Assembly: GCA_944322585.1 (NCBI GenBank)
Contig: CALUPB010000002.1
Span: forward strand, 192,729 to 256,728
DNA length: 64,000 bases
DNA from: an uncultured Bacteroidales bacterium
GTDB taxonomy: Bacteria; Bacteroidota; Bacteroidia; Bacteroidales; UBA932
Direction of reading: 5' to 3'
Shown here: positions 1-64,000 of the stretch, piece after piece
Position numbering within the stretch: position 1 is the first letter of the stretch
Layout of the letters: every line of letters starts with the position of its first letter
Translations under genes and position numbers: made by a program
Notes under the pieces: generated by a model
Database searches by the model: none
What the model saw: the letters and a program-made list of their open reading frames with translations, nothing else
Told to the model about the DNA's origin: nothing

Positions 1-1752
1 CCATGCTTCCACAGGATAAGGGACATGTTCCCCGAGCAGCCTTCTTTCGGAAAAAGCATGCAGGACATCCGAAGCCCTGTCCGGATAGCCGGCACAGAAT
101 ATCCCACGCAGTGCATAAAGGGTCGCCCTGTCCCAGAAAGTACTGTCACCCTGCTCCGTAAGCACTCCGTTCTCCGTCATCAGTTCCGGTCCGAGCAGCG
201 CATCGACCGTACCCTCCTTATGATAATCTATCCCGGCCACCAAAGGGAGGCAGATCCACGATCGCAGGACATTGTTCCCGTCATAATAGCGCCATGTCTC
301 ATATCCGGACACTTCCGCTCCGAAGTACCGTTCTATCGCCTTCCTCAATTTCTCCGCCTGTACCTTATAGGATGACGACACCTTTCGCGGCAAGCCGAGT
401 TCTCCGGCAAGATATGAAGCCGAAATCAGAGCATCGTAATAGAGAACGGATGTGCTGAGATTGGCGTCACCCGCCGGGAAACGTCCCTCCAGTTCATCGG
501 AATCCGATGCCACGACACCTTCCGTGGTAAGCTGTCTCCTGCAATATTCCAGACACCATTCTACCAATGGCCACAGCTTCTCCGCCTCCTGCCTTGAGGC
601 CCTTGCCAGAAGATACCGGGAAGCCCCGTAGGCTATCATGGCAGCATCACCCCTGTCTCCGGCACCTGCCCAGATATCCGTCCCTTCGGCTATTATAGAG
701 CTCGGAAGAGACCTGTATCCGTCATTCATAAACCGCGCGAAATGCCTGTAGCAGTTCAGCGCAGACTCATTCCCGACATCATATCCGAGGAACGGGAAGA
801 ACGGATTGACATATTCTGCCTGGTCATTGGCCCACAATGCCGCATAGAAGACCTCCCCTCCGGGAGCATGCATATATCCGTTCCGCGTCCTGATGATACT
901 CTCGGAAGCCCTTATCTTGGCAAACCTGAACTCCGTATCTATGACACTGTCAGGCGTCTCGAGCACCAGGCTGCCGTCTATGTCATTGCGGATGAAATCC
1001 ATCCTCGCGGCATATTCCCCGGCCGGGTCACTCTCTACAGGCAACTCTCCGGCACGGTACCCCTGAAAGACTGCGGCAAATGACAAGGTATCTCCGGGTG
1101 GAAGGCCATGCAGCCCGGCACCGATAACCGACCCTTCAATGATATAGCCACCTGTCACTCCCCTGGCAGGATCTGTCTCATAACGGACAACCGTTTCCGG
1201 CACCGTCACTTCCAGATGCCTGCCTCCGATATTCACAAGTCTGTACACTTCACACATCAGCGGCTTGTCCTTGGAAGGGAATACGGTCCTGGTCATCTCT
1301 ATCTCGGGCGACCGGCCTGCCTTGCTGTCCGTTCCGGAATATGTCCAGCCGACATTCCACAGACTCCGGACAGCCAATGCCCCGTCTATGGAAACTTCCT
1401 GCACCTTTTCTCCGCACAATGTCAGTCCGCTGACAAAAAGAAGGGACGGAATGTCCGCAGCGGTGCGGTAGACTAAACTGGCATGAGTATCGTTGGGAAC
1501 AGTCCTCAACAGCGGAAAGACAAGCGAACGCTCACAAGCAAACGCGCCCGAAGCATCCACGCCCCATCGGAGGACGAAAGCCATCTCTTCCCCGCTCATC
1601 TCGATATGGTCGTAATGGGGGACGCCCGGCACCGGAGTCCAGACTATCCGCCGGCCGCCATCGGCAATCTTCCATCCCGGCTGCGCGGCCGAAGGCCATG
1701 CGCATGACAACAAACACAGGACAATCCCTGCTATTCTTATGGAGTTTCTCAT
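1..1752 (-). CDS. Six-hairpin glycosidase-like secreted protein (partial, 3' end outside window)
   Basis: My own translation of the minus strand from ATG at 1752 stays open to base 1 (584 codons, C-terminus missing). Residues 1-23 form a signal peptide (MRNSIRIAG, hydrophobic core, then SAAQ). A beta-rich N-terminal part of about 230 residues is followed from about residue 260 by helix-rich sequence of the (alpha/alpha)6 six-hairpin type, with LWANDQAEYVNPFFPF near residue 305 and WDRATLYALRG near the visible end. Proteins of this kind (GH78-, GH95- and GH63-like groups) hydrolyse or trim glycans in the periplasm. The exact GH family cannot be called from this fragment. It starts 12 bases after the metallophosphoesterase stop and is the last visible gene of the first PUL. 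Confidence 0.75.
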   Translation of the reverse strand, partial: MRNSIRIAGIVLCLLSCAWPSAAQPGWKIADGGRRIVWTPVPGVPHYDHIEMSGEEMAFVLRWGVDASGAFACERSLVFPLLRTVPNDTHASLVYRTAADIPSLLFVSGLTLCGEKVQEVSIDGALAVRSLWNVGWTYSGTDSKAGRSPEIEMTRTVFPSKDKPLMCEVYRLVNIGGRHLEVTVPETVVRYETDPARGVTGGYIIEGSVIGAGLHGLPPGDTLSFAAVFQGYRAGELPVESDPAGEYAARMDFIRNDIDGSLVLETPDSVIDTEFRFAKIRASESIIRTRNGYMHAPGGEVFYAALWANDQAEYVNPFFPFLGYDVGNESALNCYRHFARFMNDGYRSLPSSIIAEGTDIWAGAGDRGDAAMIAYGASRYLLARASRQEAEKLWPLVEWCLEYCRRQLTTEGVVASDSDELEGRFPAGDANLSTSVLYYDALISASYLAGELGLPRKVSSSYKVQAEKLRKAIERYFGAEVSGYETWRYYDGNNVLRSWICLPLVAGIDYHKEGTVDALLGPELMTENGVLTEQGDSTFWDRATLYALRGIFCAGYPDRASDVLHAFSERRLLGEHVPYPVEAW

Positions 1753-1764
1753 GCAGGAGGAAAA

Positions 1765-2910
1765 TCACCGGGCAACATCCACGGTAAATTCGAAGTCATC
1801 GTACGGGGCCGTCCTCCATGCCTGGTCCGCGGTTATCGGAGAAATGGCGAACAGCGGGGAGAATGTCCTGACACTGACAGTCTTTCCGTCCGGCTTGAAT
1901 TCAAGGATACGGAGCCAGGAGTCGCCGCCGTTGCCGTGCCACTGTCCGTCGTTGGTCTGGGAGTTGAACATCATCTGCGGGATCATATGCCCGTCAGCTG
2001 CAGGATCCACCCGGAACCCGCAGGTGCAGCTGTAGTCGATATCCTTCACGTCGCTTCCCACAGGAATCTTCGGCGGCGTCCCTGTATGGCCGCAGAGGAC
2101 CATGGCAATGTTCTTCGACGGATAGACCAGCTTCTCCCACACGGCCTGAGGCCAGTTGTGCGGGGTCACCTTGTACCACTTCTCGTCCTCGATACGTGTC
2201 CCGTCAGGCAGGATGAAGGAATGTACGAAAACAATCACCTTGTGGTCCGCATATTCCGGCCTGGAAATAAGGTCGGAAGCCCATTCCAGAATCTCGTCCC
2301 GCGGAGCGAACTCCATGGCCACTATCAGTATTTTGCCCCAGTTCTCGTCGCTGAACTCATAGGCGGCATTTTCAAGGGTATGGATATTCTGCCAGTTCGG
2401 TGCAGTGGCCACCAAATGTTCCATGTTCTTGAGATTCCGCTCCGGATAGACGTATTCCGGCATCTGGGAATATCTGTGTTCGGCTGAAATGTAGCCTATG
2501 TCATGATTCCCCTGGCATGCGATGTAAGGCACCCTGTTGTCGAGGAACGAGAGGGAATGCGAGATGGCTTCCCACTGCTGGCGCGATGTCTGGGTCCCGT
2601 TCGGGAAATCCGGCAGGCCTCCGGCAATGAGCTTGTTGTTCTGCTCCACGAGGTCTCCTGTAAGCAGGGCGGTCATCACGTTCAGTCTTTTCGCATTCTG
2701 GGCTATCCATGCAGTCTGCAGGTCAAAAAGAGGCTGCGTCGCGGCAAATTTAATGTAACTCTGCGCATCGCCGAACATTATCATCGAGAAAGATTCCGGA
2801 TCTTCCAGCTGCGGATAAACCGGAATGATAGGTTCCGACTGTTTTATCTGTGCCTGCATCACGGCAGCTGCCATAAGAAAAGCTGTAAACAATAAAGAAA
2901 AACGTTTCAT
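1765..2910 (-). CDS. Secreted calcineurin-like metallophosphoesterase
   Basis: 381 residues with a signal peptide (residues 1-20, ending VMQAQ). The dimetal phosphoesterase motifs appear in order: GDAQ (47-50), GDLVE (85-89), GNHD (134-137), VHS (229-231) and CGHTG (273-277). The last motif is usually GHxH; here the second histidine is glycine, so metal binding may be altered. The family hydrolyses phosphomonoesters or diesters with two metal ions. The position between a GH16 gene and a six-hairpin glycosidase suggests removal of phosphate or a phospho-substituent from an imported or surface glycan, but that is inference. It follows the GH16 gene by 29 bases on the same strand. Confidence 0.85.
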   Translation of the reverse strand: MKRFSLLFTAFLMAAAVMQAQIKQSEPIIPVYPQLEDPESFSMIMFGDAQSYIKFAATQPLFDLQTAWIAQNAKRLNVMTALLTGDLVEQNNKLIAGGLPDFPNGTQTSRQQWEAISHSLSFLDNRVPYIACQGNHDIGYISAEHRYSQMPEYVYPERNLKNMEHLVATAPNWQNIHTLENAAYEFSDENWGKILIVAMEFAPRDEILEWASDLISRPEYADHKVIVFVHSFILPDGTRIEDEKWYKVTPHNWPQAVWEKLVYPSKNIAMVLCGHTGTPPKIPVGSDVKDIDYSCTCGFRVDPAADGHMIPQMMFNSQTNDGQWHGNGGDSWLRILEFKPDGKTVSVRTFSPLFAISPITADQAWRTAPYDDFEFTVDVAR

Positions 2911-2939
2911 ATCAATATGTTCTTACAAATTCGGAAAAA

Positions 2940-4034
2940 TCAGTCCAGACGGCTGACACGTACCCAGTCGACCTCCATATATGAAGGGACATCGTCATCG
3001 GAAATCTCGTTCCTCCCGGCAGGTCCGACACTCAGGATAAGGTAATACCCTCCGCTGAACGGCCACTGCTTCAGTTCGGCCTCGTTTTCGAGTTTCATAT
3101 TGGCATACCTCAACCTTTCCACCTCGTTGCAGTACATGACTATCTCGTCATCCGTAACCTCCACAGAATATACATTATACTGGCCTGCGTTGTATCCCGT
3201 GTCCCAGCCGCTGTATTCCAGGTCGACATGGTCGGTATTATGTCCGGTATAGGTGTCTATATAATGTGAATGCAGGGTATGCTGGACATAATCATGTTCA
3301 TAGGAATGTTCCATGATGTCTATCTCCCCTCCGTCAGGCCATCCCTGATATACCTGATATGCCGGTTCAGGCATCATCCATATTGCCTGTCCGACAGTAG
3401 GACCGTCATCGACGAACCTTGCGCAGACATCCACCCTGAAATTTCCCTGGAACCATATCTTGCCTTGGGTCTTGACTCCTCCGGTAAGGCTGACCCCGTC
3501 TTTCCTGTCCACTACAAGGACAAGATTTCCGTCCTTTACATAAGACTGGTCCGGACTGCCGGACATGGACACCTGCCATGCCGCAGTCCCTTTAGGGACA
3601 TAGTCCCAACTGTTCATGTCGAGTCCGTCTGCCTGATCGAAATCATCGAAAAAGATAATCTCTCCCTGTGCTCCAGGAAATTTGCCTTCATATGCGGACA
3701 GGATTACGGTATAGACGGTTTCCTTCCCGCCGGAAGTTACCGTAAACTCCTGCCTCTCCGGCCAGTCGCCCACAAAATTCTGAGGGTTAGGAGAAATCTG
3801 TGCCCCATCCGCCAGATAACATCCGACTGCCGTCACCTGTCCGCCGTATTTAATCTGACCGACCGTGACAGTACCGGCCTCCTGATCTATATTCGCGTGA
3901 TAGATATTGGCCCCCACCTGAAGGGTAAAGCGTTCAAGCGGATATTGTGCAGCCGTTTCAGGCCCGTCCGCTGAACATCCCGCCATGGCAAGAGCCATGG
4001 CTGATGCAAAGAAAGTAATCATTCCTATTTTCAT
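2940..4034 (-). CDS. GH16 family glycoside hydrolase, lipoprotein
   Basis: 364 residues. A lipobox (LAMAGC, Cys20) marks it as a lipoprotein, probably displayed on the cell surface. Residues 30-120 are a small beta domain; the GH16 jelly roll follows from about 128. The catalytic signature is EIDIME at 237-242: Glu237 nucleophile, Asp239, Glu242 acid/base. It is followed by HTLHSHY. GH16 enzymes are endo-acting and retaining, cutting beta-1,3 or beta-1,4 bonds in beta-glucans, galactans or, in some gut Bacteroidota enzymes, mucin-type O-glycans. The substrate cannot be read from the sequence. As the only clear endo-enzyme visible in this PUL it is the likely first cutter. Confidence 0.9.
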   Translation of the reverse strand: MKIGMITFFASAMALAMAGCSADGPETAAQYPLERFTLQVGANIYHANIDQEAGTVTVGQIKYGGQVTAVGCYLADGAQISPNPQNFVGDWPERQEFTVTSGGKETVYTVILSAYEGKFPGAQGEIIFFDDFDQADGLDMNSWDYVPKGTAAWQVSMSGSPDQSYVKDGNLVLVVDRKDGVSLTGGVKTQGKIWFQGNFRVDVCARFVDDGPTVGQAIWMMPEPAYQVYQGWPDGGEIDIMEHSYEHDYVQHTLHSHYIDTYTGHNTDHVDLEYSGWDTGYNAGQYNVYSVEVTDDEIVMYCNEVERLRYANMKLENEAELKQWPFSGGYYLILSVGPAGRNEISDDDVPSYMEVDWVRVSRLD

Positions 4035-4047
4035 TTTTCAAAAATTT

Positions 4048-5556
4048 TCAGTCCCATTCTATCTGGTCGAACGGTATCTTGTAGTCCATATAGTCGTATT
4101 CCACAGTACCTTTCGTCGCACCTACATGAAGTGTCAGAGTCTCGCCGTCAAGCAACGGGCCTCCATCCTGTCCGTCAGCCACCGTACTTCCGAGAGATTC
4201 CCCGTCCAGTATCCATTCGAAGCGCAGATAGCCGCCTTCCGTCCTGGTGATATCGAGAGCCAGCTCGTGCGGAACCGTCGGATCGAATGAGACATTGTTT
4301 ATCACATCCGTTGTCTTGTCCGGACGGGTGCTGCATTCGGTCATCCTGGTCTCGGCATTGAGATGCCATCTTATCTCATTGTTCCCGGAAAGGAAATATA
4401 TGATGGAATAGGCATCGGACGACATGGAGACTATACGGAATATATACTGGCCTTCCGCCGTAATGGCGTTCGTACCGGAGCGGATGAACCTGTTGTCTCC
4501 GCTGAATATCGTATTGTCGCCATTGTAGGTGATCGTACCTGGCCTGCCTGAAGACGGATCGGCCCACCATGACCACTCGTCAAACTGAGTCCTGTCTGCA
4601 GGAGGATCCATGGCCTGCTGGAGTGTTATCTGCCTCCTTACCGGAGTGATTCCTTCCGCCGTTGCCGTAGTCTCAAGAGTGAATGTAGCCGTTCTGATGG
4701 ACGTCCCCTGGTTTTCATCCATATTGATGACAAGCTCTCCGTTCCCGTTGAATGAAGTCTCTGCAAAAGAGTACCATGTCATGTTCACATCATCCTTTAC
4801 CACTGCCCATTCCGCATTGGAGACCACAGGCAGCCTGTATTCCTGAGCCTTATGGTCGAGTCTTATCAGGGTCTCTGCAGGGTCGAGCTGCATACCGTCC
4901 TGGGTCACGGTGACTGTTGCATATTCTTCGTCATGCCTGTCATATACGACTATGTCGGCATACCGTATCTCGCCCTTGTTTTCAGGGGCAGAGAATGAAA
5001 CTGTCCCGTCACCTTCACCCTCCGGGCTACTGCTGACAGTAAGCCATTCGGAACCCGAAGCCAGTGCAATCCTCCATTTCTGGTTTGAAAGAATCCCGAA
5101 AGAGCCCTCGCCACCGGTCTGCGGAAGCATTATGTCCTCCGCATTCTCGAAATCGAGATAAGCCGTACCGTGCTGGAACACTTCTACCCATTTTCCTATC
5201 CAGTAGTCGCTCTGTATTATCAGAGTATCGATCCTGTCGTCCAGTCCGGTATTGTCAGTATAGGTGACGGTGACTTCAAAAAGTTCGTCAGGCCCTCCTT
5301 CAGAAGGAGCAATCGTACACCAGTCCTGATGCTGGCCGTACACTGTCCACGGGTCGGTCGACTTTACCTGAAGGACTATCGGCTCCGGGTCGGAGGCTGT
5401 CAGTTCATACCTGTCCTCCGCAAGGAACCTCAGATCCACCCACTTCATCGGCTCCTTCTCACTGCATGAAAGCAGCAGGAAAGGACACAGCAGTGCCGGG
5501 AACACCCTCAGGATGCCCCGCACTGCGAAATCATATCGTTTTTTATCCGGTCTCAT
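4048..5556 (-). CDS. BACON-domain surface lipoprotein (putative glycan-binding protein)
   Basis: 502 residues with a lipoprotein signal (LLLSC, Cys31). Three BACON-like repeats span roughly residues 45-135, 140-225 and 230-320. They carry the typical phrases STDPWTVYG, SNQKWRIAL plus SEWLTVSSSPEGEGDGTVSF, and SNAEWAVVKD. A C-terminal beta-sandwich of about 170 residues (330-500) looks like a laminin-G or carbohydrate-binding fold. BACON proteins downstream of SusC/SusD commonly act as surface glycan-binding proteins, with BACON repeats as spacers and the C-terminal domain as binder. It is 13 bases upstream of the GH16 gene and 12 downstream of the second BACON gene, so one transcript is likely. 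No catalytic motif was seen. Confidence 0.82.
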   Translation of the reverse strand: MRPDKKRYDFAVRGILRVFPALLCPFLLLSCSEKEPMKWVDLRFLAEDRYELTASDPEPIVLQVKSTDPWTVYGQHQDWCTIAPSEGGPDELFEVTVTYTDNTGLDDRIDTLIIQSDYWIGKWVEVFQHGTAYLDFENAEDIMLPQTGGEGSFGILSNQKWRIALASGSEWLTVSSSPEGEGDGTVSFSAPENKGEIRYADIVVYDRHDEEYATVTVTQDGMQLDPAETLIRLDHKAQEYRLPVVSNAEWAVVKDDVNMTWYSFAETSFNGNGELVINMDENQGTSIRTATFTLETTATAEGITPVRRQITLQQAMDPPADRTQFDEWSWWADPSSGRPGTITYNGDNTIFSGDNRFIRSGTNAITAEGQYIFRIVSMSSDAYSIIYFLSGNNEIRWHLNAETRMTECSTRPDKTTDVINNVSFDPTVPHELALDITRTEGGYLRFEWILDGESLGSTVADGQDGGPLLDGETLTLHVGATKGTVEYDYMDYKIPFDQIEWD

Positions 5557-5568
5557 GTCAATTCCCGT

Positions 5569-7074
5569 TTATTCTGCCGTATAAGGAATGTATTCGAATG
5601 AATCTATGGTCATCGAGCCGACTCCGGATTCTATACCGAAAAGATACTGGAATCCGGCCTGCGTACTGCTGGATGCCCACACATCACCGACATTCTGTCC
5701 TTCATCCGAAACAAGGACATCATTGATATAGACTTTTCTGGACAATCCATATGGTGTCGCTCCACCGGTTCTGGTTACAGGTTCCATAACAAGCTTGAGG
5801 GTCTCCATCTCGCTTGCAGAAGCAGGATAATCGTGGAACTGGACTGTATTGTTCCACAAGCCGCCCCAACCGTTGTCGAACCCGAAGCAATAGTTCTGCC
5901 CGTCTATAGAAACCGATCCTCCCGAGCCAAGCTGATGGTCGTTGTTCCCGAACCGTATCATGAGATAGCAGGCTCCCGCCCAGTTGTTCACTGTGAAATA
6001 CCCCGATTCCAGACTGACATCCGAGAATGTCCAGATGAATGTGCCGTATTTGAATGTATCGAAAGTCTTGACCCTTGCATTGCCCGAAACTGTCGTAGTA
6101 AGGGTAGCCCCGTCAAGCTGTGTAGCATCATTCTCCTTGGCCGTACATGAACCCTGGGTAACCGTCATGGTCTTCGGGTCGAGCGGCAGACTCGGGTCTT
6201 CAGGAGAAATGGTGATTACGGTCTCCTTGTCATAGATATATTTCGAATAAGGCAGCTGCACCGTGAATGAATTGCCGTCATCCGCCTTCGTCAGGACTGC
6301 TTCCTCATTGTCTGACGTCACTGTCCAGCCGACATTGGCCTCCACGCTATAGGTCTTCGTTTCACCCGCATAGCCGAACACGAGGTCGGTTTCAGGATTT
6401 TCAAGCGCACCGAACTCAAGCATCACCCCATCCTGGACGACATCGAACGACCTGGTCTCGAAACCGTTCTCTATCGTAACGGTAGCCGTCCTCCTCGCAC
6501 CTTCACTGAGCACGGCAGTTGCCGTAACTTCTACCGGTTCTCCGGTACCGTCCCCTCTGTCAGGAGTCAGAGTCAGCCACGTGGCGGACGGTGTGGCTGT
6601 CCATGGTTTGTTGGAACTTACGACAAACGTCGCAGAGCCTCCTTCCTGTGGAAGCATGTCGGCAAAAGGAATCACGGAAAGAACACCCTTGGCCTCCTGG
6701 ACTACCTTCACCGTTATCGGGGCATCCACCTCCTCTGCAGTTATGGTCAGGGTCGCCGTCCTGGACACTTCATCCGGATTGTCTTCTATATTCACCGTTA
6801 TCTCCTCGACCAGGGAGCTCGCCGCACTCATGGCCGGGTCGGGAAGGCACCACTGGGAATCCGTCCTGATTTCCCACGGAGTGTTGGAACTTACATTGAA
6901 AACTATCGCCCTCGGAGACGTGGCAATCGCCGTATACTCTTCAAGGGCATCCGTCTGTATAGAAGGTGCCTGCTCAGGCTGTGAATCTATGTCAGGTGCC
7001 ATAGTACACCCGTACGCCAGAAACGAGATGATCAAGGTTGCCGACAAGCCTGCGGCAATTCTGTTATTTTTCAT
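5569..7074 (-). CDS. BACON-domain surface lipoprotein (putative glycan-binding protein)
   Basis: 501 residues with a lipobox (LAYGC, Cys23). Three BACON-type repeats lie at about 40-130 (SSNTPWEIRTDSQWC), 140-215 (SSNKPWTATPSATWLTLTPD) and 220-310 (ANVGWTVTS). The C-terminal module of about 185 residues (315-500) is beta-rich with many aromatic residues and may bind sugar. Architecture and length match the next gene, so the two are probably diverged duplicates that bind parts of the same glycan. It follows the SusD gene, the usual place for surface glycan-binding proteins. No enzyme motif is visible. Confidence 0.82.
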   Translation of the reverse strand: MKNNRIAAGLSATLIISFLAYGCTMAPDIDSQPEQAPSIQTDALEEYTAIATSPRAIVFNVSSNTPWEIRTDSQWCLPDPAMSAASSLVEEITVNIEDNPDEVSRTATLTITAEEVDAPITVKVVQEAKGVLSVIPFADMLPQEGGSATFVVSSNKPWTATPSATWLTLTPDRGDGTGEPVEVTATAVLSEGARRTATVTIENGFETRSFDVVQDGVMLEFGALENPETDLVFGYAGETKTYSVEANVGWTVTSDNEEAVLTKADDGNSFTVQLPYSKYIYDKETVITISPEDPSLPLDPKTMTVTQGSCTAKENDATQLDGATLTTTVSGNARVKTFDTFKYGTFIWTFSDVSLESGYFTVNNWAGACYLMIRFGNNDHQLGSGGSVSIDGQNYCFGFDNGWGGLWNNTVQFHDYPASASEMETLKLVMEPVTRTGGATPYGLSRKVYINDVLVSDEGQNVGDVWASSSTQAGFQYLFGIESGVGSMTIDSFEYIPYTAE

Positions 7075-7147
7075 AATTATCGGATATTAGTCATTTAATT
7101 ACTGTCAATCATATTGAGAAACTATCATGAAAACAGGTTCTGAGACT

Positions 7148-8842
7148 TTACCAGCCCTGATTCTGAGGATTGAGATTGGTATTCTTATAAAGTTCGGATT
7201 GCGGGATTGGATAAAGATACATCCGCTCCGCCCAGGTGCGGGTTTCGTAGACTTCCCTGTAGAAAGCATAATTGTTGTCCTCTGTCAGTTCTATCCTCAC
7301 ACCGTAAATGTCGCGCTGGGTATCCTCGGCTGTCTTCCACCTGCGGACATCCCAGAAACGGTGGTCTTCGAAGGCGAACTCGACACGCCATTCATTCCTG
7401 ACAGCGGCAATGAAACCCGCCCTGTCCTTGACATCCACTGACGGCATATTCGAGTTGGCCCTCACCTGATTCAGCGCCCAGGCGGCAGAATACGTGAACT
7501 CGGCATCCGTATAATCCGGATCCCCGAAAGCCTCTATCATGGATTCCGCATACGTCAGCAAAGTCTCCGCGTACCTGTATATTACCCAGTGGTGTCTGTT
7601 TGACACCGGATTGTCCGGAGAAAAGCTCGTGGACTCCTGGATATATTTCCTGAGGAAATATCCTGTCGGGGAACCGCCCTGGGTCACCGTCGCATCATCC
7701 TCCCCGCCTGCATAGGACGCTATACGCGAACCCTTGAACGACTGTCCGTTTGCAAGTATGGTCCTGGCAAAACGCGGGTCGCGGTTGTCGTACGGCCTCT
7801 GCGGGTTGAAAGCCGGGTCGTCGCATTCCCAGCCGTTAGCCCCGAGCGTCACGGTGTATCCGTTGATTGTCTGGAATGCATCCACGAGGTTCTGGGTAGG
7901 GAATGTGGCCGTAGCCGGAGTGGAACGGGAGCCTTCAGTAAACCTGATAGGGAAATTGTTCAGCTCGAATGAAGAAGAGGCGTCGTTCATCCTTAGAAGC
8001 ACAGTCTCCGGCGATGACACATTATTGCATTTGTCCGCAGGGTCGAGCTGATACAGCCCTGTATCTATCAGGTCGAGAGCGGCCTTTGCCGACCTTTTCC
8101 ATTTCTCCGTGTCCATGGTCGGATTGTGCAACTCGCTTGCCGCATAAAGAAGCGCCTTCGATTTCAGGGCCATCGCAAAGCCGCGGGTTACCCTGCCCGT
8201 CTCGTTGTTCGGCTGCCCCCGGTATGAGTCCGGAAGGTTGGAAGCACAGGCATCGCACTCCGACACGATATACTCCACCACATCATCGAAAGGAGTCTTG
8301 CCGATACTGTTCGCCTCCTCTATGGTCAGTTTCTTCAGAGGCATGGCGATGTCCCCGTACCGTTTGGCGAGTTCGAAGAAAAAGAATGCCCTGAGCACCC
8401 GTGCCTCATAAGGGAAATATTTCAGCTGCTTCTCCCAGTTCTCATACTGGGCGTCATTCTCGAACCTCGAAAAATCGGTGGAAGCGAATGATTCCAGAAA
8501 TTCGTTGGCCGCCCTTATGCCGTTGTACAGAGACCAGGCATTGTCAACCGTATTCAGGGCAGACCAGCTCCCGTTATTGAACCACTGTACCTGGCCTCCG
8601 GTATTCCCGAATTCCGCATCATCGCAGCCGCAATCGCGCATTGCCCCGCCTATGGCTCCGAAATCCTGGGGAATGTACGAATATACATTGGTCAGCACCT
8701 GCTTTGTCTCATCAAAATAGGAATATACGTCCGAATACGTCCTGAGTCCGTTGGTCTCGTCAAAGTCGAGATAGTTGCATGAAACGGCAGATATGGCCGC
8801 CGCCAGTACCGCAGTTGTATTGATTATCGTCTTCATATCCAT
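7148..8842 (-). CDS. SusD/RagB family nutrient-binding outer membrane lipoprotein
   Basis: 564 residues; the lipoprotein signal has its Cys at position 22 (AAISAVSC). The sequence carries SusD family hallmarks: the early YLDF motif, helical TPR-like parts (NGIRAANEFLESF, EARVLRAFFFFELAKRYGDI), and the C-terminal WAERMYLYPIPQSEL with a NPGW-like end (NPQNQGW). SusD proteins cap the SusC barrel and hold the oligosaccharide at the surface. It starts 7 bases after the stop of the short SusC gene and pairs with it. An alternative start two codons downstream (ATG at 8836) would also work. Confidence 0.93.
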   Translation of the reverse strand: MDMKTIINTTAVLAAAISAVSCNYLDFDETNGLRTYSDVYSYFDETKQVLTNVYSYIPQDFGAIGGAMRDCGCDDAEFGNTGGQVQWFNNGSWSALNTVDNAWSLYNGIRAANEFLESFASTDFSRFENDAQYENWEKQLKYFPYEARVLRAFFFFELAKRYGDIAMPLKKLTIEEANSIGKTPFDDVVEYIVSECDACASNLPDSYRGQPNNETGRVTRGFAMALKSKALLYAASELHNPTMDTEKWKRSAKAALDLIDTGLYQLDPADKCNNVSSPETVLLRMNDASSSFELNNFPIRFTEGSRSTPATATFPTQNLVDAFQTINGYTVTLGANGWECDDPAFNPQRPYDNRDPRFARTILANGQSFKGSRIASYAGGEDDATVTQGGSPTGYFLRKYIQESTSFSPDNPVSNRHHWVIYRYAETLLTYAESMIEAFGDPDYTDAEFTYSAAWALNQVRANSNMPSVDVKDRAGFIAAVRNEWRVEFAFEDHRFWDVRRWKTAEDTQRDIYGVRIELTEDNNYAFYREVYETRTWAERMYLYPIPQSELYKNTNLNPQNQGW

Positions 8843-8849
8843 CTACCGT

Positions 8850-11615
8850 TTAAAAGTTGAACTTCAGCCCGACCCAATATGACCTCAATGCCGGATAGGT
8901 CGCCCAGAGCTGCTCCGGGTCCATTATCTTCAGACCGTCGATACAGAACAGGTTGGTTCCCGTGACATATACTTTCATATCGGCAAACTTCAGAAGTCTC
9001 TTTGGGAAAGTATAGGAGAGCGTCAGGTTGCGGAGCTTAAGGAAAGAGCCGTCCCTGTACCAGAAAGAATTGTTCCGGTAGTTGTTCTCGTTGTCAAGAG
9101 TCGTCAGCCGCGGCATGGTGGCGCTCCCGGCCGTTTCCGGAGTCCAGGGCACCTCATGGTCGAGCAGTGTCTGCGACACGGTGCCGTTGTCAAGAAGAGG
9201 AGTGTAGAGAGGAGAGTTCAGGAGATTGACTGTCACACCGGTCATACCCTGGAAATCAGCAGAGACTTCAAACCCTCTGTAACCGAAATCCAGTCCGAAC
9301 CCGAAATAGAATTCAGGCACAGTGGATGTGTACATTCTTACCACATCCTGGCTGTCGATGATATTGTCGCCGTTCTGGTCCTTGTACTTCAGGTCACCCG
9401 GCCTTACCGTCGAGAAGGACTGGACAGGGCTGTTGTTGATTTCCATCTGATTACGGAAAATGCCGATAACTTCCAGTCCGTAACACTGCCCCACCGGATT
9501 ACCCTTGTGATACAGATAATCGTATGCCTGGAATTCCTGATTTTCATTCACGACTTCAGAAGCAAGGAAAGAGCCGTTGGCATAAAGGCCGTAAGAAAAG
9601 TCCCCTACCTTGTCATTCCAGGACACTGACGCATCCACACCGCGGTATTTCTGTATCCCGGCACACTGCTGACCTACACCTATTCCGATAATGCCCGATA
9701 CGGTGGAAGACGAGACAAGAATATTGCTTCTCTCTTCCATGAAACCTTCCGCATAGATATCCAACCTGTTGCCGAAAGCCTTGAACTCCGTCCCGAACGT
9801 GACCTTGCGGGATTTCTCGGGCTGTAGATTTTCGACCGGCAGGGTTCCTTCCGCTATACCGTAAAAGTAGCTTGTGTTGTCGGTGAAATAATAGGAATTG
9901 CCGCCCACATAGGACTGTCTGTAAAGGTCATGGGAAAGGTTCCCGTCCCAGCCGGAAATTCCGCATGATGCGAATATCTTGAAGAGGTCTATCCACCTGG
10001 CATCAGCCATGAATTCCTCTCCTGAGATTATCCAGGCTGCATTGGCGGCAGGATAGAACCGGAAAGTGTCGCCTTTAGGAAGATATGCGGTTCCGGACCA
10101 GTTTGCGACCAGGCTTGCCGCATACCTTCCGCCGTATGTATAGGACGCCGTCACAATGGCGGACTGTCTCTTGCTGGAGATATTCTGCCGGTTGCCTATA
10201 TAGGACTGCTGGTCATAGATGGCCGCTGCCGAGACATAATGCTTCCCGAATGTCCTGGTCCAGTCTATCTTTCCCTGGAAATCCGCTGTCATTTCAAGGG
10301 AATAGAACCCGTTGCCGTGTCCGAGCACCCGGGAATCGAGCCCGTATATTACAGGCGAGGTAACCAGGGTACCGTCCTCCGCGATTGAAGGCCGTACATC
10401 TTCATAACGGTATTCCTTGGATGTCCGGTCATACATCCTGCCGAGGTTGTCGAAGGAAATCCTTATCTCTGCTCCGAGCCCTTCGGTAAGTACATCCAGA
10501 TTCTGTCTGAGAGACATGTCGGCCATCAGCAGCCCCGCCGTCTGGCGATAGTTCCCTGTATCGGAAAGAAGTGCTACCGGATTGTTCGCTCCGTACACAT
10601 CCGTGCCGCCATATATGCCGTTCTCGGTCCTGATCGGGAAAGCCGCTGACGGTGTCGTGTACAGCACATCATAGATGCTGCCGTAATTCGCCCGGTTTAT
10701 CTCTCCTATCTTACCCATTATATTGAGTTTCAACTGTGTGGTCTTAGTCACCGCAACATCGAAGTTGGCCCTGACATTGAGTCTGACATCCGACGGGACC
10801 GTAGAGTATCTGGAATCCGTATTCAGGTTGCGGAACAGCCCGATATCATACATGTAGTCGATTACGGAATAATATCTGAACTTTTCCGAGCCGCCTTCGA
10901 AAGTCAGCCCGAGCCTGTAGTTGGACGTATGTTCCTTATATACTTCGTTCCACCAGTCCACATCAGGATACTGCGAAGGATATGCTCCCGTACGGAAGGC
11001 ATCGAGTTCCCTGCTGTCGTACCTTGGAGCCAACCCGTCGAGCGCAAGGGCCGTATTCAGGGTATTCGCATAAGTATAGGCATCGGCGAATTCCGGAGAA
11101 CGGAACTGGGAATTGATGCCGTACTGGAAATCGGCCCCGACCTTCAGCTTCCCCGCAGCGCCCCTCCGTGTCGTGACAAGGACTACTCCGTTGGCTCCCC
11201 GCACTCCGTACAGTGCAGCGGATGCCGCATCCTTGAGGACTGTCACGGATTCTATCTCTGTCGTAGTCAGATCCCTGAGATTACGGGGAAATCCGTCCAC
11301 CAGTACAAGCGGATTTTTCCCGTGTACGGACAAAGAGACTATGTTGTCATACGTTGTACCCGCACCCTGGTAGACATTCAGCCCGGCAATCTGTCCGTAC
11401 AGGGCTTTGCCGGCATCTATGTTCGGGGATCTGTCGAAGGTGCTTCTCCCCGTCCCTCTGTGGACATATGCGCTTGACCCGGATTCCACGGTCATCCCGT
11501 AGCCGAGGCTTATCCTGTCAAGCCCGCTCTCGACGGCCATAGTATCTCTCTGGACTGCAACGGCAGGCAAGGATACCAAGGCGGATAAAACTATTGTGGT
11601 ATATAATCTTTTCAT
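8850..11615 (-). CDS. SusC/RagA family TonB-dependent receptor, short form lacking N-terminal extension
   Basis: 921 residues. After the signal peptide (MKRLYTTIVLSALVSLPAVA) the protein goes almost directly to the plug (GKALYGQIAGLNVYQG, SVHGKNPLVLVDGF, IESVTVLKDAASAALYGVRGANGVVLVTTRRG), and then to a 22-strand-type barrel ending in an aromatic residue (WVGLKFNF). The carboxypeptidase-regulatory-like domain found near the N-terminus of most SusC proteins is missing, and so is STN. It should import oligosaccharide with its SusD partner downstream. The absence of STN fits a dependence on the first SusC for signalling to FecR. It lies 21 bases downstream of the other SusD gene. Confidence 0.93.
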   Translation of the reverse strand: MKRLYTTIVLSALVSLPAVAVQRDTMAVESGLDRISLGYGMTVESGSSAYVHRGTGRSTFDRSPNIDAGKALYGQIAGLNVYQGAGTTYDNIVSLSVHGKNPLVLVDGFPRNLRDLTTTEIESVTVLKDAASAALYGVRGANGVVLVTTRRGAAGKLKVGADFQYGINSQFRSPEFADAYTYANTLNTALALDGLAPRYDSRELDAFRTGAYPSQYPDVDWWNEVYKEHTSNYRLGLTFEGGSEKFRYYSVIDYMYDIGLFRNLNTDSRYSTVPSDVRLNVRANFDVAVTKTTQLKLNIMGKIGEINRANYGSIYDVLYTTPSAAFPIRTENGIYGGTDVYGANNPVALLSDTGNYRQTAGLLMADMSLRQNLDVLTEGLGAEIRISFDNLGRMYDRTSKEYRYEDVRPSIAEDGTLVTSPVIYGLDSRVLGHGNGFYSLEMTADFQGKIDWTRTFGKHYVSAAAIYDQQSYIGNRQNISSKRQSAIVTASYTYGGRYAASLVANWSGTAYLPKGDTFRFYPAANAAWIISGEEFMADARWIDLFKIFASCGISGWDGNLSHDLYRQSYVGGNSYYFTDNTSYFYGIAEGTLPVENLQPEKSRKVTFGTEFKAFGNRLDIYAEGFMEERSNILVSSSTVSGIIGIGVGQQCAGIQKYRGVDASVSWNDKVGDFSYGLYANGSFLASEVVNENQEFQAYDYLYHKGNPVGQCYGLEVIGIFRNQMEINNSPVQSFSTVRPGDLKYKDQNGDNIIDSQDVVRMYTSTVPEFYFGFGLDFGYRGFEVSADFQGMTGVTVNLLNSPLYTPLLDNGTVSQTLLDHEVPWTPETAGSATMPRLTTLDNENNYRNNSFWYRDGSFLKLRNLTLSYTFPKRLLKFADMKVYVTGTNLFCIDGLKIMDPEQLWATYPALRSYWVGLKFNF

Positions 11616-11636
11616 TTTCCTGTATTTGTAATCTTG

Positions 11637-13409
11637 CTACCATCCTGGATTCTGCACCAGGCCGTATTCCTTGTTGATTTCCGTCTGAGGGAACGGAGCC
11701 AGATACCATTTCGTGTCCCAGGAATAGGACCACTGGCGCTGCTGGAGCTCTATTACCCCGAAAGTGAATGAAGTAGGATTGTTCTGGTCGTTGCCCACGG
11801 AAGAAAGTCCGTAGAGTTTTTTCCTGAAATCATCCTCCCTGCCCCATCTCACAAGGTCGAACCATCTGACCTCCTCGTATCCGAACTCCAGGGCACGCTC
11901 CCTCAACAGGGCTTCGCGGAATTCTTCCGTCGAAAGACCTTCCTGCAAAGGAGGCAGCCCAACCCTGTTCCTGATGTCATTGACCATTCCATATGCCGTA
12001 TCGTCCGGACCGTCATTGTATTCGTTTATCGCTTCGGCATAGCTCAACATGACTTCAGGAAGCCTGAGATAAGGCCATTGTACCGGCCTTCCGTCACGGT
12101 CGCTTGTGTACTGCAGTATGAATTTCATCTGGAAAAATCCCGTGTTCAATGAATACAGCGGTGAATTGACGTGCAGAGGCGCTACAGTACCGTCATAATA
12201 CCTCTCTCCCGGCACCGTACAGTTTTCATAAAGCCTCGGATCCCTTGTCGGCGTTCCGTCAGCATCGAAGAACGGCTGCCGTGACGGATTCTCCCAGTCG
12301 AAATCTTCCGGAAATTCCGAACCGTCATCCCAGGAGAACATGTTGACATAGTTCAGAGTCGGCCCGGAGTACCGTCTCTCACGGAAAAAGGCATCCGTAA
12401 TCGAACTGCTGTATCCTCTCCGGGTGGAAATCAATACCTCTGTACCTCCCCTGTCGTAATATCCGGAACGGTAAGCCTGTCTCCTGGCTTCAGGGGTGTC
12501 CGAAGAAGGCATTGTCAATGCATACTGCCCCTCTGCTGCCAGTTCGTCGAAGAATTCCCTGCCTGCATCCAGAGCCCTTTTCCATCTTTCCCTGTCATAA
12601 TTGCCATAGCAGGTGTACTCGTCGGCATCAGGATGCCACGGAGTGTCCGAGTTGAAAGTGGGACTTGCCGCCCAGAGCAGGATGCGGAGTTTCAGTCCCA
12701 TGGCTCCGGCCCTGCCCATCCTGCCGTCCTCCGTACCGGAATTCTTCCAGTTAAGATACGGGATGGCCTCATCGAGAAGCTGCACGATGTAGTCCACCGT
12801 CTCCGCAAACGTGTTTCTCGGGAAATACATCTCCTCGTTGACATCCACGGAATGCTTTATCAGAGGAACACCTCCCATATAGCGCAGAAGCTCTGAATAT
12901 GCTATGGCTATTATCATCTTGGCCTCGGCTATCTTTCTGTTCCTGTCAGTAGAGGATATGTCCGGTATCCGGTCTGCGTTCTCTATGAATATCCAGGCAT
13001 AGCGGACAGCATTGTATTCCAGCTCCGAGCCGAACCTGTATGCTTCCGATCCGACAAGTGTGGAACTTATGTTGCTGCCGAGAGCACCGTTATAGTAAAG
13101 GTTCATCGGCCCGTCGCTGATATTGTTCCTCGTACTCTGATGAAGGTCTGACAGGGCTTCGAGAATATTCACTCCGAGCTTGTCATATGCATCGCCCCCA
13201 TTGGTCGGCAGCCCGTACGGGAGATACGTATAGGCCTTTGTAAGCACCCTGTCCGCATTGGTTGCCGAGTTGAACATGGTATCTATAGTCGCGCCCGAAC
13301 TTTCCGGATGCTCCCCGAGGAACGCATCACCGAATTTCAGGTCATAGCAGGAAAATGTCAGCAGACATCCTGCTGCAAGAGCTGTGACAATTGATATATA
13401 ATGTTTCAT
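11637..13409 (-). CDS. SusD/RagB family outer membrane lipoprotein
   Basis: 590 residues with lipobox Cys21 (CLLTFSC). SusD family features: DRVLTKAYTYLP near residue 54, helical repeats (AKMIIAIAYSELLRYMGGVPLI), WPYLRLPEVMLSYAEAINEYNDGP, RERALEFGYEEVRWFDLVRWGR and the C-terminal YLAPFPQTEINKEYGLVQNPGW. It is encoded 12 bases after the STN-containing SusC and forms the first of two SusC/SusD pairs in this locus. Two pairs in tandem suggest either two sizes of oligosaccharide or two related substrates. Confidence 0.94.
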   Translation of the reverse strand: MKHYISIVTALAAGCLLTFSCYDLKFGDAFLGEHPESSGATIDTMFNSATNADRVLTKAYTYLPYGLPTNGGDAYDKLGVNILEALSDLHQSTRNNISDGPMNLYYNGALGSNISSTLVGSEAYRFGSELEYNAVRYAWIFIENADRIPDISSTDRNRKIAEAKMIIAIAYSELLRYMGGVPLIKHSVDVNEEMYFPRNTFAETVDYIVQLLDEAIPYLNWKNSGTEDGRMGRAGAMGLKLRILLWAASPTFNSDTPWHPDADEYTCYGNYDRERWKRALDAGREFFDELAAEGQYALTMPSSDTPEARRQAYRSGYYDRGGTEVLISTRRGYSSSITDAFFRERRYSGPTLNYVNMFSWDDGSEFPEDFDWENPSRQPFFDADGTPTRDPRLYENCTVPGERYYDGTVAPLHVNSPLYSLNTGFFQMKFILQYTSDRDGRPVQWPYLRLPEVMLSYAEAINEYNDGPDDTAYGMVNDIRNRVGLPPLQEGLSTEEFREALLRERALEFGYEEVRWFDLVRWGREDDFRKKLYGLSSVGNDQNNPTSFTFGVIELQQRQWSYSWDTKWYLAPFPQTEINKEYGLVQNPGW

Positions 13410-13421
13410 GACCGTGCTGTA

Positions 13422-16400
13422 TTAGAACGTTATATTCAGCCCGAGACTGTAGACCTTGACGAGAGGATATGCTCCGTTGTTGTTCGTAAGGGATTCCGGA
13501 TCAATAAAGTCCAGACCGGTAAATGTAAGAAGATTGTACCCGGACAGGGACAGGTTAAGAGACTTGACCCCCACCTTTTTGAGCCATCCTTTACCGGAAA
13601 AGGTATATCCGAGAGTCAGCGTCTTGAGACGCAGATAAGACGCATCCCTGAGCCACAGGGTGGACGGCTCGGAATTCCATGGCTCGGAGGTTTCTGCCGC
13701 CCTCGGCAATGTCCCGGACTGGTTCTCCGTGGTCCAGCAGTCTTCATAGAAATATTTCAGAAGGCCGCGACCTCCGGCATTCGTGAAAGGGATACGGTAC
13801 TCTATATCCATCATCTTGTTCACATTCGTCGCTCCTGTCCACTGCATGGAGAAATTGAAGCCCCTGTAATTGAAACCTGCATTCAGTCCGAATACATATT
13901 CAGGCACTGTAGAGAATCCCGTTACCATCCTGTCATCTCCGTCCACTACACCGTCGCCGCTTATGTCCGCATACATGGCATCCCCTGGATATACGTTAGA
14001 TGTCGGCTGCGGCAGATCCGGATTGAGCACAAGCTCCCCGTCCCGCTCTATGAAGTCGCTGTACTGGTAAAGTCTCTCGAACTTGTACAGCCCGGTATAC
14101 CTCCCCACGGAGCCTCCTGTCTGATTCTGCCACGGAAACTCGCTCTTCACCTCGTCCATGTATATGATTTTGTTCCGGGCGAATGAAACGTTGGCCGTGG
14201 CGAAATACTCGAAACCTCCCTTTGTCCTGTCATTCCACCCGAGAGACAGTTCATATCCATGGTTGTTCACTTCTCCTATGTTAAGCGAAGGGAGAGTCAT
14301 GGCCACTATCGAAGGTGTGTTGTTAGGTGTCAGGAGAATACCGGTCCTGTGCTCGAAGAACAGGTCGAAATTCAGCGAAAGCCTGCTGTGGAGGAACTCG
14401 GCATCAATACCGTAGTTCTGCTTGACAGCTGTCTCCCACGTAACCTCGTCATTGCCGAGAGTCCCTTCTCCGTAGGCTTCGGAAGCATTCGGATTGTTCT
14501 CACCGAAACTGTAGGATCCGTTCGAAGACCATATGCCCGGCATGTACATGAACCTGCTGTTGCTTATGTCGTTTCCGACCTTACCCAATGAAGCCCTCAA
14601 CTTGAAATAGCTTATGAAATCCTGACGTTTCATGAAGTTCTCCTCGCTCATCACCCATCCCAAGGATACCGAAGGGAATGTTCCGTATCTGGTCTTGCCC
14701 GGAGCGAAATTCTCCGAGCCGTTATATCCCATGTTCACGTCCACGAGATATTTGTTACGGTAATTGTATGTAGCCCTCCAGACAAACCCTACATAGCTGT
14801 GGGGAATGTACTGGTAGGCCAGGGCCTCGCCGTTCTTGTTGGTCGGATAATAGTCCCTTGACTGGTTATACAGGAACATCGCGGACACCTTATGCTCTCC
14901 GGACGGGCCGAAAGACCTGTCCCAGTTAAGTTTGCCTTCAAGATACCAGTTCCTGTCCCGTCCGTTGGTCTCATTGTATGTCAACGCATAATCCTTTCCT
15001 TCCGGGACATAGATGATTGTCTTGTCATAGTCCGGATCGGTAGGGAGCTTGGTCACGTCTTCATAGAATGACCTGTAATAGGCTCTCTGATACTCGTCTC
15101 CCCAGGATTCCCGTTTCTTGTATATCTTGAAATTGTTGTCGTAGGCCCCTTTAAGAGTCAGGCACAATCCGTCGGTGATAAAGTCGAGCCTCTGGCTTAT
15201 CTCCACGTCTATGTTCAGAGTGGTATTGTATTCCTGTTCATATCCTCTTTTATAGAAAGTGCTGTAACCGTCCCTGAGCTCGATGTCGGACGGTATCAGG
15301 CCCTGGGGGATGATGGTCCTTTTCCCGTTTATGAAACCGGGACCGGACATCGGCACGGCCCAGATTGTGGCATATACCCATTCGTTTTCGTCAGCCACGG
15401 TCAGCGGGGACTGTGCCTTGCCGACATATCCTCCTATATTCAGTTTCATGGTTGTAAGAGGAGAAAGTTCGAAATCGAGGTTCGCCCTGTAATTGTATCT
15501 GTTATAGCTGTAATTGTTATTATAGGACAGCGTCTCGAGCTGTTTCACCACTCCGTTCTGATACAGATAGCCCAAAGACACGAAATATCTTACCTTGTCC
15601 CCTCCTCCTGAGATGTTTACATTGTTCTTGGACTGGAGAAACACATCGTTGAACATGAGTTTCTTCCAGTTCATGTTCGGATACATTATCGGATCGGAAC
15701 CGGTCCTGTATGCCTCGATCGCCTCACGGGTAAAATATTCGGACCGGTCGGTGACACCGTCATTCTGCATCTTCATGTTCCAGAAACTGGCATATTCGTA
15801 GCTGCCGACCTGCTCGACCATGGAGCAGGGCTGCTGGAGTCCGGTATTGGTGCTGACCGATATCTGCGGCTTCCCTTCCTCGCCGCGCCGGGTAGTTATA
15901 AGGATCACACCGTTGGCTCCCCTGACACCGAACACAGCCGTCGAGGCAGCATCCTTCAGAATGGAAAAGTTCTCTATCTCATTAGGATCGATCTGCGAAA
16001 AGTCCCTTTCGACACCGTCCACCAGCACAAGAGGCCGTGAAGAAGCACTTGAAAGGGATCCTATTCCACGGATATATATCTGTGCCGCATCCGCTCCGGG
16101 CTGACCTGTAGTCTGGACAGATGCGACACCGGGGACAGCTCCGGCAAGAACATTTGTGATACTGGCCACCGGTGCTGCCTTGAGTTCTTCGGTATCGACA
16201 ATCGAAAGGGCCCCTGTCACAGTTGCCCTTGTCTGTGTACCGTAGCCGATGATTACGACATCATCCAGCTTCTGCATATCCTCCACCATGGTGACAGTCA
16301 GGTTCCGGGCGGAACCGGGCCGGATCTCCTGATCCCTGAAGCCGAGACAGGAAAAGAAAAGAACGGCATCCGGATTGCTCACCTTGATGGACCATCTGCC

Positions 16401-16871
16401 GTCAAAATCAGTGGAAACCCCGTTGCTTGTCCCTTTTTCCATTACAAAGGCCCCTACAACGGGCTGCCCCTGACTGTCCTTTACAATGCCACTGACAGTG
16501 GACGATTCCGGCTCCGATGCCTGCTGCGCAGTACCGTCATCCCTGTTGTCCTTAAGGAAAATGGTGACCTGCCTGCCGTTTACCTCGAATCCCGTCTTGT
16601 CATCCAGAATCCGGTCAAGCACCTGTCCGATAGTGGCATCCGTTACAGAAATGCTCACTTTCCTGGCAAGATCTATGGCACCGTCCCTGTAGAGGAACAT
16701 ATAGCCATAGTCATCTTCGATCTGCTGAAAGACATCGCCAAGAGGAGCTTCTTCGACATGCAGTGTGATGTCACCGGTCTGTCCGTACATATCGTTCGGC
16801 ATCCACAACATCACCACTGCAAACAATATTGCAAACAACATATGTCTGCAATACAATTTTTCCGTTTGCAT
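13422..16871 (-). CDS. SusC/RagA TonB-dependent receptor with STN signalling domain
   Basis: From ATG 16871 the product is 1149 residues. I chose this start because it places a signal peptide (MQTEKLYCRHMLFAILFAVVML) at the N-terminus; the frame is open further, to 16988. Order: STN domain (HVEEAPLGDVFQQIEDDYGYMF... to QVTIFLK, about 30-100), carboxypeptidase-regulatory-like domain (VSGIVKDSQGQPVVGA), TonB-box region (DDVVIIGYGTQT), plug (GAVPGVASV, RPLVLVDGVERDF, SILKDAASTAVFGVRGANGVILITT), then barrel ending ...SLGLNITF. The STN domain contacts FecR, so this receptor both imports glycan and reports it to the sigma/anti-sigma pair encoded upstream. Confidence 0.94.
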   Translation of the reverse strand: MQTEKLYCRHMLFAILFAVVMLWMPNDMYGQTGDITLHVEEAPLGDVFQQIEDDYGYMFLYRDGAIDLARKVSISVTDATIGQVLDRILDDKTGFEVNGRQVTIFLKDNRDDGTAQQASEPESSTVSGIVKDSQGQPVVGAFVMEKGTSNGVSTDFDGRWSIKVSNPDAVLFFSCLGFRDQEIRPGSARNLTVTMVEDMQKLDDVVIIGYGTQTRATVTGALSIVDTEELKAAPVASITNVLAGAVPGVASVQTTGQPGADAAQIYIRGIGSLSSASSRPLVLVDGVERDFSQIDPNEIENFSILKDAASTAVFGVRGANGVILITTRRGEEGKPQISVSTNTGLQQPCSMVEQVGSYEYASFWNMKMQNDGVTDRSEYFTREAIEAYRTGSDPIMYPNMNWKKLMFNDVFLQSKNNVNISGGGDKVRYFVSLGYLYQNGVVKQLETLSYNNNYSYNRYNYRANLDFELSPLTTMKLNIGGYVGKAQSPLTVADENEWVYATIWAVPMSGPGFINGKRTIIPQGLIPSDIELRDGYSTFYKRGYEQEYNTTLNIDVEISQRLDFITDGLCLTLKGAYDNNFKIYKKRESWGDEYQRAYYRSFYEDVTKLPTDPDYDKTIIYVPEGKDYALTYNETNGRDRNWYLEGKLNWDRSFGPSGEHKVSAMFLYNQSRDYYPTNKNGEALAYQYIPHSYVGFVWRATYNYRNKYLVDVNMGYNGSENFAPGKTRYGTFPSVSLGWVMSEENFMKRQDFISYFKLRASLGKVGNDISNSRFMYMPGIWSSNGSYSFGENNPNASEAYGEGTLGNDEVTWETAVKQNYGIDAEFLHSRLSLNFDLFFEHRTGILLTPNNTPSIVAMTLPSLNIGEVNNHGYELSLGWNDRTKGGFEYFATANVSFARNKIIYMDEVKSEFPWQNQTGGSVGRYTGLYKFERLYQYSDFIERDGELVLNPDLPQPTSNVYPGDAMYADISGDGVVDGDDRMVTGFSTVPEYVFGLNAGFNYRGFNFSMQWTGATNVNKMMDIEYRIPFTNAGGRGLLKYFYEDCWTTENQSGTLPRAAETSEPWNSEPSTLWLRDASYLRLKTLTLGYTFSGKGWLKKVGVKSLNLSLSGYNLLTFTGLDFIDPESLTNNNGAYPLVKVYSLGLNITF

Positions 16872-17204
16872 ACTATTGGTTATTAATGTAGATATGGTCA
16901 TGGCAAAATCCCGCCCCGGTTCCGCGGAACATTGTTGTCGGACAGTCCGCAGACCGGGCGCGATAAGGTTAAGTTCCCCCCCCAGCACAAAACCCTAAAT
17001 AACCGGATAAAAAATTCAGAATGCCTGTCACAATTGTGCCCTGATCACGTCAGGGCAGAATGGTACATACGGCTACAACGTCCGCGGCCCCGTGAACTGG
17101 AGGTTGCGGACGGTTCATGAAAATGTCTTTCGGACATTGGAATCAGAAAGCGGACAGACTGCCTGTGTGGACTTGCATGAAATTATAAAACGGTGTGGTC
17201 CAGC
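16872..17204 (-). promoter_or_regulatory. Leader between fecR and susC with hairpins and palindromes
   Basis: This 333-base gap carries no gene that I can support. It holds a perfect 12-bp palindrome GTTCCGCGGAAC (16919-16930), a 10-bp palindrome CACAATTGTG (17029-17038) and, directly adjoining, a 7-bp stem GCCCTGA/TCAGGGC with a 5-base loop (17038-17056). I found no TAnnTTTG box on the minus strand. An ECF-type promoter, operator or attenuator for the first SusC is plausible, but no consensus could be assigned. Confidence 0.4.
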
Positions 17205-18155
17205 TTAATGTATTCCGACTGTTATAACTCCGTCAGATGCTATAGTATAGGTCATGTGGAGCAGATTGGTGAGGTTGTCAAGGACGGAATCGATACGTGA
17301 TTCGAGAATGAGTTTGCCGCTCATTGTCAGCTGGGTTTCCGGAATGTCATTGCATACGATACTGACCCCGTAATAACGTTCGAGCTGTATGAAAAGTTCC
17401 TGCACTGTCATGTTCCTGATATCAAGATAGCCGTCCTTCCAGGTAGTCATGCTTGCAGCATCCACCTGCTCCACTCGCGACAGGCCGGTATTCCCGTCAT
17501 AAGTATACATCTGGTCCGGCTCGATTATGTTCCGCTCCTGACTTTCAAGACTTCCTACTTCTACGGATCCTTCGACAAGGACTACAGAATGGACATCCCC
17601 GTATGTGCTGACATCGAATGAAGTTCCCAGCACCCTGACCTCCATCCTGGATGTCTCCACTACAAACGGTCTGGCATCGTCATGGGCAACATCCAGATAT
17701 GCCTCTCCGGCAAGCCGTACACGCCTTTCACCGTCTCCTGAAGACAATATGTCGAGTCTCGAACCGGAATTGAGACAGATTTCGGTACCGTCGGTCAGTA
17801 CCGCTTCCGTCCTGTGACCCTCGGGAGCTATAAAACTTTGGACTGCAAGATTTTCTTCATCAGCGCCGTCAACAGCAAGGAAATATGTCACGCCCGCTGC
17901 CAATGAAGCGGCCGCAGCCATGGAGGCAACAGTCTTCAGTATCCGGACCGCCCTTTGTCCATGACTGTCCGCATGTTTCCCTGCCGCCACTGCGTCTTCA
18001 TCCATCAACGATGCATCGTAAATCTTCCTCATCGCCATGAATTCCTCTCTGTTGGACTCGCTTTCCTCCACCCATTTCATCACCTGTATCCTCTCCTCGC
18101 CGGAAGCTTCACCGCGAAGATATCTGTTTACAAGTTCAAAGTCAACCATCTTCAT
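17205..18155 (-). CDS. FecR family anti-sigma factor
   Basis: 316 residues. The cytoplasmic anti-sigma part (VNRYLRGEASGEERIQVMKWVEES) is followed by one membrane segment at about 70-95 (RILKTVASMAAAASLAAGVTYFLAV), then the periplasmic FecR domain (EGHRTEAVLTDGTEICLNSGSRLDI, VRLAGEAYLDVAHD, VLGTSFDVSTYGD). The C-terminus is an STN-like module (LDIRNMTVQELFIQLERYYGVSI). The protein holds the ECF sigma factor at the membrane and releases it when the SusC STN domain signals ligand uptake. Its gene lies 72 bases after the sigma gene. A second in-frame ATG two codons in (18149) is possible. Confidence 0.93.
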   Translation of the reverse strand: MKMVDFELVNRYLRGEASGEERIQVMKWVEESESNREEFMAMRKIYDASLMDEDAVAAGKHADSHGQRAVRILKTVASMAAAASLAAGVTYFLAVDGADEENLAVQSFIAPEGHRTEAVLTDGTEICLNSGSRLDILSSGDGERRVRLAGEAYLDVAHDDARPFVVETSRMEVRVLGTSFDVSTYGDVHSVVLVEGSVEVGSLESQERNIIEPDQMYTYDGNTGLSRVEQVDAASMTTWKDGYLDIRNMTVQELFIQLERYYGVSIVCNDIPETQLTMSGKLILESRIDSVLDNLTNLLHMTYTIASDGVITVGIH

Positions 18156-18227
18156 ATATGACTCACATTACCATTATAACAGTCAGTTCCTTCAGAGAAA
18201 GAAAACCCTAAAAAAACGGAATCCATT

Positions 18228-18797
18228 TCACAGGCCGGCAAATATTGCAATGACGGGCAGATAATCCTTCAATGCCGCACGAAGTGCTTTAAGGGCCTTG
18301 GTCATATGGTATTCCACAGCCTTTTCCGTTATTCCGAGCATTTCCGATATCTCCCTGTTGGTCTTTCCTTCGAAACGGCTCATCACGAATACCCTGTCCG
18401 TCTTTTTGCCAAGAGAATCAAGAGTCTCATGCAGGATTTTCCTGACATCATCGGCATACAGGGAATGGGGGTCACAGGCTTCGAGAGTATCTATCCTGAA
18501 CTGGAGTTCCCTCACTGCATTTTCGCTCATTTCTCCGTGTGCCCTGATACGGACACTCTCGTGCCTAAGGAAATGAAGGGCCTTGTTACGGATTACCGAG
18601 AAAAGAAAAGGAAGCGGCATTTCTATCACTTCACCCGCTGCCATGCGCTGCCACATTATGGACATGGACTCGGCAGCCATTGATTCTGCCTGCGACTGGT
18701 CACAGGTGTAGGACTTGGCAAAAAGGACACACCTCCACCAGTATCTGTCATAAACGTCATCCGATATGCTTCTGTCCTTCCGTCTGTCCTGTGCCAT
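18228..18797 (-). CDS. ECF-type RNA polymerase sigma factor
   Basis: 189 residues with sigma region 2 (RYWWRCVLFAKSYTCDQSQAESMAAESM, about 20-47) and a region 4 helix-turn-helix (MSRFEGKTNREISEMLGITEKAVEYHMTKAL, about 140-170). The family recruits RNA polymerase to PUL promoters and is held by FecR. It is the first gene of the minus-strand PUL and probably controls the SusC/SusD genes downstream. A TAnnTTTG box lies 25 bases upstream. Confidence 0.93.
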   Translation of the reverse strand: MAQDRRKDRSISDDVYDRYWWRCVLFAKSYTCDQSQAESMAAESMSIMWQRMAAGEVIEMPLPFLFSVIRNKALHFLRHESVRIRAHGEMSENAVRELQFRIDTLEACDPHSLYADDVRKILHETLDSLGKKTDRVFVMSRFEGKTNREISEMLGITEKAVEYHMTKALKALRAALKDYLPVIAIFAGL

Positions 18798-18821
18798 GTG
18801 TTCCTACATCATTGCATATGA

Positions 18822-18829
18822 CAAAAATA
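18822..18829 (-). promoter_or_regulatory. Candidate -7 box for the ECF sigma gene
   Basis: The minus strand reads TATTTTTG, matching the Bacteroidota TAnnTTTG box, 25 bases before the sigma-factor ATG. No clear TTTG is seen 19-21 bases upstream, so the call rests on one element. Confidence 0.45.
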
Positions 18830-18913
18830 GATTATTCATGTCACTTTTCCAATATTGGAGCATTGACAGCCCTGAAAAGTTGCAAAAACGCAGTACGGCT
18901 GCAACATAAAACA

Positions 18914-18942
18914 AGTCCGGAACCGTACTCCGGCTCCGGACT
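18914..18942 (-). terminator. Likely intrinsic terminator after ppiD
   Basis: The inverted repeat AGTCCGGA (18914-18921) / TCCGGACT (18935-18942) is followed on the minus strand by TTGTTTTAT. A smaller GCCGG/CCGGC hairpin (18951-18965) comes just before it. Both sit between the ppiD stop and the next gene on the same strand. Confidence 0.65.
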
Positions 18943-19019
18943 GTCATACCGCCGGATGCACCGGCTTTAAATCATTTATCAAAGTTAAATTACGGATTTA
19001 CGGCAGAAATCCGGCCCCA

Positions 19020-21110
19020 TCAATAGAAGCGTGCCCTGTTGTCCTTCACTTCGCCATCCTGCATCATGACAGGCATGAGCATCTGGGTGCTGTACTGCGC
19101 CACCTGGGAGGAACGTGTCTTAGCGTCATCTTCTGTGAAGAACGAGCCTGTATCATGGGCTGTCACCTTGTATACATAGACACCTATGGAACCTGTCAGA
19201 GGCCCGCATATCTTGCCCGGTTCGGACACTGACACCGCCCCTATGAATTTAGGGTCAAGCCCCTGTGATGTAAGGGAGGCAAAAGTGACATTGTCGGATG
19301 TGCTGACAGTTGTATTGAGCGCCTCGGCTATGGCCTGCATGCTTCCGAGACCTGCTATCTTCTCCGCTACTTCGGCAGTCTTTTTCTCCCCGAGCTTCTG
19401 GTTGTAGATGATATTCCTGATGGTAGACGCCATTTCCTGAACGGTTGCATATCCTTCCTTGTGGACATCCTTTATCGCAACAACGAAGAAATAGTCGTTG
19501 TTGACAGTTATGATGTTGGAAACCTGTCCTTTCTTGGCTTCGAATGCCCACCGTGTAACTTCCTTGGTATCATCTATGGTCCCGAGGCGGGAAGAACTTT
19601 CAAGCATCCTGTTTACCGGATGTGCATAAAGACCTTCCTCCTGTACGGCTGCCTTGAAATTCTCGTATTTGCCGGCTGCCTTGGTTGCAAGCACATTGGC
19701 TTTGGAATAGAAATCGTTGTAAGTAGCCTTTGACGGAATAATCGCCTTCTCGAAGATGGCAACCTGCTTTTTCCTTATCGGTTCCGTCCTCTTCGTCACT
19801 TCGACTATATGCTTGCCGTAATCGGTATCCAGGATAAAGATATCCCCTGTCTTTGCGGTAAGCACGGATTCCATCCCCGGAATCATGTAGGTCTGTGTCA
19901 TCCAGCCTATGTCTCCCCTTTCAGGGACATTTGGGTTCTGATCGGCCGAATACATGGCAGCAACATTGGAAAAACTGCTGGAGCCTCTCTTGAGTACGGT
20001 AAGCAGACTGTCGGCAAGAGCCTCATCCTCGCCCTGAAGGAGAATGTGCCTTACATACACGGAATCCGGCACCATCCTGCTGTCCATTACCTTGGCTGCA
20101 TAGAAAGTATTGCCTTTCCTGTAGAGCGGAGACACTCCCTCACTGTTGCCTTCACCGAAGACGAAGTCATTGATATCCTTTGATACCGTAGTAAGTTCAC
20201 CTGAACGGTACCAGTATTCAGAATACTGCCTGTCGGAATTCCTGAGAAGGAAGTTCTTCACATTGTCCGTTGAAATGAACTCGTTGTGAAGTTCATCAGC
20301 CTGTGCAGTGGCTTCTTCTATATCCGCTTCGGACGGTTCCACCTCGAACACCACATACTCGATATCCCTGCTTGCAGGCTGCTCATACAGATGTCTGTGT
20401 TTCTTGTAATAAGACCTTATCTCATTGTCGCTCACGGTTATCGTGGAATCCTGTGCATACCCGAAAGGAACCATTACGAACTCTACGTCGGTCGTGTTGT
20501 TGTTCTCCTCAATCATCTTCGTCATCATCAGAGGATTGGTGTACACGCTCTGGGAGAACAGGGAACCGTATTTGGTGTAGAGCTGCTGGGTATATACGGA
20601 ATTCTGGAGATAAAGCCAGAGATTCTTCATATTGCCTGAAGGATCACTTCCGACACTCTGTACGAACTGCTGGAGACTGGATAACGAGAAGTTCCCTGTC
20701 TCATCACGGAAAATCTGCGATATTACAGGTGAAACATTGTCACCTGTCGTAAGGTCAAGAAGTTCGGCTTCACCGACGTTCAGTCCGGCCGCCTTCGCGT
20801 TCCTGTAGAACAGATACTGGTCAATCATGGACTGCCATACTGCATTCCTTATCATCTCCTGCTGTTCCTCACTGTGCACGGAACTGCCGGTGAGCATCTC
20901 GTTGATAGTGGTAAAATCCTCGACCTCTTTCTGGAAGTCATTGTATGATATGGATTTTCCGTTAATTTCACCTACATCATACTTGGAAGACATGGTCTGG
21001 GACACGGACTGGAGAGTTCCCGGGTCGATGATGAATGACAACAGGGCCAGTGCTATGACCACCGATATAAACACCCCGAGCTTGACTCGGATTTTTTCAA
21101 GAAGTGCCAT
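19020..21110 (-). CDS. ppiD: Peptidylprolyl isomerase, PpiD/SurA-like periplasmic chaperone
   Basis: 696 residues. One N-terminal membrane anchor (VFISVVIALALLSFIIDPG, about 13-31), then a SurA-type N-terminal chaperone region (GEINGKSISYNDFQKEVEDF and onward), and a parvulin domain at about 345-440 (VYVRHILLQGEDEALADSLL, GDIGWMTQTYMIPGMESVL, DYGKHIVEVTKRTEP). The tail resembles a second chaperone lobe. PpiD works in the periplasm on outer membrane proteins leaving Sec. It is 100 bases downstream of lptC. A weak TATCTTCG element (21171-21178, minus) could give it a promoter of its own, one mismatch from consensus. Confidence 0.9.
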   Translation of the reverse strand: MALLEKIRVKLGVFISVVIALALLSFIIDPGTLQSVSQTMSSKYDVGEINGKSISYNDFQKEVEDFTTINEMLTGSSVHSEEQQEMIRNAVWQSMIDQYLFYRNAKAAGLNVGEAELLDLTTGDNVSPVISQIFRDETGNFSLSSLQQFVQSVGSDPSGNMKNLWLYLQNSVYTQQLYTKYGSLFSQSVYTNPLMMTKMIEENNNTTDVEFVMVPFGYAQDSTITVSDNEIRSYYKKHRHLYEQPASRDIEYVVFEVEPSEADIEEATAQADELHNEFISTDNVKNFLLRNSDRQYSEYWYRSGELTTVSKDINDFVFGEGNSEGVSPLYRKGNTFYAAKVMDSRMVPDSVYVRHILLQGEDEALADSLLTVLKRGSSSFSNVAAMYSADQNPNVPERGDIGWMTQTYMIPGMESVLTAKTGDIFILDTDYGKHIVEVTKRTEPIRKKQVAIFEKAIIPSKATYNDFYSKANVLATKAAGKYENFKAAVQEEGLYAHPVNRMLESSSRLGTIDDTKEVTRWAFEAKKGQVSNIITVNNDYFFVVAIKDVHKEGYATVQEMASTIRNIIYNQKLGEKKTAEVAEKIAGLGSMQAIAEALNTTVSTSDNVTFASLTSQGLDPKFIGAVSVSEPGKICGPLTGSIGVYVYKVTAHDTGSFFTEDDAKTRSSQVAQYSTQMLMPVMMQDGEVKDNRARFY

Positions 21111-21210
21111 ATATTTTTACGTTTTAATTATTCTTATGAAGCTGTTTGTTCTTTAATGACATATGGGCTGCGAAGATAGCAATTTTCATCCAATCCACCA
21201 CCATTTTAAT

Positions 21211-21843
21211 CTACTTCTTCAACAAAGGGCCGATAAAATTGACAGAATCTATCTTTACGGCAGTGGTATCCTGGTTGACATAACCGAAACTGTTGAAAGG
21301 TCTTTTGATTACGGATTCTCTTGCCCTCTGGTCAGATTCCATTCCGTATCCCTGCATGAATCCGTCAGGAGAATACAGCTTCACATAACAGTCCGTATAG
21401 AGCTTTTCGTTCTTTCTGTCCCAATAGAGGGTATCCGTCTCCATCCTTTCCCTGTTGATGATGTTCCTGACAACTACATTTCCGAAAGCCTCCCAACTCT
21501 CCCTTCCGTCCTTGTAGCTGAGATGTCTTGCGTTGTCCGACGTCAGCTCTGTCTCCAAAAGACCCTCCTCATTATATCCGTACACTGCAAGACCTTTCGG
21601 AAACAGTTCATAGGAAAGGGAATCATTCTCATACCTTTCCATGAGCGGAGACTCAAGACGCATCTGCAGAAGACCGTTTTCCGTCTGTACTACGAACATG
21701 TCATCGACCGTCTGCACAGGTGTCGCCTCAAGATCCACCGTCCCTGTCATCTCCAGCTTGCCTTTACATGAATAAACGACGAAAGCAACCGCCGCAGCGG
21801 TTGCAGTCATCTTCAGTACCGATATGATATTCCGGCTTGCCAA
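21211..21843 (-). CDS. lptC: LPS export ABC transporter periplasmic protein LptC
   Basis: 210 residues with an N-terminal membrane or lipoprotein-like segment ending VVYSC (Cys at about 26) and a beta-jellyroll region. Typical LptC phrases: QTENGLLQMRLESPLMERYEN, LTSDNARHLSYKDGRESWEAFGNVVVRNI and ERMETDTLYWDRKNEKLYTD. LptC passes lipopolysaccharide from LptB2FG to LptA across the periplasm. The gene begins one base after the TPR gene stops, so they are co-transcribed. In related genomes a CorC-like gene often lies between lptC and ppiD; here there is only a 100-base gap. Confidence 0.88.
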   Translation of the reverse strand: MASRNIISVLKMTATAAAVAFVVYSCKGKLEMTGTVDLEATPVQTVDDMFVVQTENGLLQMRLESPLMERYENDSLSYELFPKGLAVYGYNEEGLLETELTSDNARHLSYKDGRESWEAFGNVVVRNIINRERMETDTLYWDRKNEKLYTDCYVKLYSPDGFMQGYGMESDQRARESVIKRPFNSFGYVNQDTTAVKIDSVNFIGPLLKK

Positions 21844-21844
21844 A

Positions 21845-23176
21845 TTACTGCTGTGTCCTTACTGTAGTGGTGGCTGACATGCCGTTGCAGGATACAGTAT
21901 AGGACTGTCCGTCTGTCAGGTCGTACATGAATGCGTCTCCGGTAGTAGGATAATATGTCCTGTACTGTGATATATAGTTGTTGCACTCATCGGCAAGGGT
22001 AGGATCAGCTGCCTTGGCCTTGTTCATATAATCGACTGCCACCCAATAAGGCGCCCTTGTCTCAATCTCATTGCCCTTACAAGGAGTGGAACCCCAGATT
22101 GTACCGGCAAGAAGATATGCCTTTCCGTGCAGGTTCCCGTCAACGTCAGCTTCAACTGTCTTGAGCGCGTAATTATAGGAATCCACTGTCCTTCCGTTCT
22201 TGTAGCAGAATGTAGCAAGCTCGAAATAGTATTCCGCATCCTGTTCTGTATCTGACACTTCCTGATCTATGGCCTCCTGCATCATCTTTATCGCGTTGTC
22301 AACATCGCCTCTCACTGAATATATCCTGTAGAGGAAATATGCGGAATTGTGGGAAGGATCGAGCCTGTGCATCGTATTTGCAGCCTGAAGGAAAAGGTCA
22401 TTGTCGGTACAGTTCTCCGTTATGCTCATTATCCTGACTATGTTGGAAGCCATGGCAAGATCATCAGGAGCCGCTTCAAGTCTCGGTGTGAAGAGAGCGA
22501 TAAGGTCATCGCAGCTTGCCACCTTGCTGGAAATGAACAGATCCTCAATGGCACTCCTTATCTTCTCATACATCGGATTTGTCGGGTTGGACTCGGCAAG
22601 TTTCTCAAGATATCCCACAGACTGGTCATATGCATCGAGTATATCCTCTGAACCGAGCATCCCGTCTCCGTAAAGGGCTATCGCCGAATTGAAATGGAAC
22701 AGGAAGATATTAGGGAATGTCTTCTCGCCGTTGGCGTCGATTATTCCTGAAAGCTCGTCATAAAGCAACTGGTTGTCATTCTTGACGAAGTTGATCATGT
22801 CAAGACCCTTGTTGTTGAGAGCGGTAGTGCTGTAGGAAGGATAATTGTCTATCCTCACGTCATCGATCATGATAAGGGTATCCACAAGCGCGTCCCTGTA
22901 AGGGGAATTCGCAGTGTTCTTCTTCAGAAGCTCCCTGTACATCTGTGCTCCGTCGAGAAGCATTGTCTGGTTAGCCGTAGGAGGACACAGCCTGAAGGCA
23001 TCCCTCCAATGAGGCAGCGCCTCATCATAATTTTTCTGCTTGTAATATTCCTTGTAATAGGAAAGATACTTGATGCACTCCGCACTGTCTGCCCCGTATT
23101 TCCCCTGTGCATGAAGTACATTGCCTCCCATTATCATAAGGGCGGCTGAAAAGATTAAAATAGCGACCTTCTTCAT
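21845..23176 (-). CDS. Periplasmic tetratricopeptide-repeat protein
   Basis: The frame is open from 23206, but ATG 23176 gives a clean signal peptide (MKKVAILIFSAALMIMGG, then LHAQG) and avoids overlap with the gene upstream; product 443 residues. TPR-type helix pairs recur: YYKEYYKQKNYDEALPHWRDAFRLCP, AIALYGDGMLGSEDILDAYDQSVGYLEKLAESNP, YFLYRIYSVRGDVDNAIKMMQEAI. The C-terminus (residues 405-443) is a short beta-rich tail. Function is unknown. The position between an outer-membrane barrel and lptC in the same transcript suggests a scaffold role in envelope assembly (inference). Confidence 0.85.
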   Translation of the reverse strand: MKKVAILIFSAALMIMGGNVLHAQGKYGADSAECIKYLSYYKEYYKQKNYDEALPHWRDAFRLCPPTANQTMLLDGAQMYRELLKKNTANSPYRDALVDTLIMIDDVRIDNYPSYSTTALNNKGLDMINFVKNDNQLLYDELSGIIDANGEKTFPNIFLFHFNSAIALYGDGMLGSEDILDAYDQSVGYLEKLAESNPTNPMYEKIRSAIEDLFISSKVASCDDLIALFTPRLEAAPDDLAMASNIVRIMSITENCTDNDLFLQAANTMHRLDPSHNSAYFLYRIYSVRGDVDNAIKMMQEAIDQEVSDTEQDAEYYFELATFCYKNGRTVDSYNYALKTVEADVDGNLHGKAYLLAGTIWGSTPCKGNEIETRAPYWVAVDYMNKAKAADPTLADECNNYISQYRTYYPTTGDAFMYDLTDGQSYTVSCNGMSATTTVRTQQ

Positions 23177-23198
23177 AATTGTCATATGGTTAATTTTT

Positions 23199-24539
23199 TT
23201 ATTCATATCTTGGCTTGTGGAACCACAGGTCGTGTATGTTGAAGCCTATGTTGAAGGTTGCATACCTTTCCCTCACCATATTGTTCCGCATACTTCCCCT
23301 CTGGCCGAGATCCACTCCTATGGTTATACCGTTGTACCATTTGAATACCGGCAGAGTCACACCGAGGGTAATCCCCACGGCATTGACATGATTGCCGTTG
23401 AACATGTAATAGGACTGGTCGTAGTAGACGCCGGCCCTGTAGGCACATCTCTTCAGATAATATCTTATGTCGCTCCTGTTGGGAACTATCTCGAAACCTG
23501 CCCTGAAAGACTGCGATACGGATGATGTGAAGCCTTCCGTCACAAAGCCTGTCAGGGAAGAATTGTCCATTCCCGAACTTCTCCAGTCGGATCTCAGATA
23601 ATCGAATTCCACACTCCATCTCTCCCCGCTTCTCAGTGATATCCCTACTCCGAGTTCATCGCCTATTCCAAGGCCTTTCCTGTTGTTCCATACACTGTAG
23701 GATATGGTATCCCTCACAGATGAAAGTTCCGCATATTCATACGCAGAAGTCTGTCCTCCCATATTGGTACGGAGCCTGTATGTAGTACCGAGCGTAAGGA
23801 ACATGTTGTTGCCTACAGGCTGGTCGTACTGAAGTCCGAACTTTCCGGTCACCGCCCTTACAATCATCTCCGATCCGGCACTTATATCCCTTATGGATGC
23901 ATCCGTGAAATCAGTGCCTGACGCCTTGTCGAGCGTACCGAAATAATATATGAATTCCGCCCCCACTGCAAGCCTTTTCCACAATGTCGCACTCGCTCCG
24001 GCAAACAGCTGGTAGACACTTCCTTCCCCGTAATGTGTATGTCTGATATTGTTGGTCACCCCTATTATGTCCGGACTTGTGACATTGTTTGAAAAATCAT
24101 ATCCTACATCGCTGAAAGGGGAAATCCCCACCATCATCGCCGATGTAAGGCCTGAAGTCCTGTACACAGGAAATGCCATTATGAAGTTATATATGTTGAA
24201 AGTATTGCTTCCCGATCTCAGTCTGTTCCCGTCAAGACTCTGGTCGAACACGACATTGTTTTCAACGACTCCGAAATCGGCCATGAAAGAACTTGAATCT
24301 ATCGCACTTATGGCTGCAGGGTTGGTATAGTTGATAAACCTTCTGGTCCTGTTGGCTATCCCGACACCTCCCATGCTCCTGTTGAAGGCAGTACCTTCCT
24401 TATTCAGGTCACCGACTCCGAAGACAGAATAAGGTGAATATGCACCATAAGCCGCACCTGTCTGGGCTTCCATGGATACACAGACAAGAACGGACACAAA
24501 CAAAAGAAAAAATCTAAAAAATCTTCCGGTCATATTCAT
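23199..24539 (-). CDS. Outer membrane beta-barrel protein, FadL/PorV-like
   Basis: 446 residues with a signal peptide (FFLLFVSVLVCVSMEAQ). The N-terminus SPYSVFGVGDLNKEGTAFNRSMGGVGIANR plus YTNPAAISAIDSSSFMADFG resembles the FadL-like and PorV-like barrels of Bacteroidota. Many amphipathic strands follow and the chain ends IHDLWFHKPRYE. The ligand is unknown. Its first 26 bases overlap the end of coaX, which implies tight coupling. With the TPR protein and lptC it forms an envelope cluster. Confidence 0.8.
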   Translation of the reverse strand: MNMTGRFFRFFLLFVSVLVCVSMEAQTGAAYGAYSPYSVFGVGDLNKEGTAFNRSMGGVGIANRTRRFINYTNPAAISAIDSSSFMADFGVVENNVVFDQSLDGNRLRSGSNTFNIYNFIMAFPVYRTSGLTSAMMVGISPFSDVGYDFSNNVTSPDIIGVTNNIRHTHYGEGSVYQLFAGASATLWKRLAVGAEFIYYFGTLDKASGTDFTDASIRDISAGSEMIVRAVTGKFGLQYDQPVGNNMFLTLGTTYRLRTNMGGQTSAYEYAELSSVRDTISYSVWNNRKGLGIGDELGVGISLRSGERWSVEFDYLRSDWRSSGMDNSSLTGFVTEGFTSSVSQSFRAGFEIVPNRSDIRYYLKRCAYRAGVYYDQSYYMFNGNHVNAVGITLGVTLPVFKWYNGITIGVDLGQRGSMRNNMVRERYATFNIGFNIHDLWFHKPRYE

Positions 24540-25239
24540 CAGCTATTAGTGCCAATCCCATCAACACAAGATTACAAACTACAAAGATGGAGTTTTTCAT
24601 CCGTTTTGCAAAATAAATTGCATCCCCTCCCGTAAAAACCACTATATTTTCGGGATATTGACAAATGTAGCCCTTCACTTCAAACATTATGCCCCGTATT
24701 ACACCCGCTCCTATGGAGGAGGGTATCGAAGTTCCCTCCATATCTATGACATCGGGCGTATCTATCAAAGGAAGCCCTTTTGAATATCTGTTGACCGACT
24801 TGAATCTCGTTCGGCAGCCGGGGGAGATGTTCCCTCCGATATACTTTCCGGTACTGTCAAGAAAATCTATCGTCATGGTGGTTCCCATGTCGAATACCGT
24901 ACATGGATGTCCCTTGAAGAGATACCTCGCCGCTATCATGGATGCAGCCCTGTCGGGGGTAATCCATGCAGGCAAACCATGTCCGGTGATGATATCCGTA
25001 TGTTTTCCAGACAGCACCAGCAATAGGGAACATTCCTTTTCAAGAATATCCATGTCCCTGGCGGAAATATCCCTGACAGTGGATATTACAATGATATCCG
25101 GCTTTACTTTGGATGTCAGGGAAAGGATGAAATCCACTGTCCTCTCACCCTGGTACCTGAATGTCTTTCCGAGAACGGTGCCTTCGGTCCATGCAGCCTT
25201 GAGGGCGGTATTTCCTATGTCGATTACAAGATTGGCCAT
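24514..25239 (-). CDS. coaX: Type III pantothenate kinase
   Basis: 241 residues. The first step of coenzyme A synthesis: ATP-dependent phosphorylation of pantothenate. Motifs: N-terminal phosphate loop MANLVIDIGNTALKAAW, TPDRAASMIAARYL, DMGTTMTIDFLD (catalytic Asp; the usual form is DAGTAxTID), GGNISPGCRTRFKSV and FTGGDA near the C-terminus. It lies 11 bases after mfd stops and overlaps the barrel gene by 26 bases, so it sits inside one long minus-strand operon. Confidence 0.93.
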   Translation of the reverse strand: MANLVIDIGNTALKAAWTEGTVLGKTFRYQGERTVDFILSLTSKVKPDIIVISTVRDISARDMDILEKECSLLLVLSGKHTDIITGHGLPAWITPDRAASMIAARYLFKGHPCTVFDMGTTMTIDFLDSTGKYIGGNISPGCRTRFKSVNRYSKGLPLIDTPDVIDMEGTSIPSSIGAGVIRGIMFEVKGYICQYPENIVVFTGGDAIYFAKRMKNSIFVVCNLVLMGLALIADEYDRKIF

Positions 25240-25250
25240 TGCTGTATCCT

Positions 25251-28200
25251 TTATGACAATTTTTTCAATATTGCATATGCTCCGGATATGCTGTCCACTT
25301 TCCTTACGACTATCCTGAGCCTGTCATCATTCTGCTTGAGCTCGAAAAGGGGGGCATTCCTGTTTATACCGTCGAGTATGCCGGCGAATTTTCCGGATCT
25401 GTAATATCCGGACAACGGATTGGATATGAAGAAAGCTATCAGAACACCGTTCTTTATGATGACCTTTTCGAATCCTAATTTTTCCGCCAGATGTCTTATC
25501 CTTACTATGTCGAACAGTCTCCGTACCTCTTCAGGGAACCTGCCGAACCTGTCCGTAAGCCGGTCCTCCATCTTTTCAAGCGACCTGTCATCCGGAGCAG
25601 AATCCAGTTCCTTGTATATCCTTATCTTCTCGGCAGTCACGTCTATATAGGAATCCGGTATGAGAGCCACCTGATCCGTCTCGATGGTACAGTCGGATAT
25701 ATAGGAATCTTTTACATTCCTGGATGAAATACCTGTCTCGACACCGAGCTCCTCCATGGCTTCGGCAAGTATTTTCTGATATGTCTCGAATCCCATGTCG
25801 GAGATAAAACCGCTCTGTTCCGCCCCGAGCAGGTTTCCCGCTCCCCTGATGTCAAGATCCTGCATAGCTATGTTGAATCCGCTGCCGAGGTCCGAGAATG
25901 CCTCTATGGCCTTCAGCCTTCTCCGGGCATCATCGGTCATGGACACTAAAGGAGGCACTACAAGATAGCAGAACGCCCTTCTGTTTGACCTTCCCACACG
26001 TCCGCGCAACTGGTGCAGATCACTCAGTCCTATGTTCTGGGCCTGGTTGATGATTATGGTATTGGCATTGGGTATGTCAAGACCGTTCTCTATGATGGTA
26101 GTGCACAGCAGCATGTCATAGTCCCCCGCCATGAAGGACATTATCCTGTCTTCAAGCTCTCTGGCCACCATCTGTCCGTGGGCCACGCATATCTTCATGT
26201 CAGGAACGAGCCTGTGGAGTATGTCCCTTATGGATTCAAGTTCCTCCACCCGGTTGTGGACAAAGAATACCTGCCCTCCTCTGTCGAGTTCGTAATTTAT
26301 TGTCTTCTTTATAATGTCATCGTCGAAAAGTATTATCTCTGTCTGGACAGGTATCCTGTTCGGAGGCGGCGTATTTATGATTGAAAGGTCACGTGCTCCG
26401 AGCAGGGAGAACTGCAGTGTCCTCGGAATAGGAGTGGCGGTAAGGGTAAGGGTATCCACACTCAGCTTCAGCTGCCTGAGCTTTTCCTTCGCACTCACCC
26501 CGAACTTCTGCTCCTCGTCTATGATGAGCAGTCCGAGATCCTTGAACTCAAATCCTTTTCCGAGCAGCTTGTGGGTACCTATCACTATATCGAGAGTCCC
26601 GTTTTTCAGTCTTGTCTGGATATCGGCGATTTCCTTGGCTGTCCTGAGACGGCTCACATAATCTATATTGCACGGAAAATCCTTGAGACGGTTACAGAAA
26701 GTATTGTAATGCTGGAGAGAAAGTATAGTCGTAGGAACAAGCACTGCGACCTGCTTGCTGTCGGCCACTGCCTTGAATGCCGCCCTTATGGCCACTTCCG
26801 TCTTTCCGAATCCGACATCACCGCACACGAGCCTGTCCATCGGGCAGTCATCCTCCATATCCCTCTTGACAGCCGAAACTGCTTTCTCCTGATCGGGAGT
26901 ATCTTCATATATGAAAGACGACTCCAGTTCGGTCTGGAGATACGAGTCAGGGGAAAATGCAAATCCTTTGGAAGCCTTTCTCTTGGCATACAGCTGTATA
27001 AGTTCCTTGGCGATATCCTTTACCTTGGATTTCGCGCTGCTTTTCATGTTCTGCCATGTCTTGGAACCCAGCTTGTTGATTTTCGGAGGTTCGCCGTCCT
27101 TGGAGCGGTAACGTGAAATCTTGTGAAGGGCATGTACGGACACGAACACCACATCCCCGTCCTTATAAGTCAGCTTCACCACCTCGTTGACCCGGCCTTT
27201 GTCATCACGTATCTTGACAAGTCCTCCGAAAATGCCGACTCCGTGGTTTATATGCACCACGTAGTCGCCTATATTGAATGCAGCGAGATCATTGACGGTA
27301 AGCTGTTCGCTCTTGTCTACCGTCCTTCTGATACTTACCCTGTGAAAACGGTCGAATATCTCGTGATCCGAATAGCAGCATACCTTATCCTCATTGTCGA
27401 TGAATCCGTTATGTACATTTTTACCCGGACAGAATTCAGGTATGAGTCCCCCGTTCTGCGACAGTATTGACCTTAGTCGTTCGAGCTGGGACTCCTTTTC
27501 CCCGAATATCATCACCCTGTAGCCTTCTTCTATCCTTTTTCTTATGTCCTCGGTCAGAAGCTCGAAATTCTTGTTGAATACAGGCTGGGGAGAAATGCTG
27601 AATTTTACGGCACCGGTATCATCCATTCCCAAAGGAACTTCAAGAAAGACTTTCCTGAACCTGTCAAATCCGTGATAGAAATCCTTTCCGCTGTACATGC
27701 CGGATGAATCCAGCCATACTACGGTATCATCAGGCAACAGGTCCGATACGGGAATTTCCTTCTCCCCTTCCCTCGAAGTCACTATATCGGAGAATATTCC
27801 GGCACTCTCCACTTTTCCTGTCGAAAGCTGGGTATTGCAGTCGAATATATTGATATTCTCTATCTCGTCACCGAAAAAGGAAACTCTGAAGGGATTGTTG
27901 AAAGAATATGAAAATATGTCCACAATTCCTCCGCGCAATGCAAACTGTCCAGGTTCTGAAACAAAATCCACTTTTTCGAAACCGTTTTCCAAAAGAATAT
28001 CCCTTATCGCTTCATGGCTTATTTCATCCCCTTCCTTCAATGTCAATAAAGGCTTGCCTGTCGTCCCGCTGTCAGGAACCCCTTCTTCGAGCGCATCCGG
28101 ATAAGTCACTATCACCGTAAGGTTCTCCGTATCCCTGAATCCTGTTATCATGCCGATAGCGGACGTCCGCTGTACCCTCAGGGTAGCCCGGTAATTGCTT

Positions 28201-28451
28201 CTTTCCATACTCTTGCCGAGATCAGGAAGAAAGAACACCCTGTCACCCTCTATAAGATCATAAAGATCCGCGGCACAGTATTCGGCCGATTCCTTGTCAG
28301 GCAATATCAGAACATGCATCCCTCCGTTCCTCCTCGCAGCTTCAGACACGACAAACCATCTTGCCGACAGGAAAAGCCCTGAACAGAAGACATGTCCGGA
28401 AGAAGAGATGCAACCGATCAGTTTTTCGGTAGATTTGGTACTTATCAACAT
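25251..28451 (-). CDS. mfd: Transcription-repair coupling factor Mfd
   Basis: 1066 residues, slightly shorter than the usual 1100-1150. Order: UvrB-like N-terminal region (to about 330), RNA polymerase-interacting CarD-like domain (DYVVHINHGVGIFGGLVKI, about 395-460), helicase lobe 1 with Walker A GDVGFGKTEVAIRAAFKA and Walker B DEEQKFG, lobe 2 with HQLRGRVGRSNRRAFCYL, and the C-terminal TRCF domain. Mfd pushes stalled RNA polymerase off lesions and recruits UvrA. It is the first gene of the mfd-coaX-barrel-TPR-lptC-ppiD run and is divergent from ruvB across an AT-rich gap. Confidence 0.97.
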   Translation of the reverse strand: MLISTKSTEKLIGCISSSGHVFCSGLFLSARWFVVSEAARRNGGMHVLILPDKESAEYCAADLYDLIEGDRVFFLPDLGKSMERSNYRATLRVQRTSAIGMITGFRDTENLTVIVTYPDALEEGVPDSGTTGKPLLTLKEGDEISHEAIRDILLENGFEKVDFVSEPGQFALRGGIVDIFSYSFNNPFRVSFFGDEIENINIFDCNTQLSTGKVESAGIFSDIVTSREGEKEIPVSDLLPDDTVVWLDSSGMYSGKDFYHGFDRFRKVFLEVPLGMDDTGAVKFSISPQPVFNKNFELLTEDIRKRIEEGYRVMIFGEKESQLERLRSILSQNGGLIPEFCPGKNVHNGFIDNEDKVCCYSDHEIFDRFHRVSIRRTVDKSEQLTVNDLAAFNIGDYVVHINHGVGIFGGLVKIRDDKGRVNEVVKLTYKDGDVVFVSVHALHKISRYRSKDGEPPKINKLGSKTWQNMKSSAKSKVKDIAKELIQLYAKRKASKGFAFSPDSYLQTELESSFIYEDTPDQEKAVSAVKRDMEDDCPMDRLVCGDVGFGKTEVAIRAAFKAVADSKQVAVLVPTTILSLQHYNTFCNRLKDFPCNIDYVSRLRTAKEIADIQTRLKNGTLDIVIGTHKLLGKGFEFKDLGLLIIDEEQKFGVSAKEKLRQLKLSVDTLTLTATPIPRTLQFSLLGARDLSIINTPPPNRIPVQTEIILFDDDIIKKTINYELDRGGQVFFVHNRVEELESIRDILHRLVPDMKICVAHGQMVARELEDRIMSFMAGDYDMLLCTTIIENGLDIPNANTIIINQAQNIGLSDLHQLRGRVGRSNRRAFCYLVVPPLVSMTDDARRRLKAIEAFSDLGSGFNIAMQDLDIRGAGNLLGAEQSGFISDMGFETYQKILAEAMEELGVETGISSRNVKDSYISDCTIETDQVALIPDSYIDVTAEKIRIYKELDSAPDDRSLEKMEDRLTDRFGRFPEEVRRLFDIVRIRHLAEKLGFEKVIIKNGVLIAFFISNPLSGYYRSGKFAGILDGINRNAPLFELKQNDDRLRIVVRKVDSISGAYAILKKLS

Positions 28452-28561
28452 CGGCGGGTATTTTTCTGTTAAAAAACTGTTGAAAACACTATGGATAAAT
28501 TATTGAAAAATAAACTGGCAAAAAACGGATTTACCGTTATACGGCAAACGCAATGAAAAAG

Positions 28562-28569
28562 CAAATTTA
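28562..28569 (-). promoter_or_regulatory. Candidate -7 box for mfd operon
   Basis: Minus strand TAAATTTG, a match to TAnnTTTG, 110 bases before the mfd ATG. No TTTG at the expected distance was found. Confidence 0.35.
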
Positions 28570-28710
28570 TCAAATGACAGTTCTACATTTTTTACGATAA
28601 GGTTCCCAACAGTGTATTTATATCATAAATCATTAATAATCAATAATAAATTTTCATTATTAACAAATCAACACAAATATAGACAAAATACATTTTAAGA
28701 AAATATAGAC

Positions 28711-28718
28711 TATATTTG
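28711..28718 (+). promoter_or_regulatory. Candidate -7 box for ruvB
   Basis: TATATTTG matches TAnnTTTG, 22 bases before the ruvB ATG. The upstream -33 element is unclear. Confidence 0.5.
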
Positions 28719-28740
28719 TATTTATAAATTTTTTCGTCCC

Positions 28741-29760
28741 ATGCAGGAAGGATTCGACCCTCACAAAATAGAGGGCAAAGATAATGAAATAGATGGAATA
28801 ATCAGACCTCAGGATCTTGAGGAATTCACAGGACAGGACAAGATCATATCCAATCTCAGGATATTCGTCAAAGCCGCCAGACTCAGGGGGGAAGCCCTTG
28901 ACCATGTCCTCTTCCACGGTCCTCCCGGTCTCGGGAAGACGACTCTCGCACATATCATAGCCAATGAACTCGGGGTGAACATGAAAGTCACATCCGGCCC
29001 GATACTCGACAAGCCCGGTGACCTTGCCGGACTGCTTACTTCGCTTGAGGAGGGAGATGTGCTTTTCATAGATGAAATCCATCGTCTGTCCCCTGTCGTG
29101 GAGGAATACCTGTATTCTGCGATGGAGGATTTCGTCATCGACATAATGATCGACAAGGGGCCGGGAGCCAGATCAGTGAGGATTTCCCTCAATCCGTTCA
29201 CCCTGGTGGGGGCCACTACAAGGAGCGGTCTGCTTACATCTCCGCTGAGGGCACGTTTCGGCATCAAGTGCGCACTTGAATATTACGACACCGATAATCT
29301 TGTATATATAGTAAAGAGGAGTGCGAGGATACTCGGCATAGGCATAGAGGAAGATGCAGCCTATGAGATTGCGCTCAGAAGCCGCGGGACGCCTCGTATA
29401 GCGAATTCCCTGCTCCGAAGGGTAAGGGATTTCGCCCAGGTGATAGGCAACGGGAACATAGACCTGAAGATAGCCAGATATGCCCTCGATGCCCTTAATA
29501 TAGACAAGCGGGGGCTCGATGCCATAGACAACAAGATACTCAGGACCATCATCACCAAGTTCAAGGGGGGACCTGTGGGGGCGAATACCATCGCGACTGC
29601 TGTGGGGGAGGATCAGGGTACTCTTGAGGAGGTCTATGAGCCGTTTCTTATTAAGGAAGGTTTCATCGTGAGGACGCCGCGCGGGCGCGAAGCTACGGAG
29701 CTGGCGTACAGGCATCTCGGGCTCGACAGAGCTGAAAGTGGTGAGAATCTTCTATTTTAA
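28741..29760 (+). CDS. ruvB: Holliday junction branch migration ATPase RuvB
   Basis: 339 residues. AAA+ motor that drives branch migration with RuvA. Walker [13 protein letters not shown] (about 60-71), Walker B DEIHRLSP (about 110), sensor [18 protein letters not shown], arginine-finger region, and a C-terminal winged helix ([26 protein letters not shown]). Length is normal. ruvA is not adjacent: it lies about 9 kb away on the other strand. Confidence 0.98.
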
Positions 29761-29818
29761 TTGGTCGTTTGCCCAAAAATCATTAAAATTGTGCCGAAAT
29801 TTCATTAAATAATATAAA

Positions 29819-31765
29819 ATGGCCGAAAAATTAATTTCCAAGATTCCTGAGGGTCCTTTGTCTGAGAAATGGACAAAGCATAAATCTCAGCTCCGTGTTG
29901 TCAATCCGGGCAACAAAAGGAAACTCGAGATCATCGTCATAGGAACCGGACTCGGGGGAGCGTCTGCAGCTGCTTCTCTGGGTGAGCTCGGTTACAATGT
30001 GAAGGTGTTCTGTATCAGTGATTCTCCTCGTCGTGCACATTCAATTGCGGCTCAAGGAGGTATCAATGCTGCCAAGAACTACCAGAACGACAATGACTCG
30101 GTTTACCGTCTTTTCTATGAGACTATCAAGGGAGGTGACTACCGCAGCCGTGAAGCCAATGTCTACCGTCTTGCGGAAGTGAGCGGCAACATCATCGACC
30201 AGTGTGTGGCTCAGGGTGTTCCGTTTGCGAGGGAATACGGCGGAATGCTGGCCAACCGTTCTTTCGGAGGTGCGCAGGTGAGCCGTACATTCTATGCCCG
30301 CGGTCAGACAGGACAGCAGCTGCTTCTCGGAGCCTATGCCGCCCTTAACCGTCAGATAGCGGAAGGTACGGTGACAAGCTATCCTCGTCATGAGATGCTT
30401 GATATCGTCCTTATCAACGGTGAGGCCAAGGGTATAATAGCCAGGAATCTTGTTACAGGAGAAATTGAAAGATTCGGCGCACATGCAGTCGTGATAGCGT
30501 CCGGAGGATACGGAAACACGTATTTCCTCTCTACGAACGCAATGAACAGCAACGGTTCGGCCGCATGGCAGTGCTTCAAGAAAGGGGCCTATTTCGCAAA
30601 TCCTTGTTTCGCCCAGATACATCCGACCTGTATACCTGTGCACGGGGACCAGCAGTCAAAGCTGACCCTGATGTCCGAGTCGCTTCGTAACGACGGCCGT
30701 ATATGGGTGCCTAAGAAGATGGAGGATGTGATGAGACTGCGCAGGAAAGAGGTGAAGCCGTCCGATATTCCGGAGGAGGACAGGGACTATTATCTCGAGC
30801 GCCGTTATCCTGCATTCGGTAATCTCGTGCCTCGTGACGTGGCTTCACGTGCGGCCAAGGAGAGATGCGATGCAGGCTATGGCGTGAACGAGACCGGGCT
30901 TGCAGTGTTCCTCGATTTCAGTACTGCCATCAAGAGACTCGGAGTCGAAAAGATACGCGAGAGATACGGGAACTTGTTCCAGATGTATCAGAAGATTACC
31001 GATACGGACCCTTACAAGGAGCCTATGATGATATATCCGGCCATTCACTATACAATGGGAGGTCTCTGGGTCGATTACAACCTCCAGACCACAATCCCGG
31101 GACTGTATGCGATAGGGGAGGCCAACTTCAGCGACCATGGAGGAAACCGTCTCGGAGCATCCGCCCTCATGCAGGGTCTTGCAGACGGATATTTCATCCT
31201 TCCTTACACTATCGGCGACTATCTCGCAACACAGTTCAAGAATCCGAAGACCGACACCAATGCGCCTGAATTCGACGCTGCCGAGAAGGCTGTCAGAGAG
31301 AAGATAGACAGACTGATGTCCATAAAGGGTCATCATACCGTGGATGAACTCCACAAGAAGCTCGGCCATATCATGTGGGAGTATGTAGGTATGGCACGTA
31401 ACGAGGAAGGACTCAAGAAGGCTATCGAGCTTATCAGGGAGCTTCGCAAGGAATTCTGGAGCGATGTCTATGTAGCCGGTGACAAGGATAATTTCAACCA
31501 GGAGCTTGAGAAAGCCCTGCGTCTTGCCGACTTCCTTGAGATAGGTGAGCTTATGGCACGCGACGCACTTCACAGGAAAGAGTCCTGCGGCGGACATTTC
31601 CGTGAGGAGATGCAGACAGAGGACGGAGAGACCAAACGTGATGACAAGAATTTCATGTATGTCGCTGCATGGGAATACAAGGGTGCCGACGAGGAGCCGG
31701 AGCTCCATAAGGAACCTTTGGTATACGAGAATATCAAGATAGCTACCAGAAACTATAAAGACTAA
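29819..31765 (+). CDS. frdA: Fumarate reductase/succinate dehydrogenase flavoprotein subunit
   Basis: 648 residues. FAD-binding [18 protein letters not shown] (41-58), a flavinylation site [15 protein letters not shown] with the covalent His, the substrate loop HPTCIPVHG, and the active-site arginine segment [19 protein letters not shown]. This is the large-subunit type used with a membrane cytochrome b (Bacteroidota frd/sdh). It interconverts fumarate and succinate at the cytoplasmic face of the inner membrane. Only 58 bases separate it from ruvB, leaving no room for the cytochrome b gene usually found first. A weak promoter (TTG at 29761, 20 bases, TAAAATTG at 29784) is possible. Confidence 0.96.
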
Positions 31766-31770
31766 TTGAA

Positions 31771-32550
31771 ATGGATTTTACTTTGAAAGTATGGCGTCAG
31801 AAAAACGCCAAGTCAAAAGGACATTTTGAGACCTATCAGGTCAAAAACATATCCCCGGACAGTTCTTTCCTTGAGATGATGGATATTCTCAATGAGCAGC
31901 TGATACATGAGGGAATGGATCCGGTAGCTGTCGACAGAGGCTGCCAGAGCAGCGGTCCGGTATCGTTTGACCATGACTGCCGCGAGGGTATATGCGGTGC
32001 TTGTTCGCTCTATATCAACGGAAGGGCACACGGGCCTGACGATGAGGTGACTACATGCCAGCTTCATATGCGCAAGTTCAAGGACGGTGACACTATTACA
32101 GTTGAACCGTGGAGGAGCAACGGTTTTCCTGTGATAAAGGATCTCGTTGTAGACCGTAAGGCATTCGACAAGATTCTTCAGGCCGGCGGATTCATTTCAG
32201 TGGGGACAGGCGGAGTTCCTGACGGGAACACTATCCTCATCTCGCATGAGACGGCGGAAGAAAGTATGGACGGAGCTGCATGTATCGGTTGCGGTGCATG
32301 TGTAGCTACATGCAAGAACGGATCTGCAATGTTGTTTGTGGCTGCCCGTGTAAGTTCTCTGGCCCTTCTTCCTCAGGGTAGGGTAGAGGCTGCCAAGAGG
32401 GCAAAGGCTATGGTTGCGAAGATGGACGAACTCGGTTTCGGTTCCTGCACCAACACCCGTGCCTGCGAAATGGAGTGTCCTAAGCATGTTACGGTTTCGC
32501 ATATAGCCCGCCTCAACCGTGAGTTCCTCTGTGCAAAGTTCAAGGACTGA
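31771..32550 (+). CDS. frdB: Fumarate reductase/succinate dehydrogenase iron-sulfur subunit
   Basis: 259 residues. An N-terminal plant-type [2Fe-2S] domain ([20 protein letters not shown], then TTCQLH) is followed by a C-terminal dicluster part: [31 protein letters not shown]. It carries electrons between the flavoprotein and the quinone site. The gene starts 5 bases after frdA stops and is followed by a terminator at 32628-32658. No membrane-anchor gene follows it. Confidence 0.96.
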
Positions 32551-32627
32551 TGATATTGTCGGTTTGAATATTGCTGGGGATATTCTGTTAAAATTTTCTT
32601 GACGGAAATTCATTCTTGATGTTATAG

Positions 32628-32658
32628 ATTCCGTTTCTGGTATATTCGGAAACGGAAT
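32628..32658 (+). terminator. Intrinsic terminator after frdB
   Basis: A perfect 10-bp stem ATTCCGTTTC (32628-32637) / GAAACGGAAT (32649-32658), followed by TTTTCTTAT. It ends the frdAB transcript. The remaining bases to the end of hflX at 32791 are AT-rich and show no gene. Confidence 0.8.
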
Positions 32659-32790
32659 TTTCTTATAAAATACCTTTAAATTATAGAAAATATGAAAAAA
32701 TATTGTTTTTAATACCTTTTTTTCGTCAATAAGTGTTCTTGTAGCACGTTCAAGGCATATTAGTAGTCTGCATCGGTAAAAGTGCAGGTA

Positions 32791-34014
32791 TTACCACAGG
32801 AAATTATTGAATGGGTAGCGTCCGGCATGGATTTCTGCGACCATTTTGTAGAGGTCGGAGCGCAGTTTGTCTATGCCGGTTTTGTTTTTTGCAGAGATGA
32901 ATATGCACGGGGTGTTTTCCTTGGCGATCCAGCTGTGCTTGAATTCATCGAGGGTGTAGTTTTCAGGCCGTTTAGGCTCTAAGGAGAACTCATCGTATTC
33001 TTCGTAGCGGTAAGCATCGATTTTGTTGAAAACGACGAAAATAGGCTTGTTTATGGCGTTTATGTCCCTTAATGTTTCCTCTACTACCCTTATGTGTTCT
33101 TCGAAGTTGGGATGTGAAATGTCCACAACGTGCATGAGTATGTCGGCCTCACGTACTTCGTCCAAGGTGCTCTTGAATGCTTCTACGAGCTGTGTAGGAA
33201 GTTTGCGTATGAACCCTACCGTATCACTCAGAAGAAACGGCACATTTTCTATCACCACTTTTCTGACCGTGGTATCAAGTGTGGCGAACAGCTTGTTTTC
33301 AGCGAATACATCGCTCTTTGCAAGCAGGTTCATCAGTGTACTTTTACCCACATTGGTGTAGCCTACGAGGGATATTCTCACCAAAGAGCCCCTGTTACCC
33401 CTCTGTGAAGCCATCTGTCTGTCCACTTTCTGCAACTGCTCTTTCAGTTTAGATATCTTGCCCTGTATGATACGGCGGTCTGTCTCTATCTGTGTCTCAC
33501 CGGGGCCCCTCATTCCTATACCGCCCTTCTGTCTTTCGAGATGTGTCCACATTCGTGTCAGTCTTGGCAGAAGGTACTGGTATTGGGCAAGTTCCACCTG
33601 CATTTTTGCATATGCGGTCTTTGCTCTCTGTGCGAAAATGTCGAGGATGAGATTGGTCCTGTCGAGGATTCTGATCTGTAGTTCCCTTTCTATGTTCCGG
33701 AGCTGGGTGGGGGAGAGTTCATCGTCGAAAATGACAACGTCAGTTTCATTTTCTGCTATATAATCCTTTATTTCCTGCAGTTTTCCGCTTCTGATATAGG
33801 TTCTCGTGTCAGGTTTGTCCACTTTCTGTATGAATTTTTTCGTGCCGGTCGCTCCTGCCGTCTCTGCGAGGAACTCCAGTTCGTCCAGATATTCCATTAT
33901 CTGTCTCTCGTCATCTCCCTGTTTGATGACTCCTACGAATATTGCTTTCTCCACGTATTTCTCTTCTATCCTTGGCATCTTTATATCGTCTTTATCCGCC
34001 GTTATCGGCAGCAT
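32791..34014 (-). CDS. hflX: Ribosome-associated GTPase HflX
   Basis: 407 residues from ATG 34014; a second start at 33978 (MPRIEEKYVEKAIF) fits the usual family N-terminus better. HflX domain with FDDELSPTQLRNIERELQIRILDR, the glycine-rich linker GGIGMRGPGETQIETDRR, then the GTPase: G1 GYTNVGKST, G3 DTVGFI, G4 NKID. HflX splits or rescues stalled ribosomes. It is encoded 123 bases downstream of tonB, separated by a terminator. Confidence 0.96.
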   Translation of the reverse strand: MLPITADKDDIKMPRIEEKYVEKAIFVGVIKQGDDERQIMEYLDELEFLAETAGATGTKKFIQKVDKPDTRTYIRSGKLQEIKDYIAENETDVVIFDDELSPTQLRNIERELQIRILDRTNLILDIFAQRAKTAYAKMQVELAQYQYLLPRLTRMWTHLERQKGGIGMRGPGETQIETDRRIIQGKISKLKEQLQKVDRQMASQRGNRGSLVRISLVGYTNVGKSTLMNLLAKSDVFAENKLFATLDTTVRKVVIENVPFLLSDTVGFIRKLPTQLVEAFKSTLDEVREADILMHVVDISHPNFEEHIRVVEETLRDINAINKPIFVVFNKIDAYRYEEYDEFSLEPKRPENYTLDEFKHSWIAKENTPCIFISAKNKTGIDKLRSDLYKMVAEIHAGRYPFNNFLW

Positions 34015-34087
34015 TTTTCTGTTTTCAGTCGGGTTGCGAAATCTTCTTAGGTTTCGTAAATCAGGATATCCATTATAGTTATAAAAT

Positions 34088-34118
34088 AAAGGGAACAGCC
34101 AATGTGACCGTTCCCTTT
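34088..34118 (-). terminator. Intrinsic terminator after tonB
   Basis: A 9-bp stem AAAGGGAAC (34088-34096) / GTTCCCTTT (34110-34118), followed on the minus strand by TTTATTTTAT. It separates tonB from hflX. Confidence 0.75.
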
Positions 34119-34137
34119 ACAGTTTCTGAAAGTCCGG

Positions 34138-34833
34138 CTATCGGAGCTGGAATATAACAGGGAATGTGTAGGTTACCTTTACCGCACGATCCCTCTGCTT
34201 TCCAGGAGTCCATTTAGGAGACATCGATACGACCCTGACTGCTTCCTGATCAAGGGATGAATCCACTCCGCGGAGAACTTTCACATCTGAGACGGTACCG
34301 TCTGTATTCACTGTAAACTGCAGTGTAACTCGTCCCTGTACACCGTTTTCCTTTGCGATTTCAGGATAAACCAGTCTCTGGTTCACCCATTTCGAGAATT
34401 CATTGGCATCACCTCCCATGAATGAAGGTTTCTCTTCCACGAGCTGGAAAGGAATGGCTTCCTCTTCAATGACTTCTGTTCCTACTCCCTCAACATAGTC
34501 CATAATCTCGACACCCATGTTGACATCGTCCTCAAGATTGATGAACATGTCATCATCGACCATTATATCATCGTCCACGATTTCTATCTGGTCTGAAAGG
34601 ACAGGAATCTTAGGCGCGGATGCAGGTGGCGGTGGGGGAGTCTCCTGTGTGATAGGTACCATTTCCTCTACTTCCACAACCTGGGTGGTATCTTCAAGAA
34701 CAGCTACTGTCTTTTCCCTCGAACCCCATTCGAAGGCTACGAGAACAACAGCAAGAGAAATCACGAGCCCGATCTCTGTAAAGAGGAGCTTCTTGTTCTC
34801 AAGGTTAGCCTTTTCTGACTTTTTGATTTCCAT
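34138..34833 (-). CDS. tonB: TonB family energy transducer
   Basis: 231 residues. One membrane segment near the N-terminus (LLFTEIGLVISLAVVLVAFEWG), a short proline stretch (TQETPPPPPASAPKIP), a very acidic linker (VDDDIMVDDDMFINLEDDVN), and a TonB C-terminal domain (WVNQRLVYPEIAKENGVQGRVTLQFTVNTDG to VTYTFPVIFQLR). TonB passes proton-motive energy from ExbBD to outer-membrane receptors such as the SusC proteins here; exbB and exbD are not in this window. A complete promoter lies just upstream. Confidence 0.93.
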   Translation of the reverse strand: MEIKKSEKANLENKKLLFTEIGLVISLAVVLVAFEWGSREKTVAVLEDTTQVVEVEEMVPITQETPPPPPASAPKIPVLSDQIEIVDDDIMVDDDMFINLEDDVNMGVEIMDYVEGVGTEVIEEEAIPFQLVEEKPSFMGGDANEFSKWVNQRLVYPEIAKENGVQGRVTLQFTVNTDGTVSDVKVLRGVDSSLDQEAVRVVSMSPKWTPGKQRDRAVKVTYTFPVIFQLR

Positions 34834-34865
34834 ATCTGATATGTTTTATATTCGCATTCGTCTTT

Positions 34866-34896
34866 CAAAGGTAGAAATAATTATTTTTATTTCAAA
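34866..34896 (-). promoter_or_regulatory. tonB promoter (-33/-7)
   Basis: On the minus strand: TTTG (34893-34896), 19 bases, TACCTTTG (34866-34873). This is a full match to the Bacteroidota housekeeping promoter, 32 bases before the tonB ATG. Confidence 0.8.
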
Positions 34897-34922
34897 CTTT
34901 TTGTGCGTTAGTCGTTTTAATT

Positions 34923-34954
34923 TTTGTCATTTTGAATTTTATGGGATATTTTTG
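34923..34954 (+). promoter_or_regulatory. ybeY promoter (-33/-7)
   Basis: TTTG (34923-34926), 20 bases, TATTTTTG (34947-34954), 26 bases before the ybeY ATG. It is divergent from the tonB promoter. Confidence 0.75.
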
Positions 34955-34980
34955 GGGTCTGTTTTAGAGATTTTGCAGAC

Positions 34981-35403
34981 ATGGTTTCATATTTTTTCCA
35001 GGATACGGATTTTATTTTTAAGGAAAAGAGATTCAATAGTCTCTGGCTTAAGACGGTTGCAGAGAGCGAGGTCCGTAGGTTAGGGAATATATCTGTAATA
35101 TTCTGTTCCGACAATTATATACTTGATGTGAACAGGAAGTATCTGCAGCATGATTACTTTACCGATATAATAACTTTCGATTACTGTGAGGGTGATATCC
35201 TGTCGGGTGATCTTTTCATAAGTGTAGACAGCGTGAAGGAAAATGCCGCTGAATACGGGACTTCTTTCAAGGACGAGCTGAACAGGGTAATTGTACACGG
35301 TCTGCTTCATCTCATAGGTTATGATGACCATACCGAAGATGATGTCAGAACAATGCGGTCCAAGGAGGACTACTATCTTGATTTAAGGGAACATTTGAGA
35401 TAA
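34981..35403 (+). CDS. ybeY: Endoribonuclease YbeY, rRNA maturation factor
   Basis: 140 residues. The zinc site is VHGLLHLIGYDDHTEDD at about 104-120: three His in the HGxLHLxGYDH pattern. Upstream NRKYLQHDYFTDIITFDY is typical. YbeY trims the 3' end of 16S rRNA and takes part in ribosome quality control. mnmG follows 63 bases later on the same strand. Confidence 0.95.
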   Translation: MVSYFFQDTDFIFKEKRFNSLWLKTVAESEVRRLGNISVIFCSDNYILDVNRKYLQHDYFTDIITFDYCEGDILSGDLFISVDSVKENAAEYGTSFKDELNRVIVHGLLHLIGYDDHTEDDVRTMRSKEDYYLDLREHLR

Positions 35404-35466
35404 CATCTTTTTGGCTTTCGCTTTACGGAAGACCTTTATGAATTTACGAAACGTGAGACAGAGACA

Positions 35467-37527
35467 ATGGTTGTGAAATATGATGTTATAGTTGTCGGAG
35501 GCGGCCATGCCGGATGCGAAGCGGCTATGGCGGCTGCCAACATGGGTTCTTCGGTTCTTCTGATAACGATGGATATGACACGGTTTGCACAGATGTCCTG
35601 CAATCCGGCAATCGGGGGAATTGCGAAGGGACAGATAGTCCGTGAGATTGATGCGCTTGGAGGTTATACCGGTATCGTGACCGATTCCTCGACGCTTCAG
35701 TTCCGGATGCTGAACAGGTCGAAAGGTCCTGCAATGTGGAGTCCGCGGGCCCAGTGTGATAAAATGATATTTTCTCAAAACTGGAGAAAAATACTTGAAA
35801 ATAATTGTAAATTAGATATTTATCAGGATACAGCCACGTCTTTTCTTTTTGATGGCTGCAAAATTTCGGGAGTCTGTACAAGAACGGGAGCTACGTTCAA
35901 ATCTCAGACGGTTATCCTGACGGCCGGAACGTTTCTGGACGGTCGGCTTTTTATAGGAAGGAATTCTTTCGAAGGCGGAAGGATAGGGGAGATGTCCTCA
36001 TACGGTTTGACGGAACAGTTGGTAGGGATGGGAATCATGACAGGAAGAATGAAGACCGGCACTCCGCCGAGGATTGACATTTCTTCTGTGGATACATCTT
36101 CTCTTGTCAGACAGGAAGGGGATCCGGTTCCTTCAAAATTCTCGTATCTTCCGTACCTTTCATCTGCACAGGCTTCCTGTCGGCAGATGCCGTGTTTTAT
36201 AGTACATACAAATCCTGAAGTTCATGAAATCCTCAGAAGCGGCTTCAGTGATTCTCCTTTGTTTTCAGGGATGATTACCGGTATCGGGCCCCGGTATTGT
36301 CCGAGTATTGAGGATAAGCTGAGGACTTTTGCAGACAAGGATTCCCACCAGCTGTTTCTGGAACCGGAAGGGAAAAACACAAACGAATATTACCTCCAGG
36401 GCTTTTCTTCCTCTTTGCCTTTGCAGGTTCAGATTGATGCCCTGCATGCTATACCCGGATTTGAAAAAGTCAGAATATTCCGTCCGGCGTATGCAGTGGA
36501 ATATGATTATTTCGATCCTACACAACTGAAGCCTACGCTTGAGTCAAAGACAGTGGAAGGTCTTTTCCTTGCAGGGCAGATCAACGGAACGACAGGATAT
36601 GAGGAGGCAGCCGCCCAGGGAATTATGGCGGGGATAAACGCGCACCTTATGGTTACAGGCAAACCGGAGTTTGTTCTCAAGAGGGACCAGGCTTATATCG
36701 GAGTGCTGATAGACGATCTGATTACCAAGGGTGTTGATGAACCGTACAGGATGTTTACATCAAGGGCAGAATACCGGATATTGTTAAGACAGGACAATGC
36801 CGATTTCAGGTTGACTTCTCTCTCGCATTCCATTGGTCTGGCAGATGAACGCAGGTATGCCTATACCATGAAAAAATATGAGACGGCAGAAAAATTGAAT
36901 TCGTTTTTCTCGGAAGTCTCGCTTAAACCGGAGCAGGTTAATTGTTACCTTTCTTCAGTCGGAACATCAGAGATAGATTCACGCAGGAAAGTGAACGATC
37001 TTGTCTCAAGACCACAGGTGTCGTTAAAGGATATTTCTAAATATGTTCCACGTGGAACATATTCAAGATTCGGGTTTGAGTCAGGTGAAGAATTTTCTCC
37101 ATGTGACTGTTTTGAAGGATATGTAGTAGAAGCGACTGTGCCGGATGGAGATAAATTTTGTGTCAGTCCGGAGAATTCCGAAAACGCATCCGTCCGGAAA
37201 AAGGTTGTAAACATTGACGGTCTGGAATTCTTCTGTGATGATGACAGGATTACGACGAATTATACCGATGAATTGATGGAGGCTACGGAAATATCTATAA
37301 AATATAAAGGATATATAGAAAGGGAACAGAGAATAGCGGACAAAATTATGCGTCTGGAAAATTTGACTATCCCTTCCGGTTTTGATTTTGACAAGGTTTC
37401 AGGTCTTTCTATTGAATGCCGCCAGAAATTGAAGAAATATTCACCGGGAACAATCGCTCAGGCTTCGAGAATATCGGGGGTTTCACCGGCAGACATATCG
37501 ATACTTCTTGTTTATTTTGGTCGCTAA
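35467..37527 (+). CDS. mnmG: tRNA uridine-5-carboxymethylaminomethyl modification enzyme MnmG (GidA), with insertion
   Basis: 686 residues against the usual 620-630. FAD-binding [19 protein letters not shown] at the N-terminus, [72 protein letters not shown] and the C-terminal helical domain ending [18 protein letters not shown]. With MnmE it modifies U34 of several tRNAs. The extra length is mostly about 60-70 residues at about 526-596, between [12 protein letters not shown] and [21 protein letters not shown] judged this against family layout from memory. The insertion starts exactly where a perfect parS site is encoded (VPRGTY). Confidence 0.95.
37044..37059. promoter_or_regulatory. parS site (ParB binding), perfect palindrome inside mnmG
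   Basis: TGTTCCACGTGGAACA is a perfect 16-bp palindrome matching the chromosomal parS consensus TGTTNCACGTGNAACA bound by ParB/Spo0J. It is read as VPRGT within the MnmG insertion. Sites of this kind cluster near the replication origin. Confidence 0.88.
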
Positions 37528-37530
37528 AAG

Positions 37531-37546
37531 TGTTCCACGTGGAACA
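37531..37546. promoter_or_regulatory. parS site (ParB binding), perfect palindrome after mnmG
   Basis: A second identical TGTTCCACGTGGAACA, three bases after the mnmG stop and one base before the stop of the Nudix remnant on the other strand. It is 487 bp from the first copy. Confidence 0.9.
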
Positions 37547-37547
37547 C

Positions 37548-37748
37548 TTATTCGAATAGAACCTTCCAGTTCGGATCTTCCGCTGCTCTGAAACACATCC
37601 TGACCTGTTCTTCGTTGTTTTTCTCTTCAGCTGAAATTTCACGTATGCGTGCAAACCGTTCGAGGTCGAAGGGATCTTTTGAATATGTCAGTCCTGCCTG
37701 GGCGATGAATTGTAGTTCTTTTGCTCAATCAAGCCATTTGTTTTCCAT
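37548..37748 (-). pseudogene. Nudix hydrolase N-terminal domain remnant with in-frame UGA
   Basis: The minus strand from ATG 37748 reads MENKWLD, then TGA (37725-37727), then AKELQFIAQAGLTYSKDPFD and LERFARIREISAEEKNN, ending WKVLFE and TAA at 37548. This matches the small helical domain found before the catalytic part of one Nudix hydrolase group, where WLDWAKELQ is expected: the TGA replaces a tryptophan TGG. After about 45 residues the similarity ends and no Nudix box follows. It looks like a truncated gene with a nonsense mutation. UGA is a normal stop elsewhere here (for example frdB), so recoding is unlikely. Confidence 0.65.
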
Positions 37749-37820
37749 TTTATGTTTGTTGTGTTATCCTGTCCTTGGAAATGCCGGTATATCTTTTATG
37801 GATGGAAATATGAGTCAGGC

Positions 37821-38408
37821 TTATAGTTTTTTGAGAGCAAGCTTTATTATCTGTTCTATATTGGCTCCCGGTTCCTCTTTCAGCACTGCCGAGATTGCCT
37901 TGTTGACATTTGCCTTTGTGAATCCGAGCAGTACGAGAGCGGTGGCGGCTTCTTCCGCTATGGCATTTGTGCCGGCAGAGAACAAGGCTGATGTGCTGCT
38001 TCCGGTCCCTTTGACGACCTTGTCCTTGAGTTCGAGTATGAGTCTCTGAGCTGTTTTGAGGCCTATTCCTTTTACGCTTTTTATCCTGTTTATGTCTTCG
38101 GAAATGATGGCGTTCCTTATTTCATCGGAAGACAGGGAAGAAAGCATCATCTGCGCTGTAGACACTCCTATGCCGCTTACTCCTATGAGTAGCCGGAAAA
38201 GTTCCCTTTCTTCTTTGCCGGAAAAGCCATAGAATTGTTCGTCATCTTCGCGGAGATAGTGGTGTATATAGACAGTTGCTTCGGACTTATGTTCCAGAGC
38301 GGAGAACGTCTGAAGTGAAATCTGTATCATATAACCTATACCGCAGCATTCAACGACCGTATATGTCGGTGTGAGCTCGATTATTTTCCCTTTGATGTAG
38401 TCTATCAT
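37821..38408 (-). CDS. ruvA: Holliday junction DNA helicase RuvA
   Basis: 195 residues from ATG 38408 (MIDYIKGKIIEL). The frame is open to 38504, but this start matches the family and sits 21 bases after a -7 box. OB-fold N-terminal domain, helix-hairpin-helix pair (LLIGVSGIGVSTAQMML, IKSVKGIGLKTAQRLILEL), and a C-terminal three-helix domain (EEAATALVLLGFTKANVNKAI) that binds RuvB. It targets RuvB to four-way junctions. It is divergent from sufS. Confidence 0.97.
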   Translation of the reverse strand: MIDYIKGKIIELTPTYTVVECCGIGYMIQISLQTFSALEHKSEATVYIHHYLREDDEQFYGFSGKEERELFRLLIGVSGIGVSTAQMMLSSLSSDEIRNAIISEDINRIKSVKGIGLKTAQRLILELKDKVVKGTGSSTSALFSAGTNAIAEEAATALVLLGFTKANVNKAISAVLKEEPGANIEQIIKLALKKL

Positions 38409-38429
38409 GTCCTTTGATGAAATTTTCCT

Positions 38430-38457
38430 CAAAAATAGTAAAAAGTTACTAAATTTG
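38430..38457. promoter_or_regulatory. Divergent -7 boxes for ruvA and sufS
   Basis: TATTTTTG on the minus strand (38430-38437) lies 21 bases before ruvA. TAAATTTG on the plus strand (38450-38457) lies 52 bases before sufS. The two promoters would overlap. Neither shows a clear TTTG at the right distance. Confidence 0.5.
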
Positions 38458-38509
38458 CGGGCTTGGAGGGTTTCCGCTGAAGGTGCGGGAGCCGGATGGT
38501 TCAAGTATT

Positions 38510-39775
38510 ATGTCAGAAATAGCTGAAATAAGGTCAATGTTTCCCGCTCTTTCGAGGAAGGTTTACGGGAAGGCTCTTGTATATTTCGACAACGCTGCTA
38601 CGGTGCAGAGACCGCAGTCGGTAATCAGCAGATGGCGCGATATTACGGAAAAATCGAATGCCAATATCCACAGGGCCGTGCATCTGATGGCAGAAGAGGC
38701 GACAGAAGCATATGAAGAGGCGAGGGAATGTGTGAGAGGTTTCATAAATGCAGGTTCCAAGGAAGAAATAGTGTTTACATCCGGAGCTACGGCATCTGTC
38801 AATCTTGTGGCATTTTCCTTCGGTGAGGCGTATGTCAGGGAAGGGGATGAGGTGATAGTTTCGGAGGCTGAGCATCATTCGGATATTGTCCCGTGGCAGA
38901 TGATGTGTCAGAGGCGGGGAGCTGTCCTGAAAGTCCTGCCGGTGGACGATACCGGACATCTCATGGTGGATAAGCTTGACAATCTGATTTCCCCGAAGAC
39001 ACGGATTGTGGCTGTAGCCCACATCTCGAACGTGCTCGGACTTGTCAATCCGGTGAAGGACATAGTGGAAAAATGCCATTCAAAAGGTGTTCCCGTGCTT
39101 GTGGACGGGGCGCAGGGAATTGTGCACCGTGCTGTCGATGTCCGGGATATGGACTGTGATTTCTATGTCTTTTCAGGGCATAAGATTTTTGCCGCGACAG
39201 GTACCGGAGTCCTTTACGGGAAGAAAAAATGGCTGGATAGGATGCCTCCTTATATGGGTGGAGGGGAGATGGTAGGACATGTAAGATTCAGTGGTACGAC
39301 CTATGCGCCTCTGCCTTTGAAGTTCGAGGCGGGGACACAGAATTTTGCCGGAGTGGCAACCTTGAAGCCGGCGCTGGAGACCGCTATGATGATGCGTGGT
39401 GAAGGTTCCGGAGCAGCCGGATCTTGCTTGGCACTGAGGAGGGAACTTGTGGAAAATGAAGCGGCAGTCAGAGATTATTTATTGGATAAATTATTGAATA
39501 ATAATAGAATATATCTTTTTGGCGTGCCATCTGTACCTGAGGAAAAGATACCCCTCTTTTCTTTCAGTGTAGAAGGGGCGCATCATGAGGATCTCGCTCT
39601 TATACTGGATAAGATGGGAATAGCCGTCAGGTCGGGACAGATGTGTGCAGAGCCTTTGATGGACAGGTTTGGCGTGACAGGTATGCTTAGGGCTTCCTTG
39701 CTGGCTTATAACACTTTAGAGGAAGCTGAATATTTTATTGCTTCATTGGACAGGGCTATAAAAATGTTGGTTTGA
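38510..39775 (+). CDS. sufS: Cysteine desulfurase SufS
   Basis: 421 residues from ATG 38510 (MSEIAEIRSMFPAL). A fold-type I PLP enzyme: YFDNAATVQRPQSVI, EHHSDIVPWQMMC, DGAQGIVHRAVDV, PLP lysine in FSGHKIFAATGTGVLYG (Lys225), and active Cys379 in RSGQMCAEPLMDRFG. It takes sulfur from cysteine for Fe-S cluster building. It is followed by sufE and a SufT-like gene; sufBCD are not in the window. Confidence 0.95.
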   Translation: MSEIAEIRSMFPALSRKVYGKALVYFDNAATVQRPQSVISRWRDITEKSNANIHRAVHLMAEEATEAYEEARECVRGFINAGSKEEIVFTSGATASVNLVAFSFGEAYVREGDEVIVSEAEHHSDIVPWQMMCQRRGAVLKVLPVDDTGHLMVDKLDNLISPKTRIVAVAHISNVLGLVNPVKDIVEKCHSKGVPVLVDGAQGIVHRAVDVRDMDCDFYVFSGHKIFAATGTGVLYGKKKWLDRMPPYMGGGEMVGHVRFSGTTYAPLPLKFEAGTQNFAGVATLKPALETAMMMRGEGSGAAGSCLALRRELVENEAAVRDYLLDKLLNNNRIYLFGVPSVPEEKIPLFSFSVEGAHHEDLALILDKMGIAVRSGQMCAEPLMDRFGVTGMLRASLLAYNTLEEAEYFIASLDRAIKMLV

Positions 39776-39826
39776 TATACAATCCTACAAACGTTCTTGG
39801 CATGGCTGATTATAAATTTGTGAAAT

Positions 39827-40252
39827 ATGGAAGATACGGAAAAGACACTTCAGGAAGCGGAAGAGGAGGTAGTGGACGAATTCTCCATGTTCGATGAATG
39901 GCTCGACAAGTATGAGTATCTTATCGAGTTGGGAAAGTCATTGAAGGATTATCCTGAGGCGGACAAGACGGAAGACAGGCTGATACAGGGGTGTCAGTCG
40001 AGGGTGTGGCTCGACTATAAGGTTCAGAATGGCAGGATATGGTTCAATGCGGACAGTGACGCTATCATCACTAAAGGCATAATTTCGCTTTTGATAAAGA
40101 TTTATTCGGGGAGGACTCCCGAAGAGATAGCTTCGTCGGATTTTTCGGTCGTCGACAGGATAGGTCTGAAGGAAAATCTGTCCCCTACCAGAGCAAACGG
40201 TCTTGTGTCTATGATAGCAAGAATCAGGGAGATAGCTTCTGAAAACCGGTAA
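39827..40252 (+). CDS. sufE: Sulfur acceptor SufE
   Basis: 141 residues. The SufE core includes YLIELGKSLKDYPEADKTEDRLIQGCQSRVW with acceptor Cys56. The C-terminal ANGLVSMIARIREIA is typical. It takes persulfide from SufS and raises its activity. It follows sufS by 51 bases and precedes the sufT-like gene by 2. Confidence 0.95.
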   Translation: MEDTEKTLQEAEEEVVDEFSMFDEWLDKYEYLIELGKSLKDYPEADKTEDRLIQGCQSRVWLDYKVQNGRIWFNADSDAIITKGIISLLIKIYSGRTPEEIASSDFSVVDRIGLKENLSPTRANGLVSMIARIREIASENR

Positions 40253-40254
40253 AT

Positions 40255-40719
40255 ATGGGTATTTTCGGCGGATTCAGGAAAGGGAGCGATGTCCATAAGT
40301 CTGATGGACGGTCTGCTGCGGACAGCCATGATGAAGTAAAGACGGGACGCAGTCAGAAAAATGGAATGACCGGCACGGAAGTGCAGACAAGAAATAAAAG
40401 GATAGATGTCATGAGTCTTGAAAGGGATATTATAATAGCCTTACGTCAGGTCTATGATCCGGAGATACCGGTGAATATCTATGATCTGGGGCTGATATAC
40501 GAACTTAAGGTGGATGAGGAGCATAATGTATATATACAGATGACCCTTACTGCACCGAACTGTCCGATGGCAGACTATGTGGTGGATCAGGTAAGGACAG
40601 CCGTAGAGGATGTTCCTGGAGTAGTGAGTGCCACAATAGACCTTGTATTCGAACCTGTCTGGGACAAGAGCAGGATGTCCGAGGAGGCCCTTGTGGAACT
40701 CGGACTCGATCCTGATTAA
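40255..40719 (+). CDS. SufT-like Fe-S cluster assembly protein (MIP18/DUF59 family)
   Basis: 154 residues from 40255. The conserved domain starts at residue 53 (MSLERDIIIALRQVYDPEIPVNIYDLGLIYEL) and includes the reactive-Cys segment LTAPNCPMADYVVDQV and a C-terminal WDKSRMSEEALVELGLDPD. Family members are usually about 100 residues, so the true start may be ATG 40411, which has AAGGA upstream. If the longer start is right, the first 52 residues are a hydrophilic extension. The role is cluster transfer or maturation with SufS and SufE. Confidence 0.9.
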   Translation: MGIFGGFRKGSDVHKSDGRSAADSHDEVKTGRSQKNGMTGTEVQTRNKRIDVMSLERDIIIALRQVYDPEIPVNIYDLGLIYELKVDEEHNVYIQMTLTAPNCPMADYVVDQVRTAVEDVPGVVSATIDLVFEPVWDKSRMSEEALVELGLDPD

Positions 40720-40750
40720 GAAGCTGTTTTGAATTTTTCAAAAATTCTGT

Positions 40751-41224
40751 ATGGAAAGTACCGGACAGTGGGGAACTGTTGACCTGTATATAGGTTTGGG
40801 TTCCAATCTCGGGGACAGGAAACGAAATCTCGAAGAGGCTCTTGGCCGGCTGGACCTTGCTATGGGAAGGCATTACGATGCGGTGTCGGATTTTATAGGG
40901 ACGGAGCCATGGGGTTTTGAGAGCCGGGAAAAGTTCCTGAATGCTGTAGTAAGATACGTGCTTGATGTTCCACGGGGAACAGATTTCAATGATTTGGCTC
41001 ATAATATCTTAACCCAGTGCAAGTCAATCGAGAGAGCGATGGGAAGAACCGGGGAGCCGGAATTTGACGGAGCAGGAAACAGGATTTACTGTTCCAGGGT
41101 CATCGACTTGGATATCCTGCTTCTCGGGGATGTCCGTATCGATGATGAGGACCTTAAAATACCTCATCCTCTGATGCAGGAACGTGATTTTGTCATGACC
41201 CCTCTTCAGCAGATATTACGATGA
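40751..41224 (+). CDS. folK: 2-amino-4-hydroxy-6-hydroxymethyldihydropteridine pyrophosphokinase
   Basis: 157 residues. HPPK motifs: LYIGLGSNLGDRKRNLEEAL near the N-terminus, GTEPWGFESREKFLNAVVRY, IERAMGR, and SRVIDLDILLLGD with PHPLMQERDFVMTPL. It transfers pyrophosphate from ATP in folate synthesis. It contains a one-mismatch parS-like sequence (40966-40981) read as DVPRGTD. Confidence 0.95.
   Translation: MESTGQWGTVDLYIGLGSNLGDRKRNLEEALGRLDLAMGRHYDAVSDFIGTEPWGFESREKFLNAVVRYVLDVPRGTDFNDLAHNILTQCKSIERAMGRTGEPEFDGAGNRIYCSRVIDLDILLLGDVRIDDEDLKIPHPLMQERDFVMTPLQQILR
40966..40981. promoter_or_regulatory. Degenerate parS-like site inside folK
   Basis: TGTTCCACGGGGAACA differs from the two perfect parS sites at one base (T to G in the central CACGTG). 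The change breaks the palindrome at one pair. It may bind ParB weakly or be decaying. Confidence 0.5.
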
Positions 41225-41245
41225 CTGACATTTGAAGAAGTTCAT

Positions 41246-41253
41246 TATCTTTG
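41246..41253 (+). promoter_or_regulatory. Candidate -7 box upstream of glyQS (distal)
   Basis: TATCTTTG, an exact TAnnTTTG match, 180 bases before the glyQS ATG, with no clear -33 partner. A second box lies closer, at 41362. Confidence 0.35.
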
Positions 41254-41361
41254 ACCGGTCAATAATAAGTTCAGTTTCTTATTGGAGATCGGTTTGTCGG
41301 GCGGGAAAATAAATTTTCAGGGTATGTGAGACCATTGTATCGGAATTAGCTTTAATTTTTG

Positions 41362-41369
41362 TATTTTTG
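41362..41369 (+). promoter_or_regulatory. Candidate -7 box for glyQS (proximal)
   Basis: TATTTTTG, a match to TAnnTTTG, 64 bases before the glyQS ATG. The -33 element is not clear. Confidence 0.45.
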
Positions 41370-41433
41370 CGGCTTGTGAATCGCCGTTGAAGACGGATTT
41401 GTACGTAGAATAATTTTGTAAACGGATATTATC

Positions 41434-42972
41434 ATGACACAGGATGAACTTTTCAAGATTCTGGTAGCGCATTGCAAGGAGTACGGTTTCATTTTCCCGT
41501 CCAGTGAGATATATGACGGGCTTGCGGCAGTGTATGATTACGGACAGATGGGAGTGGAGCTGAAAAACAATATCAAGAGATACTGGTGGGAAGCCATGAC
41601 AAGGCTTCATGAGAATATCGTCGGGATAGATTCCTGCATTTTCATGCATCCGAAAATATGGGAGGCATCCGGTCATGTGGGGGCCTTCAATGACCCGCTT
41701 ATCGACAACAAGGATTCCAAGAAAAGATACAGGGCCGATGTACTGATCGAGGACTATATCGCCAAATTGGAGGAGAAAGTACGCAAGGAAGTCGAGAAAG
41801 GCCGCAGGAAATTCGGCGAGAGCTTCGATGAGGTGAAGTTCATCGAAACGAATCCGAACTGCATACGCAACAATACGAAAATAGCGGAAGTCCGCAAGAG
41901 GATGAACGACGCCCTCAATGCCAATGATCTGGCCGAACTGAAACAGATTATCCTCGATTGCGAGATAGTGTGCCCTATATCCGGAACGAAGAACTGGACT
42001 GATGTCCGTCAGTTCAACCTGATGTTCAGCACCCAGCTCGGCAATACTTCCGATGACACGAATGTCATCTATCTCCGTCCCGAGACTGCCCAGGGTATAT
42101 TCGTAAACTATCTGAATGTCCAGAAAACCGGAAGGATGAAGATACCTTTCGGTATAGCCCAGATAGGCAAGGCGTTCCGCAACGAGATAGTGGCACGTCA
42201 GTTCATATTCAGGATGAGGGAGTTCGAGCAGATGGAGATGCAGTTCTTCATCAAGCCGGGCACGGAACTCGACTGGTTCGCGGAATGGAAGGAAGCCCGT
42301 CTGAAATGGCACAGGAACCTCGGAATGGGCGATGACAATTACCGTTTCCATGATCATGAGAAACTGGCGCACTATGCCAACGCGGCCACCGACATAGAGT
42401 TCAATTTCCCGTTCGGATTCAAGGAGCTGGAGGGTATACATTCCAGGACTGACTTCGACCTCGGCAACCATCAGAAATTCTCCGGGAAAAAGATACAGTA
42501 TTACGATCCTGAAAGCGGGGAGAGCTACACTCCGTATGTCATAGAAACTTCTATCGGAGTAGACAGGATGGTCCTTGCGGTCCTTTCCAACTCATACAAA
42601 GAGGAGCAGCTTGAAGGAGGGGAGACGAGGGTTGTCCTGAGCATTCCTGCACCTCTTGCTCCGGTCAAGGTCGCAGTGCTGCCTCTTATCAAGAAGGACG
42701 GTCTTCCAGAGCTTGCCCAGACAATTATGGATGAACTGAAATTCGATTTCAACTGCCAGTATGATGAAAAGGACAGCATAGGCAAGCGTTACCGCCGTCA
42801 GGATGCCATCGGAACTCCTTTCTGCGTTACGGTAGACCATGATTCTCTCAACGACAATTGCGTGACCGTACGCGACCGTGACACGATGAAGCAGGAGAGG
42901 GTCGCCATAAGCGAACTGCCGCGCATCATAGGGGAGCGCGTCAATCTCAGCAATCTCCTCCGCCGGTTGTAG
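41434..42972 (+). CDS. glyQS: Glycyl-tRNA synthetase, dimeric type
   Basis: 512 residues. The class II alpha2-type enzyme (as in archaea, eukaryotes and many Bacteroidota), not the alpha2beta2 GlyQ/GlyS pair. Motifs: YDYGQMGVELKNNIKRYWWEAM, FNLMFSTQLGNTSDD, YLRPETAQGIFVNYLNV, the motif 2 loop GKAFRNEIVARQFIFRMREFEQMEMQFF, and a C-terminal anticodon domain (LAPVKVAVLPLIKKDGLPELAQTI, RYRRQDAIGTPFCVTVDHDS). It charges tRNA-Gly. The gene symbol for this form is sometimes glyS. Confidence 0.97.
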   Translation: MTQDELFKILVAHCKEYGFIFPSSEIYDGLAAVYDYGQMGVELKNNIKRYWWEAMTRLHENIVGIDSCIFMHPKIWEASGHVGAFNDPLIDNKDSKKRYRADVLIEDYIAKLEEKVRKEVEKGRRKFGESFDEVKFIETNPNCIRNNTKIAEVRKRMNDALNANDLAELKQIILDCEIVCPISGTKNWTDVRQFNLMFSTQLGNTSDDTNVIYLRPETAQGIFVNYLNVQKTGRMKIPFGIAQIGKAFRNEIVARQFIFRMREFEQMEMQFFIKPGTELDWFAEWKEARLKWHRNLGMGDDNYRFHDHEKLAHYANAATDIEFNFPFGFKELEGIHSRTDFDLGNHQKFSGKKIQYYDPESGESYTPYVIETSIGVDRMVLAVLSNSYKEEQLEGGETRVVLSIPAPLAPVKVAVLPLIKKDGLPELAQTIMDELKFDFNCQYDEKDSIGKRYRRQDAIGTPFCVTVDHDSLNDNCVTVRDRDTMKQERVAISELPRIIGERVNLSNLLRRL

Positions 42973-43090
42973 GCACTTGGGCCAACCTCTTTTTCCACGA
43001 GGCCAACCCGGATCTTTCTTTCGTGAGTATTCGATTCTCGGAGAGATGTCCAACCTTTGAGGGTCGGTTTCAAATGTGTCCGACCGTGTT

Positions 43091-44104
43091 TCAGTCTTTC
43101 CAGCCCTGGGCGTGGAGAGGGAGCTCGACTCCGTCTGGGGTGACGAGGACTGCACCTACATCTGGACGTGCGAGGTGGCCGATGATGTCGAATGTCTGGA
43201 AATCGTGGCGGAAACGGTCGTGTTTTCCTATCGGGACGGTGTAGATGAGGCGGAAGTCATCCCCGCCGTTGAGAGCGGCTGAAATGGGGTCTATATTGAA
43301 TTTTCTGCCCAAGTCGAATGTCTTTCCGGCAAAAGGTATGCGGTCTACGTATATTTTTGCCCCGAGGCCGCTGTCCCTGACCAATCTCTTGATGGCATCC
43401 GAAAGCCCTCGGGTAACGAAATATCCGAATGACGGGACAATTTCCGACTCTTCCATCTGGCTGATGACCGCCGGGTTGAGTTCAGGTTTCAGATATGCTC
43501 CGATGAACTGGCTGTACTCTTTCAGTTCAGGCTGTTTCCTGTCATCTGCAGTCCTGTCGAAGGCCTGTTTTTCCCTTTCAAGTATTTCGAATCCGAAATA
43601 TGCCGCACCGAGATTGTCGGACACGCAGATAAGATCCATGCTTTTGGCCGGCAGTCTTCTCTTTTCCTGGAGTCTGTCCGTTTCTCCGGTGGCTGCTGCT
43701 GCAATGCACAGCCCGTTCTTCGATGGTATCAGGTCAAGATTGACGGTATTGTATCCGTGCTCTTTGGCTGCAATGACGGCTCCGTTCCACAGTTCCCTGA
43801 TCTGGACGAAATCCAGTTTGGCCGATATCCCTAAAGTCAGGTTCAGGGTGCGTGGATGCGCAAATGAAGCATACAGTTCTCCGGTGACTGCGATGACACT
43901 CTTGTATCCGAGATGTTTGAGAGGGAAGTATGTCAGGTCGAAATCTATGCCTTCGAGCAGGACACGTGAGACACTTGTGCAGGAAGCGCCGCTCCGGGAT
44001 CCGAAGCGGGAAGCGGTGAACGGCGTGTATCCTGTACCTTCATACAGTCTTGAAACGGCTTCGACCAGTCCGAGACCGGCGAATGTATCATTATGTTCCG
44101 ACAT
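43091..44104 (-). CDS. ThiL/AIR-synthase-like protein with degenerate kinase motifs
   Basis: 337 residues, clearly of the ThiL (thiamine-monophosphate kinase, PurM-like) fold: LLEGIDFDLTYFPLKHLGYKSVIAV, HPRTLNLTLGIS, MDLICVSDNLGAAYFGFEILEREKQAF, SAALNGGDDFRLIYTVPIGKHDRF, HLARPDVGAVLVTPDGVELPLHAQGW. The residues that bind ATP and metal are changed. The N-terminal GDDAA motif is absent (the spot reads GSRSGASCTSVSR), GGDTT is replaced by NLDLIPSK, and DISDGL reads FVTRGLSD. It is probably not a working kinase and may have a structural or regulatory role. It starts 52 bases after dnaE stops, on the same strand. Confidence 0.85.
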   Translation of the reverse strand: MSEHNDTFAGLGLVEAVSRLYEGTGYTPFTASRFGSRSGASCTSVSRVLLEGIDFDLTYFPLKHLGYKSVIAVTGELYASFAHPRTLNLTLGISAKLDFVQIRELWNGAVIAAKEHGYNTVNLDLIPSKNGLCIAAAATGETDRLQEKRRLPAKSMDLICVSDNLGAAYFGFEILEREKQAFDRTADDRKQPELKEYSQFIGAYLKPELNPAVISQMEESEIVPSFGYFVTRGLSDAIKRLVRDSGLGAKIYVDRIPFAGKTFDLGRKFNIDPISAALNGGDDFRLIYTVPIGKHDRFRHDFQTFDIIGHLARPDVGAVLVTPDGVELPLHAQGWKD

Positions 44105-44156
44105 AATTCTTTTGGTGTATATATTGTCAATAGTATATCCGTCCTTTCGGTGGCGG

Positions 44157-47100
44157 CTATCTTTTCAGAACCTCATACTCAATGTTCATTGACCTGATGT
44201 TCGAAACGAAGTCATTGTTCACGTCAATCTGGAACTTCTTGGACATGAATTCTATCTTGTACTGCGTATTCGGGTCGAACAGGAATATCGTAAGCGGGGT
44301 CTTCCCCTTGTGTCTGCTGACGACTTTCACCAAATTCTCCCTGAAGCCGGAATTGAGCTGGGGCGTGGATATCTTCAGGGCGAAACCTTTCAGCACGGTT
44401 TCCGTCACATTACTCAGCATCATTACATTATTTATCCTGAAAATGTATGGCGGAGCGCCCTTTTCACTTATCTCTTCCGGAGTCCGTCTGAACATAGCTT
44501 CTATCTTCCCGTCTATGAATACTGCCGAGTTGAGTGCCAGACGCGGCAGGAACTTGTCTATATCCTGGCCCTGCAGCCTTATCTCATAGCTTCCGTTGAA
44601 GTCTTCCACCATGACTTTGTAGAAAGGTTTCCCCGTCTTGGTCATTCCCTGAGTAACGGCAGTCACGAAGCCTCCGATCTTTTCATTGACAGTGATTCCT
44701 TCTGTCTGGCATTTTGCAGTCAGTTCATCTATGTCTCCGATCGAACATGTCGTGAAATTGTCCATCTCGAAGATATATTTGTCCAAAGGATGGGAGGAAA
44801 GATACATTCCGACGAGTTCTTTTTCCTTGTGCAGCAGTTCGAGCATCCCTTCGTTCTTCTCCTCGTCCCTGAGTTCCGGCATCTTCGGGGTTATGCGCAT
44901 GGAATCCACCATGTCCCCGAACAGGGAATTGGCTGCGTCTACGGTGTCTTTACGGTACAGTTCCGCATATCTTATGAGTTCGTCGAGGAACATTTCTCCG
45001 GAATTGTTCACAGGCTTGAAAAACTGTTTCCTGTGGTAGCCGAAACTGTCGAATGCTCCGCTGTACACCAGCGCCTCATAAGCTTTCCTGTTTATCTGTC
45101 CGGCCATCCTTTCCGCGAAGTCGTTGATGTCCTTGAACAGTCCGTTCTTCTCCCTCTCTGCAATTATGGCGCTGACCACATTGTCCCCGAAGCCGCGAAT
45201 TCCCCCGAGTCCGAACCTGATGTCTCCGGACTTGTTTACCGTGAAGTGAGCGTCGCTCTCGTTTATATCCGGGTTGAGCACCTTGATGCCGGCTTTCTTG
45301 CAGTCATCCATGATGCTCTTTATCTCATCCTGCTTGTCGAGGTTCTTGCTCAGGTTGGCGGCCTGGAATTCGGCCGGGTAATGGGCTTTCAGATAACCAG
45401 TCTGGTAGCTGACCCAGGCATAGCAGGTAGCGTGGGACTTGTTGAAGGCGTATTTCGCGAACTCCCGCCAGTCATCGTAGATTTTCTTCAGGACATCCTT
45501 CGGGTATCCGTTGGCGACTCCTCCGTTGATGAACTTTTCAGACAGTTCCTCGATTATGGCTATCTGCTTTTTTCCCATGGCCTTACGGAGTTTGTCGGCC
45601 TCTCCCTTGGTGAAACCGGCCAGCTTCTGGGACAGAAGCATCACCTGCTCCTGGTAGACAGTGACCCCGTAGGTGTCGTTGAGGATGCTTTCCATTTCCG
45701 GCAGGTCGTAAGTCACAGGTTCCGTTCCGTTCTTCCTGTTGACGAAAGAAGGGATGTATTGCAGAGGCCCCGGACGATAAAGTGCATTCATTGCAATCAG
45801 ATCCTCGAATCTGGTCGGGTGCAGTTTCTGGAGCCACTGTTTCATACCCTCGGACTCGAACTGGAACACGCTCTTGGTGTCTCCGCGTCCGTACAGTTCG
45901 TATGTTTCCGGATCGTCTATCGGTATGCTTTCGATGTCTATATCTGTCCCGAACCTCCTCTTTATGAGGGCAAGGCATTCCTTTATGATGGAAAGGGTCT
46001 TCAGCCCGAGGAAGTCCATCTTCAGCATACCTACCTCCTCGATGTAGTGACCGTCATACTGCGATGTCCAGACCTCTTCCTTGGTGGCCTTGTCGGTCGC
46101 GAGGGTAATCGGGATATAGTCGGTGAGGTTGCCTCTTCCGATAATCATTGCGCAGGCATGGACTCCCACCTGCCGGACGCAGCCTTCAAGCTGGACGGCA
46201 TATTTCAGGATTTCCTTTACGAGTTCGGTCCCGTTCTCGAATTCGTTCTTCAGTTCCGGAAGGTATTTGACGCAGTTCTTCAGATTGGTCTTGAATTCCT
46301 TCTTTTCCCGCACCTTTTTGGTGGATCCGTCGGGCTGGGTTACGGTCTCTTCCACGTCCGCTTCGAATGTAGGCTTGTCAGGAACCATCTTCGTCAGTCT
46401 GGAAGTGTCGTCGAGGGACAGCCGGCTGATGCGGGCCACGTCCTTGATGGCGCTTTTGGCCGCCATCGTACCGAATGTGATAACGTGAGAGATATGATCC
46501 TTTCCGTATGTCTCCTCAATGTACTGGAAAGCCCCGTAGCGGCCCTCGTCGTCGAAGTCGATGTCGATATCAGGCATGGAGATACGGTCCGGATTGAGGA
46601 AACGCTCGAAGAGGAGATCGTACTTGATAGGGTCGAGATTGGTGATTTTCAGACAGTATGCCACGACGGAACCGGCCGCGGAACCTCTGCCCGGCCCGAC
46701 TGCGGTACCTACCGCACGGGCTGCCGCAATGAAATCCTGGACAATGAGGAAGTAGTCCGGAAAGCCCATTCTCGAAATGGTCTTCAGTTCGAACTCGATA
46801 CGGTCTGCCTGTTCCTGAGTCAGTGTTTCCCCGTATCTCTTGCGTGCGCCTTCATAGCACAGATGGCAAAGATATGCTACGGACCATGTGAATTCTTCCC
46901 CCCGGTCCTTGCCCTTCTTGTCGCAGCGGCCCACATCTATTATATCCTTGTATTTTTCGAGATATTTTTCCTTTTTGGCCAGGAATGCGGGGTCGATCCT
47001 GAACTTCGGAAGCACATGGTCACGGTCTATTTCGTATGCCTCTATCTTGTCGAAGACCTCCATGGTCATGTCTATGACCTCCGGATGGTCCGGGAACAGG

Positions 47101-47882
47101 GCACGCATTTCTTCCTCGCTCTTGAGGTACTCCTGCTGGGTGTAGCGCATCCTGTCCGGGTCGTCAAGGTAGGAGTTGCTGTTGAGGCAGATGAGCCTGT
47201 CATGGGCAGGCCCGTCCTCCTTGTTGACGAAATGGACATCGTTCGTCGCCAGCACCTTTGTCCCAGTCTTTGCCGCCAGTTCGTAGATGCCTTTATTGAT
47301 GGCCTGCTGCCTCTCATACAGCTCTAAAGACTGTCCGGGCACCTCTGTCCTGTGCAGCTGCACTTCAAGGTAATAGTCATCCCCGAACACTTTTTTGTGC
47401 CATTCTATTGCCTTCTCCGCCCCCTCCATGTCTCCGGCATAGACGAGTCTCGGGATTTCCCCGGCCACGCAGGCCGAGCAGCAGATGAGGTTTGATGCGT
47501 ATTTCTCTATCACTTCATGCGATACCCTCGGCCTGTAGTACATCCCCTCGATATGTCCGGTGGACACGATTTTCATCAGGTTCCTGTACCCGTCATAGTT
47601 CTTGGCCAGGAGGATCAGGTGGTAATACTTCTTGTGCTCCGGATCTTTCAGGTTGTGGTCGTAGTGCTGGGTGACATAGACCTCGCATCCTATTATCGGC
47701 TTTATCCCCGGATGTTTCTTCGCGAACTTGTAGAATTCTTTGACCCCGTACATGTTGCCGTGGTCCGTGATGGCAATGCCCGGCATCCCGAGCTCCTCGG
47801 CTCTGTTGAACAGGGTCTCTATCGACGAAAGTCCGTCTCTGATAGAATATTGCGTATGTACATGAAGATGAACGAATGACAT
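44157..47882 (-). CDS. dnaE: DNA polymerase III subunit alpha
   Basis: 1241 residues. The start at 47882 is fixed by a strong Shine-Dalgarno AAGGAGGA (47887-47894). Order: PHP domain (FVHLHVHTQYS, ITDHGNMYG), polymerase palm with GPGRGSAAGSVVAYCL and the catalytic PDIDIDFDDEGR (near residue 440), fingers and thumb, helix-hairpin-helix (GLGGIRGFGDNVVSAI), OB-fold (IGGFVTAVTQGMTKTGKPFYKVMVEDF) and a C-terminal domain. It is the replicative polymerase. A full promoter lies directly upstream. Confidence 0.97.
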   Translation of the reverse strand: MSFVHLHVHTQYSIRDGLSSIETLFNRAEELGMPGIAITDHGNMYGVKEFYKFAKKHPGIKPIIGCEVYVTQHYDHNLKDPEHKKYYHLILLAKNYDGYRNLMKIVSTGHIEGMYYRPRVSHEVIEKYASNLICCSACVAGEIPRLVYAGDMEGAEKAIEWHKKVFGDDYYLEVQLHRTEVPGQSLELYERQQAINKGIYELAAKTGTKVLATNDVHFVNKEDGPAHDRLICLNSNSYLDDPDRMRYTQQEYLKSEEEMRALFPDHPEVIDMTMEVFDKIEAYEIDRDHVLPKFRIDPAFLAKKEKYLEKYKDIIDVGRCDKKGKDRGEEFTWSVAYLCHLCYEGARKRYGETLTQEQADRIEFELKTISRMGFPDYFLIVQDFIAAARAVGTAVGPGRGSAAGSVVAYCLKITNLDPIKYDLLFERFLNPDRISMPDIDIDFDDEGRYGAFQYIEETYGKDHISHVITFGTMAAKSAIKDVARISRLSLDDTSRLTKMVPDKPTFEADVEETVTQPDGSTKKVREKKEFKTNLKNCVKYLPELKNEFENGTELVKEILKYAVQLEGCVRQVGVHACAMIIGRGNLTDYIPITLATDKATKEEVWTSQYDGHYIEEVGMLKMDFLGLKTLSIIKECLALIKRRFGTDIDIESIPIDDPETYELYGRGDTKSVFQFESEGMKQWLQKLHPTRFEDLIAMNALYRPGPLQYIPSFVNRKNGTEPVTYDLPEMESILNDTYGVTVYQEQVMLLSQKLAGFTKGEADKLRKAMGKKQIAIIEELSEKFINGGVANGYPKDVLKKIYDDWREFAKYAFNKSHATCYAWVSYQTGYLKAHYPAEFQAANLSKNLDKQDEIKSIMDDCKKAGIKVLNPDINESDAHFTVNKSGDIRFGLGGIRGFGDNVVSAIIAEREKNGLFKDINDFAERMAGQINRKAYEALVYSGAFDSFGYHRKQFFKPVNNSGEMFLDELIRYAELYRKDTVDAANSLFGDMVDSMRITPKMPELRDEEKNEGMLELLHKEKELVGMYLSSHPLDKYIFEMDNFTTCSIGDIDELTAKCQTEGITVNEKIGGFVTAVTQGMTKTGKPFYKVMVEDFNGSYEIRLQGQDIDKFLPRLALNSAVFIDGKIEAMFRRTPEEISEKGAPPYIFRINNVMMLSNVTETVLKGFALKISTPQLNSGFRENLVKVVSRHKGKTPLTIFLFDPNTQYKIEFMSKKFQIDVNNDFVSNIRSMNIEYEVLKR

Positions 47883-47886
47883 GGAA

Positions 47887-47894
47887 TCCTCCTT
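47887..47894 (-). promoter_or_regulatory. Strong Shine-Dalgarno before dnaE
   Basis: AAGGAGGA on the minus strand, 4 bases before ATG 47882. Strong SD sites are rare in Bacteroidota; this one decides the start over an upstream in-frame ATG (47909). Confidence 0.75.
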
Positions 47895-47906
47895 CTGTAA
47901 GGGAGA

Positions 47907-47938
47907 CAAAGGTACATAAAAAAGCCGCCGGATGCAAA
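47907..47938 (-). promoter_or_regulatory. dnaE promoter (-33/-7)
   Basis: On the minus strand: TTTG (47935-47938), 20 bases, TACCTTTG (47907-47914). The leader would be only about 15-20 bases, just long enough for the SD. Confidence 0.78.
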
Positions 47939-48054
47939 CTCATTTTGTGCCGTGCCGGATGATCCGGCTCCGGAAAGCGCGTTCAGGTATTAGCCTTCAT
48001 GGGCTTGTGTTATGGTAGTACCGGGAAGAAATTTTCAACATGCACATTGGAATT

Positions 48055-48094
48055 TGGTAAAAAAAACAGAGGCAACCATTGAGGCTGCCTCTGT
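48055..48094 (-). terminator. Intrinsic terminator after secDF
   Basis: A 9-bp stem ACAGAGGCA (48066-48074) / TGCCTCTGT (48086-48094) on the plus strand. On the minus strand it is followed by a run of eight or more T. It is a classic terminator ending the secDF transcript. Confidence 0.9.
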
Positions 48095-48126
48095 CTGTAT
48101 TTGAACCGGCTTTTCAGTCGGCAGAA

Positions 48127-51100
48127 TTATTTCTTTCCTGCCAGTGCTGCCTTGGCCTCCTGTCTTTTCTTCACGGCCATGGTCGTATCATACATGATAG
48201 GTGTGGCGATGAAGATGGAAGCATATGTACCGATGGCGATACCGAGGCAGAGTGCGACTGCCATTCCCCTGATGACCTCGCCTCCGAAGATTGCGATTGC
48301 AATCATCACTATGAGAGTGGTAAGGGAGGTGTTCATTGTACGAGACAGCGTGCTGTTCAGAGCCTGGTTGGCATTGATCCTGAATTCCATCTTAGGGTGC
48401 AGTGTCTTGTATTCGCGGATACGGTCGAAGATGACCACGGTATCGTTGATTGCATAACCGATGATGGTCAGGATAGCCGCAATGAACGTCTGGTCGACAT
48501 CAAGGGTAAAAGGAAGTATTCCCGAGAAGAACGAGAAGAATCCGATCACGATGATTGCCGTATGCGCCAGACCGACGACTCCTCCGAGTCCCCATGTCCA
48601 GTTCTTGAACCGTACTGCAATGTAGGCGAAGATTACGAACAGGGCGATGATCACTGCTATGATGGCGGCTCTCTTCATGTCATTCGCCATTGTAGGACCC
48701 ACCTTGTCGGAACTTATGATACCGTTAGGGTTCTCCAATGTAGAGCGGAATTCGTCGAATGTGATGTCTTCCTTGAAGAATCCTTTCAGGGAGTCGTAAA
48801 GCATTTTCTCCACTTCAGCATCGGCATCCGTAGATTCGTCCTCTACCTTGTACTGGGTGGTGATCTTCATCTGGCTTTCGCCACCGAACTGCTTCACTTC
48901 CACGGCTCCGTCAAATGTGGCGACAGCTGCTTCCCTCACTTCCTCCGCATGAACAGGCTGGTCGAACCTTATCACGAAAGTACGGCCTCCTGTGAAGTCG
49001 ACACCGTAGGTGAAGCCCTTTATGCAGATAGAGCAGATGGATGCAAGCACCAGCACACTCGAAAGGATATATGTGATCTTTCTCTTGCTGAGGAAGTCGA
49101 CAGTGGTGTTCTGCAGGAAATTCCTTGTGAACTTGTTGGAGAATGTGATCTTCTTGCCCTTCTCAAGCCTGTCGTCGATGATGATCCTCGAGATGAAGAT
49201 TGAGGTAAGGACAGAAGTGATGATACCGATAATCAACGTGGTCGCAAATCCCTGTACAGGGCCGGAACCGAAGATGAAGAGCACGATACCTGTAAGGATG
49301 GTCGTCACCTGTCCGTCGATGATGGCCGAGTATGCATTGGAATAACCGTCTGCAACGGCCTTGCTGAGGCCTTTACCGGCCCGGATTTCCTCCTTGATAC
49401 GTTCGTAGATTATGACGTTCGCATCCACTGCCATACCGAGGGTCAGCACGAGACCGGCGATACCAGGAAGGGTGAGGACAGCTCCGAATGATACGAGAGA
49501 TCCAAGGAGAAGCAGCACGTTGCAGAGAAGGGCCGCATCGGCGATGAGGCCGGCTCCATGGTAGAATACGAACATGTATATCAGCACGAGCAGGAATGCT
49601 ATCGCAAATGATATGAGACCTGCGTTGATTGATTCAGATCCGAGGGAAGGTCCGACTATCTGTTCCTGGATGATGGTTGCAGGAGCAGGAAGCTTACCGG
49701 ACTTCAGTACGTTGGCAAGGTCTTCCGCCTCTTCGAGGTCGAAGTTACCGGTTATCTGGGAGCTTCCGCCTGTAATCTCCGTATTGACGACAGGGTAGGA
49801 ATATACCATCCCGTCGAGAACGATGGCGATCTGGCGGCCGATGTTGTCTTTGGTCATTCTTGCCCAGATGTTCGCTCCTTCCGCATTCATGGACATTGAG
49901 ACTTCAGGATTTCCGCCGGAATTGCCGTACTGGACACGGGCATCTGTCACTACGCCGCCGTCAAGAGGAGCCTTGCCGTCACGTGAAGTCGAGCGGATTG
50001 CCACGAGTTCATAGATGTTGCCGCCAGGGAATGCCTGAGAAGGCTTCACTGTCCACATAGCCTTGAACTCGGCAGGGAAAAGGGACTGTACCTGAGGCAG
50101 GTGCAGCCATGTGTTGATCTTTGCCGTATCTGCGTAGCTTGCATAACCGATGCATGCGCCTGTGGCGAGTCTTCCGTTGTATACTGCTGGCTGAAGGGCG
50201 GCGAAAAGCGGATTGGCTTTTCTGTAGGCCTCATCGTCTGCTCCTTCTGTTTCTGCCGCGCTGATCTCCTCGCTGAGGATGTCATCGGTGGAATCGGCAT
50301 CGGCAGTCTCTTCTCCGGAAGCCGCAGCTGTCTCCACAGTCAGGCTGTCACCTTCGGCGAGCAGGCCTGCAATCACTGAATTGGCCTCTTCGAGGAACGG
50401 ATATATTTCGCTGTTCTCGTAAGTTGCCCAGAACTCAAGCGATGCGGTACCCTGGAGCAGTTTCCTGACACGTTCAGGCTCCTTTACGCCCGGAAGCTCG
50501 ATAAGGATCCTTCCGCTGTTGCCGAGCTGCTGTATGTTAGGCTGTGTCACTCCGAAACGGTCGATACGGTTTCTCAGGACATTGAATGAATTGGAGATGG
50601 CGCTCTCTGCCTCGTCGCGTATTACATTGATGACCTCAGCGTCCGAAGTGGTGGAATTGATCTTGTCGTTCATTTCGTATGTCCCGAAAATCTGGGCAAG
50701 AGGGATTCCGTTTCCGACTTCGTTCCAGGCTTCTGCGAAGAGGGTGATGAAATCCGATCTTGAGTTGACGCTGCGCTCCTTGGCAAGTGCCAGGGCCTGT
50801 GTGAACTCCGGAGTCTGGTTGTTGTCCGCAAGGGCCTTTACCAGATCTTCGAGCTGTACCTGGAGCATTACGTTCATACCTCCCTTGAGGTCAAGTCCGA
50901 GGTTGATTTCCTTCTCTTTCACATCCTTGTAGGTGTACCCGAAATATACCTTTTCGGAAGAGATGGAGTCTATGTACCACCTGTTGTTTTCCCTCCTGAT
51001 GGAATCAAGGTAGAAAGCCTTGTCTACCTCAGGGACCTTGGCGAAGGCAGCCGAATTCTGATATGCCTCTACCGCTTTCTCCGCATATTTTGCCGCCTTG

Positions 51101-51198
51101 TTTTCCTGGATCTTCGTTACCAGGGTGAAAGACAGCTGCCAGAGACACGCGATGGCCAGCAGGATTGCTACCAGTCTGATTGCGTTTTTGCTTTGCAT
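48127..51198 (-). CDS. secDF: Protein translocase SecD-SecF fusion
   Basis: 1023 residues from ATG 51198 ([24 protein letters not shown]); the frame is open to 51216, but this start matches related proteins. The SecD half has the [30 protein letters not shown] motif, a periplasmic P1 region and six membrane spans ([30 protein letters not shown]-type D4/D5). The SecF half begins [18 protein letters not shown], with [11 protein letters not shown] and [16 protein letters not shown]. It uses proton-motive force to help SecYEG finish export. Fusion in one chain is common in this phylum. Confidence 0.96.
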   Translation of the reverse strand: [1023 protein letters not shown]

Positions 51199-51237
51199 AG
51201 TCTTATCTTTTATCAATTATTTTTGTCTCAAAAGTTT

Positions 51238-51258
51238 GTCCGGGCAATTGTCCCGGAC
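51238..51258 (-). other. Hairpin in secDF leader
   Basis: The perfect inverted repeat GTCCGGG (51238-51244) / CCCGGAC (51252-51258) with a 7-base loop lies between a candidate -7 box (51283-51290) and the secDF ATG. No T-tract follows, so it is not an obvious terminator. It could act in translation control or RNA stability. Confidence 0.45.
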
Positions 51259-51282
51259 AGCATCTTAACTGCAAATAGGGCA

Positions 51283-51290
51283 CAAATTTA
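51283..51290 (-). promoter_or_regulatory. Candidate -7 box for secDF
   Basis: Minus strand TAAATTTG, matching TAnnTTTG, 84 bases before the secDF ATG. No matching TTTG found. Confidence 0.45.
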
Positions 51291-51321
51291 CTATTTTTTT
51301 CTTATAAATGAAGTTATTTCT

Positions 51322-51329
51322 TATTTTTG
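51322..51329 (+). promoter_or_regulatory. Candidate -7 box for the PD40/SPOR gene
   Basis: TATTTTTG on the plus strand, 37 bases before the ATG at 51367. It is divergent from the secDF promoter. Confidence 0.5.
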
Positions 51330-51366
51330 TGCTGCCGGAAGCATTCGGTAATATCCGGTGACAGCT

Positions 51367-53139
51367 ATGCAGAAGTCCAGAAAATATATATTTACATTAC
51401 TCTTTATTCCGTTATCCGTCGCTGTCCGGGGGCAGGACAACGGGTTTCCTGCGCGAGAGTTTTCCGAAAGCCAGATGTTTCCGGATACAGTGGCCGTTGC
51501 CGCAGGAAATGATTCTGCCTCCGAGGCCGGGAGTGTTTCCGTGGACAGTCTTTCCGTTGCAGGGGACAGGCAGGGGCAGGAGCGGATGGACAGGCGGATG
51601 AAAGCCGACAGCCTGGTGAGGGCCGGGGATTCGCTCAGGATGGACTATGAATTCGTGGAAGCGGTGGCCATGTACAGGCAGGCCCTTGAGCTGGAGCCGG
51701 ATTCCGTAGCCGTGGTAGCCATAGAAAACAGGAAACTCCAGGCGGAGAACGGCGCCAGTATGACCGATTATGTCTACAGACCGAAAGTCATCGCCAGACA
51801 CATGTTTTCCCTCGATGACTTCTTTCTCTACTATCCAATGCAGGACAGTTCATGGAGGACGGTTCCCAATGTTCTGGACACTCTCGGAGGGCATCCTTTT
51901 GCGAAGGCGACCTATGTTCCGGACGGCACCGGGGAAATATACTATTCGGCTCCCGACGAGAACGGGGTGCGCAACATATGGAGGACGGAGTTCAATGATA
52001 CCTTATGGAAGCTGCCTGCCTTGCTGAACGAGCAGGTCACGTCCCCGTCGGATGAGGTCTATCCCGTCATATCCCACGACGGGAAATCCATGTATTTCTC
52101 TTCTGCCGGACTTTACGGGATGGGTGGCTATGACTTGTATGTCTCGACTTGGGACGAAGAGTCCGGGGACTGGGGTGTTCCGGTAAACATGGGGTTCCCG
52201 TATTCTTCCCCTTACAATGATGTATTGTTCTACAACACTCCGGACGGGCGCTATACGATGTTCGCGTCTGACAGGGGATGCCCGGCGGACAGCATCAATG
52301 TGTACGTGCTCGAATATGACAATATGCCCATACACGGGGCGGTAAAGGACGTTGATGATCTCAGGGAGCTGATGGATCTGGCCCCGGAAATCCCGGATAC
52401 GGAGGATGTGCCCGCCGACAGCGAAGCCTCCATGCCGGACAATCCTGATCTGAGACGGTATATGCAGAAAGTGGAGGAGGTGAAGGCTCTCAAAGATACG
52501 ATATTCGCTTATGGAGTATCCATGGATGATTGCCGGAACAGATTGGCGGACAGCGACAACGCGGCCGAAAGAGTATTGCTGGAAGAGGAAATCCTCAGGA
52601 AAGAGGCGGCAGTGCCGGCACTGAACGATTCTCTCCGTCGTGCGACGGCAGCGCTTCAGGAAATTGAGATGGAGTTCCTTTTCAACGGTGTGGTAATAGA
52701 TCTTGACAGGGTGAATGAAGAGGCTGACCGGGAGATTGTCCCGAAGGACATCAACTATACGTTCTTCAAGATGGAACCGGGCGATACCCTGAAAATGGAC
52801 ATAGAGCAGCCTGAGCCGGAATTCGACTATTCGTTCATGATACTTCCGGAAGGCCGGTTTGCAGAGGACAACACTCTCCCGGAGGGGATTGTCTATCAGA
52901 TACAGATATTCAGCATTACCCATCCGGCCACTCTCAAGGATATCCGGGGGCTGAGTCCGGTCTTCCTGCACAGGACGGGTAACGGCAGATATACCTATAC
53001 CGTGGGCCTTTTCAGAACGTATTCAGAAGTCCTTGCACATCTTAACAAAGTCAGGACGAATGGATTCAGGGGAGCCTATATCGTTGCTTTCCGGGACGGC
53101 AAGCCCGTTCCGGTCAATACCGCCCGCAAGTTGGAATAA
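51367..53139 (+). CDS. Secreted TPR, PD40 (WD40-like) and SPOR-like domain protein
   Basis: 590 residues from ATG 51367; a GTG three codons upstream is less likely. Signal peptide MQKSRKYIFTLLFIPLSVAVRG. Then a TPR-like helix pair (AGDSLRMDYEFVEAVAMYRQALELEPDS), PD40 beta-propeller repeats (YPVISHDGKSMYFSSAGLYGMGGYDLYVS, NDVLFYNTPDGRYTMFASDRG), a charged helical stretch (about 350-430, likely coiled coil), and a C-terminal SPOR-like fold (GIVYQIQIFSITHPATLKDIRGLSPVF, YTYTVGLFRTYSEVLAHLNKVR). Family members are periplasmic or outer-membrane-linked and may bind peptidoglycan. The role is unknown. Confidence 0.85.
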   Translation: MQKSRKYIFTLLFIPLSVAVRGQDNGFPAREFSESQMFPDTVAVAAGNDSASEAGSVSVDSLSVAGDRQGQERMDRRMKADSLVRAGDSLRMDYEFVEAVAMYRQALELEPDSVAVVAIENRKLQAENGASMTDYVYRPKVIARHMFSLDDFFLYYPMQDSSWRTVPNVLDTLGGHPFAKATYVPDGTGEIYYSAPDENGVRNIWRTEFNDTLWKLPALLNEQVTSPSDEVYPVISHDGKSMYFSSAGLYGMGGYDLYVSTWDEESGDWGVPVNMGFPYSSPYNDVLFYNTPDGRYTMFASDRGCPADSINVYVLEYDNMPIHGAVKDVDDLRELMDLAPEIPDTEDVPADSEASMPDNPDLRRYMQKVEEVKALKDTIFAYGVSMDDCRNRLADSDNAAERVLLEEEILRKEAAVPALNDSLRRATAALQEIEMEFLFNGVVIDLDRVNEEADREIVPKDINYTFFKMEPGDTLKMDIEQPEPEFDYSFMILPEGRFAEDNTLPEGIVYQIQIFSITHPATLKDIRGLSPVFLHRTGNGRYTYTVGLFRTYSEVLAHLNKVRTNGFRGAYIVAFRDGKPVPVNTARKLE

Positions 53140-53162
53140 GAAACCGGTTTCCGATTTGCATT

Positions 53163-53332
53163 GCTCTCGGCTTTTGCGCAATTTGGCTTCGCCATATATA
53201 CTATGGCGCCTCGGCAAACCAAATAAATTTGTTCTGCTCTCGGCTTTTGCGCAATTTGGCTTCGCCATATATACTATGGCGCCTCGGCAAACCAAATAAA
53301 TTTGTTCTGCTCTCGGCTTTTGCGTATATTTG
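53163..53332 (+). repeat. 73-bp tandem repeat, about 2.3 copies, ending in a promoter
   Basis: Units begin GCTCTCGGCTTTTGCG at 53163, 53236 and 53309 (period 73). The first two are full and identical as far as read; the third is cut after 16 bases, where TATATTTG replaces CAATTTGG. Each full unit carries a hairpin CGCCATA/TATGGCG and a TTTG, 20 bases, GCAATTTG arrangement that looks like a weakened promoter. Only the last copy has a perfect -7 box. The short open frames across it are by-products of the repeat. Confidence 0.9.
53301..53332 (+). promoter_or_regulatory. nfeD-floA promoter (-33/-7), possibly leaderless
   Basis: TTTG (53301-53304), 20 bases, TATATTTG (53325-53332). The ATG of nfeD begins only 5 bases after the box, where transcription would start, so the mRNA may be leaderless. 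Confidence 0.75.
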
Positions 53333-53337
53333 TCCCT

Positions 53338-53808
53338 ATGGGTTTTATAGTCATACTTATTTTAGTGGGAATTCTGCTCCTTCTTGCGGAAATCCTTCTG
53401 GTTCCCGGTGTCGGCGTGGCCGGGGTCCTCGGCCTGATTTCCCTTATCGGATCCTGTGTCTATGCTTTCAATGTCTTCGGAATGACCACGGGAACAATCA
53501 TTGTAGCCGTGAATGTCGTTCTGGTGGTGGCTTTGACAGTATATGTGCTCCGGGCAAAGACATGGAAGAAATTCACTCTTAATACGAATATCGATTCCAA
53601 GGCGATCCAGGACAGCAGTACCGTGCTTGCAGTCGGAGATGCAGGCAAGACAACGACAAGGCTTGCACCTATAGGCATGGCCCGTTTTGAAACGGGTGCT
53701 TATGAAGTCAAGTCCCTGGAAGGGATGATCGATGCCGGTGTTGAAGTGGAGGTTGTCCTTATAGAAGACAACAGGATAATTGTCAAGCCTTTGGAAAAAG
53801 ACTTCTGA
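53338..53808 (+). CDS. nfeD: NfeD-like membrane protein (short form)
   Basis: 156 residues from ATG 53338; the frame is open to 53302, but the upstream part comes from the tandem repeat. Two or three membrane helices at the N-terminus (MGFIVILILVGILLLLAEILLVPG, GVLGLISLIGSCVYAF, IIVAVNVVLVVALTVYVL) and a C-terminal OB-fold (GDAGKTTTRLAPIGMARF, VEVEVVLIEDNRIIVKPL). The protease domain of long NfeD is absent, as usual for the form paired with flotillin-like FloA, which follows after 69 bases. Confidence 0.92.
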   Translation: MGFIVILILVGILLLLAEILLVPGVGVAGVLGLISLIGSCVYAFNVFGMTTGTIIVAVNVVLVVALTVYVLRAKTWKKFTLNTNIDSKAIQDSSTVLAVGDAGKTTTRLAPIGMARFETGAYEVKSLEGMIDAGVEVEVVLIEDNRIIVKPLEKDF

Positions 53809-53877
53809 AGCAAGACTTTCAGGCCGGGATATAATCCGGCGTAGTTCCGAACAGAAAACATTAACAGATATCAAGAT

Positions 53878-54837
53878 ATGTATGGAGTTGATTTGACAGT
53901 CGTATGGATTGCGATAGCGATTGTAGGACTTATTATCCTTCTGTGGTTTTTCCCGGTTACGCTCTGGTTCCAGGCTCTTATCTCGGGCGTGAAAATATCG
54001 CTTATCCAGCTGATTCTTATGCGGTGGAGGAAAGTCCCTCCCGGAACGATTGTCATGGCAATGGTAACGGGGACGAAAGCAGGTCTGAAGTTGGATGCAA
54101 ATGCTCTTGAGGCGCATTATCTTGCCAAAGGGAACGTGGTCAAGGTAGTGAATGCCTTGGTGTCGGCGGACAAGGCCAACATTTCCCTGGATTTCAAAAT
54201 GGCGGCAGCAATCGATCTGGCCGGCAGGGATGTGTTCGAGGCCGTGCAGATGTCGGTAAATCCCAAGGTGATTAACACTCCTCCTGTAACGGCGGTTGCA
54301 AAGGACGGTATCCAGTTGATAGCCAAGGCGAGAGTGACTGTAAGGGCCAATATCAAACAGCTTGTCGGAGGGGCGGGGGAAGAAACCGTTCTTGCCCGCG
54401 TGGGGGAAGGTATCGTATCGAGCATCGGAGCTTCGGAAAGTCACAAACAGGTACTTGAACATCCGGACTCCATTTCAAAGGTCGTCCTTTCTAAAGGACT
54501 TGATGCAGGTACGGCCTTTGAAATTCTTTCGATCGACATAGCGGACATAGATATAGGAAAGAATATCGGGGCTGTCCTTCAGATGGATCAGGCAGAGGCA
54601 GACAAGAACATAGCCCAGGCCCGGGCCGAGGAGCGCAGGGCCATGGCGGTTGCGCTCGAACAGGAAATGAAAGCCAAGGCACAGGAGGCCAAGGCAAAAG
54701 TCATCGAAGCTGAGGCAGAGGTTCCTCTTGCCATGGCAGAAGCATTCCGGAACGGGAATCTCGGCATCATGGATTATTACCGGATGAAGAATATCCAGGC
54801 GGACACGGATATGCGAGAGAATATCTCCAAGCAGTAA
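53878..54837 (+). CDS. floA: Flotillin-like protein FloA
   Basis: 319 residues. An N-terminal membrane hairpin ([32 protein letters not shown]), an SPFH-type domain ([44 protein letters not shown]), and a C-terminal Ala/Glu-rich coiled coil ([36 protein letters not shown]). It organises membrane microdomains with NfeD. It is co-transcribed with nfeD. Confidence 0.96.
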
Positions 54838-55084
54838 GATACAGTTTCGTCAAACGGCTTTCAAGATGAATGCTGTACGGAAGTCTTCCGGAAAATGATG
54901 AATCCGAAAAATCCGGGCAGCTTCTGAAAAATTATTTGGCAGAAAGGAAGATTTGATTTAACTTTGTCCTCCCGCTTCGGGAAATGGGTCCGGTAATCGG
55001 CCTGTCTTCCGGCAGCGGGAGAGTTCTTAAGGATGTCGGATTCATTGACAGTCTGACAACAATATGAACGATTTCAGTCAATCA
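54838..55084 (+). other. Intergenic region with tRNA promoter and leader
   Basis: 247 bases without a gene. It contains the tRNA-Ser promoter and, in the transcribed leader, a 7-bp stem CTCCCGC (54969-54975) / GCGGGAG (55015-55021). I see nothing else. Confidence 0.5.
54935..54966 (+). promoter_or_regulatory. tRNA-Ser promoter (-33/-7)
   Basis: TTTG (54935-54938), 20 bases, TAACTTTG (54959-54966). Complete consensus; the leader to the tRNA is about 110 bases. Confidence 0.7.
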
Positions 55085-55172
55085 GGTGAGATGGGTGAGT
55101 GGCTGAAACCAGCAGTTTGCTAAACTGCCGTACGGGATTACCGTACCGGGGGTTCGAATCCCCCTCTCACCG
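55085..55172 (+). tRNA. tRNA-Ser (anticodon GCU)
   Basis: 88 bases. The acceptor stem GGTGAGA (55085-55091) pairs with TCTCACC (55165-55171), with discriminator G. Anticodon stem GCAGT/ACTGC, loop TTGCTAA with GCT at 55119-55121. The long class II variable arm is CGTACGGGATTACCGTACC-like, and the T arm contains GGTTCGAATCC. CCA is not encoded. It reads AGC and AGU serine codons. Confidence 0.96.
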
Positions 55173-55182
55173 CAACCATGGA

Positions 55183-55213
55183 ACAGCTGGCCGTTTAGCG
55201 GCTGGCTGTTTTT
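55183..55213 (+). terminator. Intrinsic terminator of tRNA-Ser
   Basis: An 11-bp stem ACAGCTGGCCG (55183-55193) / CGGCTGGCTGT (55199-55209) with two G-U pairs, followed by TTTTA. It lies 11 bases after the tRNA. Confidence 0.75.
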
Positions 55214-55253
55214 ATATCCGGTGTGTTGAACTTGTTCGGCTGTAGCCGGATAT

Positions 55254-55287
55254 AAAAACAGCCATATGTTCGTAGAACATAAGCTGT
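55254..55287 (-). terminator. Mirror copy of the tRNA-Ser terminator on the minus strand
   Basis: On the minus strand ACAGCT...TGGCTGT encloses TATGTTC/GAACATA and is followed by TTTTTAT. It would stop leftward transcription, although no minus-strand gene ends here; the nearest is the Rpn gene 800 bases away. Confidence 0.5.
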
Positions 55288-55298
55288 TCCATGGTTGC

Positions 55299-55690
55299 AA
55301 GGGCCTTCCCGGCGAGGGTTTGGGGATGTCGGAGCGTAGCGACGAAATCCCCCTCTCTACATACAACCGCCTCTTTTCTTGTTTCCAATCACCCAAATAA
55401 TCGCCCAATTTTCGCATCAACGAAAAATTTTCCCCGTGAGAGGTTTTAGATAGCAGTCATTTCCCCGATTACCTTATTGTCAGTACATAATTTGTAAAAT
55501 GATTATCCGCAAGAATATCCCTTCTATAAGATAAGTCTGACCGGCCAGTGAGAACTTACAGGAACGACATGGTATCACGTCCTGAAAACAGACGGAACGT
55601 CAGTCCTGCCAACCCTCCATATCCGGAACGGATACCGGTCTTTGACGGAAATCAGAGTCATGACTTCGAACCCAGAGACTTTAAATCTGT
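55299..55690. other. Gene-free segment right of the palindrome
   Basis: About 390 bases with no supported gene. It holds a hairpin GGGGAT/ATCCCC at about 55322-55353 and a 12-base copy of the tRNA-Ser 3' end (AATCCCCCTCTC, 55346-55357). The rest is featureless to me. Confidence 0.5.
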
Positions 55691-55697
55691 TTGGTGC

Positions 55698-55931
55698 ACA
55701 CCTGGAATTGGATAATACGCATAATCACATGTGGGATATATGTTTACATGATTTTGTCTCTTCCAGGTGTAACAGTTTCCGACACACCTGGAAGAGAGAA
55801 TCGCTCTCCGGCGGCAGCCAAAGGCACATCGGCAGTTCCAGGTGTGCTCAAAGATGTTACACCTGGAATTCAGAATAAAACATAATTTGCTTTAACTTAA
55901 AGAATTGTGCAACGGAACCATTTCCAGGTGT
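55698..55931. repeat. Symmetric array of six alternating 10-bp repeats
   Basis: ACACCTGGAA or its complement TTCCAGGTGT occurs exactly at 55698 (+), 55761 (-), 55784 (+), 55836 (-), 55859 (+) and 55922 (-). Spacers are 53, 13, 42, 13 and 53 bases: mirror-symmetric about 55814.5, although the spacer sequences are not complementary. The 55757-55797 pair extends to a 14-bp stem (TCTC/GAGA added). No coding frame fits. The array lies just left of the Rpn gene. Confidence 0.9.
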
Positions 55932-56082
55932 GTCACTGTTCACACAGTATGGCAGTAAACATGAACATTCATACTTCCTGGCCGGGAAAACATGACAATA
56001 GAAGTCAGGGGTAACTTTGCGGATAGCATTATTTGTAATCAGAAAATTCGTCTTCTTCTCGGAAAACCCGTCAATTTGGGTA

Positions 56083-57021
56083 TCAGAGTTTCTCAATATC
56101 TTTCGGAGTCAGTCCAGTAACGGAAGCTACGGTCAAGGTATCGATACCTTTTCCGATCATGGCTTTCGCAATCCGTAACTGTTCCTCTTTTCTTCCTTCA
56201 GCCCTGCCTTCCGTGAGTCCCTCTGCCCTGCCTTTAGCTTCACCTTCTTCAAGCCCTTCGGCCCGGTAGGTGTTAAGGATATTCGTATAGTCACGTTCGG
56301 TCATCATATCGTGTTCGTATTCCAGTTTCTCTTCAGGGGTGAACCTCGCTATCTCACACGCCTCGAACAGCCGCTCGAACACCTGCACCCGCAGCTCCTC
56401 CGGCAACCTCTCCATCCTCCCCATGTGTTTCATCGAATAGAACCACTTCTCCGCCATGCTCCCGCACTCCTCAAGCTCCTTGTCGAAACGGTCCAGTTCC
56501 ACAAAGTTAAGAAAAATCGTCTCATCCACCACTTCGTGGCTGACTTTTTCGCGGAAAGTATATTCGGAGACATACCTGTCCCTCCAGATTTCGTTGTCGC
56601 TCCTGTCGAACTTCGGCACACCGGTATTCAGCAGACCGACAAAATACACCGGAGGGATGTCGTATCCGTGTCCGTCCCCGCGTTCTGAACCGGAGTCATA
56701 GACCTTTGCGGCATACTCCACGCATCTTCTGAAGAAATTGAGCTGACGGTAGCACTGCATCTCGACGATGAACTGAGTCCCGTCCACGCCTGTACATCTG
56801 AGGTCAAGCCTGACGCTCTTGTTTGACATGGTAAATCCCGGTATCTCCGTCGTTGAATATGCGAGGTCGGTGACCCTTCGGTGTTCCGGAAGCACGACGT
56901 TCAGCAGGGCGATGAGTACGTCCTTGTTCTTCTCCACCCCGAAGACGGCCTTGAAGCCGGCTTCTGTCAGGATGTCCACATATCTCTGTGCGGATGTCCG
57001 TGTTTCATTCATACTCTCCAT
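56083..57021 (-). CDS. Rpn family recombination-promoting nuclease / PD-(D/E)XK transposase-like protein
   Basis: 312 residues. The N-terminal YVDILTEAGFKAVFGVEKNKDVLIALLNVVLP is the family opening. The PD-(D/E)XK core shows RLDLRCTGVDGTQFIVEMQCY with Asp73, Glu87 and Gln89, then RCVEYAAKVYDSG. The C-terminus holds glycine/glutamate repeats (AEGLEEGEAKGRAEGLTEGRAEG) and a helical tail ending TGLTPKDIEKL. E. coli Rpn proteins cleave DNA and promote RecA-independent recombination. A second start at 57012 is possible. The copy is intact. It is flanked by the 10-bp repeats in inverted orientation. Confidence 0.92.
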   Translation of the reverse strand: MESMNETRTSAQRYVDILTEAGFKAVFGVEKNKDVLIALLNVVLPEHRRVTDLAYSTTEIPGFTMSNKSVRLDLRCTGVDGTQFIVEMQCYRQLNFFRRCVEYAAKVYDSGSERGDGHGYDIPPVYFVGLLNTGVPKFDRSDNEIWRDRYVSEYTFREKVSHEVVDETIFLNFVELDRFDKELEECGSMAEKWFYSMKHMGRMERLPEELRVQVFERLFEACEIARFTPEEKLEYEHDMMTERDYTNILNTYRAEGLEEGEAKGRAEGLTEGRAEGRKEEQLRIAKAMIGKGIDTLTVASVTGLTPKDIEKL

Positions 57022-57456
57022 ATATCCAATACTGTTATTTTATTCCTATCCGCATTATTACCCCTAAAAGGGAACCGGACCGAGAAGTTCGGACGGCGTG
57101 GCCGCCCGTGGCCTCGTGAACGGGAGGGACCCGCGACGGAGTCGTGGGAGGGATTTACCGGACCGAACTTTTACGGTCTGGTTATCCAAGGGGTATTCTT
57201 GCGGATAATCATTCAAACTTTTTTGCGCTAAAATATGGAGGCATAGAATACCTGTCAATACCCCGGGAACAGGTTTATACGAATCGGGACAGGATTTTTT
57301 CTCTTTTTTACTGTTTTTGCTTTTTTTATGATGTCTTTTTGAGTATTTGCCTTATCACGGTTCTTGAGGAAAGCATTCATGACAGTCCCGTTAATGGATA
57401 TTTTTGCAGATGGGCATTAAAAAGACACTTTGTCAATTCCGGGTATGTACAATGTT

Positions 57457-57466
57457 GCACCTGGAA
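57457..57466 (+). repeat. Seventh copy of the 10-bp repeat, right of rpn
   Basis: GCACCTGGAA (9 of 10). Together with flanking bases it matches the copy at 55859 over about 24 positions with few changes. With TTCCAGGTGT at 55922 it forms an inverted pair around the Rpn gene. Confidence 0.7.
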
Positions 57467-57529
57467 TTCAGGATCAACCGGGATTTACAAAACAGGTAGG
57501 CCTGTCCAACCTCCTGACATGATGATTTT

Positions 57530-57559
57530 TTTGTTTGCATCATTTTATTGTTAATTTTG
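57530..57559 (+). promoter_or_regulatory. Promoter of second ECF sigma gene
   Basis: TTTG (57530-57533), 18 bases, TAATTTTG (57552-57559), 36 bases before the sigma ATG. The spacing is one base short of the usual range. Confidence 0.55.
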
Positions 57560-57595
57560 CCGTATGACATGTGACGTTATCCGAATCTTCTGCAT

Positions 57596-58240
57596 ATGGA
57601 CAGTCTTAAATCAATGAGCGATGAACAGGTCTGGCGGCTTTTCCGCGAGGGGAACAGACTGGCATTCGAGGAAATGTACAGCCGTTATCATCCTGTCCTG
57701 TCCGCATATGGCATGAGGCTTACCGGAGATCCCGACATGGTGGCGGATGCTGTCCAGAACCTTTTCGTAAAGCTTATCAGGAACTGCCGGAATCTTAAGC
57801 AGACCGACAATGTGAAATATTATCTGCTTTCGGCAATCAGGCACAGGATATTCGACGAGTATCAGAAAATCCATCCTTCAGTGCCGTTGGAGTCGGGTGA
57901 GGCATTCTTTACCTATTCTCCGGACACTCCAGAGGCTGCGTTCGGAGATGCCGATGACGAAAGGATGGAAAAAACGGCATGCTTGGAGAAACTTCTGGAG
58001 CACCTGTCCAGCCGTCAGAAGGAAATTCTCTACCTTTATTATGTAAAAGGACTGTCCCATCAGCAGATAGCGGAAATGCTCGGCATCAACAGGCAGTCGA
58101 GCAAGAATCTGCTGTTCCGGACGGTTTCCAGACTGAAGAATTCTTTATTCGTTTCGTCGACATTATTTATATTTACTGTTCTTTCAATGTATTACGGTGT
58201 GCAGACAATCAAAGGATCCGTGAGCTTGCCTTCAGTCTGA
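57596..58240 (+). CDS. ECF-type RNA polymerase sigma factor
   Basis: 214 residues. Region 2: AFEEMYSRYHPVLSAYGMRLTGDPDMVADAVQNLFVKLIRN (about 23-63). Region 4: LSSRQKEILYLYYVKGLSHQQIAEMLGINRQSSKNLLFRTVSRL (about 139-182). A hydrophobic C-terminal tail (VSSTLFIFTVLSMYYG) is unusual and could be a membrane contact. It likely drives the second PUL together with FecR, although a DUF4832 gene sits between them. Confidence 0.92.
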   Translation: MDSLKSMSDEQVWRLFREGNRLAFEEMYSRYHPVLSAYGMRLTGDPDMVADAVQNLFVKLIRNCRNLKQTDNVKYYLLSAIRHRIFDEYQKIHPSVPLESGEAFFTYSPDTPEAAFGDADDERMEKTACLEKLLEHLSSRQKEILYLYYVKGLSHQQIAEMLGINRQSSKNLLFRTVSRLKNSLFVSSTLFIFTVLSMYYGVQTIKGSVSLPSV

Positions 58241-58337
58241 TGTCCTGCAGGGAAAAATCCGGAAATTTTCCGCAAAATCATGAGTACCGATTTGCAGTTT
58301 GTCCGTTTATAGGGTGAAGTTACCACAGATTGATACT

Positions 58338-59831
58338 ATGAAGACTTTAGCCAGGATATTTTTCTTTATCGTATTTGTCAGCGGCTCCGTCGGTTCCGGC
58401 ATGACCGGTACTGCACTGAATGCACAGTCTCTGCACATGGAGAGAATGACTCCATTGCGCAATCCTGACAGGGGATTCCATGTGGAATCGAATTTTTTCG
58501 TGCACAATTATCATAATCCCTTCAATGACAGTCTTGTCTTTCCTGATTCTTTCATCGATGACCGGGTGGAGGCTTTCGGTGCGCAGGGAGACAGTATCAC
58601 TCTGACGCAGCTGTATCTCTATCTTTCCGATTATGTGGACGGAGACATCCCGGAAGAGGCATTGGACAGGATGCAGGTGATATTCGACACCATGAAGTCC
58701 AAAGGATGCAAGGCGATACTGAGGTTCGCATACAATTACAGGGGACTGGGCTTTACCGGAGGCGAAACCCGGGAGATGATTTCGCGGCATCTTGACCGGC
58801 TTGAACCGTTCATCCGCAGGAACCTCGGGCTGATAGCGACCTGTCAGATGGGCTTTATAGGAGCATGGGGCGAATGGCACAGTTCTCCGTTGAGCAAGGA
58901 CCAGGAGGCGAAGGACATGCTGGTCAACAGGCTGCTGGAGATATTCCCGGAAGAGTACTGTCTGGAACTGCGTTACCCGGCCCAGAAAAGGCTGCTGACC
59001 CTCGACAATCCGGAGGACTGGAAGCGGATCGGTTTTTCGAACGACTATTTTACTGCCGGAGAGCACCCGTTGGCACCGGAAAATGATTTTGTGCCTGGGG
59101 ACGGGAACTACGCCATGGTATTCAGGGATTCTCCCTGGTTTTTCATGAGCGGGGAGATCCCGTATGCTGAGAATACGGAGTGGGGGCTGCACAAGCTGAT
59201 CAGCGTAGACCGCACCCTGCAGATAATGCGGGACCATCATTATTCGGCATTCGACATTTCCCAGAACAACGAACTCAATATCCGCCATTGGAAAGAGTGC
59301 CCCTTGACAGCGGAAAAGCTCGATACCCTTGGGATACTTTATGATGAGTCCTATTTCAGGAATTCTTCCGGACAGCAGGTCGCGCGGAGTGCGTATGATT
59401 TCATCAGAGACCATCTCGGCTATAGACTCAATCTGAAATCGGCTGATATTGAGAGGAAAGGCCGCAAAATCCGTTACAGCATCTCTTTTACAAATACCGG
59501 ATTTGCGACAGTAATAAATCCGCATCAGGTGCACCTCCTGCTTATAGATCCGGAAGGGGATATAGCGGAAGATTGTCTGCTCTCCGGTGCGGATCCGAAA
59601 TCCTGGCAGCCGTATGATCCGGAGTCCGGCACACATGAAGTGCTGACTCATTCCATAGAAGGTATTGTCCGGGCCGCCGGACTCGGGAAAGGGGGATACA
59701 AAGTGGGGATATGGATGCCGGATGCGCAGGAAAACATGCACGGGAATGCTGCGTATGACATCAAATGGGCCGGCCTCCCGATACAATATATTGATGGCAT
59801 GGCAATAAATATAATAGGAGAGATTCATTAG
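58338..59831 (+). CDS. Secreted DUF4874/DUF4832 protein (putative glycan-active TIM-barrel)
   Basis: 497 residues from ATG 58338, which begins a signal peptide (MKTLARIFFFIVFVSGSVGSG); the frame is open upstream. Region about 30-180 matches DUF4874 (RNPDRGFHVESNFF, TLTQLYLYLSDYVDGDIPEEAL, LGLIATCQMGFIGAWGEWHSS). Region 190-350 matches DUF4832 (RYPAQKRLL, IGFSNDYFTAGE, SGEIPYAE, DHHYSAFDISQNNELNIRHWKE). A C-terminal beta domain follows. The family is found with polysaccharide loci; GEWH and acidic pairs resemble glycosidase sites, but activity is unproven. The placement between sigma and FecR is unusual. Confidence 0.85.
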   Translation: MKTLARIFFFIVFVSGSVGSGMTGTALNAQSLHMERMTPLRNPDRGFHVESNFFVHNYHNPFNDSLVFPDSFIDDRVEAFGAQGDSITLTQLYLYLSDYVDGDIPEEALDRMQVIFDTMKSKGCKAILRFAYNYRGLGFTGGETREMISRHLDRLEPFIRRNLGLIATCQMGFIGAWGEWHSSPLSKDQEAKDMLVNRLLEIFPEEYCLELRYPAQKRLLTLDNPEDWKRIGFSNDYFTAGEHPLAPENDFVPGDGNYAMVFRDSPWFFMSGEIPYAENTEWGLHKLISVDRTLQIMRDHHYSAFDISQNNELNIRHWKECPLTAEKLDTLGILYDESYFRNSSGQQVARSAYDFIRDHLGYRLNLKSADIERKGRKIRYSISFTNTGFATVINPHQVHLLLIDPEGDIAEDCLLSGADPKSWQPYDPESGTHEVLTHSIEGIVRAAGLGKGGYKVGIWMPDAQENMHGNAAYDIKWAGLPIQYIDGMAINIIGEIH

Positions 59832-59882
59832 TATCCTGGCTTTCCCGTTTTGCGGAAGACCATAATATAAACTTATGTTGGT

Positions 59883-60785
59883 ATGAAAGACAGAGAGACA
59901 TTGAAGGAAGTGCTGAGAATAATTCTTCAGCGGATATCGGCCCAGGACAGGGAACTCGCTTCCCGGGTGCAGGGTTCGTTTGCCGGGGTGATGGACGAGG
60001 TCGGCTACAGAGACCGCCGGGCGATATCTTTCTACAGGAGATTTTCGATTGCCGCCGTAGCCGCTGCGGCAGTCATAGGGGTGTTCTTTACCGTCACTCT
60101 CGTGAATATCGGACGTGAGCATAACGAGGAGGCAGTGGCTGCTGCATCATGGACAAGACTGACGGTTCCGGAGGGCGAGCATGTGGATATGACGCTTTCT
60201 GACGGGACCAGGCTGTATGTGAATTCCGGTTCCGAAGTGGAAATCCCGTCCGTGTTCGATCCGGAAAAGAGGAAGATAAGGATGACGGGCGAGGTGTATC
60301 TGGAAGTGGCGAAGGATGCGGAAAGGCCGTTCTTTGTGGAGACTGAGGATTTCGATGTCCGCGTGTACGGTACATCATTCAATGTGTCGGCATATCCGGA
60401 GGACGGAGTGTCCTCTGTAGTCCTTGTGGAGGGAAGTGTGGCCGTATCTGCGGGAGACATGACCCGGTTTATTGAGCCTGGCCAGAAGATGGAGATTTCC
60501 GGCGGCAGGATGGATGTAAGCGATGTGGATGTAATGGAATATGTCGGCTGGAAAGACAGGATAATCATCACCGGAGGGCAGACACTGGATCAGATCATGC
60601 AGAAACTCGCCCGCTATTACGGGGCAGACATATCGGTCAGCGATGAGGTTGCCGGGATGATGATGAACGGCAAGCTCGACCTCCAGGAAGACCTTTCTTC
60701 GGTTCTGGACAATCTGTGTATTCTTCTCCCTCTCGAATATGAGAGATGCAAGGGAGACCGATATATAATTTCTTTCAGGAAATAA
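59883..60785 (+). CDS. FecR family anti-sigma factor
   Basis: 300 residues. Cytoplasmic part of about 50 residues, membrane segment at about 54-74 (FSIAAVAAAAVIGVFFTVTLV), FecR domain (VPEGEHVDMTLSDGTRLYVNSGSEVEIP, RMTGEVYLEVAKDAERPFFVE, VYGTSFNVSAYPEDG), and a C-terminal STN-like region (TLDQIMQKLARYYGADISVSDEV). It should hold the ECF sigma encoded 1.6 kb upstream and sense the STN-SusC just downstream (31 bases). Confidence 0.93.
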   Translation: MKDRETLKEVLRIILQRISAQDRELASRVQGSFAGVMDEVGYRDRRAISFYRRFSIAAVAAAAVIGVFFTVTLVNIGREHNEEAVAAASWTRLTVPEGEHVDMTLSDGTRLYVNSGSEVEIPSVFDPEKRKIRMTGEVYLEVAKDAERPFFVETEDFDVRVYGTSFNVSAYPEDGVSSVVLVEGSVAVSAGDMTRFIEPGQKMEISGGRMDVSDVDVMEYVGWKDRIIITGGQTLDQIMQKLARYYGADISVSDEVAGMMMNGKLDLQEDLSSVLDNLCILLPLEYERCKGDRYIISFRK

Positions 60786-60816
60786 TACTAACAACACACT
60801 AAAATTCAATACTGAT

Positions 60817-63800
60817 ATGAGAAAGCATTATCCTTTCAGGGTAAGGCCTGTCCGCAGGCTTGCCTATGGAATGACGCTGGGACTGTTGATGGCCGTGTCT
60901 GCGCCTGTCCCGTCAGTGGGGGCAGAGCATGACGCTCCGACGGTAATCAGCGGGGAAGAGCTTCTGTCTGTCCGGGAAGTAATCGGCTGGATAGAAGAGA
61001 ACAGCAGATACATTTTCATCTACCGGACCGATGTCGATCTGGACAGACAGGTCAGCGTCGAACTGAAGGTAGACGATATTCCTGCAGTGCTCGATGCCAT
61101 GCTTGCCGGAACAGACCTTGAATACAGCATCCGGGGCAGGCAGATAATCATCAGCCGTAAGGTCGTCCCGGCCGATGCGGGCAAAGAGAAGACAGTCACC
61201 GGAGTGGTGGCCGACGCGGCAGGAGTACCTATTATCGGGGCCAATGTCACAGTCAAGGGAGTTTCCGGTGTCGGAGCCATCACTGACGTGGACGGACGTT
61301 TCAGCATTCAGGTCAGGACAGGATCCGTTCTTGAAATATCCTATCTCGGATTCGTGACTGTCGATGTCACGGTAGGGGCAAGGGACAAGCTGGATGTCAT
61401 AATGCAGGAGGACACCGAGATGCTGGACGAGATCGTGGTTGTCGGATACGGTACCCAGACCAAGAAGACCCTCACTGGAGCGGTGTCGGTAATGGAAATG
61501 GATGATCTGGAGACTTCGACGGTGTCCACGATGTCGCACGCCCTTGCCGGAAAGGCTGCCGGACTGCGCGTCACCCAGGTGTCCGCCAAGCCGGGCGGAG
61601 GTTCCACGTTCAATATCCGCGGTGCAGCCTCGACGGGAGCAGGCAATGACCCTCTTTTCGTAATCGACGGTTTTCCGGTGACGTCCACCAACACCCTGTC
61701 GTCCGGAAATATCTATACCGAAGGCACTACGGACAATATACTTTCGTCCATCAACCCGGATGACATAGAGTCGATTACGGTGCTGAAGGATGCTGCCTCC
61801 ACGGCCATCTACGGCGCCAGGGCCGGACACGGAGTCATCCTCATCACTACCAAGAGGGGACGGGAACACAAGCCGAGGGTCACATACTCGGGAGCCGCTT
61901 CCGTCCAGATACCGAGGACGAACTACAGGGTGCTGGACACGAAGACGTTCATGGACATGCGCAACAGGCAGGCCTATGAGGAATACCTTAAATCCTACGG
62001 ACTCGATATCTATGAAGGATATGTGGCCAAACCTGCCGACGGAGTAATTCCTGAATTTACACCGGTATATACCAATGACCAGATACTGAATGCGGAAGGA
62101 ACCGACTGGCTTGACGAGGTGATGCGTACGGGCTATCTGCACCAGCACAACGTGTCGGTAAACGGAGGTACGGACAAGACCAGATACCTGGCTTCCATCA
62201 ACTATATGAACCAGGAAGGTATCGTGAAGAACAACGGCTTCAGCCGTTTCTCCGCAAGGGTCAACCTCGACCAGGACTTCAACAAATACATTTCCGTCGG
62301 ACTGAATGCAAGCTATACCCAGAATTCCTATGACAATGTGCCTCTCGGCGACGATGTCAATGAGTATTCCGGGGTGCTCACTTCGGCCATTCAGGCAAAT
62401 CCGGCCAATCCGATATATGACGAAAACGGGGACTATTATATCGACCCTATGCGTTCTACCGTACCGAATCCGGTCTCTTTGCTCGAAATACAGGACAAGA
62501 CGGTAGTGGACAGGCTCATGGCTTCGGCATTTGCCGTGGCAAGGCCTGTGGACGGGCTTCAGGTGAAACTCCTGCTCGGTGCCGACCGCAGCTTCCAGAA
62601 AAGGTCTTCATACCTTCCGAGCACGACTCTTCAGGGATCGTACAACAACGGAGAGGCGAACATTTCCCAGGAGGAGCAGACCACTTACCTGATGGAACTG
62701 ACAGCCCAGTATGAAAGATATTTCGGAGACCATTATCTCAAGGCTCTCGGAGGATATTCTTTCCAGAAATTCGTGACTGCCGGGGTATCTGCCGGCAACA
62801 AGGATTTTATTACCGACGCCTTCGGATACAACAACCTTGGCTATGGCGCATATGCCAAACCGTCCGTAGGTTCCTGGGCATCCACCAGCAGTATCGCTTC
62901 CACATTCTTCAGGGTGAACTATTCCTATGCCAACCGGTATCTTGTTGAAGCCACACTGCGTGCAGATGCAGCCTCGAACTTTACTCCGGACAACCGCTGG
63001 GGACTCTTCCCGTCTGTGGCATTGGGATGGCTTGTCAATGAGGAGAATTTCATGGAAGGGACAGAGGGCTGGCTTTCGCTGATGAAGCTCCGCGCTTCCT
63101 ACGGACAGACCGGTAATTCCAATGTAGGCTACCGCATAAATGACTATTATGCAGTAGGAAACGGCACCCTTATAGGCGGGGTGAATTCTTCCGGTGTGTA
63201 TGCCGCCGGCCTCGGCAACCCCGAGCTTACATGGGAGACCACGTCGGAACTGAATGTAGGTCTCGACATGGCATTTCTTGACAGCAGAATATCATTCACC
63301 GCGGAATATTTCAACCGCAGGATTACGGACCTGCTTGTAACGAACAAACCGTTGCCTTCCTATAATGAAGTATCCGTCATCGCCGCCAATCAGGGAGCGA
63401 CCCAGAGCCAGGGTTTCGAGTTCACCCTCAATACCGTAAATATCAGGAAGAGCGATTTCGAGTGGAATACGACCCTCACTCTGTCCCACTATAACGACAG
63501 GTGGCTTGACAGGGGACCGAACTGGGTATCGCAGCCTTATCAGACGGAAACTGATCCTATCAGGGCATGGTGGTCATATGAGGCTGAAGGTATCCTCCAG
63601 CCTGGAGAAAAGGCTCCTGCACATCAGCCTGACCTTGTGCCCGGCATGATGAAACTCAAGGACCAGAATAACGACGGGCTTCTCAACCAGTATGATATGG
63701 TCTACGTGGACAACGGCGACCCGAAAATCATATATGGACTGAACAACAGCATCAGGTGGAAAAACTGGGATTTCAATATCTATTTCTACGGTGAGGCCGG

Positions 63801-64000
63801 AAGAAAGAGAGGTGCGAGCTATTTCGAAAGCTGGACCAGGATGGATAACGGGGCGAATGTGTCCACATATTCCTACAATGCTTTCAGCAGCATGAATCTG
63901 ACTTCCAAAGAGCCGGGATATGTCAGAGGGGGCGACGGCTGGGGAGACTATTACGTGAAGTCCATATATTTTATCCGCTGCGGCAACATCACTCTCGGAT
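60817..64000 (+). CDS. SusC/RagA TonB-dependent receptor with STN domain (partial, 3' end outside window)
   Basis: The frame is open from ATG 60817 to the window end (1061 codons, no stop). Signal peptide (VRRLAYGMTLGLLMAVSAP), STN domain (LLSVREVIGWIEENSRYIFIYR, VLDAMLAGTDLEYSI, about 45-107), carboxypeptidase-regulatory-like domain (VTGVVADAAGVPIIGANVTVKG), TonB box region (LDEIVVVGYGTQTK), plug (GKAAGLRVTQVS, DPLFVIDGFPV, ESITVLKDAASTAIYGARAGHGVILITTKRG), then barrel strands. It imports glycan and signals through FecR. The last tens of residues are missing. The SusD gene should follow outside the window. Confidence 0.95.
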   Translation, partial: MRKHYPFRVRPVRRLAYGMTLGLLMAVSAPVPSVGAEHDAPTVISGEELLSVREVIGWIEENSRYIFIYRTDVDLDRQVSVELKVDDIPAVLDAMLAGTDLEYSIRGRQIIISRKVVPADAGKEKTVTGVVADAAGVPIIGANVTVKGVSGVGAITDVDGRFSIQVRTGSVLEISYLGFVTVDVTVGARDKLDVIMQEDTEMLDEIVVVGYGTQTKKTLTGAVSVMEMDDLETSTVSTMSHALAGKAAGLRVTQVSAKPGGGSTFNIRGAASTGAGNDPLFVIDGFPVTSTNTLSSGNIYTEGTTDNILSSINPDDIESITVLKDAASTAIYGARAGHGVILITTKRGREHKPRVTYSGAASVQIPRTNYRVLDTKTFMDMRNRQAYEEYLKSYGLDIYEGYVAKPADGVIPEFTPVYTNDQILNAEGTDWLDEVMRTGYLHQHNVSVNGGTDKTRYLASINYMNQEGIVKNNGFSRFSARVNLDQDFNKYISVGLNASYTQNSYDNVPLGDDVNEYSGVLTSAIQANPANPIYDENGDYYIDPMRSTVPNPVSLLEIQDKTVVDRLMASAFAVARPVDGLQVKLLLGADRSFQKRSSYLPSTTLQGSYNNGEANISQEEQTTYLMELTAQYERYFGDHYLKALGGYSFQKFVTAGVSAGNKDFITDAFGYNNLGYGAYAKPSVGSWASTSSIASTFFRVNYSYANRYLVEATLRADAASNFTPDNRWGLFPSVALGWLVNEENFMEGTEGWLSLMKLRASYGQTGNSNVGYRINDYYAVGNGTLIGGVNSSGVYAAGLGNPELTWETTSELNVGLDMAFLDSRISFTAEYFNRRITDLLVTNKPLPSYNEVSVIAANQGATQSQGFEFTLNTVNIRKSDFEWNTTLTLSHYNDRWLDRGPNWVSQPYQTETDPIRAWWSYEAEGILQPGEKAPAHQPDLVPGMMKLKDQNNDGLLNQYDMVYVDNGDPKIIYGLNNSIRWKNWDFNIYFYGEAGRKRGASYFESWTRMDNGANVSTYSYNAFSSMNLTSKEPGYVRGGDGWGDYYVKSIYFIRCGNITLG

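Follow-up and report, generated by a model that had tools for sequence, protein, structure and literature searches.

Inverted doublets of REP sequences (REPINs) and the hairpins excised from them have been described (PMC3116915), and for TnpA_REP a tyrosine-dependent cutting of single strands has been reported (PMC8266576). In the latter source, the RAYTs studied biochemically are those of GTAG systems from E. coli, Stenotrophomonas and Marinomonas. Two other groups lie close to the system considered here. TnpA_Y1 subclass 2.6, equivalent to RAYT group 5, is found mostly in Bacteroidetes, and its genes are described only as flanked by "atypical secondary structures" without GT[AG]G (PMC6006769). 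In TIRtrons (TIRYT), RAYT-like genes are flanked by longer repeats that are not of the GTAG type, and some of these repeats are dispersed in dimers or clusters (PMC3733652). The array presented below resembles the REP/REPIN repeats, in an unusually rigid form. In the open-licence literature no published description of a six-site array was found in the main texts; the supplementary table of PMC6006769 may hold one.

The window, that is the whole stretch of 64,000 nucleotides analysed, contains a 234-bp array of six sites, each of them ACACCTGGAA or its complement (Table 1). With uniform bases and both strands counted, chance alone predicts 0.12 exact matches to this core in 64 kb. The initial annotation had reported six exact sites in alternating orientation with mirror-symmetric gaps, and both features were recovered: the sites lie at the same positions and in the same orientations, and the gaps, measured again, are 53-13-42-13-53 between sites (63-23-52-23-63 from start to start). 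Its description of the spacers as unrelated did not hold, as the two halves of the window array agree at 38 of the 87 spacer positions (shuffle mean 22.8, p 0.001), and the loop GCTCAAAGATGTT is an inverted relative of the loop AACAGTTTCCGAC, with agreement at 7 of 13 positions in the window copy.

Table 1. Features of the array locus in the window (positions refer to the window)
Feature	Position	Strand	Remarks
Six-site array, 234 bp	55698..55931		Two inverted half units with three sites each; the sites are ACACCTGGAA or its complement
Site 1, outer end	55698..55707	+	ACACCTGGAA, exact match
Site 2	55761..55770	-	Exact match
Site 3	55784..55793	+	Exact match; 13-base loop AACAGTTTCCGAC between sites 2 and 3
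Site 4	55836..55845	-	Exact match
Site 5	55859..55868	+	Exact match; 13-base loop GCTCAAAGATGTT between sites 4 and 5
Site 6, outer end	55922..55931	-	Exact match
Left copy of the 8-bp direct repeat of the 533-bp element	55490..55497		ATTTGTAA
533-bp element	55498..56030		Terminal inverted repeats AATG..TATCCGCAA; array inside
Right copy of the 8-bp direct repeat	56031..56038		ATTTGTAA
Rpn / PDDEXK_2 gene, 312 aa	56083..57021	-	Pfam PDDEXK_2 E 4.5e-44; NCBIfam Rpn E 1.7e-29
161-bp element upstream of the Rpn gene	57047..57207		Same kind of ends as the 533-bp element
Decayed remnant of another array, sites 4-5	57421..57477 (C2:250149-250205)	+	Similarity to window 55820-55879

The window array is one copy of a dispersed 234-bp palindrome and not a private array of the neighbouring Rpn gene. 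The assembly to which it belongs (G000) comprises 33 contigs and 2.87 Mb. It contains 12 occurrences of the paired pattern and 50 of the 10-mer, and near some of the single 10-mers there is nothing that resembles an array. Seven full six-site arrays are present, at C2:82596, C2:248426 (the window copy), C3:64189, C3:69011, C3:70442, C5:62505 and C15:3709, together with four partial copies on contigs C4, C10, C24 and C26. Both C2 arrays, C3:64189, the C5 array and the partial copies have sequence in common beyond the array, while at C3:69011, C3:70442 and C15:3709 the shared sequence consists of the array only. The junctions of the partial copies join sites of the same orientation exactly (2 to 6 in C26, 1 to 5 in C24, 4 to 6 in C10 and 1 to 3 in C4), and in all four copies the pieces overlap by 10-12 bp at the site-to-site junction; slippage could equally yield such junctions. 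The C4 copy has a further junction, away from any site.

Thirty-eight six-site arrays, from 40 loci in seven genomes, can be aligned without gaps. They were picked with the inner offsets fixed and the outer sites allowed to move by +-1, leaving out the deletion derivatives on C4, C10, C24 and C26 and the decayed arrays in L192, L200 and L204. The first start-to-start distance is 63 in 35 arrays, 62 in two and 64 in one, and the fifth is 63 in all 38; an unconstrained look is provided by the loci of the relatives, which were chosen by the 23-base pair alone, the distances 63 and 52 being free. The median pairwise identity is 85% in the sites, 47% in the spacers and 28% in the 60-base flanks, and the spacers are less than 50% identical in 478 of the 703 array pairs. 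This alignment suggests that the spacing is under constraint, or that the unit is always copied whole. Conservation stops at the outer sites, save for a GC just outside, so that the unit is the 234-bp array itself. When the right half is reverse-complemented, it matches the left half at 31-42 of the 87 spacer positions in the seven full arrays of the own genome (expected 22.3-23.0), with p values from 0/2000 shuffles to 0.0165, and the consensus over the 38 arrays reads aACAttTt.cGgC in loop 1 and, reversed,.ACAttTt...GC in loop 2. Since the spacers agree between the halves, an inverted duplication is the origin of the mirror symmetry.

Two of the seven full arrays, C3:69011-69243 and C3:70442-70674, lie in the same orientation on either side of a RAYT-like HUH/Y1 gene (RAYT-A; C3:69424-70299, 291 aa), at 180 and 142 bp respectively. 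In single-protein profile searches RAYT-A matches REP_Tyr_transpos with E 1.9e-7 (31 bits, below the cut-off of 80) and Y1_Tnp with E 2.1e-4 (21.8 bits, cut-off 23); in the whole-genome search the Y1_Tnp score is 23.6 bits, just over the cut-off of 23. The protein has an HVH motif at residues 51-53 and tyrosines at 110 and 112, with an HUH-Y distance of about 57-59 residues. HVH 51-53 and Y110 are invariant across six aligned RAYTs and, judging from the family, would be the catalytic residues. Modelled with AlphaFold, a RAYT orthologue gave a poor structure (mean pLDDT 49), in which the order of strands and helices near the HUH and Y motifs looks similar to the Y1 topology. Solved structures gave no match to the RAYT profile at E values up to 1.

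The whole-genome profile search revealed three Y1_Tnp genes in the own genome. A second RAYT-like gene, C2:156-1175, has a repeat of its own, TGCCAGGTCT-N13-AGACCTGGAA with a 73-base period, which lies about 55 bases away on one side of the gene and 1.3 kb away, beyond another ORF, on the other. Tandem 73-base hairpin arrays of this second RAYT are also found about 60 bases from the C15 array and abutting the C26 partial copy (L051:4001-4483, L053:1-337). Around the third gene, RAYT-C (C1:102416), no 8-mer family with at least four copies in both orientations was found within a 14-kb stretch.

RAYT homologues (E <= 1e-10) are widespread in the genus, being present in 321 of 400 genomes, and close relatives of RAYT-A are few: proteins 57-61% identical to it occur in three of the 399 other genomes (G386, G029 and G379), and the next one is 39% identical. 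The loci were scanned with a template of six oriented 10-mers at the spacing of the window array, with any core and a maximum score of 60. All four RAYT-A genes adjoin a six-site template, on both sides in three cases and on one side in G386; the scores are 58 and 59 in the own genome, 56 in G386, 52 and 54 in G029, and 55 and 55 in G379. Elsewhere the scores reach at most 46 (the other 28 RAYT loci) and 43 (29 Rpn loci of relatives). The core is ACACCTGGAA in the own genome and mostly ACACCTGCAG in the orthologous systems, where the sites end mostly in CAG or GAA, in a common order. The exact-core pattern was absent from all of 100 other genus genomes because the core drifts, and a relaxed pattern is needed. 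RAYT-A and its arrays are found in three different neighbourhoods across the four genomes; by nucleotide BLAST between the loci, only the RAYT gene itself is shared, except in the near pair G029/G379.

The relaxed pair CAGGTGT-N13-ACACCTG is present in 26 of the 400 genus genomes. All four genomes with RAYT-A have it (14 copies in G000, 9 in G386, 14 in G029 and 7 in G379), compared with 22 of the 396 others (Fisher p 1.4e-5, kinship ignored), and at least five copies are found in 4/4 versus 3/396 (Fisher p 3e-8, again ignoring kinship). One of these three, G187, has different loops. Among the matches listed, copies with a loop of the RAYT-A type occur in G053 (18 matches, five of which were listed, within three stretches retrieved), G068 (5) and G075 (2). 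In these three array-bearing genomes (completeness 91, 96 and 77%, respectively) a homologue search at E <= 1e-10 found no RAYT-A orthologue. In the other 19 genomes with the pair the loops differ, judged by eye among the matches listed.

Repeat families with other cores are common at more distant RAYT loci. An 8-mer family with at least four copies, in both orientations and within 420 bases, was found at 14 of 30 RAYT loci versus 5 of 29 Rpn loci (Fisher p 0.015), and one with at least five copies at 8/30 versus 0/29 (Fisher p 0.003), the 30 RAYT loci, the own locus L098 among them, being the highest-scoring entries in a longer list of matches. Shuffled sequences reached four copies in 3/300 and 1/290 cases for the RAYT and Rpn sets, respectively.

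The likeness to REP sequences and their RAYT transposases proposed in the initial annotation is therefore nearly literal in one respect, as the arrays flank a RAYT-like gene in this genome and adjoin its orthologues in three others; the part of the proposal that took Rpn as the partner finds no support. As in REPINs, an inverted doublet (7/7 full arrays of the own genome) is predicted to fold as one hairpin (both strands of the window copy), the copies are dispersed, repeats lie beside the cognate HUH/Y1 gene and there is one repeat family per RAYT. The differences concern the architecture and the copy number: each half contains three 10-base sites, whereas a REPIN half has one REP; the unit is 234 bp long with fixed spacing and 13-base loops, whereas the GI doublet of P. 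fluorescens measures 71 bp between first residues (PMC3116915); and only 7-14 paired-site matches per genome were counted in the four RAYT-A genomes. The array does not belong to the canonical GTAG REPs, as the GT[AG]G foot is missing from all 456 site feet in the 38 arrays.

What PMC6006769 says of subclass 2.6 agrees with the present system in the Bacteroidetes host, in flanking repeats without GT[AG]G and in further copies elsewhere in the genome. On the other hand, the HUH-Y distance of 57-59 residues compares with a median of 82 given there, which is a median and not a limit of membership, and the six-site geometry does not appear in the description of the subclass in the main text of that paper. 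Compared by description, the system works like a REPtron and fits the account given of subclass 2.6, yet on description alone, and with an HUH-Y distance below the subclass median, it is not filed there. TIRtrons, as presented in PMC3733652, share with it the longer non-GTAG repeats at RAYT-like genes and the dispersed families, but their repeats are inverted around the gene, whereas here whole arrays, each of them palindromic in itself, stand in direct orientation.

From these data it is likely that the array is a dispersed, non-autonomous REPIN-like element of Bacteroidales mobilised by RAYT-A, which is encoded elsewhere in the genome, and that the window copy was carried by the 533-bp element. 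A single strand of the 234-bp inverted dimer would fold by pairing sites 1-6, 2-5 and 3-4, with symmetric internal loops of 53 and 13 bases. RAYT-A would recognise this folded strand, for example on the lagging strand, and would cut and rejoin at or near the sites; action on a folded array is proposed because the REPIN and TnpA_REP papers describe analogous doublets, hairpins and cutting. Such activity would spread the element and occasionally leave internal site-to-site deletions. The exact junctions in the four partial copies and the three neighbourhoods occupied by RAYT-A with its arrays are signs in favour, whereas the failure to find a clean empty site, and the three array-bearing genomes in which no orthologue was detected, speak against. 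The window copy would then have been carried inside the 533-bp element, ending beside an unrelated Rpn gene, in what is presumably the order of events. A more tentative idea, possible but rather doubtful, is that the six-site, three-tier palindrome is a REPIN of new architecture, a geometric substrate for an assembly of several RAYT subunits and no simple hairpin, so that the complex would have to engage several stacked hairpins at exact distances before cutting, with a core that drifts together with the enzyme under an unchanged geometry; each half may give one site two possible partners, across the 13-base or the 53-base loop.

The fold itself is plausible, not proven. The window strand is predicted to form the nested stems 1-6, 2-5 and 3-4 with -52.4 kcal/mol, against -27.0 for shuffled sequences (z -6.8), and the opposite strand gives z -6.3. 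Co-variation is high in the 3-4 stem (z 5.3), but the 2-5 and 1-6 pairs lack it (z -0.7 and 0.9) and pairs outside the fold score nearly as high (3-6, z 4.6; 4-6, a direct pair that is not pairable, z 4.7), which is why the fold is held to be only plausible. The sites could instead be double-stranded binding sites for a dimeric protein, such as a regulator, a nucleoid protein or the C-terminal part of the RAYT, the spacing then reflecting helical phasing. Two of the three nested pairs being without co-variation is consistent with this, as are the changes that several arrays carry in one site and that are absent from its fold partner; besides, the DNA helix has 10.5 bp per turn, so the distances 63 and 52 are near six and five turns. 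Nevertheless, the distance 23 does not correspond to an integral number of turns, the inverted dimer and the nested fold account for the mirror symmetry without any regulator, and the arrays occur next to each of the four RAYT-A genes as well as in many places where no common neighbour gene was noticed. Binding to the duplex is for these reasons considered unlikely, and a single-stranded, RAYT-mobilised element is preferred.

The 533-bp element that encloses the window array is bounded by terminal inverted repeats and flanked by 8-bp direct repeats (Table 1), and relatives of this element, in the form of longer copies, lie on C2, C3 and C10 of the own genome. The window copy probably moved as a passenger of it. 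If the whole family were nothing else than a passenger of elements with TATCCGCAA-type ends that owe their spread to an ordinary transposase from a different family, the direct repeats around the window copy and the flanks shared by several own copies would be explained, and 8 of the 32 array loci of other genomes (L177, L178, L179, L192, L193, L197, L201 and L202) do have the GC-rich middle of the 161-bp element no more than about 130 bp away from the array. This general form of the passenger explanation is very improbable, since the 533-bp element's arms turned up at 0/32 array loci of the six other genomes and are absent from the own arrays C3:69011, C3:70442 and C15:3709. Mobilisation by RAYT-A, with the 533-bp element as the carrier of the window copy, remains the preferred explanation. 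On C3, an array-bearing element is located between a gene for an AraC-like regulator and a close copy of that gene (L048:3995-4723 and 5772-6500).

Regarding the insertion loci, no clean empty site of the array was found among the seven loci tested: in two the array is conserved in a relative, in two it is missing as part of a larger insertion, and three are undecided. A tRNA gene is located no more than about 700 bases from the array at 8 of the 40 loci (the window, L050, L173, L174, L175, L176, L194 and L196), and in 8/8 the array lies 3' of the tRNA; because the tRNA-Val regions of L174 and L175 are related, these amount to about seven independent loci. In the window this gene is a tRNA-Ser (55085-55173), besides which no known RNA family was detected between positions 50000 and 64000. 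At L194:2230-3160 (G379) a tRNA-His is followed downstream by an island about 850 bases long that G053 lacks; it ends in a 22-base copy of the tRNA anticodon region, like an integration site. The flanks of L173 (C2 of G029) match different contigs in two relatives, and places 39 kb apart in one, as if the array marked a point of rearrangement. Between an NfeD-like gene and a 593-aa ORF, the window also contains a 73-base tandem repeat (53162-53332) of 2.3 copies with 97% matches.

The gene next to the window array encodes a protein of the Rpn / PDDEXK_2 putative transposases, about 150 bp away. The seventh copy of the core, thought to frame this gene as a terminal repeat, exists at 57457 with one mismatch, GCACCTGGAA, and shows no sign of being a terminal repeat of Rpn; it is part of a decayed array fragment (75% match, E 0.0016). 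The initial annotation had suggested looking for 13-base-spaced pairs clustered at rpn genes; by the six-site template none of the relatives' 29 Rpn loci fits, and no site or array lies near a second, broken Rpn gene on C8. On these grounds Rpn as the partner of the array was rejected. In these tests the array family showed no link to Rpn, save for 3 of 40 array loci, in three genomes, which hold Rpn sequence (at about 150 bp in the window, 2.1 kb in L178 and 160 bp in L200); by a rough estimate fewer than one such locus would arise by chance, and intergenic islands rich in repeats, shared by both, may be the reason. That the array belongs to Rpn, as a palindrome unit controlled or mobilised by it, is hardly credible: these three loci and the decayed fragment on the far side of the window gene speak for it, whereas the genome has seven full arrays and a single intact Rpn, the broken Rpn has the same 161-bp upstream element yet no array, and neither the template nor an 8-mer family with at least five copies is found at Rpn loci, in contrast to the RAYT loci. 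Most likely, Rpn is a bystander of the array.

The array and RAYT-A together offer a candidate substrate with conserved geometry, natural variants of the core, four matched RAYTs and natural deletion derivatives. With this material, substrate recognition in the Bacteroidetes branch of the RAYTs becomes directly testable. The locus also illustrates that a striking symmetry need not belong to the gene beside it; its enzyme can be encoded at a distant place.
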